26,827 bases of DNA from a virus. The translations under genes and the position numbers were made by a program. Positions 1 through 26,827 of the stretch are shown here, piece by piece. Positions within the stretch are counted from its first letter, which is position 1. The number at the start of each line of letters is the position of its first letter. Where the stretch lies: the IMG/VR virus record IMGVR_UViG_3300044633_000326, positions 1 through 26,827 of that record; one strand, written 5' to 3'. The notes under the pieces were generated by a model, which worked only from the letters and a program-made list of their open reading frames with translations, was not told the DNA's origin and made no database searches.

Positions 1-613
1 CATTTTGAAAGTAAACAGGTCGTAAATAACTTTGATTAAATGGTTCATATTCGCTACCATCACCACGATTATCCATTCCAGCTGCATAATAAGAACAAGC
101 AGTAATAAGATTTAATCCTGTTGGGAATCCTATTTCAGCCAAACAACTATATAAAAAGTAAAGTACTGTTTGTGGGCTTAATTTAGTATTACCAACCACA
201 TTTGTTTCAACATAAGTAAATGGAATATAATCTAACATTCCAAGTCCATCAATAGCATTAAAAGCTAATTCTTTTCTACCTGTGGTAAATGAATATTGTA
301 CTAAATCACTTAAAACCCAACCTTGCCAATAAATAACACCATCTATAAATAACTTAACTAAATATTTTCTATCGTTTAATGTTGTAAAGTCAGGCATATT
401 ATCATCATCATCGGTAACATCAATACTAACATTTAACTGACTTGCATAAATAGGTTCGTAAATATCATCACTTCTTGGAATGTATTGTAACTGAATTGCA
501 GTTGCAGGATATTCAATTACTTCCGCAACTGTGTCATCAATATACATTTCAACAACCGCAATCTTATCGTTTTTGGTTGCAGCAGTTATTTGGTATTTTA
601 AGTTATATGCCAC
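1..613 (-). CDS. Tail protein, runs off left edge (5' part only)
   Basis: An uninterrupted reading frame of about 204 codons starts at a GTG (613) and leaves the window at position 1. The protein begins VAYNLKYQITAATKND and is beta-rich and acidic, with a D-rich stretch (VTDDDDNMPDF) and an aromatic segment (DGVIYWQGWVLSDL). It follows the tape measure directly and overlaps its last codons by 11 nt. In siphoviruses that slot holds the distal tail or baseplate hub protein, and the 'GVIYWQGW' style fits a baseplate or receptor-binding platform protein. The family itself was not recognised. An AAGGAG lies just upstream, unusually SD-like for this genome, but only about 2 nt from the GTG, so the exact start is uncertain. 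Confidence 0.7.
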   Translation of the reverse strand, partial: MAYNLKYQITAATKNDKIAVVEMYIDDTVAEVIEYPATAIQLQYIPRSDDIYEPIYASQLNVSIDVTDDDDNMPDFTTLNDRKYLVKLFIDGVIYWQGWVLSDLVQYSFTTGRKELAFNAIDGLGMLDYIPFTYVETNVVGNTKLSPQTVLYFLYSCLAEIGFPTGLNLITACSYYAAGMDNRGDGSEYEPFNQSYLRPVYFQN

Positions 614-2285
614 CTCTCCTTAAATTTAATGATGAATTAGACCTTTGTAATGCTAAAACCAAATCATTGCCTCTTAATACAAATGAACCATTACCACTCA
701 TTCCACCGCCTGAATTTGCACCACTTGTAAATGCACTACTTAATATGCTATCTAATTTAGACAAAGGCATAACTGCTTCGCTTTCGCCACCTTCACCTAC
801 CATTGCAAATGTTGGTTTGCTCACAATTCCACCTTCAGCCATTGGAGTAAATCCTAATAACTTACCTAATCCACCTAATAAACCACCTGTTAAGTCCGTT
901 GTGCTTCCAGTTGCACCGCCCATTCCTAATGCACTCATAATAGCCTTAAATAATAACGCTTTTACAACCATTTGAGCAAGTTGTAAAGTTAAATCCTTAA
1001 ATACATTTAAAACTGATTCTCCAATATTTTCACCATTTGCAAGTGATTGAAATATATTGCCAACACCATCTGCAATAAATTGTGCAGTTGTAGCAGCCTC
1101 ATTTAATAAATAATTAAATTTAGCTTGTTCACTTGCAGCCTCCGAAATTGCAGCAGCTTCAATAATAGCTTGAGATGGACCACGACCTAAAAGTCCTTGT
1201 GGTGCTGGTGGTGCAACAGGTGAAACAGGTTTATCAGTTGGTAAAAATGTTCCAACTTGTTCGGCAGTTAATTTAGTAAACGCTTTATAGTTTTTAGTTA
1301 CTTCTATAATAGTTTTATCTAATTCTTTTGCACTTTTATCCATTACATAGTATGGATTATTCAAAGCATTTTGTATTGTTGTTGTTACTGATGTATTTAA
1401 ATCATCAATATCATTTTTTAATACTTGTGCTGCTGCTCCTGCTGCTATGTACGCATCTTTATCTCTATTGGTTACGGCTGCAACTGTTACTGAAGCATCT
1501 ACATAACCATTAATCATATTTTTAGACCTCTCTACACTTGCAACATATTCTTGACCAGCTTTTGTTGCTAATTTTGTAGCATCGGTTAATTTTATATTCT
1601 TATCCGCAATTTCATCTATATATCTTGAAGTAATTGCTTGTGCAACTAAAGCCTCTGTATATAATTTGACTGCGTTTTTAGCATCATCCGTTGTTTTAAT
1701 ACTAGTTGTATAAGCAGCATTTACTTTACCTAATTCATTCTTAACTGCATCTAATGCTTCCTTTCTCCTAGCATCCGTATTGTTTGCGTTTTCAGCAACA
1801 TTAATATAAGCAAGTAATTTAATACCATTTTCACTTGCAGATGCTTGTGCTTTATCTAAACTTTCTTTTAATTTGTCTTGTGCTTTACTTGCTTCGGTTG
1901 TTCCATTAATAAAACTTGCTATTTTCGGACCAAATGCGACTATCAAAGATGAAACCACACCCAATGCTAAACCAATACCTGCTGGACCCATTAAGCCCTT
2001 CGCCATCTCTTTTAAAGCACTACCTGCTGAACCGCTTGTTTCTTTTAATCTTTGGAACGATTCTAATAATGGGTTTAAGTTATTGGCAATACCAATAAAT
2101 CCGTATGGAGCATCTTGAGCAACCCTTGAAACATTGACCAAAGCCTGTGTCGCTTGATTACTTGCAGGAGCAACTCTTTTAAAAGCAGCACCCAGTTGGG
2201 TTGTGGCAGTAACAGTTTCCTGTATATTTTGAACCGCTTGTTTATTGTCAGCGGTTATCGTAATTTTTAATGTTTCTTGTGCCAT
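603..2285 (-). CDS. Tail tape measure protein
   Basis: A 560-residue protein that sets tail length and is ejected with the DNA. The N-terminal 100 residues are helical and rich in Q, A and T. A hydrophobic, glycine-rich segment at about 93-125 (GPAGIGLALGVVSSLIVAFG) could span a membrane. A long A/K/D-rich helical middle follows, then a second glycine-rich hydrophobic region near 440-475. Close to the C-terminus is the tape-measure-type motif AEGGIVSKPTFAMVGEGGE. It is the longest complete gene in the window and lies directly after the two chaperone frames, the standard siphovirus order. At about 1.5 angstrom per residue the tail would be roughly 80-90 nm; that is an inference. Antisense ORFs here are shadows. 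Confidence 0.93.
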   Translation of the reverse strand: MAQETLKITITADNKQAVQNIQETVTATTQLGAAFKRVAPASNQATQALVNVSRVAQDAPYGFIGIANNLNPLLESFQRLKETSGSAGSALKEMAKGLMGPAGIGLALGVVSSLIVAFGPKIASFINGTTEASKAQDKLKESLDKAQASASENGIKLLAYINVAENANNTDARRKEALDAVKNELGKVNAAYTTSIKTTDDAKNAVKLYTEALVAQAITSRYIDEIADKNIKLTDATKLATKAGQEYVASVERSKNMINGYVDASVTVAAVTNRDKDAYIAAGAAAQVLKNDIDDLNTSVTTTIQNALNNPYYVMDKSAKELDKTIIEVTKNYKAFTKLTAEQVGTFLPTDKPVSPVAPPAPQGLLGRGPSQAIIEAAAISEAASEQAKFNYLLNEAATTAQFIADGVGNIFQSLANGENIGESVLNVFKDLTLQLAQMVVKALLFKAIMSALGMGGATGSTTDLTGGLLGGLGKLLGFTPMAEGGIVSKPTFAMVGEGGESEAVMPLSKLDSILSSAFTSGANSGGGMSGNGSFVLRGNDLVLALQRSNSSLNLRRGGI

Positions 2286-2289
2286 TTTA

Positions 2290-2598
2290 TTATTTTACTC
2301 CGTACAACTTTAATGTCCTTGCTAGTTGCTCCTGCGTTAGTTTAGGCTTTTCTTCTTCTACTTCATCACTAGGCAAAGGGAAAAAGGACTTTATACTTTT
2401 CGGATTTTTATCCGTTGAATTTGACCTATAAATCATATAAGCTAAAGTTCTTGTCCTTTCCCATTCCTTTATCTGCTGATTCTCATAAGCCTTTTTATAT
2501 AATAAAAATTCTCGCCAAGTAAGTTGCCAAAACTCATTAATTGTCAAGCCAACTTCTATTGCGAGAATAATTATTGAATCCCAGCTATATATTCCTAT
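2290..2598 (-). CDS. Tail assembly chaperone, -1 frameshift extension (gpT-like)
   Basis: This frame lacks a good start of its own: the first in-frame candidate is a TTG at 2547, and codons upstream of it remain open as far as the A10 run at 2598-2607. A -1 slip there joins the upstream 121-residue protein to 102 more residues beginning IGIYSWDSIIILAIEVG and continuing through INEFWQLTWREFLLYK to the TAA at 2290. The total is about 223 residues. This matches the lambda G/G-T arrangement, in which a minor frameshift product recruits the tail tube protein to the tape measure. The T-like domain is helical and ends in KLYGVK. The position between tail tube and tape measure genes is the expected one. 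Confidence 0.8.
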   Translation of the reverse strand: MGIYSWDSIIILAIEVGLTINEFWQLTWREFLLYKKAYENQQIKEWERTRTLAYMIYRSNSTDKNPKSIKSFFPLPSDEVEEEKPKLTQEQLARTLKLYGVK

Positions 2599-2960
2599 TT
2601 TTTTTTTCCTTTCTCTTTGGTTACTTCGGCATTTTCTTTTGTTTCAGGAATCATTGAAGTCTGCATAAATTTAATAAAATCTATTAGCTGACCATCTTTT
2701 GCAGATAACCCACCAACCTCATCAATCCAATCGCAAACGATAACATCGTTAAATTCAATTGGTTGATTTAATGTCTTACATCCGCTTTCGGCAGATGCTT
2801 GGATTATATGCACAATTGTTCCTAATTCAAAAGCCCCACTTGATAAAATATTGATTAAGTCCAAAAGAGATTTATTCTCTAATTCGCAAAATCTTTTCAT
2901 CGCCCAAGTACCCCATTTTAAAGGGATTGTTTTGTTGTTGTTCAGTCTTAATTCAAACAT
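2595..2960 (-). CDS. Tail assembly chaperone (gpG-like)
   Basis: A 121-residue protein, MFELRLNNNKTIPLKWGTWA..., between the tail tube gene and the tape measure. It opens with a short beta segment and continues with helices, ending in a lysine tail (KEKGKKK) encoded by the A10 run just before TAG. Size, position and the ribosomal slip site identify it as the short form of the siphovirus tail assembly chaperone, which coats the tape measure before tube polymerisation. The ATG at 2960 sits in the context AAACTATG that recurs at about ten starts here. The family was assigned from synteny and the frameshift rather than from a signature motif. Confidence 0.82.
   Translation of the reverse strand: MFELRLNNNKTIPLKWGTWAMKRFCELENKSLLDLINILSSGAFELGTIVHIIQASAESGCKTLNQPIEFNDVIVCDWIDEVGGLSAKDGQLIDFIKFMQTSMIPETKENAEVTKEKGKKK
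2598..2607 (-). other. Programmed -1 frameshift site (A10 slippery run)
   Basis: On the minus strand the end of the upstream frame reads GGA AAA AAA AAA TAG. Ten consecutive A residues offer the A AAAAAA slippery heptamer in the zero frame. After a -1 slip the next codons are ATA GGA ATA TAT, continuous with the downstream frame. RNA polymerase slippage on the same run could have a similar effect. Confidence 0.8.
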
Positions 2961-2975
2961 AGTTTAGTTGTTGTT

Positions 2976-3428
2976 TTACGCTTGTTCAGTTTGTGCAATT
3001 GGTGGAACACATACTACAAAAGTTGCAGTAAATTTAACATCATCACCATCATCTGCTTGTACTCCAAAATCGCTAATAAATACAGTGCTTGTAGAAAGTC
3101 CACCATAATATACATCACCTGAAGTTGGAGTTGCTTTACCCATTTTAATAGTAAAAATAGTTTTAGCAGCGTGAGCAGCATACAATTGTTGGTAAGAATC
3201 CTTACTTGGACTTCCTGTTTCATCAATTGCGAATCCTTCACACTCAAAAGATTGTGAAAATACAGGACTTGGTGTGTATTCATTACCACACTTTGAAGTT
3301 GCATCAATCGTGTCGTTAGTTGATGTCAATGAGTTTGTCGTTAAACAAGCCACAGGTTTAAAAGTTGTACCTCCAGCTAAATCTGCTAAAAGGAGATAAT
3401 CCCTTGCTGATACTTTAGTTTCTGCCAT
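2976..3428 (-). CDS. Major tail tube protein
   Basis: A 150-residue protein, MAETKVSARDYLLLADLAGG..., that forms the hexameric rings of the non-contractile tail. It has the size and composition of TP901-1-like tail tube proteins: rich in T, S, G and V, with alternating beta strands and a C-terminal strand region (GDDVKFTATFVVCVPP). It contains two C residues in the N-terminal half and ends in an Ala/Gln tail. It lies between the tail terminator and the chaperones, exactly where the tube gene sits in siphoviruses. The start is ATG at 3428. A shorter same-strand ORF inside it (3014-3307) is a shadow with no recognisable character. Confidence 0.88.
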   Translation of the reverse strand: MAETKVSARDYLLLADLAGGTTFKPVACLTTNSLTSTNDTIDATSKCGNEYTPSPVFSQSFECEGFAIDETGSPSKDSYQQLYAAHAAKTIFTIKMGKATPTSGDVYYGGLSTSTVFISDFGVQADDGDDVKFTATFVVCVPPIAQTEQA

Positions 3429-3434
3429 TTTATT

Positions 3435-3842
3435 TTAATTTTGAGTTATTATTAAATTGTAAGTTATTATTGTTCTAAATACGTTATCCAAAGGGTTTAA
3501 ACCATCTAAATTTCTAATTGCACCCACTACCAAACTTGAAGCATAAAACCCATTTGCTAGGGTTATATTCGTGTCGGAATTGATTGCATTTAGTATTAAA
3601 TCGCTTATTGTTTCGGCTCTTTTATATCCAAAGTTACTATTTTTTATGACAATGTCAACATCAATGGTAACGGCATTCGTATAACTGATTTTTCCTTGTT
3701 CCTGTGCGGATGTTCTGCCTGTCATAATTATATATTCATCAGTTGCAGAATCAGGGGCAATCCCATCATAAACAGGCAATGCACTTGAACTTGTCAAGTT
3801 GGTATAAAACCATTTCTTTATTTCTATATTAGGATTAAGCAT
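3435..3842 (-). CDS. Tail terminator / head-tail joining protein (DUF3168-like)
   Basis: A 135-residue protein, MLNPNIEIKKWFYTNLTSS.... The pattern is that of the DUF3168/gpU-like tail terminator: an N-terminal helix, a segment with DG or PVYDG, then strand-rich sequence with a central VTIDVDIVIKN and the C-terminal FRTIITYNLIITQ strand. These proteins cap the tail and join it to the head. The neighbours support this: an HK97 gp10-like protein precedes it and the tail tube gene follows. It starts at ATG 3842 and overlaps the end of the upstream gene by 8 nt, which suggests translational coupling. The assignment rests on pattern and synteny. Confidence 0.78.
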   Translation of the reverse strand: MLNPNIEIKKWFYTNLTSSSALPVYDGIAPDSATDEYIIMTGRTSAQEQGKISYTNAVTIDVDIVIKNSNFGYKRAETISDLILNAINSDTNITLANGFYASSLVVGAIRNLDGLNPLDNVFRTIITYNLIITQN

Positions 3843-4359
3843 TTAATAATTTATTTAGTCTTTGTATAAGTTTAGGTTTTTCCATTTCGTAAGCTGGAAC
3901 TAAAAATGGTTGTGGTCGCATACCTTTTCTTAATATGCTTAAAGCTATTACATAAGCCAAACCTTTATCATTTTTACCATTACCAACTCCTTTACGCTTT
4001 ACCCACAAAGTTAATGCTTCAACCATATCCTTAAACTTGCCTCCGCTTTTACCTTTAAATTGTTGGGCATAAGATTTGAAATCAGCAGGTACACTTATTT
4101 GTGGTCCTGTGCCAAATTCAACATAAGCAGAATACGAAGCGTTAGCAGCAACCGAATAAGTCAACTCACCATCTTTTGTAAGTGCTATTGAGTTCCTTAA
4201 TTGACCAAAGTTTACAGGTGCTAATCTTTTAGCCTGATTCTCTATTTTTAATGCAGATGCGTTTATTTCATCACTTACATCAACTTTTAATGCAGTAGAT
4301 AATTTATTTAACTTGCCTTCAAGTTCTTTCATTCCACTTAAACTTACTGCAAATGCCAT
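3835..4359 (-). CDS. HK97 gp10-like head-tail protein
   Basis: A 174-residue protein beginning MAFAVSLSGMKELEGKLNKL. Recognisable gp10 features are the N-terminal helix with ELEGKLNKL, the stretch ALKIENQAKRLAPVNFGQLR ending in an N-S-I, the SAYVEFGTGP motif (YVEFGT, near residue 95) and a C-terminal PQPFLVPAYE segment. YxxYVEFGT and 'RPxPFLxPA' are hallmarks of this family, a neck component at the head-tail interface. The start overlaps the upstream stop as TAATG at 4359. Nothing is missing relative to the family's usual 130-180 residues. Confidence 0.9.
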   Translation of the reverse strand: MAFAVSLSGMKELEGKLNKLSTALKVDVSDEINASALKIENQAKRLAPVNFGQLRNSIALTKDGELTYSVAANASYSAYVEFGTGPQISVPADFKSYAQQFKGKSGGKFKDMVEALTLWVKRKGVGNGKNDKGLAYVIALSILRKGMRPQPFLVPAYEMEKPKLIQRLNKLLNA

Positions 4360-4700
4360 TATGCGTACATTAATATTTCGTAAAATCTAAACTGATTCTC
4401 TACATCCTTAATTGAATGAATTGTGTACATTTCCCCTTCTGCCTCTATTTTGTACATATTGTTAATCGTTACATCGTACCTGATAAATAGTTTAGCAGAA
4501 CGAGTAAAACTTAATTGTGCTTCTAATAATGCTCTATTCTCATCCATAGGTCTAAAATCCCCAAATACGACCTCTTGTAAGGCATATGTAGTTGTGTACC
4601 CACCTTGCCCATCAGCGGTGATTGTAGGCACATATAAGCCTATTTCCGAGTACATTGTGTTGGCATCAACATAGTTTGCCTTTTTGCTTCCTATCCTCAT
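4359..4700 (-). CDS. Head-tail adaptor / stopper (Phage_H_T_join-like)
   Basis: A 113-residue protein starting at ATG 4700 (MRIGSKKANYVDANTMYSEI). I chose this start because it overlaps the upstream stop as ATGA. A longer frame to 4742 is possible but would overlap the connector gene by 46 nt. The protein contains the GYTTTYALQEVVFGDFRPMD stretch and a C-terminal FRFYEILMYA, the pattern of the phage head closure or adaptor family (SPP1 gp16/HK97-like), with the typical W/F-A-x-(I/R)-P region represented by FGDFRPM. It would plug the portal and connector and bind the tail terminator. Confidence 0.75.
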   Translation of the reverse strand: MRIGSKKANYVDANTMYSEIGLYVPTITADGQGGYTTTYALQEVVFGDFRPMDENRALLEAQLSFTRSAKLFIRYDVTINNMYKIEAEGEMYTIHSIKDVENQFRFYEILMYA

Positions 4701-5230
4701 AATATTGGGCTTAATCTTGTCCAACGTTGACACGCTCTCCAAGTTTTTTCACAAATACCTGTATTTGAATCTAATCCTCTATTCTCGTAATCGTAACTCA
4801 CTTGGTCTAATATAGCAATCTTTAAATCACTAGGAATGGTTGTATATCCACAAGTGTAAGTAAACTTTAAGTTTTGATATGATGGTCTTATAAGTTTAGG
4901 AAATTTACCACCAATTAATGTATAATCACCAACGGCTATTGTATCACCTTGCTCGTTTATTAAACTTGTTATTGAGTTAACAGGACCATATGGTAATTCA
5001 AACGCACTATTCCAATTGGTAAACCATACAACGGCAGTTTTAGGAATAAGACTCAATCCTGTACCCACTTCAACCGCTTCCCTTGCTTGTTTAATCATTA
5101 AGGTAATTTGGTTATCATCAACCGAAGTTGTTACCCTACAATACAATTTTGCCTCTGCTAATGTAACAGGTTCAACAACAGGAGCAGTTTCCGTTAAAGT
5201 AAAATCTATGATAAAATTAGAATATGCCAT
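4697..5230 (-). CDS. Head-tail connector (HK97 gp6-like)
   Basis: A 177-residue protein with the family signature PVTLAEAKLYCRV (about 21-33), followed by the helix DNQITLMIKQAREAVEVGTG (about 39-58). The strand block FELPYGPVNSITSLINEQGD and a C-terminal helix SDLKIAILDQVSYDYENRG come next. These are the features of gp6/gp15-type adaptor proteins that form the 12- or 13-fold ring under the portal. It starts at ATG 5230, about 35 nt after a hairpin terminator, and ends with an ATGA overlap into the adaptor gene. Confidence 0.88.
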   Translation of the reverse strand: MAYSNFIIDFTLTETAPVVEPVTLAEAKLYCRVTTSVDDNQITLMIKQAREAVEVGTGLSLIPKTAVVWFTNWNSAFELPYGPVNSITSLINEQGDTIAVGDYTLIGGKFPKLIRPSYQNLKFTYTCGYTTIPSDLKIAILDQVSYDYENRGLDSNTGICEKTWRACQRWTRLSPIL

Positions 5231-5263
5231 ACATCTTTTTTACAAATTTACAATAAATATAAT

Positions 5264-5290
5264 AAAAAACCCCACCGATTAAGATGGGGT
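5264..5290 (-). terminator. Hairpin terminator after the capsid gene
   Basis: In minus-strand RNA a stem ACCCCA (5290-5285) pairs with TGGGGU (5274-5269) around a 10-nt loop, then a run of U (5269-5264). An A-rich tract precedes the stem, so the plus-strand reading also looks like a terminator. It sits between the major capsid gene and the connector gene and would lower expression of the downstream genes relative to capsid. Confidence 0.8.
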
Positions 5291-5312
5291 CTTTTTTATC
5301 TAACCTTTAAAA

Positions 5313-6401
5313 CTAGATGTTTCCTAAATCAGCATAAATTGCTGAAGTTGGTTGCATTAAGTTGATGTCCTCATAACACTCAATTCTTGCAGTTACCATA
5401 TTTTGTTGGAAGTTAGAAGCATTCTCATAAGAGAATTCAATAGCTAATCCTTCAACTTCAATACGCTCGCAGAAGTTACTATCCATAATTAAAACCTTGT
5501 CATCAGTAACCCAAGATGCAGCAATAATAGGAGTTCCCCATATTGTCATACCACCATTAGGTGAAACGATAACTGAACCATTACCTGCGTAGTAACCAGC
5601 AGTAATTGTTTCTTTCAATAAGCGACCTAATTGACTAGGGCTTACTAAAGCAACTGAAGATACAAAGTTTGCACTCTTTTGGTTGCCGATGTAATCAACT
5701 AATTGCTTTAAATCAACAGTTTCAGCAGTTGTTGTAGAACCAGTTGCAGCAGCAGATACAGTTGCAAAGAAAGCAGCGTTTTCTGCTTTAAAGAAATCTC
5801 TTGTCAACATTCTTGGTAAAGTTGTGCTTAAGAAAGGCAAACTTCTAGCCATTTGTTTTGAGAATGTAGAGAAACCTGCGATGTAATCATTAACCACTTT
5901 AACCTCGCTTAATGCGTAGTTGTTCTCACCTTTGTTTGAACCTTCAGTTTGAGCAGCAATGTTGTTAGTTGTTGCAGTCTCTTTGTAGAATACATACAAA
6001 CCACTTTCGCTACGTACTGTTGGAACTAAATCACGGAAATTGATTGCTTGACTTGGTAAAACTGATGCGTTAGGAGCATAAGATGCTTGAGCATCACCTG
6101 TTAAAGCAGTACCTAAAGTCATAGACTTTACATCACGTAAATCTAAACGGAATTTACCATTTGATTTCATAGATTTTTCCATTTCATCCAATTTGCCATC
6201 TAATTTCTCAATGATAGCCTCATCTAAAAACTTTACTTGTTTAGATGCGTTTTTCTTTTGTGCAGCAGCTTGAGCATCAAATTGTTTTTGTGCTTCATCT
6301 TTTACTACACGGATTTCAGCGTTTGTTGCTTCCAACTTCGCTTCAATACTAGCTTGAAAACCTTTAAGGTTATCAGCCATTTCGTTAATTACGTTTTCCA
6401 T
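5313..6401 (-). CDS. Major capsid protein, HK97 fold
   Basis: A 362-residue protein. Residues 1 to about 90 are charged and helical (GFQASIEAKLEATNAEIRVV), a typical N-terminal delta/scaffold domain removed by the phage protease. The fold proper begins with the region SQAINFRDLVPTVRSESGLY and includes an E-loop-like ETATTNNIAAQTEGSNKGEN stretch and the motif AQTEGS, seen in many HK97-type capsids. The C-terminal part has the P-domain and A-domain pattern (ALVSPSQLGRLLKE, GGMTIWGTPI). The upstream gene is the protease and the downstream hairpin is a terminator. A cleavage site between the delta domain and the fold is expected near residues 95-125 but cannot be placed from sequence alone. Confidence 0.93.
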   Translation of the reverse strand: MENVINEMADNLKGFQASIEAKLEATNAEIRVVKDEAQKQFDAQAAAQKKNASKQVKFLDEAIIEKLDGKLDEMEKSMKSNGKFRLDLRDVKSMTLGTALTGDAQASYAPNASVLPSQAINFRDLVPTVRSESGLYVFYKETATTNNIAAQTEGSNKGENNYALSEVKVVNDYIAGFSTFSKQMARSLPFLSTTLPRMLTRDFFKAENAAFFATVSAAATGSTTTAETVDLKQLVDYIGNQKSANFVSSVALVSPSQLGRLLKETITAGYYAGNGSVIVSPNGGMTIWGTPIIAASWVTDDKVLIMDSNFCERIEVEGLAIEFSYENASNFQQNMVTARIECYEDINLMQPTSAIYADLGNI

Positions 6402-6403
6402 TT

Positions 6404-7159
6404 TTACTTTTTTAGTATTTTATTAAATTCTTTAATTGCCTTCAAGATTTCCGCATCATTGTTTTTGACTTCCTCAATTATCGGCTGGGGTGCTTCTGCG
6501 ACCGCAGTGATTTCTTTAACGATTTCAATCTCCAATAAATCTGCTTGAATCCTTTTTATTTCAATCTCCATCAACGCAAAGGTTTCATCGGTAAATTTAC
6601 CGCCTTTAAACGCTTTCAAGAGTTTCTCTAGCCTGTTTGCTAATTGTTCTTTCTTTACTTCACTCTTTACTGAAATGGTTGGTGTTTCAGGGTTTGCTGC
6701 CCATAATACCGCACTACCTTCATAAAGTTTAAGTTCAGTTATTGTTCTTACTCCATCCTTTGCAACGCTTGAATTTATTGTAGTAAATCCAATTGAATGC
6801 TGATTGATTAAACCTGCATCGTACATCTTCATTACATCTTCGCCTGTTTCGGTCATTACTATTGGAGTAATTGCAATAAGCATATCACCTTCTACATATA
6901 ATTGTTCAGGCTTACCGATAACTGCTTCCATTTCAGCACAATGGTCAACTAAAGACCATATCAAGTTTTTACCTGCTGGACCTCTTTCTTTTAGAGTTTT
7001 AGTAAATGCTTCAGGAACGATAATATCGTTATCTAAATCTACATTGCCAGTTCTTGCCCATACGGCTTTTACTCTGCGTTGCTCGGTGTCAACATCCATT
7101 ACCTCGTAGCCGATGTCTTGTTTTTCAACAATTAAATCTTTTGATGCGTAAGTTTTCAT
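6404..7159 (-). CDS. Prohead maturation protease (HK97/U35-type)
   Basis: A serine protease of the HK97 prohead family, 251 residues from ATG 7159. I preferred this start over an upstream TTG at 7204, which would overlap the previous gene. Catalytic candidates are H73 in LVDHCAEM and S122 in NQHSIGF; a third acidic residue is not certain. The family order is kept: a D/N-rich segment with GNVDLDNDIIVPEAF (about 38-52) comes before the histidine. The C-terminal third is lysine/glutamate-rich and probably acts as an internal scaffold (KKEQLANRLEKLLKAFKGG). It matures the capsid protein encoded just downstream. A promoter-like element ends right at the ATG. Confidence 0.9.
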   Translation of the reverse strand: MKTYASKDLIVEKQDIGYEVMDVDTEQRRVKAVWARTGNVDLDNDIIVPEAFTKTLKERGPAGKNLIWSLVDHCAEMEAVIGKPEQLYVEGDMLIAITPIVMTETGEDVMKMYDAGLINQHSIGFTTINSSVAKDGVRTITELKLYEGSAVLWAANPETPTISVKSEVKKEQLANRLEKLLKAFKGGKFTDETFALMEIEIKRIQADLLEIEIVKEITAVAEAPQPIIEEVKNNDAEILKAIKEFNKILKK

Positions 7160-7164
7160 ATTTA

Positions 7165-7196
7165 CAAAGTTATATTTTTTTTTATTATTCAAACAA
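7165..7196 (-). promoter_or_regulatory. Candidate Bacteroidota promoter before protease and capsid
   Basis: Minus strand: TTG (7196-7194), 21 nt, TAACTTTG (7172-7165). The elements match the Bacteroidota consensus. The implied transcription start is within a few nt of ATG 7159, so the message would be nearly leaderless. Part of the motif lies in the end of the upstream gene. Confidence 0.45.
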
Positions 7197-8063
7197 GTCT
7201 GCAATCAATCTACCAATTTGCATTCCTACTGCATTAGTTAATATGCCCCAAATCATCCCTACATTCCCTTTTGGTGGGTTATTTTCTAGCTTTAATAGTT
7301 TGCCATTTTTATCCCTTTGTGCCTCATATCCTAAAGTACAACGGCAATTGCAAACATCCCCAGCACTTCCACTTGAATCGCAAGGATGTAGCATTAAATC
7401 AAATCCACCCTTTTTGTTTTGCAGTTTGAATGTTTCATCTATTGGTAATTTTTTACCATCCATATTATAATGGTCAAATTGGTCTCGTGGAATCCTTCTT
7501 GTCCTATTGTCTTTTGCTGCAATCCATTCTTTGACAGTTACTAATCCTGTACTCGTTGCACCAACCATTGAACCGATATTTGCTGCCCTTCCTGTTTCCG
7601 TTCTTGCTATAAGTTCCGCTCTATAATCAGTAATTCCTGCACCCCTCAATAAAACAATTGTTTCAGGTAGTGTTAGATTTTTTTCTGCTGATTGAACTAG
7701 GTATCTTCTTATTTGGTCTTTGGTAGTTTGAGTAATATCGGCAGCCAATTGGTCAAGTCCTTGCGTTTGCAAATATTGAAGGATAGTATAACTAAACAAA
7801 TCCGTTTCAGCTGATTTAACTTCCAATGCCTCATAATGCCCCTTTACTGACCTTTTAACGACCTTACTACTGATTTGAGCCATCTTTACACCCATAGCCA
7901 AATGGAGCTTTTGTATGGTCTTTTTAATGGCTTTGTCGCTAATTGCGTTGTAGTTTAGTGTACGGCAATAGGTATTCACTTGATTTTGCAGTTCTTTCTT
8001 GAACTTCGGTGAATATTGTTTTAATGCGTTGGCATATAATTTTCTATAATCTTGCCAAATCAT
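7185..8063 (-). CDS. Mu F-like minor head protein
   Basis: A 292-residue protein between portal and protease. The C-terminal half carries the family's usual block: ARTETGRAANIGSMVGATST (about 175-195) with the 'E-x-x-x-x-x-x-G' head-morphogenesis pattern, KEWIAAKDNRTRRIPRDQFD, and the cysteine/histidine cluster LMLHPCDSSG...GDVCNCRC. This C-terminal H/C motif is common in SPP1 gp7 and Mu gpF-like proteins. They sit inside the procapsid near the portal and are involved in DNA packaging or ejection. The start ATG 8063 follows the portal stop with a 1-nt gap. The last codons overlap the candidate promoter for the protease. Confidence 0.88.
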   Translation of the reverse strand: MIWQDYRKLYANALKQYSPKFKKELQNQVNTYCRTLNYNAISDKAIKKTIQKLHLAMGVKMAQISSKVVKRSVKGHYEALEVKSAETDLFSYTILQYLQTQGLDQLAADITQTTKDQIRRYLVQSAEKNLTLPETIVLLRGAGITDYRAELIARTETGRAANIGSMVGATSTGLVTVKEWIAAKDNRTRRIPRDQFDHYNMDGKKLPIDETFKLQNKKGGFDLMLHPCDSSGSAGDVCNCRCTLGYEAQRDKNGKLLKLENNPPKGNVGMIWGILTNAVGMQIGRLIADLFE

Positions 8064-8064
8064 T

Positions 8065-9441
8065 TTATGGGTTTTGGTCAGGAATAGTCAAAGGTTGAAA
8101 TTGGTCAATAGTTTGCAATCCTGTTGGGATATAAAGTTTCTCTAATTCTTCGGTAGGGATATAATCAGGCACTTTGATATTCATTATTTCCAACTTTTGT
8201 TTAGGACTAATCCACCACGCTTTATCAAGCCATTCAGTTTGTTCAACTTTGTTTGCTTCTAATTCTCCAAATACTGAAATGTCGTAATCAACATAAAGAT
8301 TTGTTCCTTTATAACCCCAATCGGAATGTAATTTTCTATTAAGATTATCAGTCAAAGAGTTAAGTAATGGGATGGCACAACGAAGTGTTAATGCCTTTTC
8401 CCCTTCTTTTTGATTGTTATAGGTCTTTGAATCGCTATCGTTTAAAAGTTGACTAGGTACTCCGTAAATGTTACAAAGTGCTTTTAAATCCCATTTTTCA
8501 GATTCAATGATATTAAGTTCCACAGGTGAAAGTCCGATTTGTTTCCAATCTACTTTATAACCTGATACCGCAATTGAATTGTAGTTTAAACTTCCACCTT
8601 TTTCGCTTACTGCCTTTTTAAGTGCTTGTGCTTGTTGTTGTCCACTTGTTGGGTCAAAGCGGTCATCATTCATAAATAAAACTCCAGCAGGTCCACCATT
8701 TTGGAATGATGCAACGGAAGCAGTTTTAGCTTCGTTTGAACGAGTTAAGTTTTTAGCAGCAGCCATCAATGGACTTTGCCCATAAAGTTGATTTCCTGTT
8801 ACATTCCATTGTGGATTGAAATACTTATCGTGTAAGATTTCTTTTGTATCAAATGCCCACATCACACCATAGTAAAGTTGATACCCTACTCTTGTAGGTG
8901 GGAATACATTAATATCAGCTATGATTGCCATATACTGACTAGGAAGTGCAAACAATTCATAAGGTTTCCCTTGATTGTTTCCAGCTTCAATCATTTTTGC
9001 GTAAATGAATGTATTTCCTGTAATTAGTTTAAATCCACACCATTGTTCAACAAAATCACTCCAAGTATCTTCAACATTTGGGTATTTAAGTAATTCATTT
9101 AAGCGTTGGTCTCCTGTATAAAGTTCGTATGCCTTTTTATGTAATGATTCAAGTTCTTTTAAGCTAATGTCTTTTTGTGCGGACATTGCTTTGTATTTCT
9201 TTGCTGCTCTTTCATCTACAACTCTATAAACGTTAAATGGTGCTAATTTAGCTTTATCCGTGATTAACTTAACTATTGAATAAACAATATCATTTGCTAC
9301 GTATCCATCATCAACAAAACTTTTAGCATCTCCGCCCTGCCAAGTAACAATACCTTTTTCAATTGCTATTTGCGAACTTAAAGGAATTGTTGGAAATAGT
9401 GTGTTAATCTTCTTTTTAGTGAAGATGTCAAATAAACCCAT
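8065..9441 (-). CDS. Portal protein (HK97 family)
   Basis: A 458-residue protein, MGLFDIFTKKKINTLFP..., forming the dodecameric channel at the capsid vertex through which DNA enters. Family features: the KSFVDDGYVANDIVYSIV region (about 41-58) with N-D-x-V-Y, the P-domain NTFIYAKMIEAG, FALPSQYMAI and the stem/clip region SPLMAAAKNLTRSNEA. Also present are FMNDDRFDPT and the GVPSQLLNDSDSKTYNNQKE motif, the very common portal signature 'GVPxxLL.d...TYNN.e'. Length and position after the large terminase match. A TAACTTTG box 17 nt upstream of the start resembles a -7 promoter element but no -33 partner is visible. Confidence 0.95.
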   Translation of the reverse strand: MGLFDIFTKKKINTLFPTIPLSSQIAIEKGIVTWQGGDAKSFVDDGYVANDIVYSIVKLITDKAKLAPFNVYRVVDERAAKKYKAMSAQKDISLKELESLHKKAYELYTGDQRLNELLKYPNVEDTWSDFVEQWCGFKLITGNTFIYAKMIEAGNNQGKPYELFALPSQYMAIIADINVFPPTRVGYQLYYGVMWAFDTKEILHDKYFNPQWNVTGNQLYGQSPLMAAAKNLTRSNEAKTASVASFQNGGPAGVLFMNDDRFDPTSGQQQAQALKKAVSEKGGSLNYNSIAVSGYKVDWKQIGLSPVELNIIESEKWDLKALCNIYGVPSQLLNDSDSKTYNNQKEGEKALTLRCAIPLLNSLTDNLNRKLHSDWGYKGTNLYVDYDISVFGELEANKVEQTEWLDKAWWISPKQKLEIMNIKVPDYIPTEELEKLYIPTGLQTIDQFQPLTIPDQNP

Positions 9442-9476
9442 ATTATTAGAATTTAAACAAAGTTAAAGAAATTATA

Positions 9477-10643
9477 CTAAAATACACTTACTTCAAATTT
9501 TAGTTTGGTCAAGTGAGTGAATACTGCATATCGTGAAGCATCTAATGCGTCATCATTTGCTTTGACTGGTTCTTCAATTACATTATCGTTTTTATCCTTT
9601 TTCCATTTGTAAGACATAAACTCCCTGCGTAAGTTTTGGCTATGAAAGTGAATATTAATTGGATAAGATTTCATCTTTACAATTCCTGCCCATACATCTT
9701 TTTGAGCAGGTTTAATATTAAATCCTTGTCGGTATAGTTCTTCTATTGATTTGGGTTCGGCTGCATCTGCGTATATGGTTGCTCTTTCAGGTACTTTCTC
9801 CTTTATTAATCTTGTAAGGTCGGATAAAGTTAATCCGCTTTGATAAATGATTTCCTCAAAGTAGTTTTCTCCTTCGTGATGGGTAACCTTTATAAGTGCA
9901 GCTGGATGCACATAACCAAAGTCAAGCCCATAGAATACATCTCCTTCGGGTGCGGTGTCGTAAAGTTTCCATTGGGTGTAGATTAATTCTTTTGCTGCAC
10001 CTCTTTGCCCTAATCCGTAAACCTTCCACATAAAGTCATCAGGTAGGTTCTTATATTGCTCAATGTTTTTTATTTGTGATTCGGATAGGTTTGGGATGTT
10101 GTTTAGGTAGGTAGAATGGATGCGTTTGTTTTCAGGGTTGTCGGCTATTTCATAAACCCAATTAACAAAGTCAGCAGGATTCCAATCTAGGAACACCTTG
10201 CCTGTTGTACGCATTAGTAATTGGTCGTATAAAGTTCTTTTGATTAAGTTGGCTTCGTTGATAAATAGAACATCCCTTGCTGGTCCTCTAGCCTTGCCTT
10301 CATCTTCTAATCCGAATAGTTCAATGTAAGACCCATTTGGGTAAGTGTATATAAAATCGGAAAAGCTAAAGTCATTGTCTTGCCATAAACCCCAATTCTC
10401 CATTATTGATTTAAAGTCTCGGTAAACACCACGCTTGATATGTGGAAGGGAATGCGATACAATTGAAATCCTAGTCTTTGGATTATTGTAGGCTATCTCA
10501 ATTAGTAACTGAACAATGGAATAAGACTTTGAACTCCTTGTGCCACCTTCATTGCAAATGACAGGATAGCTGCCTTCGTACGCTCTTTTATTGGCAAAGA
10601 ATACTGGTGTTGCATTAATCTTCAATTGGTTTGCATCGGTCAT
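9477..10643 (-). CDS. Terminase large subunit
   Basis: A 388-residue packaging motor with ATPase and nuclease domains. Walker A-like GGTRSSKS is at 33-40. A Walker B stretch with the catalytic acidic residue (DVLFINEAN) follows, and then a coupling motif region (VFLDWNPAD). The C-terminal RNase H-like nuclease shows YGLDFGYVHPAA with the first Asp, IYADAAEPKSIEE with the second, and NDDALDASRYA with the third. The order and spacing fit the XtmB/Terminase_3 group. The gene overlaps the small subunit's last 29 nt, so the two are probably translated together. At 388 residues it is slightly short for the group but no motif is missing. Confidence 0.96.
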   Translation of the reverse strand: MTDANQLKINATPVFFANKRAYEGSYPVICNEGGTRSSKSYSIVQLLIEIAYNNPKTRISIVSHSLPHIKRGVYRDFKSIMENWGLWQDNDFSFSDFIYTYPNGSYIELFGLEDEGKARGPARDVLFINEANLIKRTLYDQLLMRTTGKVFLDWNPADFVNWVYEIADNPENKRIHSTYLNNIPNLSESQIKNIEQYKNLPDDFMWKVYGLGQRGAAKELIYTQWKLYDTAPEGDVFYGLDFGYVHPAALIKVTHHEGENYFEEIIYQSGLTLSDLTRLIKEKVPERATIYADAAEPKSIEELYRQGFNIKPAQKDVWAGIVKMKSYPINIHFHSQNLRREFMSYKWKKDKNDNVIEEPVKANDDALDASRYAVFTHLTKLKFEVSVF

Positions 10644-10962
10644 CTTGTTGTATTACTATTTGAACGCTACCTTGAATGTTTGCGTTTATATCGGTTGTTT
10701 GTTTTGCTCTGCCTTCTAATCTATCAAGTATTTCCTGATAAGCCCTTAAGTCGGATTTCATTGCCTTTGCAATTATCTTCATATCTAGTTGTTCAGCTAT
10801 TGTAAACTCCTCATCTTCGCCTGTAACGGGGTTACGCACTTTGGTAACTAATTGAAGTAAACGCAATAATCTTGTTTTGCTATGTTCTACTCCTTTAGGT
10901 TTCCCTGCTGGATTTCCTGATACCCCCTTTGGGAATGGTGTTAAGTTTTGTTCATTTGCCAT
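10615..10962 (-). CDS. Terminase small subunit-like (DUF5681-type)
   Basis: A 115-residue protein with the N-terminal motif PFPKGVSGNPAGKPKG (about 9-24), the hallmark of the DUF5681 group that often sits in the small terminase slot. The rest is helical, with AEQLDMKIIAKAMKSDLRAY and a LDRLEGRAKQ segment seen in related proteins. It lies directly upstream of the large subunit and overlaps it by 29 nt. Its role would be to recognise phage DNA and start packaging. Recognition-site type (cos or pac) cannot be told. The ATG at 10962 follows a candidate promoter in the end of the upstream methyltransferase gene. Confidence 0.85.
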   Translation of the reverse strand: MANEQNLTPFPKGVSGNPAGKPKGVEHSKTRLLRLLQLVTKVRNPVTGEDEEFTIAEQLDMKIIAKAMKSDLRAYQEILDRLEGRAKQTTDINANIQGSVQIVIQQDDRCKPIED

Positions 10963-10984
10963 TTCTCACTGAATTTTCATTGAA

Positions 10985-12097
10985 TCACAAAGTTACTCCG
11001 TTCTTTTTGATTATCAATGATGGGTCAAGTTTCTTCATTCTATCAACAATAACTTGGCAGTACTTTGGGTCAAGTTCCATTATATAACCAACCCTTTTAA
11101 GTTGATGAACACCTGCTAAAGTAGAACCGCTACCACCAAATAAGTCAAGTATATTTTTTGCGTTTTTATGGTTACCTAATGCACGAGCAGATAATTCAAT
11201 TGGTTTTTGTGTTGGATGCATATACTTGCTATCCTTTTTAATTTCCCATAAATCGCTTTCGTTATTTATTCCTTCATCTAACTTACCTTCAAAAAAGCAA
11301 AATTCGTGTTGATGCCTATATCCTCTTCCTAAACCAAATACATTTTTAGCCCATACAATACAAGCATTTAATTCAAAGTGTTTTTGTAGTGTACCATAAA
11401 ACTTCCAATTGCACCATATATACTTTAATGGTATTTGTAGTGTATGAACAGTTTGAGCAAATTCTTCTATAAATTTATCAAAGTCTTCCGTTTTTAAGTC
11501 ATCATTTTCAATTACATCAAACTTACCACTTCTACCATTAAAACCTACATTGTAAGGTGGGTCTGTAAATAACATATCAGCCTTTTGTCCGTTCATTAGC
11601 TTTGCCACTTGGTCGCTATCCGTACTATCCCCACAAAGCAATCTATGTTCGCCTATCTCAAATAAATCCCCTAATACAATATCCGTTTCAGTTCCGCCAT
11701 CAGGTACTGCAAAGTCATCTTCTTCGGCTTCTAAATTGTTTACATCAAAGTTTGGTATGTCTAAACCCCATTCAGTAAGTTCTTCTACGTTCCAAGAATT
11801 TGCCAATTCATCCCAATCCCACTCCCCATATCCTACATTGTCCTTTACAATAAATTCCTTCTTTTGTTCTTCGGTTAAATCTTTCGCTTGTTTTATAGGC
11901 ACATCTTTAAGCCCAGCTTCAATACAAGCCTTTAATCTCATATTGCCACCTAATACCATATTGTTTTCATCAATTACAATTGGTCTTAATTCAAGCATTT
12001 GGGGGAAATCTTGGATTGACTTTACAAGTTGTTTAAACTTAATATCCTTTATAATTCTAGGATTGTTTGGGTTTGGTTTGATTTCGTTTATTAACAT
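10985..12097 (-). CDS. ParB-like domain fused to N6-adenine (or N4-cytosine) DNA methyltransferase
   Basis: A 370-residue two-domain protein. Residues 1 to about 100 are a ParB/Srx-like fold (LINEIKPNPNNPR, then VLGGNMRLKACIEAG with the GGxxR motif). From about 140 on comes a beta-class methyltransferase: MLFTDPPYNVGFNG carries the DPPY catalytic motif, which favours adenine-N6 methylation. HPTQKPIEL and DLFGGSGSTLAG give the SAM-binding motif, and a final ELDPKYCQVIVDR completes it. Such fusions occur next to phage terminase genes and probably protect DNA from host restriction; a link with packaging is only inferred. It starts with a TAATG overlap onto the upstream gene. All catalytic motifs are intact. 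Confidence 0.93.
   Translation of the reverse strand: MLINEIKPNPNNPRIIKDIKFKQLVKSIQDFPQMLELRPIVIDENNMVLGGNMRLKACIEAGLKDVPIKQAKDLTEEQKKEFIVKDNVGYGEWDWDELANSWNVEELTEWGLDIPNFDVNNLEAEEDDFAVPDGGTETDIVLGDLFEIGEHRLLCGDSTDSDQVAKLMNGQKADMLFTDPPYNVGFNGRSGKFDVIENDDLKTEDFDKFIEEFAQTVHTLQIPLKYIWCNWKFYGTLQKHFELNACIVWAKNVFGLGRGYRHQHEFCFFEGKLDEGINNESDLWEIKKDSKYMHPTQKPIELSARALGNHKNAKNILDLFGGSGSTLAGVHQLKRVGYIMELDPKYCQVIVDRMKKLDPSLIIKKNGVTL
10988..11017 (-). promoter_or_regulatory. Candidate Bacteroidota promoter before the terminase genes
   Basis: Minus strand: TTG (11017-11015), 19 nt, TAACTTTG (10995-10988), matching the Bacteroidota consensus. It lies in the last codons of the ParB-methyltransferase gene, about 26 nt upstream of the small terminase start, and would begin the late structural transcript. 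The same 8-mer also occurs inside coding sequence elsewhere, so chance is possible. Confidence 0.45.
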
Positions 12098-12291
12098 TAT
12101 CGGTTTTTAGTTGGTGTTCTTATAGATGCAGTTTGTGGTATTTCTTTACTTTTTAAGTTATTTAAGTCCAATTCTTTACTGCATTTATTACATTTCAAAG
12201 TGTAGGTTTTAACTTCACTATGCCAAATGTACCTTTCGTTTAAAGTTCCACACTTGCAGGTATATTCTTTCTTTGAGAATGTGTCTTTCAT
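12097..12291 (-). CDS. Small zinc-ribbon protein
   Basis: A 64-residue protein from ATG 12291 (MKDTFSKKEYTCKCGTLNER). A longer frame to a TTG at 12378 exists, but those codons coincide with a better micro-gene in another frame and the spacing TAATATG fits this start. Two CxC/CxxC pairs (TCKCG and LKCNKCSKE) separated by about 25 residues form a zinc ribbon. The C-terminal tail is basic (RTPTKNR). Zinc ribbons of this size usually bind nucleic acid or proteins; no specific role is recognised. It overlaps the next gene by TAATG. Confidence 0.75.
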   Translation of the reverse strand: MKDTFSKKEYTCKCGTLNERYIWHSEVKTYTLKCNKCSKELDLNNLKSKEIPQTASIRTPTKNR

Positions 12292-12292
12292 A

Positions 12293-12412
12293 TTAGTTAC
12301 CTTGTCCACGACTTGGCTTTGGTTTTGGTGTATGTTTATTGTAAGATTTCTTTGCTCTACCTTTTTTACGAGTTCCAAATTGGACTTTACCTGATGGGTT
12401 TAATTTCGCCAT
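12293..12412 (-). CDS. Very basic 39-residue micro-protein
   Basis: A short frame, MAKLNPSGKVQFGTRKKGRA and onward to PSRGQGN, of 39 residues. About a third of them are K or R, and a P-K-P-K repeat lies near the C-terminus. It fits exactly between two genes: its ATG shares a base with the NinG stop (TAATG) and its own TAA is followed one base later by the next ATG. That packing strongly supports expression. A similar short basic protein with 'LNPSGKVQFGT' is, as far as I recall, common in Bacteroidota phages, but no function is known to me. Nucleic-acid binding is a guess from the charge. Confidence 0.75.
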   Translation of the reverse strand: MAKLNPSGKVQFGTRKKGRAKKSYNKHTPKPKPSRGQGN

Positions 12413-12783
12413 TATTTGTATTTTTCTATTATTTCATTAAGTTCGGTTCTACTCCAACGTTTAATCAACCTATGTTGGCTTTCTAGGTGTAAAACCATTC
12501 TTTCGCCTATTTTATCAATTAGGTTTCTGCGATATCCTATCAGGTGAAATTGGTCAAAGCCATTGCAGGATTTACATTCTCCGTTTACGTTGTATTCATC
12601 AAACCTTAATGCTGAACTTCCCTTAACAGGAACGTAGTGTCCAGCATCCATACTTTCATAATCTTTAACCTGACCGCAACTAATACAAGTAAAATAGCCA
12701 TCTTGACTATCTCTAGTCCTTATGTAGCGGTTAAATATTTGTTGTGCCTTTGCGGTTAATCTTGGAATTGATTGTAAAGCCAT
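12412..12783 (-). CDS. ninG: NinG-like recombination protein
   Basis: A 123-residue protein related to lambda NinG (Rap). It has a zinc-binding knuckle FTCISCGQ and a second pair GECKSCNGF, the intervening DAGHYVPVKGSSALRFDEYN with the conserved AGH, and a C-terminal helical part (RRNLIDKIGERMVLHLE). The 'MDAGHY' and 'NVNGECKSCN' blocks are family hallmarks. NinG/Rap acts in recombination as a structure-specific nuclease on branched DNA. Lambda NinG is about 200 residues, so this is the shorter core form common in Bacteroidota phages. It ends with a TAATG overlap into the basic micro-gene. Confidence 0.88.
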   Translation of the reverse strand: MALQSIPRLTAKAQQIFNRYIRTRDSQDGYFTCISCGQVKDYESMDAGHYVPVKGSSALRFDEYNVNGECKSCNGFDQFHLIGYRRNLIDKIGERMVLHLESQHRLIKRWSRTELNEIIEKYK

Positions 12784-12792
12784 AATGCAAAA

Positions 12793-12993
12793 TTAGGGTT
12801 TTATAGTACGAAAAACAACTATTCGGTCATTATGGGTAAATCGTTTCTTATTGACTGGGTTTAAGGATTGTTTGATTTGGTATTCATTTATTCCTGTTAT
12901 TCTTTTAGCGTAGGATATGGATTTAAATATGGTTTCTTCTTTGTTGTCTAGATAAATCATTCTCACTGGTTGGCTGTTAAATTGTCCATTCAT
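12793..12993 (-). CDS. NUMOD1-like DNA-binding small protein
   Basis: A 66-residue protein, MNGQFNSQPVRMIYLDNKEE.... The core resembles the NUMOD1 helix-turn-helix-like module found behind homing nucleases: ETIFKSISYAKRITGINEYQ followed by a short helix and a basic strand region (NDRIVVFRTIKP). No nuclease domain is attached. It could be an orphan DNA-binding module left from a homing endonuclease or an independent regulator. It starts with an ATGA overlap onto the upstream 39-residue TM micro-gene and lies just before NinG. Confidence 0.6.
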   Translation of the reverse strand: MNGQFNSQPVRMIYLDNKEETIFKSISYAKRITGINEYQIKQSLNPVNKKRFTHNDRIVVFRTIKP

Positions 12994-13109
12994 CTAAATA
13001 ATCGTTTTATTTCGTAGTATAAATCAAAAGTTCCCAATATCATTATGGCAAGTATAAAGCCTATAAATATCCTTGTGAACTCAATTGTCAGTTTAAAAAG
13101 TTCTTTCAT
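12990..13109 (-). CDS. 39-residue transmembrane micro-protein
   Basis: A short frame beginning MKELFKLTIEFTRIFIGFIL and ending IKRLFR. One clear hydrophobic helix of about 20 residues (IFIGFILAIMILGTF) is flanked by charged ends. It is supported by tight packing: the ATG lies in the recurrent CCTATG context just after the upstream stop, and the end overlaps the next ATG as ATGA. Function is unknown; a membrane-bound micro-protein of this type could affect host membrane or superinfection. Confidence 0.65.
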   Translation of the reverse strand: MKELFKLTIEFTRIFIGFILAIMILGTFDLYYEIKRLFR

Positions 13110-13112
13110 AGG

Positions 13113-13322
13113 TTATAGTTTTTCTATTTCTTGTTTAACATCTTCCCAATATTCTATACTAATTTGATTAAATGCTTTTTTATCTTTTATAATCTCATCT
13201 ACTGCTATTAATGCACATTGAATAGTCTTAAATTTACTTCTATCATCAACATACTCATCATAACGCTGAATATGAACGACTAATTTATTATAAATCTTTT
13301 GTGCTCTTTGTTGTGGTGTCAT
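13113..13322 (-). CDS. Small conserved-type protein, copy 1 (MTPxxxA...VKQEIEKL)
   Basis: A 69-residue helical protein beginning MTPQQRAQKIYNKLVVHIQR. It carries the core KTIQCALIAVDEIIKD and ends YWEDVKQEIEKL. It is clearly related to the protein at 24254-24484: both share MTP-x3-A, YNK, CALIAV-x-EI and VKQEIE(N/K)L, and a stretch of 21 identical bases (13199-13219 against 24364-24384). Proteins of this pattern are frequent in Flavobacteriia phages and host genomes, but their role is unknown to me. The start is ATG in the context AACCTATG. Confidence 0.75.
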   Translation of the reverse strand: MTPQQRAQKIYNKLVVHIQRYDEYVDDRSKFKTIQCALIAVDEIIKDKKAFNQISIEYWEDVKQEIEKL

Positions 13323-13325
13323 AGG

Positions 13326-13553
13326 TTATTTGTTTTGGTTATAGGTTTGGTTGTAGTAATCTTTAAATTTTACAAAGTCTTTTCCATTTACAAAATATTG
13401 ATAAGCTGATTCAAATCCTTCTTCAAACATATCATTAAATTGCTCTTTTTCTTTTTCAAGTAGTTCTTTTGATTTTAATAGTATTGAACTTATTTCATAT
13501 TCAAAATAACGAGATTCTAAATACTCAATTAATTCTTGCATTGCTGTTTTCAT
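13326..13553 (-). CDS. Hypothetical protein, 75 residues
   Basis: Not recognised. The protein is acidic and helical (MKTAMQELIEYLESRYFEYE, then KSKELLEKEKEQFNDMF) and has an aromatic C-terminus (YYNQTYNQNK). It has the recurrent AAACTATG start context and is followed 4 nt later by the next gene of the operon. No signal peptide, membrane segment or metal-binding motif is visible. Upstream lies a 155-bp very AT-rich spacer (13554-13708) with a 20-nt repeat but no clear promoter. Confidence 0.65.
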   Translation of the reverse strand: MKTAMQELIEYLESRYFEYEISSILLKSKELLEKEKEQFNDMFEEGFESAYQYFVNGKDFVKFKDYYNQTYNQNK

Positions 13554-13708
13554 AGTTTATTTGTTTTGTTTTAATAAAGTAAAATTGATTTAATTTAATT
13601 AATTAATAGTAAGTATAAGTACTAAATTTAAAATATTTATAATTGGAATTATACTTCTAATTTGATTAAATATTTGTTTTTTAATTAATTGTTTTATAGT
13701 AATTAGAA

Positions 13709-14029
13709 TTATATTTCTAATTTGCTTTTTTGATATTGTGTATAAAATTTTACCATCCACCTTTCTGATTCAGCTTTATATTTTTGTTTAGCTTTAAGTA
13801 ATTGTTGTATAGTTCCTTTTAAATTTTTTACATATTCATCTTGCCTATTAAGTACTCCATTTTTACGCAGTGCTTTATTTTCATCTTCAAGTTCTGCTAT
13901 TTGGCTTTCTAAAATACCAACTTTAAATCCATATTCTTTTAGTTGTCTATGCAAATCAGCAATTATTTCATCTTGGCTATATATTCTTTTTACCTGTAAT
14001 AAAACCTCCCTATCTATATAAGTTTTCAT
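13709..14029 (-). CDS. Coiled-coil protein
   Basis: A 106-residue protein, not recognised at family level. From about residue 20 to 60 it has heptad-like leucine/isoleucine spacing with alternating charges (ADLHRQLKEYGFKVGILESQ and IAELEDENKALRK), typical of a parallel coiled coil. A second helical, basic segment follows (QLLKAKQKYKAESERWMVKF). It starts four bases into an overlap with the upstream gene, in the CTATG context, so it is probably translated in the same operon. A dimeric structural or DNA-transaction accessory role is possible. Confidence 0.65.
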   Translation of the reverse strand: MKTYIDREVLLQVKRIYSQDEIIADLHRQLKEYGFKVGILESQIAELEDENKALRKNGVLNRQDEYVKNLKGTIQQLLKAKQKYKAESERWMVKFYTQYQKSKLEI

Positions 14030-14751
14030 AGCTGGTTGTTAAAGTGCATCATTAATGAATACTTTTTACATTGTTGTCTCATTGTTTCCTCATCAATTAA
14101 CATATCTTGTGGTCGTTTTGAATCAGCTAAAAATACTGCCCTTACTTTGGCTTTAATATTTTCGCCTTGTTCCTTTGATATTTTAATTTGTTTTCGCTTC
14201 CATAGGTAGTCAAATACCTGATGATTTAAGAACTTCCAATTCTTTTGCTCGGATTTGTTCCAATAATCTTGCTCATCTTTAATAGCTTGTTCCTCATCTA
14301 TTTGCATAGGTATTTGTTTTATTTGTTCTTGTGGTTGTATTTTACTTCTAACTTGTACTGCTATCTTTTTGTATTCAGTCATTACATCACCAAAGAATTT
14401 AGGATTAAATGAACCATAGTTCCTATCTACATCTAAACGACCTAAAACATAAAGTTCAAATGCTGCACCTAATTCCTTTAGTTTAAATATTCCATAATTC
14501 TTTATTACAAAATCAACTAGGAACTGAAATTCAGGGCTTGTGGGTGGAACTGCACCGCTTAATTGAATACAGGTTTTTAAGTGTTCAGCTACTTCAATAC
14601 TGGAACATTTTGATATGTGCATTGTTTGTAAGGCATCATAAATTTTAATCTCGCTTTGGTTCAATGTATTTAAGACTGGCAAGTTGTGTGAAGTTACGCT
14701 CACTGACATTGGGTTTATAACTTGTGGTAGCATTTCGGATAATGATTTCAT
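14026..14751 (-). CDS. Hypothetical replication-region protein, 241 residues
   Basis: Unrecognised. The central region contains SPEFQFLVDFVIKNYGIFKL and ELGAAFELYVLGRLDVDRNY, a pattern that I believe recurs behind replication initiators of Bacteroidota phages. The second half is charged and helical (QAIKDEQDYWNKSEQKNWKF). The most upstream ATG (14751) makes a 107-nt overlap with the preceding gene. In-frame ATGs at 14733 and 14709 shorten it, so the true start is open. It follows the DUF1376-like replication protein and may partner it, for example as a helicase loader; that is only positional inference. Confidence 0.65.
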   Translation of the reverse strand: MKSLSEMLPQVINPMSVSVTSHNLPVLNTLNQSEIKIYDALQTMHISKCSSIEVAEHLKTCIQLSGAVPPTSPEFQFLVDFVIKNYGIFKLKELGAAFELYVLGRLDVDRNYGSFNPKFFGDVMTEYKKIAVQVRSKIQPQEQIKQIPMQIDEEQAIKDEQDYWNKSEQKNWKFLNHQVFDYLWKRKQIKISKEQGENIKAKVRAVFLADSKRPQDMLIDEETMRQQCKKYSLMMHFNNQL

Positions 14752-15334
14752 CGTTAAAAGATTTATTGTTTAAATATGTGGTTGGGTCTTTACGGAATGT
14801 TTTATCAGGTGTTGAATTAACATACTCTTGTACTATTTTTAAAGCTAATTGCTTTTCATCATTTGTCAAAATATTCCATTTAGTAATGGCTTTTTCTTTA
14901 CTAACTTTTTTATCGTAATCATTCCACCATTGTTCAAATTGCCAATCGTGTATTTTAGCTTTAGTTTTATTTATAGTTTTATTTTCATTTATAGTTTCAG
15001 TTTCAGTTTCCATATGCAATGCATATGCTTTGCTAGTGCTATCATTTTTAGGTGATTTAGCGTTATTTCTCCTTGATTCACTAAACTTTTGCCTTCTAAC
15101 TGCTTCATTATACATTCTTTCATTAATAAATGCACCATCTTCAATTTTAAATTTATCCCATATGTCAACATCATATGCAGAGCATATGCTTAACATATCC
15201 TTCTCACTTAATTTGCCTTTTTGATGTTGTAAGCATAATAAACGAATGTATTTACCAACCTGTTCATTAGTCATTGTAAATGTGCCACTCAAGAAATCAC
15301 TTGTGTAAAATAGCACCGCTGGGTCTTTAGCCAT
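14645..15334 (-). CDS. Replication initiation protein (DUF1376-like N-domain, DnaT/primosome-like C-region)
   Basis: A 229-residue protein. The N-terminal 90 residues match the winged-helix DUF1376-type start of phage replication proteins: MAKDPAVLFYTSDFLSGTFT, then EQVGKYIRLLCLQHQKGKLS. A charged linker follows. The C-terminal part is the phage 'W-x-x-Y-P-K' type: FEQWWNDYDKKVSKEKAITK, QLALKIVQEY, then FRKDPTTYLNNKSFNDE, resembling the C-region in DnaT/lambda O-like proteins. It would bind the phage origin or recruit the host helicase. The start is firm because MAKDPA is family-typical. It is preceded by a promoter and a structured leader, with U-rich sequence and no SD site directly before ATG. 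Confidence 0.8.
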   Translation of the reverse strand: MAKDPAVLFYTSDFLSGTFTMTNEQVGKYIRLLCLQHQKGKLSEKDMLSICSAYDVDIWDKFKIEDGAFINERMYNEAVRRQKFSESRRNNAKSPKNDSTSKAYALHMETETETINENKTINKTKAKIHDWQFEQWWNDYDKKVSKEKAITKWNILTNDEKQLALKIVQEYVNSTPDKTFRKDPTTYLNNKSFNDEIIIRNATTSYKPNVSERNFTQLASLKYIEPKRD

Positions 15335-15427
15335 AAAATAAAAAAGGCTCTAGGCATTCCCCCGAGTAGGATTCAGGGTTCAGCTTCGAGCCAATAAGTT
15401 TAAATACGGATATCCTACATCCTTTTA
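15335..15427 (-). promoter_or_regulatory. Structured 5' leader, possible pseudoknot or attenuator
   Basis: About 90 nt of non-coding leader between a strong promoter and ATG 15334. In minus-strand RNA a stem GGCUC (15392-15388)/GAGCC (15350-15346) closes a hairpin with an inner CCC/GGG stem. The 12-nt apical loop contains AUCCUAC (15372-15366). That loop is exactly complementary to GUAGGAU (15418-15412) near the 5' end, which would make a pseudoknot. The hairpin is followed by U6AU4 and then the start codon, so it looks like an intrinsic terminator. No known riboswitch or ribozyme class was recognised. Confidence 0.6.
15346..15392 (-). terminator. Terminator-like hairpin with U-tract 11 nt before a start codon
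   Basis: Stem GGCUC/GAGCC with an internal GC-rich CCC/GGGGG pairing, followed by UUUUUUAUUUU (15345-15335) and then AUG. It could end transcription from the methyltransferase gene or act as a conditional terminator of the downstream gene. GC content of the element stands out from the surrounding sequence. Confidence 0.6.
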
Positions 15428-15459
15428 CAAAAATACTAAACATTAACCATATCTTCAAA
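15428..15459 (-). promoter_or_regulatory. Strong Bacteroidota-type promoter
   Basis: Minus strand: TTTG (15459-15456), 20 nt, TATTTTTG (15435-15428), a full match to TTTG-N19-21-TAnnTTTG. It begins inside the last codons of the cytosine methyltransferase gene. The predicted start, near 15421-15423, places the structured leader at the very 5' end of the transcript. Confidence 0.7.
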
Positions 15460-16239
15460 ACTTTGTATGGCTTTAAAAATCTCATAAGCAACCTGTGGCA
15501 CTACTGCGTTTCCGTAGGCTTTGATTGATTCATTTCGCCATTTAGGAAAGGTAATACTGTCCAATTTATAGGGAAACCCATCATTTCCTCTACAAATGAT
15601 ACTTTCAGTTTTCTCGTTGATTGTCCAACTTTTGTCAAATCTGCTGCCATTTGTCTCAAACTTTTTTGAAGCACTACTCCTTTTAGTAAATGTTTTTGTT
15701 TCCTTTTTTGATATGTTTCTATTTTTACTCCCGTATTCCAATCTTGAGCATTTGGAGTTGGCAATAAACCAAATTCTTTGTCTTTGATGTCTAGCTCCGA
15801 CACCTGCAGCTGGAATAAGAAACGTTTGGACTTCATAGCCTTGCCTTTCCAAGTCATCGCACACTTCGTTGAATACCATTCCCCCATTCCAACTAACAAG
15901 TCCACGAACATTTTCGCCAATAACCCATTTGGGTTTGACCTCTTTAATGCATCGTAACATATGTGGAAAGAGATGTCTTTCATCGGCTTTCCCAAGTCGC
16001 TTTCCTGCACTTGAGTATGGTTGACAAGGGAATCCTCCTGATAGTACATCAATTGTTCCTTCGTGAATAGTGAAGTTTGTTTTTGTGATGTCATTGTAAG
16101 ATTTTGAATTTGGGAAATGGTGGGCTAAAACTTTTTGACCAAATGGATTCCATTCGCAATGGAATATATTATCCCATCCCATCCACTCGGCTGCAAGGTC
16201 AAACCCACCTATTCCACTAAATAATGATGCGTGTGTCAT
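15436..16239 (-). CDS. dcm: DNA cytosine-5 methyltransferase
   Basis: A complete 267-residue C5 methyltransferase. Motif I is LFSGIGGFD (6-14). Motif IV is GGFPCQPYS (68-76) with catalytic C72. Motif VI is GENVRG near 110, motif VIII QRQRIWF near 155, and motifs IX/X are seen in GFPYKLD and AYGNAVVPQ near the C-terminus. The target-recognition region between VIII and IX is short and rich in K and S (SKKETKTFTKRSSASKKFE), so the recognised site cannot be read off. A likely role is to protect phage DNA from host restriction. It starts with an ATGA overlap. Another frame of the same DNA holds a long open ORF (15501-16094). Confidence 0.95.
   Translation of the reverse strand: MTHASLFSGIGGFDLAAEWMGWDNIFHCEWNPFGQKVLAHHFPNSKSYNDITKTNFTIHEGTIDVLSGGFPCQPYSSAGKRLGKADERHLFPHMLRCIKEVKPKWVIGENVRGLVSWNGGMVFNEVCDDLERQGYEVQTFLIPAAGVGARHQRQRIWFIANSKCSRLEYGSKNRNISKKETKTFTKRSSASKKFETNGSRFDKSWTINEKTESIICRGNDGFPYKLDSITFPKWRNESIKAYGNAVVPQVAYEIFKAIQSFEDMVNV
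15501..16094 (-). CDS. Nested ORF overlapping the cytosine methyltransferase (+1 frame)
   Basis: A 197-codon ORF starts at ATG 16094 and lies wholly inside the methyltransferase gene in the +1 frame. At roughly 7 percent stop codons per triplet expected in sequence this AT-rich, 197 open codons are very unlikely by chance. The product looks protein-like. It contains CAMTWKGKAMKSKRFLFQLQ, EFGLLPTPNAQDW and FVEEMMGFPINWTVLPF. From memory, 'LPTPxAxDW' and 'FVExMMGFPxxWT' recur in proteins encoded with or inside phage C5 methyltransferases. It may be an overprinted gene, a relic of a longer enzyme, or a shadow shaped by conservation of the host frame. No separate promoter or SD site is seen. Confidence 0.4.
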   Translation of the reverse strand: MTSQKQTSLFTKEQLMYYQEDSLVNHTQVQESDLGKPMKDISFHICYDALKRSNPNGLLAKMFVDLLVGMGEWYSTKCAMTWKGKAMKSKRFLFQLQVSELDIKDKEFGLLPTPNAQDWNTGVKIETYQKRKQKHLLKGVVLQKSLRQMAADLTKVGQSTRKLKVSFVEEMMGFPINWTVLPFLNGEMNQSKPTETQ

Positions 16240-16430
16240 TTAACCGAATATTGGGCAATCTGCTTATTGTTCTCCAGCTTGATTGTTCTAGTTACAATAT
16301 TCATTCCATCGTTCCTTAAATCAGCTATTCTTGCTGCTAATCTAAAGCATCCGAATTTGTTTAAGGCATCAATTGGGGTTAGCTTTTTACCTTTATTTAA
16401 GTAGTCTGCGATTTGTTTGTTTTGGCTCAT
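16236..16430 (-). CDS. Small helix-turn-helix-like protein
   Basis: A 64-residue protein, MSQNKQIADYLNKGKKLTPI..., with the pattern of the helix-turn-helix proteins that accompany replication genes in phages of Gram-negative hosts. Its key part is KKLTPIDALNKFGCFRLAAR followed by IADLRNDGMNIVT and a beta hairpin (TIKLENNKQIAQYSV). This 'TPxxAlxxFGcxRLAaRIxdLRxxG' pattern is the winged helix known in Bacteroidota and proteobacterial phages (DUF/HTH_55-like). It would bind DNA. It ends as ATGA into the methyltransferase and its 5' part overlaps the upstream gene by 38 nt. Confidence 0.75.
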   Translation of the reverse strand: MSQNKQIADYLNKGKKLTPIDALNKFGCFRLAARIADLRNDGMNIVTRTIKLENNKQIAQYSVK

Positions 16431-16587
16431 AGTTATTAGTTTTAATTGTTTTTTCTAATTCTTTGATTCTAATTTCAAGTTTTTCTATTTCATTGTAATT
16501 TGATTTGTTTATTGATTTAACAATACACTTTTCAATCATATCAGTTAATTCATAGATTGTAATTTGAGTAATGGTTACTGCTTGCAT
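16393..16587 (-). CDS. Small helical protein
   Basis: A 64-residue protein, not recognised, beginning MQAVTITQITIYELTDMIEK. Its first strand-like part resembles the N-termini of small Bacteroidota DNA-binding proteins (ITIYELTDMIEKCI). A predicted helix, KLEIRIKELEKTIKTNN, forms a short coiled coil. The last 13 codons overlap the next gene, so one of the two 3'/5' boundaries may be different from that given. It is preceded 9 nt upstream by the stop of the SSB-like gene. Confidence 0.55.
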   Translation of the reverse strand: MQAVTITQITIYELTDMIEKCIVKSINKSNYNEIEKLEIRIKELEKTIKTNNYEPKQTNRRLLK

Positions 16588-16596
16588 AAGTTAAAT

Positions 16597-16860
16597 TTAA
16601 AATGGTAATGAATCTTCTGCTTCCTGTTGGTTTTGGGCAAACTCTTTTTTTGCTTCCCAAACATACTCTTTCCCATTTCCGCAATATTCCTTTTTAGCTT
16701 TCTCTGCCCTTTGTTCGGATGTTTGTCCGTTATAAACTGTATGGTCATTACCATATTTATCAACATCCTTTTTTTTCTCTACAACAATAGTTGCGTAGTG
16801 ATTTCCGTTTTTGTGTGCAGTAAATTTGATGTCCTCTTTTTTGATGTTTAATACAATCAT
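16597..16860 (-). CDS. SSB-like protein with acidic C-terminal tip
   Basis: An 87-residue protein beginning MIVLNIKKEDIKFTAHKNGN. It has beta-strand-rich N-terminal sequence with YATIVVEKKKDVDKYGNDHT, then a basic-aromatic part (CGNGKEYVWEAKKEF). The C-terminus EAEDSLPF matches the acidic-hydrophobic tip (D-x-x-PF) by which single-strand DNA-binding proteins recruit replication partners. It is much shorter than bacterial SSB (about 170 residues), and an OB fold cannot be demonstrated from sequence alone. The location amid replication genes supports an ssDNA-binding or partner-recruiting role. The shadow ORF 16575-16766 in another frame was discarded. Confidence 0.6.
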   Translation of the reverse strand: MIVLNIKKEDIKFTAHKNGNHYATIVVEKKKDVDKYGNDHTVYNGQTSEQRAEKAKKEYCGNGKEYVWEAKKEFAQNQQEAEDSLPF

Positions 16861-16865
16861 TGTTT

Positions 16866-17033
16866 TTAATTTAAGTGTTTATTAATTTGTTCTTCTTCTA
16901 TTTGGTTTTGGGTTTGCCTGTCAGCTTCCAATTCATCTTCATCTAAATCTTCCCAATCGCAATGCTCGTGGCAATCAGGACATAGGTCGTAGGATATTTC
17001 GCTTTCATATCCGCAGCAAGTGTTAATTAGCAT
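16866..17033 (-). CDS. Small zinc-finger-like acidic protein
   Basis: Counting from ATG 17033 the protein is 55 residues: MLINTCCGYESEISYDLCPD and so on. It has two cysteine pairs, TCCGYE and LCPDCHEHCDW, arranged as a zinc ribbon, followed by a very acidic tail (DWEDLDEDELEADRQ). An in-frame ATG at 17042 and a further upstream codon at 17060 are alternatives but overlap the preceding gene more. Function is not recognised. Confidence 0.6.
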   Translation of the reverse strand: MLINTCCGYESEISYDLCPDCHEHCDWEDLDEDELEADRQTQNQIEEEQINKHLN

Positions 17034-17262
17034 ATTCTTCATAGTTTTCGCTAAAATCACTCATTCGCATAAATGGTTTTGGCTGGTTTAATAATGGAGT
17101 TAACATTTCAGGATAATGTTTTGCCTTGTATTCCTTTAGTTTTGCTCTTGCTTTTCTAATCTCGGTTAAATATTCATTTTTCCAAAATCTATGACAGGAT
17201 TCAAACTTCCACTCATAATAAGAAACATTATCCCTTAATTTTTCAAGTTTAGTATCTATCAT
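17023..17262 (-). CDS. Hypothetical helical protein, 79 residues
   Basis: The protein starts MIDTKLEKLRDNVSYYEWKF and is rich in charged helices with aromatic residues (RFWKNEYLTEIRKARAKLKE). Its second half is K/P-rich. No family was recognised. The start is ATG at 17262, overlapping the upstream stop as ATGA. Its place in the replication and recombination operon suggests a DNA-metabolism accessory role, but this is only positional. Confidence 0.65.
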   Translation of the reverse strand: MIDTKLEKLRDNVSYYEWKFESCHRFWKNEYLTEIRKARAKLKEYKAKHYPEMLTPLLNQPKPFMRMSDFSENYEEYAN

Positions 17263-17876
17263 AATGTTGATTTTTTAGCAGTAAATAATTCAGTTACATC
17301 CTTTGAAAGTGGTGCATTTAGATTGTAAAGTTGCTTTAATTCATCCACACTTTCGCAAAATTCAATAGCTATTTTAATATCTGCCTCCTCTTTGTGTTTT
17401 TTAATATAAGGTGGAAGTACTTCTTTTGCAAAGTCCATTTCTTCAGCAGGTGTAGCTTCAAATCCTGCTGCTTTCATTAGCCATCCTAAAAGCAACCTGT
17501 AAGCCTTTCCTTCTGCTCTAGTTTGTGCCATTGATAAAATTGCATACTCATCAAAAGAACGCTTTGACCTTTCTTTATTTGAGCATAAAGCGTGTCCAAC
17601 TGATACAGGCAATCCTGTTACAATGTTTCTTACTTCGCAAACTGCCAAGTATTTAATTTCGGTTTCAGTTGATACATTTTCAACCTTTGTAATAATTGGG
17701 ATAAGACCTATTGCTGCTCCAGCATAGCCCCAACCTTCAACATTTACAAATTGTTTTCCTTGAATGTTTGAACTCAATCCTTTTTCCTTAATTAGTAAGG
17801 CAAGTTCGTTAGATAAGTTTAAAAGTGAATCTTTGTTAATAAGTTGATAACTTGGATTCGTTTGTAATTCGTTCAT
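17259..17876 (-). CDS. Putative ssDNA-annealing/recombination-type protein
   Basis: A 205-residue protein not assigned with certainty. Its characteristic stretch is EYAILSMAQTRAEGKAYRLL followed by GWLMKAAGFEATPAEEMDF, a pattern I recall from many phage and mobile-element proteins near recombination genes. 'SMAQTRAxGKA' resembles the helix of Rad52-type and ERF-like annealing proteins. The N-terminal half has strand-rich sequence with NVEGWGYAGAAIGLIPIITK. It precedes the SSB-like and NinG genes, which fits recombination. The start is ATG 17876 in the CTATG context. A different family, for example a nucleotide-binding regulator, cannot be excluded. Confidence 0.5.
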   Translation of the reverse strand: MNELQTNPSYQLINKDSLLNLSNELALLIKEKGLSSNIQGKQFVNVEGWGYAGAAIGLIPIITKVENVSTETEIKYLAVCEVRNIVTGLPVSVGHALCSNKERSKRSFDEYAILSMAQTRAEGKAYRLLLGWLMKAAGFEATPAEEMDFAKEVLPPYIKKHKEEADIKIAIEFCESVDELKQLYNLNAPLSKDVTELFTAKKSTL

Positions 17877-17936
17877 AGACTTGTGTTTTGGTTTAATAAT
17901 ATTTGAAGTTAAAACTATTTTGTGAATAAAAAAAAT

Positions 17937-18278
17937 TTATATTATTCTTTTTATTTCGTTTAGTTCATCCTTTAAATCAGTGTCATAATGTAGGCTTAAG
18001 GTATTTTGTATGGTTTGTAAGGAATGTAATACAGTTGTATGGTCTCTGCCAACAATATCGCCTATTGTTTTAAGTTTTAAGCTGGTATTATTCCTTATTA
18101 AATACATAGATATAAATCTAGCTTTAACAAATTCCCTTTTCCTACTTCTACCTTTAATATCCTTAATTTGAATTTTATAATATTCGGATACTTTTTCAAT
18201 TATTGTTTCTGCGTGTTTCAGCATCTCTTTGGTTGTTTTCACATTGTCCTTTTGACTTGGCATTGTCCAATAATTCAT
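17937..18278 (-). CDS. DnaA domain IV-like DNA-binding protein
   Basis: A 113-residue protein whose core is DnaA domain IV without the AAA+ ATPase. It shows IIEKVSEYYKIQIKDIKGRS, then RKREFVKARFISMYLIR and the signature GRDHTTVLHS (77-86). In DnaA this helix-turn-helix reads the 9-mer DnaA box. Here it would bind DnaA-like sites, perhaps at the phage origin or at host dnaA-regulated promoters. The most upstream ATG (18278) overlaps the preceding gene by 83 nt. An ATG at 18224 leaves the domain intact and is an alternative. A 60-nt AT-rich spacer separates it from the next gene. Confidence 0.85.
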   Translation of the reverse strand: MNYWTMPSQKDNVKTTKEMLKHAETIIEKVSEYYKIQIKDIKGRSRKREFVKARFISMYLIRNNTSLKLKTIGDIVGRDHTTVLHSLQTIQNTLSLHYDTDLKDELNEIKRII

Positions 18279-18387
18279 TTAATTCAATTTTAAGTTTGGT
18301 AATTTGTTTTCTTAACATCTCGTTCTCTAATTCCAAGATGTATATTTCTCGCATCATATTGCTTTTAGTATTGTCTACATAACTCAT
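18196..18387 (-). CDS. Small coiled-coil protein
   Basis: A 63-residue protein with a clear coiled coil: REIYILELENEMLRKQITKL followed by KIELNELLDN. The C-terminal 15 residues are polar and basic (QRDAETRRNNN). It overlaps the previous gene as ATGA and the DnaA-like gene by 83 nt if that uses its upstream start. Not recognised; a dimerisation partner is possible. Confidence 0.5.
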   Translation of the reverse strand: MSYVDNTKSNMMREIYILELENEMLRKQITKLKIELNELLDNAKSKGQCENNQRDAETRRNNN

Positions 18388-18680
18388 TGTATTCTATTTA
18401 CAGGTAAAATAAAATTTTCGGTTATGTCATAGAGTTCAACAACTAACCAATAATAAGACTTTAGGATTCTCTTTTGAATGTCGTTAAGTTCAGCTAATCT
18501 TATTAGGTAATTGTTTTCGTGGGTAAATAACCTAATGTTGTCATAGTTACCAGCTGCTCTCCATTCTGCTAAAAGTCCTTCCTGTCTTGATTGTTCGGAT
18601 TGTGCCTTCTTTAATAATTCAAGTAAACAGGTTGCTCTTTGGTGTAGTTTTAATTGTCTGCCTTGATAGTCTAGTTTCAT
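18384..18680 (-). CDS. Hypothetical helical protein, 98 residues
   Basis: MKLDYQGRQLKLHQRATCLL begins a largely helical protein. It contains AQSEQSRQEGLLAEWRAAGN and a C-terminal YWLVVELYDITENFILP. No domain is recognised. The start is in the ATAAACTATG context, 3 nt after the ribbon-helix-helix gene ends. The end overlaps the next gene as ATGA, so these genes form one operon. Confidence 0.65.
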   Translation of the reverse strand: MKLDYQGRQLKLHQRATCLLELLKKAQSEQSRQEGLLAEWRAAGNYDNIRLFTHENNYLIRLAELNDIQKRILKSYYWLVVELYDITENFILPVNRIQ

Positions 18681-18683
18681 AGT

Positions 18684-18932
18684 TTATAGTTTTTCGTAGT
18701 ATTTTTGAACAATAATTGATACTAATTTACTTGGTGCTAAATACATTTTCTTTGCTTCGGCATCCACTTTCTTTTTAATGGTTTCAGGTAATCTAATGCA
18801 GACCACCTCTTTTTTTTCTACTTTCATTGTTTGGGTTTTTATTGCTTTTTTATATTGTTTTTCAAATTCTTTAAAATCATTCATTCCATAATCCATCATA
18901 TATTTATTCCACCATTTTGGTCTATACATCAT
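18684..18932 (-). CDS. Ribbon-helix-helix DNA-binding protein
   Basis: An 82-residue protein starting at the first of two adjacent ATGs at 18932. A GTG at 18959 would extend it but overlaps the micro-gene upstream. The last 40 residues are a ribbon-helix-helix (CopG/Arc) domain: VVCIRLPETIKKKVDAEAKK, then MYLAPSKLVSIIVQKYYEKL. The first strand and two helices with the conserved 'RLPETI' and 'S.l' are all visible. The N-terminal 40 residues are rich in W, Y, M and K. This is the best candidate for a transcription regulator of the early operon, possibly acting on the palindromes upstream. Confidence 0.8.
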   Translation of the reverse strand: MMYRPKWWNKYMMDYGMNDFKEFEKQYKKAIKTQTMKVEKKEVVCIRLPETIKKKVDAEAKKMYLAPSKLVSIIVQKYYEKL

Positions 18933-18934
18933 AA

Positions 18935-19021
18935 TTAAATGTTTTGTAAATAAGCACACATAATGAAAGCAAAGATTAAAATAACGATTGCTTGAAAGTT
19001 GCGGTTTTGTTGTTCGGACAT
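18935..19021 (-). CDS. 28-residue transmembrane micro-protein
   Basis: The frame runs from ATG 19021 to TAA 18937-18935. The 28-residue product has a short polar N-terminus (MSEQQNRNFQ) and one hydrophobic helix (AIVILIFAFIMCAYL). The start has the ATAAACTATG context shared with its neighbours, and the stop is followed 2 nt later by the ATG of the ribbon-helix-helix gene. Such packing supports a real gene, although a frame this short needs proof. Confidence 0.5.
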   Translation of the reverse strand: MSEQQNRNFQAIVILIFAFIMCAYLQNI

Positions 19022-19024
19022 AGT

Positions 19025-19204
19025 TTATAATTTAATGATTGATAAAATGATTTGATTGTTTGCAAGGTCAATGGTTCGGAATTTCACAAGGAAAAACTTT
19101 GAGCCATCAATTTCGTAGTCAAGGAATAAATTGTCTCCAGCTACTGCAATAAATTGTGCATTGTAGGGATAAAAATTGTTTTCATAGATTAATACTGTTT
19201 TCAT
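19025..19204 (-). CDS. Small hypothetical protein, 59 residues
   Basis: The protein begins MKTVLIYENNFYPYNAQFIA and contains DNLFLDYEIDGSKFFLVKFR, which looks like a small beta-sheet protein. It starts in the CTATG context and ends 3 nt before the next start. It is the second gene of the operon driven by the promoter at 19395-19427. No family is recognised. Confidence 0.65.
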   Translation of the reverse strand: MKTVLIYENNFYPYNAQFIAVAGDNLFLDYEIDGSKFFLVKFRTIDLANNQIILSIIKL

Positions 19205-19217
19205 AGATATTTGGTTT

Positions 19218-19364
19218 TTATATTGGTTTAATTTTATAGCCTAATTCAAGATATTTTTCCATTTTAAACTTATACAATTCTAAAGTATAAAATTCAATTG
19301 GAATTAAAATAGTAACCCAATTGTCCGTAGTTCCCTCTTTGTAAACTTGAAATAATTTTTTCAT
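19218..19364 (-). CDS. Small hypothetical protein, 48 residues (first gene of early operon)
   Basis: The protein begins MKKLFQVYKEGTTDNWVTIL and continues with IPIEFYTLELYKFKMEKYLE. It is compact and mixed alpha/beta. It is the first frame behind the strong promoter, with a leader of about 24 nt. The GYKIKPI end and the IPIEFY middle are reminiscent of small phage inhibitor proteins, but nothing is recognised. Confidence 0.65.
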   Translation of the reverse strand: MKKLFQVYKEGTTDNWVTILIPIEFYTLELYKFKMEKYLELGYKIKPI

Positions 19365-19394
19365 AAATAATGGTTTTTTCTTTGTTTGATAAAT

Positions 19395-19427
19395 CAAAGA
19401 TACATAAAGATTACAATACTAACCAAA
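19395..19427 (-). promoter_or_regulatory. Strong Bacteroidota promoter of the replication operon
   Basis: Minus strand: TTTG (19427-19424), 21 nt, TATCTTTG (19402-19395), a full match to the consensus. The start codon at 19364 is about 24 nt downstream of the predicted start site. Upstream are the inverted repeats of the 19365-19720 region, which may be operators. Confidence 0.75.
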
Positions 19428-19482
19428 AATTATTTAAATTATTTTAGTTAATTTTATGTTAAAGTATTTTATAGGTCATAAA

Positions 19483-19511
19483 TGAGCCGATTATCGCTCA
19501 AATACGGCTCA
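19483..19511. repeat. Inverted repeat TGAGCCG/CGGCTCA
   Basis: Perfect 7-bp arms with a 15-nt spacer that contains TTATCGCTCA. A relative of this unit, with AATGAGCCG and TTATCGCCTCA, recurs at 19961-19991. It lies about 60 bp upstream of the promoter at 19395 and could be a repressor or initiator site. Confidence 0.6.
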
Positions 19512-19548
19512 AAGTTGCCTTATTGGGTAACTTTTGTGATTGATAAAG

Positions 19549-19649
19549 TTTGCTATTAGAGAACTTATTTCCGAATTAGTGTTATATATTTATCTAATTA
19601 TGTAACATAGTTGGGATTAATTCGGTAGTAATACTACCCTAATAGCAAA
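19549..19649. repeat. Nested inverted repeats (11 bp and 8 bp)
   Basis: Outer arms 19549-19559 and 19639-19649 (11 bp, exact). Inner arms 19571-19578 and 19618-19625 (8 bp, exact). Between them is a 39-nt AT-rich loop. A 15-nt palindrome (19624-19638) touches the inner right arm. The nesting would form a large stem-loop in single-stranded DNA or RNA. Confidence 0.65.
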
Positions 19650-19675
19650 AAATGTAAACTCTGCAAGTTTTGATA

Positions 19676-19701
19676 GTAACATATAAATATTGTTATGTTA
19701 C
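19676..19701. repeat. Inverted repeat GTAACATA/TATGTTAC
   Basis: Perfect 8-bp arms with a 10-nt spacer; a third GTAACATA half-site lies at 19602-19609. It is 20 bp downstream of the small gene at 19721 and may be a repressor binding site. Confidence 0.55.
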
Positions 19702-19720
19702 TTTTAAAGGGTAAAGTATA

Positions 19721-19903
19721 TTAATCTAAAAATATCTTTAAGGTTCGCTTACCATCCTGATAGCACAGTTCTATTGAATTAAAATCCCCCAACTCTTTGT
19801 ATAGGGTTAATATCCTTCCTGTTGGCTTATCGTTTTTAGCGTGGTTAATTATCTCCAGCCTTGTTATTTCTATTTCCTTTGGTTCAGGTATTGTATTGTC
19901 CAT
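19721..19903 (-). CDS. Small hypothetical protein in its own transcription unit
   Basis: The 60-residue product begins MDNTIPEPKEIEITRLEIIN and ends RTLKIFLD. It is acidic at the N-terminus and mixed beta/alpha. No DNA-binding signature is visible. Its position is special: two terminators cut it off from the upstream operon and it has a candidate -7 box and direct-repeat operators of its own. A control role is therefore plausible but not shown by the sequence. Confidence 0.6.
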   Translation of the reverse strand: MDNTIPEPKEIEITRLEIINHAKNDKPTGRILTLYKELGDFNSIELCYQDGKRTLKIFLD

Positions 19904-19919
19904 ATTATTATGTTTATTA

Positions 19920-19969
19920 CAAAATTATTACTTTACTCAATGGAATGAGTTATTTTACTCAATGAGCCG
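19920..19969 (-). promoter_or_regulatory. -7 box and operator-like repeats upstream of the 19903 gene
   Basis: TAATTTTG (minus strand, 19927-19920) matches the -7 element, without a good -33 partner. In its place upstream are two copies of TTACTCAATG (plus 19932-19941 and 19955-19964) and an ACTCA/TGAGT inverted pair (19935-19939/19946-19950). Repressed or activator-dependent transcription is suggested. Confidence 0.45.
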
Positions 19970-20033
19970 TAAATGTCGCATTATCGCCTCATTAGTTCCA
20001 TTAATTACAACTTATGATGGAAACTTCGGACAT

Positions 20034-20063
20034 AAAAAGGGGGACAAGTAGAAACAAGTCCCC
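20034..20063 (-). terminator. Intrinsic terminator T2
   Basis: Minus-strand RNA: GGGGAC (20063-20058), 12-nt loop, GUCCCC (20045-20040), C, then UUUUU (20038-20034). It comes after T1 in the same direction. Confidence 0.75.
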
Positions 20064-20101
20064 GAACCATTAGTATAAATCTATGAATCACAAATATACA
20101 T

Positions 20102-20130
20102 AAAAAACCCCTAGCTTTTTACACTAGGGG
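20102..20130 (-). terminator. Intrinsic terminator T1
   Basis: Minus-strand RNA: CCCCUAG (20130-20124), 9-nt loop, CUAGGGG (20114-20108), followed by UUUUUU (20107-20102). It lies 30 nt after the stop of the HExxH gene and ends that operon. Confidence 0.88.
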
Positions 20131-20159
20131 ACCAAACTATGAATCACAAACCAAACAAC

Positions 20160-20429
20160 CTAAATTGAACCATCCTGTAACGGCTCATCGTTACTATCAT
20201 CAACTCTACGATAACCTTCTTTCCAAAGGACTTTGGTCAAAGTTATTGATTTTTTAATGATAGCTAATTCACTATCGTTTGGGTTTAATAAGTGAAGCAC
20301 TTCGTGAATCAAAATTTCGCAATGTTTCTTACCTCTCAATCTTGGGTCTAGGTATATATTGCCATCACTTTCAGCAATGCCGTGTGCCTGTTCCCTGCCC
20401 AATTTCTTGTATATGATTTTAATTCTCAC
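20160..20429 (-). CDS. Small HExxH metallopeptidase-like protein
   Basis: An 89-residue protein from a GTG at 20429 that overlaps the upstream stop as GTGA. It begins MRIKIIYKKLGREQAHGIAE. Residues about 37-48 read CEILIHEVLHLL, a complete HExxH zinc motif in a hydrophobic helix. Before it are strands (ESDGNIYLDPRLRGKKH) like those of minimal SprT/ImmA-type metalloproteins. The third metal ligand is not obvious; a downstream E (KEGYRRVDD) is possible. Small HExxH proteins are common in phages of Bacteroidota. Peptidase activity is an inference from the motif. Confidence 0.7.
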   Translation of the reverse strand: MRIKIIYKKLGREQAHGIAESDGNIYLDPRLRGKKHCEILIHEVLHLLNPNDSELAIIKKSITLTKVLWKEGYRRVDDSNDEPLQDGSI

Positions 20430-20611
20430 GATTTCAATATTGCTTCATCAGGTCTATCAACTTCGGTTACTTTAATCCTTTGCCCACCTCGTATTTTAGC
20501 CAACATTCTTGTAACGGAATCAACTTCGCTTAACATCTCCTGATACTTTTTAACTAACCAGCTTTCTTGTTCGGATAGGGATAAACGATTCCAATTTTTA
20601 GGCATTTTCAT
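20426..20611 (-). CDS. Small helical protein, 61 residues
   Basis: A protein starting MKMPKNWNRLSLSEQESWLV that is helical and mildly basic, with no recognised domain. It is locked between its neighbours (TAATG at the start, GTGA at the end), so it is part of the phosphoesterase operon. The SLSEQESWLVKKYQEM helix resembles small regulatory or nuclease-accessory proteins, but not specifically. Confidence 0.6.
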   Translation of the reverse strand: MKMPKNWNRLSLSEQESWLVKKYQEMLSEVDSVTRMLAKIRGGQRIKVTEVDRPDEAILKS

Positions 20612-21621
20612 TAAAATACTTTGTTTTTGATTATTCTATGATTACGAACACGATATTCTCCGCTAGTTTCCTTTTCAAGAACTGCGAAACCCTGATTATA
20701 AGAATCTACGTGTTTGCAGTATTCAACATTAGGGTGCATTAAATGACCCGTCGTGTATGTTGTAAATATTTCCCCATCAAACTGATTCTTGGTCGTAAAT
20801 TCGCTTGTACGATGGCAATGCGAAGCAATGGCTGATTGCTTAACCCTATCAAATAAAGTTTTAGCTGGGCTTACCCCTGAACCCCTCTTAAATGTAGTGT
20901 CTCCGTGTATAATTGGTAAATGACCAAACTTAATATGGTCTATATCTTTAATTGCTTTAATTCCGAACGCATTAAGCCTAAAAATATCCTCTATTTCAAA
21001 CAAATCTATTCCTAATAATTCAGGTGCTTTTGTCCGCATATATCTTTGGTATCTCGCTTCGTGATTTGCATCAAGGTTGTAGTAAATAACAATATCAGGA
21101 AATACTTTTCTAATGTAACCCAGCATCTCAAGAATAGACTCGTATTCCTCATCAAACTTTCTCATTCTTGGGTCTTTTTGGAAATCACTCAATTGATAAA
21201 AATCACACACGTCGCCATTCATAAATAAAGTATCTATACCCTCTTTTGTAAGGTATTCAAAACAAATATCTATTGCTTTTGGGTCGTGAAATGGAACTTG
21301 TAAATCACTAATAAAGCCCATTTTTTTGATTCCAATTGGTAGTGTAAATACTACCTTTTCCTCTACCCAAGATGGCGGTTGCACAAAGTTTTGACAAGTC
21401 CTTTTAAATTCATCGTGGAACTCTTTATTGCTTGATTTTACATTTCCTAGTTTACCCCTGTAATATCTTACAAGGCTTCGGATTTGTTCTTTATCGTCAA
21501 AGTGATTTGAGTTTTCCTTGTATATTAAACTTGCAAGGGTATGCGATGGCATCCACGCTGGATACTTTGATAAGTAGTCATTAATAATTTGACCACTCAT
21601 AGTTTGTTTGCTTCCAGCCAT
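20611..21621 (-). CDS. Calcineurin-like metallophosphoesterase with N-terminal HTH-like domain
   Basis: A 336-residue protein. The first 85 residues are helical (SGQIINDYLSKYPAWMPSHT) and could bind DNA. From about 95 the metallophosphoesterase fold appears: GFISDLQVPFHDPKAID, MNGDVCDFYQL with GD, LDANHEARYQRY with the metal-binding NHE, IIHGD and the later histidine in SHCHRTSEF. Motif I has Q where most enzymes have H (D-x-Q), and the canonical GNHE is ANHE. This variant is, I believe, usual for phage members. It may cut phosphodiesters or nucleotides. The gene lies before two small genes and the tandem terminators. Confidence 0.88.
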   Translation of the reverse strand: MAGSKQTMSGQIINDYLSKYPAWMPSHTLASLIYKENSNHFDDKEQIRSLVRYYRGKLGNVKSSNKEFHDEFKRTCQNFVQPPSWVEEKVVFTLPIGIKKMGFISDLQVPFHDPKAIDICFEYLTKEGIDTLFMNGDVCDFYQLSDFQKDPRMRKFDEEYESILEMLGYIRKVFPDIVIYYNLDANHEARYQRYMRTKAPELLGIDLFEIEDIFRLNAFGIKAIKDIDHIKFGHLPIIHGDTTFKRGSGVSPAKTLFDRVKQSAIASHCHRTSEFTTKNQFDGEIFTTYTTGHLMHPNVEYCKHVDSYNQGFAVLEKETSGEYRVRNHRIIKNKVF

Positions 21622-21636
21622 ATTGTTTGGTTTTGT

Positions 21637-22284
21637 TTATTGATTTTTATTTGCCCAATATATCTTTAACGCTTCACTTAACTTTTTTTTAGTTTCATCA
21701 CTTAATGGATAATGCTTTTTTAATTTATTCGCATTACCTATTTTTATTTTTGTTTCTTCGGATAATGGCTTTCTTTTTTTACCCTTATTGGCTAAAGATA
21801 ATTTTCTTCTTGTTTCATCGCTTTTAATTATTCCAAATGTTTTTATTCCTTTGTGTGAATTACTTAATTTTAATTTAATTTCTTCACTTCTTTTTTTGCC
21901 AATATTTTTTAATCTTATTTTTTCTATTATTTCTTTTGGTCTTTTTTTACCTTTTAATGCAATGCTTAATTTTTCACGGGTTTCGTTACTAACTATATTA
22001 CCAACTTTACCATCCCCACCTGATGTTAAATTAACTAAAATGCCTGTTTTTAAATCTTTTCTACCATACAATAAAATAAATTCTTTTTCTTTTTCACAAG
22101 CATCATTCCAAGTTAAATTATCAATCATAATTTCAACTTCATAATTTGTTTTATTTATAACTGAATTCCATAATTTATTATTTCTAAATTTCCAATTTGC
22201 TCTTTTATAAGTTTCATCACTCCCAATACCAATATAAAATGGTTCGTTTTTGTCAAGCCTAATATGTCGGTATAAATATGCCAT
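21637..22284 (-). CDS. GIY-YIG homing endonuclease with NUMOD3 repeats
   Basis: A free-standing homing endonuclease of 215 residues from ATG 22284. The GIY-YIG domain begins YLYRHIRLDKNEPFYIGIGS, with R in DETYKRANW and a glutamate in EKEFILLYGR. It is followed by five NUMOD3-type modules: SNETREKLSIALKGKK, SEEIKLKLSNSHKG, SDETRRKLSLANKGKK, SEETKIKIGNANK and SDETKKKLSEALK. These modules bind the target's minor groove. Codon usage looks K/I/N-rich like its hosts. The gene begins TAATG, sharing a base with the muramidase stop, so it is translated from the lysis message. No intron or intein is seen nearby. A TTG at 22290 is a poorer start. Confidence 0.93.
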   Translation of the reverse strand: MAYLYRHIRLDKNEPFYIGIGSDETYKRANWKFRNNKLWNSVINKTNYEVEIMIDNLTWNDACEKEKEFILLYGRKDLKTGILVNLTSGGDGKVGNIVSNETREKLSIALKGKKRPKEIIEKIRLKNIGKKRSEEIKLKLSNSHKGIKTFGIIKSDETRRKLSLANKGKKRKPLSEETKIKIGNANKLKKHYPLSDETKKKLSEALKIYWANKNQ

Positions 22285-22889
22285 TAACAAATAGATTCTC
22301 TTATTAAATCCGCTTCTGCCTCTCTCCTTGTAACTAACCCGTCCAAATTTTTATGCTCCCAAAGTCTTTTACTCTTTTCAATCTGCTCTGCAATGCCTTC
22401 ATAATCCTGTGTAGCTATTAGGTCAACTATTGCTCTCATTTCTACCCTTGAATCACCTTCTAATCTATTACCCCTGTTATAAATCATTGAAACCAAAGCA
22501 CCTTTAGTGTCATCGTTTAATAAATCCATATTAGGATAAATCTTTTTAGTCATTGCGTAGTATCTAGGTAATGAACTTTTAACGAAAACTTCGTATGCCG
22601 TATTGTATGGAATTCTAACATTTAATATTTCACCTTTAAGCATTCCTTTAACTTTCTCGCCTTTTAATCCGCATAATGGTTTTAATGCGTTTACAAAGTT
22701 TAGATTTAAACTACCTGACCAATCTAATAAAAACTGCTTTTCGGTGTTGTAGCCCATATCATAGCCAATTCCCAAAGTCGCACCGCTTTCACCACCTGCC
22801 CAATAAACTTTATTGTAGCGTTTTTCGTAAATTTGGCGACCTCCGATTTCGTGCTGGATAATAAGTTCTATGGATTTTTTTGATATCAT
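22284..22889 (-). CDS. Endolysin: pesticin/GH24-type muramidase
   Basis: A 201-residue muramidase. The catalytic arrangement fits the pesticin/T4-like group: E14 in IIQHEIGG, then T38 and D44 in GATLGIGYDMG. The E-T-D spacing nearly equals that of pesticin. The middle contains LLNDDTKGALVSMIYNRGNR, which resembles the lysozyme 'GALVSLIYNRGN' helix. No signal peptide was seen, so a holin is needed; the holin gene overlaps the start by four bases (ATGA). It cleaves the peptidoglycan sugar backbone to release progeny. Confidence 0.92.
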   Translation of the reverse strand: MISKKSIELIIQHEIGGRQIYEKRYNKVYWAGGESGATLGIGYDMGYNTEKQFLLDWSGSLNLNFVNALKPLCGLKGEKVKGMLKGEILNVRIPYNTAYEVFVKSSLPRYYAMTKKIYPNMDLLNDDTKGALVSMIYNRGNRLEGDSRVEMRAIVDLIATQDYEGIAEQIEKSKRLWEHKNLDGLVTRREAEADLIRESIC

Positions 22890-23086
22890 TTTGTGAATTT
22901 GTCAATTGTTGCAAAACCCATACAAGCACAAACCAAATAAAACACCAATTCCCCTAATTTAAAATCTTTAGTATATATGTAAGTTCCAAACAGGATGAAT
23001 GCACCAATAGTCGCTATTATCCTTTTATGGCTAATACTTCCCCTTTCATCTCCTAAAGTGTTTAATATAAATTCCTTTATGCTCAT
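22886..23086 (-). CDS. Holin, two transmembrane helices
   Basis: A 66-residue protein beginning MSIKEFILNTLGDERGSISH. Two hydrophobic helices, IIATIGAFILFGTYIYT and ELVFYLVCACMGFATID, are joined by a short charged turn (KDFKLG). Size, charge distribution (lysine at both ends) and location in front of the muramidase identify a class II-type holin that makes holes in the inner membrane. ATGA overlaps link it to both neighbours. Confidence 0.85.
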   Translation of the reverse strand: MSIKEFILNTLGDERGSISHKRIIATIGAFILFGTYIYTKDFKLGELVFYLVCACMGFATIDKFTK

Positions 23087-23625
23087 AATGTTATTTTCTT
23101 GTAAATTCCCACCGAATATTGGTTTGTTGTAGCACCTAGCGTAAATAAGCCGTTTTTAGGCATCTTAAAAGCTAATCCGAAGCCGAACCCTACTTTCTTG
23201 TCAAACTCCCTATAATCGCCTAAAACACCCCAATAAACGGCAAATTTAGGTGGCAGTATCTTGGTAGTTTCTATTCTTATCTCTTTTTGTACGAAATGAC
23301 CGCCATATCCCCTTCCAAGTATCTTGTTTTGGCTAATCGTGTCGCTTACATAAACATATTGAGCAGAATCTAGCTTTAAGGTATCATAATACGCATAAAT
23401 GCGGTTATAATCGGATATTTTGATAGTGTCGTGAACCTCATCAATTTTTACGATTGTGTCTAAAACTACAAAAGGGATGCTTTGACCCCTCTTATATTTT
23501 ACTATGTTTTTAACCTCTACAATAGTATCGTACTTCGTTATTACTATCGGCTTTGTTTCTTTCTTTGGCTCAAGAACCAACACTAAAACCGCTATTATTA
23601 ATATGGCAGTTATAATGTCTCTCAT
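23083..23625 (-). CDS. Lysis-cassette membrane protein, candidate spanin (DUF6808-like)
   Basis: A 180-residue protein with one N-terminal transmembrane helix (MRDIITAILIIAVLVLVLEP), then a periplasmic-type beta-rich region with repeated TIVxI motifs (KYDTIVEVKN, LDTIVKIDEV, HDTIKI). The C-terminus is strand-rich and amphipathic (VGFGFGLAFKMPKNGLFTLG). In Bacteroidota phages proteins of this arrangement (a DUF6808-like family) sit before holin and endolysin. The beta-strand C-terminus is compatible with reaching the outer membrane, which is what a single-gene spanin must do. That function is inferred. No lipoprotein box was seen. Confidence 0.65.
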   Translation of the reverse strand: MRDIITAILIIAVLVLVLEPKKETKPIVITKYDTIVEVKNIVKYKRGQSIPFVVLDTIVKIDEVHDTIKISDYNRIYAYYDTLKLDSAQYVYVSDTISQNKILGRGYGGHFVQKEIRIETTKILPPKFAVYWGVLGDYREFDKKVGFGFGLAFKMPKNGLFTLGATTNQYSVGIYKKITL

Positions 23626-23834
23626 CGGTCTTGTTTGTTTTGTAAAGCTATTGCAAGTTTATTTATTTGGTCAGAAATGTTATCTAGTTTTTTGCTTAAA
23701 TTGTCATCTTGTTTTTCCACCATACTAACACGAATTTCTAATTCTTTTAGCTTAAGTGAAATCTTAACATAAATCCCAATTAATCCAATAACAATAACTA
23801 TTGCTTGACCAATAATAAATAAAGTTGTGTTCAT
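23622..23834 (-). CDS. TM plus coiled-coil small protein of the lysis cassette
   Basis: A 70-residue protein. The N-terminal helix TTLFIIGQAIVIVIGLIGIY is followed by a charged coiled coil (KELEIRVSMVEKQDDNLSKK and LDNISDQINKLAIAL). This matches XhlA/hemolysin-type or Rz-like small membrane proteins that accompany holins. It could be an additional holin/anti-holin or part of a spanin complex with the next gene. Tight overlaps (TAATG at the start, ATGA at the end) make it a translational partner of that gene. Confidence 0.7.
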   Translation of the reverse strand: MNTTLFIIGQAIVIVIGLIGIYVKISLKLKELEIRVSMVEKQDDNLSKKLDNISDQINKLAIALQNKQDR

Positions 23835-24220
23835 TACAATTCTTCTTCTTCTTCTTTAATAAATGCGATACCTGTTGTCCAATCCTCTAGGAATGTAAAA
23901 TGCTCTAATCCTTGAGTGTTGATAACTTCAATCTTTTTAAACTCAAACTCCTTCTCCCCTAGTTCTTTGATTTGGTCTTGTAGTTTCTTTAGTCCTTCTT
24001 TGTTAAATTTATAATCTCCTTTTTCAGTAAGTATTAACACACCATCTTTATCGGTAGCTGCGTTATCTAGTCTTAACTCTTGTGCTTTAGTTGCGTATTC
24101 CTCTTGATAAGGTTTTAGCTTTTCGGCAAACTTTACTAATTTTTTAATAACCTTTTCTTCAGGGTTTCCTTGAATGTTGTTGATTTGGTAAATTACCTCG
24201 TTGATTTTTTTGTACTTCAT
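23834..24220 (-). CDS. Hypothetical protein (DUF1617-like pattern)
   Basis: The 128-residue product is charged and mainly helical: EEKVIKKLVKFAEKLKPYQE, then ATKAQELRLDNAATDKDGVL, GDYKFNKEGLKKLQDQIKEL and a late aromatic part. The pattern resembles DUF1617 proteins found next to tail fibre and lysis genes in phages of Firmicutes and Bacteroidota; the resemblance is from memory and modest. A very acidic C-terminus (KEEEEEL) ends it. A TATATTTG box lies 18 nt upstream of the ATG, without a -33 partner. Confidence 0.65.
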   Translation of the reverse strand: MKYKKINEVIYQINNIQGNPEEKVIKKLVKFAEKLKPYQEEYATKAQELRLDNAATDKDGVLILTEKGDYKFNKEGLKKLQDQIKELGEKEFEFKKIEVINTQGLEHFTFLEDWTTGIAFIKEEEEEL

Positions 24221-24253
24221 AATGTTTGATTTTTTTACAAATATAGTTAATTG

Positions 24254-24484
24254 TTATAGGTTTTCTATCTCTTGTTTTACTTGCACATAATATTGCCTTG
24301 CTTCTAATGTTGTGTATGGAGAATCACTTAATTTTTTATATCCTAATGATTCTAATATCTCCTCTACTGCTATTAATGCACATTCTTTAGCTGATTCGTG
24401 TTCCAACATACCATATAAATAAGTATCTCCAGATGGATTTAAAAACTTATTATATAATTCTATTGCTTTTTCTTTTGGTGTCAT
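24254..24484 (-). CDS. Small conserved-type protein, copy 2 (MTPxxxA...VKQEIENL)
   Basis: A 76-residue protein, MTPKEKAIELYNKFLNPSGD and so on, with core AKECALIAVEEILESLGYKK and end YYVQVKQEIENL. It is a paralogue of the protein at 13113-13322. It stands alone, with a promoter-like element just upstream. The duplication suggests acquisition from the host or from another phage rather than tandem amplification. Function is unknown. Confidence 0.75.
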   Translation of the reverse strand: MTPKEKAIELYNKFLNPSGDTYLYGMLEHESAKECALIAVEEILESLGYKKLSDSPYTTLEARQYYVQVKQEIENL

Positions 24485-24498
24485 AATATTGGTTTTGC

Positions 24499-24529
24499 CA
24501 AAATTAGTACTATTCGGTTACTTCAGCAA
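24499..24529 (-). promoter_or_regulatory. Candidate promoter upstream of the second paralogue
   Basis: Minus strand: TTG (24529-24527), 20 nt, TAATTTTG (24506-24499), a match to the Bacteroidota consensus. It overlaps the end of the preceding gene, with about 9 nt between the predicted start site and ATG 24484. It would drive the lysis operon as well. Confidence 0.5.
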
Positions 24530-24809
24530 CTACTTCAGGCACAGGCGGAACATAATCCCCTATGATTGTAAGGTTTAAACTTGTAGCTACGAACTCCCAC
24601 GCATATTGGTCGTTTACTCCCCATTTAGCATATTCTTCACCTGTCATATTTAAATAACCTTGTGCAAGTGTTTGCTTATTGTCATCTAAAAGATTATAAG
24701 TAAAGTTTGCACTTTGACCTAGATTTACATTTGAAGCCCAAGTGTTTAAGTAAATTGCTTCTACTACTTGACCATTTTGCCACATTTGAATTGCTTGAAT
24801 TACTTTCAT
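24510..24809 (-). CDS. Hypothetical protein, 99 residues, following the tail fibre
   Basis: A beta-rich protein, MKVIQAIQMWQNGQVVEAIY and so on, with LGQSANFTYNLLDDNKQTLA, the strand QGYLNMTGEEYAKWGVNDQY and a Pro/Val-rich acidic tail. Proteins of this 'I-Q-x-W-Q-N-G' type follow tail fibre genes in Bacteroidota phages, as I recall. It may bind the fibre as an assembly factor or be a minor tail protein; that is inferred from position only. It starts at ATG 24809, 33 nt after the fibre stop. Confidence 0.65.
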   Translation of the reverse strand: MKVIQAIQMWQNGQVVEAIYLNTWASNVNLGQSANFTYNLLDDNKQTLAQGYLNMTGEEYAKWGVNDQYAWEFVATSLNLTIIGDYVPPVPEVVAEVTE

Positions 24810-24842
24810 TTTATTTTATATTTATTAATTTTTATTTATTAT

Positions 24843-26827
24843 TTAAAATCCACCACTCCAAGTATTTGCATCACAAAAATTTATATATCTGCAATTATAA
24901 GTCAATGTAACACCGCTATTATTTATAATTTGAATACTTGTACCTACTAATGAAATAACACTTAATCCGCTATCATTTTGTGTTGATATTGTTGAATATG
25001 TATTTGCACCATTTGTATGTATTTGTGATACTATTATAACCGAATTAAATGTACCTGTTGTTCCTGCACTACTACAAACAACATACCCCGCAGATAAGTT
25101 ACCACCAAAAGAATTTAAATTAATACTTTTTGTAACTCCATTTGCAATCGTTCCACTATCACCATTTTTACCAACAGTTTGATTTGCTATAATTGCACTT
25201 GTAAAAGTAGCCGCTCCCGTTGATGCTATTGTAAGTCTTGTAGCACCATTAGTATCCATTGTAATAACCTCAACTGAACCATCTATTTTTACATTTGAAC
25301 TTGAAGTACCTCCACATAATTGCAATGTATTACTACTCATTCCTCTAAATAAAGTAGAACCATACATTCTTATTTCTCCATTGACTTGTAGTTTGCCAGC
25401 ATTATCAGTACTAGTTCCTATTAGTACATTGCCACCGCTTGCAACTTTAAAAGCAGTTCCAAAACTACCTGTAATTGCATATACACCTGCTATATTTAAA
25501 GTAGTTATTCCAGTTTCAGAATAAAATCCACATTCATAAACATTATTAATTTTGAATATAGTTCCTGAACCATATCCTGTTGCTGCATTTATATTTAATG
25601 CAGTATAATTTGTAGCAAATGTAGTTACTGTACTTGTTCCGATACCGATATTGCCTGTTGAGGTAATCCTCATTTTTTCAGTACTTTGACTTACAAGAGC
25701 ATTAGCCGTTTCAAATGATAAATACCCTGCTTGATTACCACTTGTTGCATTTTCTTTCCTTCCCGCTATTCTACCAAAAGCACTTGAACTTCCTGTGCTT
25801 GTAGTCCAACCTCCTAAACTTAATACTGCTCCTTTATCAATTCCTTGCGTTACGCTAGTACCTATAAAAACATTGCCCGTTACTCCATTTGCAGTATTGT
25901 TACCATAATTATTAAAATCTAATACACTTAAAACTGTTGTGCTTAATGCTTGTAAATATACATAACCAATTGAGCCTAATGTAGCATTTGAATCCGCATA
26001 AAGCCAACCCGAAGTTTGCTCTCCATCTATATCGGTGTTTAAGTTTAACCTTGCTTCACTAGAACCATAAATTGTTGTTGTACCTCCGTTTACTCTTAAA
26101 GCACCCTCAAATCTTCCTGTTCCATTAACATCTAATTGATAACTAGGAGCAACTCTATTAATCCCAACCCTTCCCGAACTATCTGCATAAAATACCTCAA
26201 ACGCAGTTCCCGCACTATTAAATGTTTTAATTCCAAAATCAGTTTGGTAATTTGCACCATATCCCTTTGCCTCTAAATAAACAGGTGTACTTCCGCCACT
26301 TGTTATAATTAATTGTCTTGGTGTACCTACTCCTGTGTCTCCCCTGAATATAGCGTTACCTGCCACATTCATTGCCGTTCCACTTGATAGGTTAATATTT
26401 AAAGCACCTGTTAAAGTACCTCCTGTTAATGGAAGATAAGTTGATGCTGCTGCACTTGTTGTTAAATAAGTTGAACTATCCACCGAACCATCTGCCTTTA
26501 AGAATTGACTTGATGTACCACTTGTTTTTACAAATGATGTTGCAGTAACCGATGATGTAAATGTGGCTACCCCTGTGTTTAATATTTTAAAGACAGGACT
26601 TGCATAAGTTGTACCGCCATTAGTTGTTGATGCTGCTAATTCAAAAGCATTTCCTGTACTATTATCTTTGCTTATCTGCCAATTTGGAGAAGTACCTAAA
26701 GTTCCACCTCTTAATTCTATTGCATTATAATTTGATACTGCACCTCCATTTGAAAATATTGCGGATAAACTTGAAGCATTTGAAAATGTAGCCGTGCTTC
26801 CTGTTGTTATACTATAAACACCTAAAT
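24843..26827 (-). CDS. Tail fibre / receptor-binding protein, 5' end off window
   Basis: The frame is open from the right edge to TAA at 24843, at least 660 codons; the GTG at 26483 is not the true start because codons upstream continue. The sequence is low in charge and rich in T, S, G and N. It contains the fibre collar SGTSSQFLKADGSVDSSTYL and repeats of a G-N-(V/I)-G-I-G-T type: GRVGINRVAPSYQLDVNG, GNIGIGTSTV, and GNVLIGTSTDNAGKLQVNG. These occur in Bacteroidota phage fibres. It ends with a strand block (LTYNCRYINFCDANTWSGGF), and no S74 peptidase chaperone domain is visible at the C-terminus. It probably determines host range. Confidence 0.88.
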   Translation of the reverse strand, partial: LGVYSITTGSTATFSNASSLSAIFSNGGAVSNYNAIELRGGTLGTSPNWQISKDNSTGNAFELAASTTNGGTTYASPVFKILNTGVATFTSSVTATSFVKTSGTSSQFLKADGSVDSSTYLTTSAAASTYLPLTGGTLTGALNINLSSGTAMNVAGNAIFRGDTGVGTPRQLIITSGGSTPVYLEAKGYGANYQTDFGIKTFNSAGTAFEVFYADSSGRVGINRVAPSYQLDVNGTGRFEGALRVNGGTTTIYGSSEARLNLNTDIDGEQTSGWLYADSNATLGSIGYVYLQALSTTVLSVLDFNNYGNNTANGVTGNVFIGTSVTQGIDKGAVLSLGGWTTSTGSSSAFGRIAGRKENATSGNQAGYLSFETANALVSQSTEKMRITSTGNIGIGTSTVTTFATNYTALNINAATGYGSGTIFKINNVYECGFYSETGITTLNIAGVYAITGSFGTAFKVASGGNVLIGTSTDNAGKLQVNGEIRMYGSTLFRGMSSNTLQLCGGTSSSNVKIDGSVEVITMDTNGATRLTIASTGAATFTSAIIANQTVGKNGDSGTIANGVTKSINLNSFGGNLSAGYVVCSSAGTTGTFNSVIIVSQIHTNGANTYSTISTQNDSGLSVISLVGTSIQIINNSGVTLTYNCRYINFCDANTWSGGF

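Follow-up and report, generated by a model that had tools for sequence, protein, structure and literature searches.

A conserved leader RNA with a loop-loop contact and a terminator-like end, possibly a portable transcription attenuator, upstream of phage replication initiator-like genes

The window analysed here, the whole 26,827-nucleotide stretch of a 26.8-kb virus record, carries on its minus strand an 88-nt leader (15422-15335) that ends directly before the gene for a replication initiator-like protein. Comparison with related leaders indicates that it is a conserved structured cis-acting RNA, since compensatory changes exceed those found in shuffled and slid controls. Hundreds of related uncultured viruses keep a lock between two hairpin loops while its matching letters change, and for this reason the element is almost certainly a working and previously undescribed control element, and in effect a new RNA class. 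We give nearly, if not quite, an even chance to the reading that this portable cis-regulatory leader RNA acts as a loop-loop-gated transcription attenuator, and regard translational control as the main rival. To our knowledge, early-gene and replication timing in Bacteroidota phages has been little explored at the RNA level, and the leader would offer a defined, testable control point for the onset of phage DNA copying.

Among cultured phages, the large terminase of the window is nearest to those of Parabacteroides and Phocaeicola phages (∼40% identity), and a promoter of the TAnnTTTG type is in keeping with this, so that the window most likely derives from a phage of Bacteroidota. On the minus strand, a cytosine methyltransferase gene ends with its stop codon at 15436, and the 101 bases from there to the initiator-like ATG (15334) contain only the promoter and the leader. 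The gene that follows (rep; 14645..15334, minus strand, 229 aa) is the first of its unit and was assigned from PHROG matches to replication initiation protein (PHROG 270, E 2.8e-12) and primosomal protein (phrog_9327, E 1.9e-8); relatives also gave weak DUF1376 matches, below the cut-off. Of the exact-consensus promoter noted in the first-pass annotation, the -7 element TATTTTTG (15428..15435, minus strand) is present and matches Bacteroidota TAnnTTTG exactly. In F. johnsoniae, a published study gives the promoter consensus as TAHHTTTG and places many start sites 4-5 nt after the box (PMC6847099), so the predicted transcription start is 15423 or 15422, at the base of the first hairpin.

The leader begins 5 nt past the -7 box with the 5′ hairpin P1 (15408..15422), delimited by sequence, folding and covariation, in which GGAU and AUCC enclose GUAGGAU. 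These seven nucleotides make up the whole loop (kissing loop 1, 15412..15418). A 15-nt linker (15393..15407) with the conserved motif AACUUAUU (conserved alignment columns 26, 27, 29, 32, and 33) leads to a terminator-like hairpin (15346..15392) supported by folding and covariation. The latter is built from P2 (GGCUC/GAGCC), a 3x3 internal loop, P2b (GC/GC), a UGAA/GAAU internal loop with many possible sheared purine pairs, and the 6-bp P3 (CCCUGA/UCGGGG, one U.G among them), whose whole 7-nt loop is AUCCUAC (kissing loop 2, 15366..15372). Covariation identifies both kissing loops. The U-tract UUUUUUAUUUU (15335..15345) lies between P2 and the ATG, and all of these features are on the minus strand. 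The ∼90-nt structured leader with a GC-rich hairpin, the U6AU4 run (15345-15335) ahead of the ATG, and the 7-nt complementarity between GUAGGAU and AUCCUAC (15418-15412 against 15372-15366, perfect over 7 nt) had all been noted in the first-pass annotation and are where it placed them. Its topology needs correction: AUCCUAC had been assigned to a 12-nt loop, which is a 7-nt loop closed by 6 bp, and GUAGGAU to a free 5′ end, which is the complete loop of its own hairpin. Because both partners are hairpin loops, the contact is, as read from the sequence, an intramolecular loop-loop (kissing) complex; of the pseudoknot proposed earlier, the pairing of the loop within the same RNA stands and the simple pseudoknot form does not. 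Folding of the leader without the kiss is better than that of shuffled sequences (z -2.4; 5 of 200 shuffles equally good), and P2 is predicted to form without it (median pairing probability 0.996).

To assemble homologous leaders, 80 virus loci were fetched via the rep protein, and their upstream regions were inspected. Among 33 aligned leaders, 96.4% of cells in the structure including the kiss are paired, with 96.5% for the kissing helix alone, and changes on both sides were found at 20 of 25 pairs overall and at 5 of the 7 kissing pairs. The number of double-change cells, 139, compares with 34.1 in shuffles, and the covariation score, 0.543, with 0.142. When the alignment was slid, pairing dropped to 30-50% (42-50% one column off), compared with 96-99% in register. 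A 7-nt complementarity within 90 nt is by itself weak evidence, and would fit a chance structure or an alignment artefact, but the covariation and the slid controls allow this explanation to be practically discounted.

A second alignment of 51 distinct leaders, rich in other subfamilies, was fitted to the hairpins and not to the kiss, which is absent from the covariance model (CM); in this alignment 98.8% of cells are paired, kissing cells reach 100%, and the covariation score is 0.622 versus 0.224. Pooling 279 CM matches gave 110 distinct leaders, with all seven kissing pairs standard in 109 of them, 12 different kissing sequences, and Watson-Crick pairs in 766 of 770 kissing cells. A structure-blind ranking by mutual information, with an effective number of sequences of ∼14, placed kissing pairs at ranks 1 and 2, and the top 17 pairs all belong to the model. 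Compensatory changes, to which the first-pass annotation had tied its proposal, are therefore abundant in homologous leaders, and the 7-nt pairing exceeds what chance would give. The only leader failing the kiss (L121, 13869-13959, on the same contig as L032) has the 5′ half of P1 and the promoter replaced by other sequence while P2/P3, the U-tract and rep are retained, and its sequence suggests a natural recombinant or an assembly chimera.

Within the stems P2, P2b and P3, the 110 distinct leaders hold 91 G-U cells and no A-C cells, which shows that selection acts on the sense-strand RNA. This bears on the alternative that the conserved object is DNA, namely a single-stranded origin or a recombination or endonuclease site. 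That a replication gene adjoins and that homing endonuclease genes are found beside the leader would suit such a site, but given the G-U cells without A-C and the fixed orientation of promoter and U-tract, we consider it very improbable.

Rfam 15 scans at gathering scores of the whole window and of 12 loci, divergent members included, returned zero matches, in agreement with the first-pass statement that no known RNA class was recognised. In a permissive Rfam scan of 181 bases, the best match in the leader region was a chance frameshift element at a sub-threshold E of 3.5. A table in Weinberg 2010 presents candidate structured RNAs of Bacteroidetes and phages (PMC2864571), which resemble the leader in being comparative-genomics motifs, some of them in phages; none of those present in Rfam matches the leader at gathering thresholds. 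When the leader was compared with cultured phages by blastn, only 4 Providencia records were found, matching terminator-like pieces over 21-28% of the query, and tblastn of rep against cultured phages gave distant matches only. Neither a CM match nor a match to the topology rule described below was present in the records of cultured phages that underlie L203 and L414 or in the fecal clone L202, and for a Porphyromonas phage (L415) the annotation table alone gives a 61-nt gap before the initiator gene. Pattern scanning of GTDB contigs turned up two sites, neither with a leader around it nor with a CM match, and no match was obtained among 395 Bacteroidia genomes searched with the CM, an empty result that is little proof. 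No cultured phage or host genome examined carries the element, and no description of such an element was found in the open-access literature searched.

Many loci were fetched by leader DNA patterns (for one scan, from among the matches listed), and several locus identifiers refer to one contig; because of the pattern-based fetching, locus counts do not measure how common the element is. Loci fetched by protein provide a less biased sample. In this sample, a full leader lies directly upstream of rep in 64 of the 69 loci that reach residue 1, a partial leader in 2 (L004, at a contig end, and L032), and an HNH-like gene stands between leader and rep in 3 (L020, L046, and L047). Two further protein searches produced 106 loci, 19 of which were left out, and the CM matched at E ≤0.05 in 43 of the remaining 87. 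L022, L202 and L203 were without a CM match in the survey of locus sources. A single leader copy per record was found in 19 of 20 long records. The twentieth (G011, 31.5 kb) has equal-scoring leaders at both ends (L112/L174, 124-214 and 31377-31467), as expected, judging from the sequence, if the genome is circular or terminally redundant and the record was opened at rep. All three contigs with two different copies have kissing sequences that differ between the copies, and with such private leader codes two copies in one genome would not have to cross-pair.

An ATG-started ORF follows 278 of the 279 CM matches, the remaining match running off its contig. Of these ORFs, 258 group into a single linked cluster of initiator-like proteins with DUF1376-like, Lin1244_N or related N-termini, and the other 20 encode GIY-YIG proteins, HNH or NUMOD4-HNH endonucleases, DNA methyltransferases, one ATPase-GNAT protein, one HTH/DnaD-like protein, and one truncated initiator. 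The first-pass suggestion that replication onset as such is gated is so far not supported, since genes for homing endonucleases, DNA methyltransferases and the ATPase-GNAT protein have this element before them too. In L046, L020, L263, L272, L297, L193, L098, and L110, the non-initiator gene occupies exactly the space between leader and initiator, and in L204 a promoter-leader-HNH unit lies between two small genes ahead of a NinG-like gene. The promoter-leader unit is thus portable, and HNH genes carry it along to other places. Leaders and proteins also reassort: 15 protein N-terminal types are found with 20 leader types (a few of them split by alignment gaps), and the commonest protein type occurs with 11 leader types. 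Autoregulation through specific binding by the encoded N-terminal domain was considered and is unlikely in view of this free reassortment.

Two loci illustrate the arrangements. L082 (7441-7999) has a complete promoter-leader-NUMOD4/HNH unit between the genes for the terminase large subunit and the portal, where the window has only a 35-base gap (9442-9476); by its sequence, the unit appears to be a homing endonuclease cassette carrying its own copy of the RNA. In L158 (1959-3298), two leaders with different kissing sequences stand in series, the first before an ABC-ATPase-like/GNAT protein and the second before a DUF1376-like initiator.

Distant initiator relatives missed by the CM often have the same order of a 5′ hairpin, a linker, a long hairpin with a complementary apical loop, a U-tract and an ATG. 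Their sequences are wholly different, and those of linker and internal loop are not kept. A topology rule that requires 7 Watson-Crick pairs between two loops, each in a hairpin, and a stem adjoining a T-rich tail recovers 267 of 275 known leaders. It found 17 of 37 distant rep upstreams outside the CM, compared with 47 of 21,897 shuffled-upstream controls; the 37 are not independent, and the 17 matches represent about nine kissing families. With the CM match L374 included, 18 of 38 rep upstreams were found, a further 8 (L377, L389, L392, L394, L396, and L403-L405) look alike by eye only, and 12 of the 38 showed no sign of the topology by rule or eye. Because fold order is kept while sequences differ entirely, the common denominator is the topology and not the UGAA/GRAN loop or the linker. 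The only invariants are then the loop-loop lock, the U-tract and the ATG, which occur before many initiator types and are carried by homing endonucleases. In L385 (ATG at 1175), a long-stem match to the topology, with the kiss GTACGAA, precedes an uncharacterised gene upstream of a leaderless initiator, an arrangement resembling the HNH insertions in L046 and L020.

The loss of linker and internal-loop sequences in distant relatives is relevant to a metabolite or ion riboswitch, in which the kissing hairpins and the UGAA/GRAN internal loop would form the aptamer and the terminator the expression platform. Riboswitches often contain loop-loop contacts, the CM family has conserved unpaired nucleotides in its linker and internal loop, and the element serves several genes, as riboswitches do. 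The distant members, however, keep topology, U-tract and ATG without those sequences, the genes served do not come from one pathway, and there is no Rfam match; as no pocket is common to all members, a ligand-sensing riboswitch is rather improbable. Of the attenuator or riboswitch architecture recognised in the first-pass annotation, the structured cis leader with its terminator-like end is retained, and ligand gating is so far not supported, as neither a conserved alternative helix nor a sequence-conserved pocket in distant members was found.

The placement of the fold relative to the promoter is close to constant. Upstream sequence is available for 108 distinct leaders, and in 99 of them TAnnTT[TC]G ends 3-7 nt before the first pair of P1, which suggests that the RNA starts with the fold; in the other 9, the nearest -7 match is 16-30 nt upstream, so a fold at +1 is not universal. 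A start at P1, together with the portability of the promoter-leader unit, would be compatible with a 5′ cap-like structure that protects early mRNA from RNases, or with a put-like polymerase-binding RNA that suppresses pausing or termination. Neither role needs a U-tract after the last stem, yet the tract is invariant in outline, and with the 9 leaders whose -7 match is remote we consider such roles about as improbable as a riboswitch.

The 3′ end has the features of an intrinsic terminator, a G+C-rich stem directly followed by a U-tract. Of the 8 nt that follow P2, 5 or more are T in all 110 distinct leaders, and the first ATG lies 9-13 nt past P2 in all of them. A d'Aubenton-type terminator score is above 0 in 85 of the 110, and some of the 25 leaders below it have interrupted U-tracts. 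A simple terminator scan of the window, which needs uninterrupted stems and loops of 3-8, did not list the leader hairpin. Compared with other ORFs (150 aa or more), the leader ORFs are distinct: a T-rich window (at least 6 T in 8 nt) lies before 72 of 72 leader ORFs versus 72 of 1114 others, and A at -3 occurs in 8% versus 59%. Their start codons have U at -3 and few A at -6 and -12. A study of initiation in F. johnsoniae reports that A-3 and A-6 favour it and that U-3 disfavours it (PMC6847099). By these comparisons, the U-tract departs from the local start-site habit, in a direction that is unfavourable by the F. johnsoniae initiation rules.

These features bear differently on transcriptional and translational control. 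In the latter, the kissing RNA, 9-13 nt upstream of the AUG in bacteria without Shine-Dalgarno pairing, would sit on the 30S platform and block or position the ribosome, with the U-tract as a single-stranded landing site for S1. The constant distance to the ATG, seen also when the first gene differs, suits this explanation, and a precedent is the replication initiator gene repZ of ColIb-P9, whose translation needs a pseudoknot immediately ahead of the ribosome site (PMC8383071). The start context is unfavourable, however, and an A-rich tract would suit ribosomes better while the U-tract is kept; constant spacing could also be inherited when genes swap at the ATG. We regard translational control as unlikely, if clearly less so than the cap-like and riboswitch roles. 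In favour of attenuation are the constancy of the terminator features, a start context that suits ribosomes poorly, and the fact that the element serves any gene placed behind it. Against it stand the 25 of 110 sub-threshold terminators and the weak tails of some distant members (e.g., UUAAUCUUUUU or UUCUAUU), and the near-constant 9-13 nt to the ATG, which a terminator does not need, points also to translation.

If the leader is an attenuator, RNA polymerase would transcribe it such that P1 folds, and P3 then folds and kisses P1; as the last strand (GAGCC) emerges, P2 would close at the U-tract. With P2 closed in time, transcription would end in the U-tract and release an RNA of ∼80-88 nt, and otherwise the polymerase would continue into rep. 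The control point would be the kissing complex, and its reader (polymerase, or a host or phage protein) would most likely sense shape and not sequence, because the kissing sequence is free to change while the 7-bp geometry is fixed. The logic of a two-state attenuator is not visible, since no conserved antiterminator helix was found, and there was no convincing pair from outside the model among the strongest covariation signals.

Several plasmid and phage RNAs share parts of this design. The kissing of ColE1 RNA I and RNA II involves two 7-nt hairpin loops with all 7 nt paired, which Rop recognises by shape and not by sequence; this contact is intermolecular and concerns a primer RNA, whereas that of the phage leader is intramolecular and in an mRNA leader. 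The put RNAs of the proteobacterial phage HK022 are short two-hairpin leader RNAs directly behind a promoter, an arrangement that the present leader shares, and we know of neither a U-tract after their hairpins nor loop-loop pairing. Similarly, we know of no U-tract terminator in the repZ leader. In the Staphylococcus plasmid pT181, the gene under attenuator control, repC, is the replication initiator gene, and Novick 1989 is said to be the reference for this antisense attenuator.

The pT181 leader has a 5′ hairpin, a decisive loop-loop kissing contact and, ahead of the gene, an intrinsic terminator (PMC4878617), and thereby resembles the phage leader, which also lies upstream of an initiator gene. 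The kissing partner in pT181 is a separate antisense RNA, and an antiterminator is present, whereas the phage leader uses its own 5′ hairpin. The phage leader also lacks antisense -7 boxes above chance (16 of 109 segments versus 14.2 in shuffles, for the TAnnTTTG pattern only), and control by an antisense RNA, which we considered, is for this reason unlikely. The repZ leader of ColIb-P9/IncI-alpha is alike in its long-range loop pairing directly upstream of the ribosome site (PMC8383071); that plasmid system is translational with an antisense competitor, whereas the phage element also serves non-replication genes. Overall, the design appears closest to the plasmid initiator leaders with kissing control (pT181 and ColIb-P9), with the partner built into the same RNA. 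We suggest, more tentatively than attenuation itself, that it represents a new class of phage gene-control RNA, a self-contained pair of hairpins in which the 5′ hairpin of an mRNA pairs loop to loop with the top of its own terminator hairpin. In uncultured Bacteroidota phages it would serve as a portable timing cassette for initiators that homing endonucleases take along with its promoter, and selection would preserve the 7-bp shape of the contact while leaving each leader a private code. Such an RNA would be the cis-acting equivalent of the antisense attenuators that control plasmid rep genes by kissing. The hundreds of natural variants with such kissing codes would be a ready set of orthogonal parts.

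Other observations concern the genes of the window. Initiators from the window (14645-15334) and from L059, L064, L069, L074, and L079 have nearly identical C-terminal and unrelated N-terminal parts, which points to domain swapping just behind the leader. A long ORF of 197 aa (15501-16094, minus strand) overlaps, in a different frame, the cytosine methyltransferase gene, and since similar sequence recurs in L098, L149, and L297, it may be a real overlapping gene. A 113-aa phage protein (17937-18278, minus strand) is for the most part a DnaA C-terminal DNA-binding domain (PF08299, E 8e-25), and at 10985-12097 (minus strand) a ParB-like N-terminal part is fused to an N6/N4 DNA methyltransferase.

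Follow-up and report, generated by a model that had tools for sequence, protein, structure and literature searches.

A cytosine methyltransferase locus in a tailed phage appears to encode one enzyme in two overlapping reading frames. We assign a probability of roughly 0.85 to the reading that a single C5-cytosine methyltransferase is specified here as two polypeptides, the frame-0 methyltransferase chain, which we call alpha, and the nested chain, which we call beta. The window (the whole stretch of DNA that was analysed, 26,827 nucleotides) is a complete IMG/VR virus record, and its portal, terminase, head-morphogenesis and tape-measure genes indicate a tailed phage. In the arrangement that we propose, alpha would be the catalytic chain, carrying motifs I-VIII and X in frame 0, and translation of beta, in the +1 frame, would initiate internally, from an ATG of its own located at alpha codon 49. 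Beta would supply a conserved N-terminal block, a variable target-recognition region with at least one LPTP unit, and motif IX, which would organise the small domain; the variable region, when read in the alpha frame, would be mainly linker. The two chains would then assemble into the active enzyme. The features of the locus are as follows.

15436..16239, minus strand: alpha, C5-cytosine methyltransferase chain, 267 aa (804 bp), with motifs I-VIII and X and without motif IX in frame
15501..16094, minus strand: beta, overprinted nested gene, 197 aa, ATG start, wholly within alpha in the +1 frame
16092..16094, minus strand: beta start ATG (alpha codon 49)
16125-16127, minus strand: in-frame TAG stop, 10 codons upstream of the beta ATG
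16189..16230, minus strand: alpha motif I (ASLFSGIGGFDLAA), outside the overlap, placed by sequence and M.HhaI alignment
16012..16050, minus strand: alpha motif IV, catalytic PCQ (Cys72), placed by sequence and M.HhaI alignment
15760..15798, minus strand: alpha motif VIII (GARHQRQRIWFIA), placed by sequence and M.HhaI alignment
15466..15525, minus strand: alpha motif X (IKAYGNAVVPQVAYEIFKAI), inside which beta ends, placed by sequence in comparison with canonical methyltransferases
15798..15878, minus strand: beta conserved N-terminal block W73...S99 (WYSTKCAMTWKGKAMKSKRFLFQLQVS), with nearly invariant columns
15621..15767, minus strand: beta variable region, residues 110-158, with the LLPTP unit; putative target-recognition region
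15555..15620, minus strand: beta motif-IX-like segment (STRKLKVSFVEEMMGFPINWTV), placed by profile-profile alignment to canonical motif IX

The preliminary description had reported a 197-codon +1 reading frame nested in a cytosine methyltransferase, and it is indeed present at 15501-16094 on the minus strand, fully within 15436-16239. The next longest same-strand shadow ORF was located at 3014..3307 and has the 97 aa originally given for it; antisense ORFs in the window reach 166 aa. Near the terminase gene, positions 10985-12097 of the window encode a protein that matches ParB-like nuclease and DNA methyltransferase families.

Alpha carries motifs I, IV (PCQ), VI (ENV), VIII and X, which identify it as a C5-cytosine DNA methyltransferase. 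It matches PF00145 (E 1.2e-48) and phrog_363 (E 1e-71), and its alignment to M.HhaI covers residues 16-170; the best stretch against PF00145, however, spans only profile positions 1-215 of 324. In canonical enzymes, motif IX (consensus RrLTvrEaarLqgFPddf; RRLTPRECARLMGF in E. coli Dcm) lies between the recognition region and motif X, and the window alpha sequence has no motif IX ahead of its motif X. We scored this motif with a PSSM, having discarded an earlier classification by regular expression that missed many canonical enzymes. By this measure, motif IX was absent in frame from 182 of 184 alpha frames of the nested set, in which identical ORFs were kept once, so that the window alpha, identical to the protein of L001-L003, has no separate row. 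In a sample of PF00145 ORFs from the genomes of three taxa, 101 of 113 had motif IX in frame, and among these 101 there was neither a member of the nested family nor an open +1 frame.

The motif that alpha lacks is detectable in the nested frame. Frames 0 and +2 gave median motif IX scores of -22 and -23, respectively, as against -5.7 for +1. When the nested and canonical families were aligned profile to profile (hhalign), a single meaningful local match emerged (E 0.002), between nested residues 159-180 and motif IX. Remote members have a divergent form of the motif: only 25-28% of them exceeded the 95th percentile of shuffled sequence, as against 80% of the family members close to the window sequence. 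LLPTPNAQDW and FVEEMMGFPINW, which had been singled out beforehand, are both found in beta. Recognisable motifs had also been claimed for both frames over the same DNA (GNDGFP against MMGFP); MMGFP does fall within the motif-IX-like segment, but the frame-0 GNDGFP is not a canonical C5-methyltransferase motif. Residues 11-133 of beta match phrog_1008 (E 3.7e-18). This cluster, PHROG 1008, is named 'DNA methyltransferase', although catalytic motifs are absent from the nested protein, and the family description omits the overlap.

The association with the methyltransferase holds over a wide range of sequences. Searches with the nested protein (tblastn and viral-contig scans) yielded matches with 24-100% identity in 39 viral loci and 56 phage records; wherever a locus was inspected, this match stood at +1 to a methyltransferase frame. 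In homologues that range from near-identical to about 25% identical, the +1 frame has no interrupting stop of the kind that would have spoken against the gene. A profile search over 204 loci, which had been found by the nested peptide alone and with no methyltransferase required, gave 206 nested-frame ORFs, all overlapping a methyltransferase ORF at +1 (204/204 loci). Three further viral scans with remote members as queries showed the same +1 overlap in 219 of 221 remote viral loci; near-duplicate contigs make the independent events fewer than these counts, and retrieval relied for the most part on the motif-IX-like patch, so that members retaining this patch are favoured. Remote matches in gammaproteobacterial genomes are also nested at +1 in a methyltransferase. 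Two E. coli prophage methyltransferases (L221:2398-3135 and L222:2374-3135) carry the nested frame as well, and in the second an internal stop breaks both frames; a close relative is present in Salmonella phage S9-5. In Porphyromonas phage018a (L041:1269-2132), the nested ORF alone is annotated (1447-2061, hypothetical) and the overlying methyltransferase frame is not, which indicates that annotation pipelines keep one of two overlapping frames.

Relatives with other arrangements connect beta to the rest of the enzyme. In five phage methyltransferases (L607, L617, L620, L630 and L639), motifs I-VIII, LPTP units, motif IX and motif X all lie within one ORF, unlike in the window; their recognition region and motif IX are homologous to the C-terminal half of beta, and the nested profile matches them with E about 1e-9 across the LPTP-IX region. 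An AF2 model of L639 (pTM 0.78) has pLDDT >90 in the motif IX region and low confidence in the LPTP stretch, and it superposes on M.HhaI residues 12-326 with Z 24.4 (254 aligned, rmsd 3.3). At L450:2293-3472, alpha stops right after motif VIII, and a nested ORF of 328 residues contains LPTP units, motif IX and motif X; from this order of motifs, the locus appears to be an AquI-like split that arose through a small rearrangement. Such natural REARRANGEMENTS, namely the single-chain enzymes and L450, link the nested frame with the portion of the enzyme that alpha lacks. In four other loci (L404, L409, L565 and L597), the alpha ORF crosses over to the nested frame at motif IX, and motif X then lies in a different frame; these are either real rearrangements or assembly errors. 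The LPTP units may be repeated recognition modules. Nested proteins contain from 0 to 5 LPT-type units, whose number correlates with protein length (r 0.67, 132 loci), and the alpha stretch opposite them is hydrophilic and poorly conserved.

Beta might instead be a genuine product of overprinting that acts independently, for example as a regulator, an inhibitor or an anti-restriction factor, and merely coexists with alpha. Beta alone gives no detectable fold match, and its N-terminal block (W73-S99) has no recognised counterpart in the single-chain enzymes. Searches of Pfam and NCBIfam with beta and of PDB sequences with the beta profile returned no match, and an AF2 model of beta alone (86-row alignment) was poor (pLDDT 63, pTM 0.32), with no Foldseek match. 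However, motif IX is absent from alpha and present in beta, the C-terminal half of beta is homologous to the recognition-IX region of single-chain methyltransferases, and the nested gene is always methyltransferase-associated over 425 loci. We regard a separate function as unlikely; these comparisons suggest that beta is most likely the small subunit of a split methyltransferase.

The start of beta bears on how the second chain would be produced. Among Bacteroidota-like members, an ATG lies 5, 6 or 10 residues before the conserved QTSLF-type anchor in 100 of 100, and a Shine-Dalgarno signal is absent at the beta start in these 100; Bacteroidota initiate translation without Shine-Dalgarno sequences. 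At Firmicutes/Proteobacteria-like starts, a Shine-Dalgarno match of at least 5 bases occurs in 46%, compared with 8% of background positions. These observations weigh against a programmed +1 frameshift that would yield an alternative methyltransferase composed of alpha I-VIII and the beta recognition region with motif IX. Such a product is structurally conceivable, since a single ORF combines I-VIII with motif IX in L404, L409, L565 and L597, and the single-chain relatives have the same motif order. Nevertheless, it would lack motif X, because beta ends inside the motif X DNA. The nested ATG lies upstream of the DNA for the catalytic Cys72, so that a shift near the nested start would lose this cysteine, whereas a later shift would leave the conserved N-terminal half of beta, which overlaps motifs IV-VIII, untranslated and unused. 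Frameshifting, one of the two mechanisms first suggested, is thus very unlikely as the main one. The accompanying idea of an alternative C-terminus is improbable as a frameshift product but retains a correct element, in that beta contains a recognition region and motif IX that are absent from the frame-0 C-terminus.

The other suggestion, overprinting, was borne out: the nested frame is open, conserved in homologues and under purifying selection of its own, and the nested ORF is a genuine overprinted gene. At the window locus, the +1 frame runs for 207 codons between one stop and the next, whereas 20 stops fall in the third frame, and in homologous loci the third frame typically has 5-29 stops while +1 is open. 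The overlap would be expected to contain 4.4-9.0 stops, and when synonymous codons of the methyltransferase were permuted, a run as long was seen once in 1000 trials for the window and 0-3 times in 1000 for each of 32 homologues.

Substitution patterns give a consistent picture. Among alpha codons with an identical amino acid, synonymous differences amount to 15.6% in the overlap as against 31.9% and 27.2% in the non-overlapping ends, and the third-position share of change in the alpha gene is 0.40 in the overlap as against 0.68 and 0.55 in the ends. When changed codons were randomised with the alpha protein kept, beta similarity dropped in 13 of 13 comparisons (z 3.5-6.5). Purifying selection in +1, named at the outset as a deciding point, was thereby detected beyond the demands of frame 0, although the +1 excess was only weak under a stricter null in which nucleotide differences per codon were also fixed (z mostly about 1-2, with a range of -0.2 to 2.9); +2-frame controls under this null were near zero.

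Along the gene, constraint switches between the frames. In alpha codons 49-162, conservation is higher in alpha (0.83-0.96) than in beta (0.71-0.86), whereas in codons 163-217, the variable region, it is higher in beta (0.53-0.95) than in alpha (0.42-0.76) in 8 of 8 pairs; in the five closest pairs, beta reaches 0.85-0.95 against 0.64-0.76 for alpha. Read in the alpha frame, the variable region has few hydrophobic residues (26%, compared with 43% for alpha I-VIII and 31% for beta; 132 loci). A conserved methyltransferase could also cast a shadow ORF by chance, one that resembles other shadow ORFs through frame-0 conservation alone, but this explanation of the nested ORF is highly improbable. 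Some conservation is passive, since part of LLPTP is read from the DNA that encodes alpha 'FIANS' behind motif VIII, and the signal under the strict matched null is weak, but codon choice fails to explain the open frame, the 101 canonical methyltransferases with in-frame motif IX have +1 stops and no nested match, the variable region is more constrained in +1 than in frame 0, the drop in synonymous change is limited to the overlap, and the single-chain enzymes read the homologous segment in frame.

The split enzyme that we propose resembles a known system in layout, as judged by analogy: the window pair would correspond to M.EcoHK31I, a split C5-methyltransferase, with an overprinted beta. In M.EcoHK31I, the gene of the small chain overlaps that of the large chain in another frame. 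This enzyme (YGGCCR, E. coli; Lee, Kam and Shaw 1995) is a two-polypeptide C5-methyltransferase for which both chains are needed; the large chain has motifs I-VIII and X, together with the predicted recognition domain, and the small chain has motif IX (PMC3404938). Motif IX is thus on a separate small polypeptide in both cases, the comparison being one of described layouts alone. The recognition domain, by contrast, is on the large chain in M.EcoHK31I, whereas the evidence in the window puts the recognition region in the nested frame, and the context is restriction-modification there and a phage here. A search of E. coli genomes for the M.EcoHK31I sequence with distant DNA queries turned up only prophage methyltransferases. 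M.AquI is also a two-subunit C5-methyltransferase (PMC3404938), with its natural split in the variable region; L450 shares its order (I-VIII, then recognition region with IX and X), whereas in the window motif X remains on alpha and beta is fully nested. Internal genes at the same +1 position inside a C5-methyltransferase are present in the Paenibacillus larvae phages Lily (gp63, 'g62 internal gene') and Bloom (gp57), annotated as hypothetical or as a second methyltransferase, and the records examined propose no function for them. Our literature search found no description of the conserved overlap or its meaning. What appears to be new is the breadth of the arrangement, the frame-switching constraint and the location of the recognition region in the nested frame.

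From these sequence comparisons, we infer that beta would be translated and would bind alpha, that the pair would methylate DNA, and that methylation may help the phage escape host restriction. A broader view, which we advance tentatively and would place somewhat short of even odds, is that the overprinted alpha/beta pair could be the normal architecture of short phage C5-methyltransferases over several bacterial phyla. Recognition and motif IX would then reside in a hidden +1 gene, constraint would alternate between frames, the number of LPTP units (0 to 5) would set single or multiple specificities, and small indels would swap motifs between frames.

The same nested pair is found in hundreds of other phage and bacterial sequences. 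Among the short cytosine methyltransferases of this type that we encountered, most carry annotations as complete single enzymes, yet a core motif is apparently encoded out of frame. If our reading is true, cloning of the annotated ORF alone, or codon optimisation, would leave many phage and prophage methyltransferases inactive or misread, and the gene that determines their specificity would be one that is dropped by annotation pipelines. The locus offers a long and widely conserved overprinted pair in which constraint switches frames within one gene, and the proposal is open to a concrete biochemical test.
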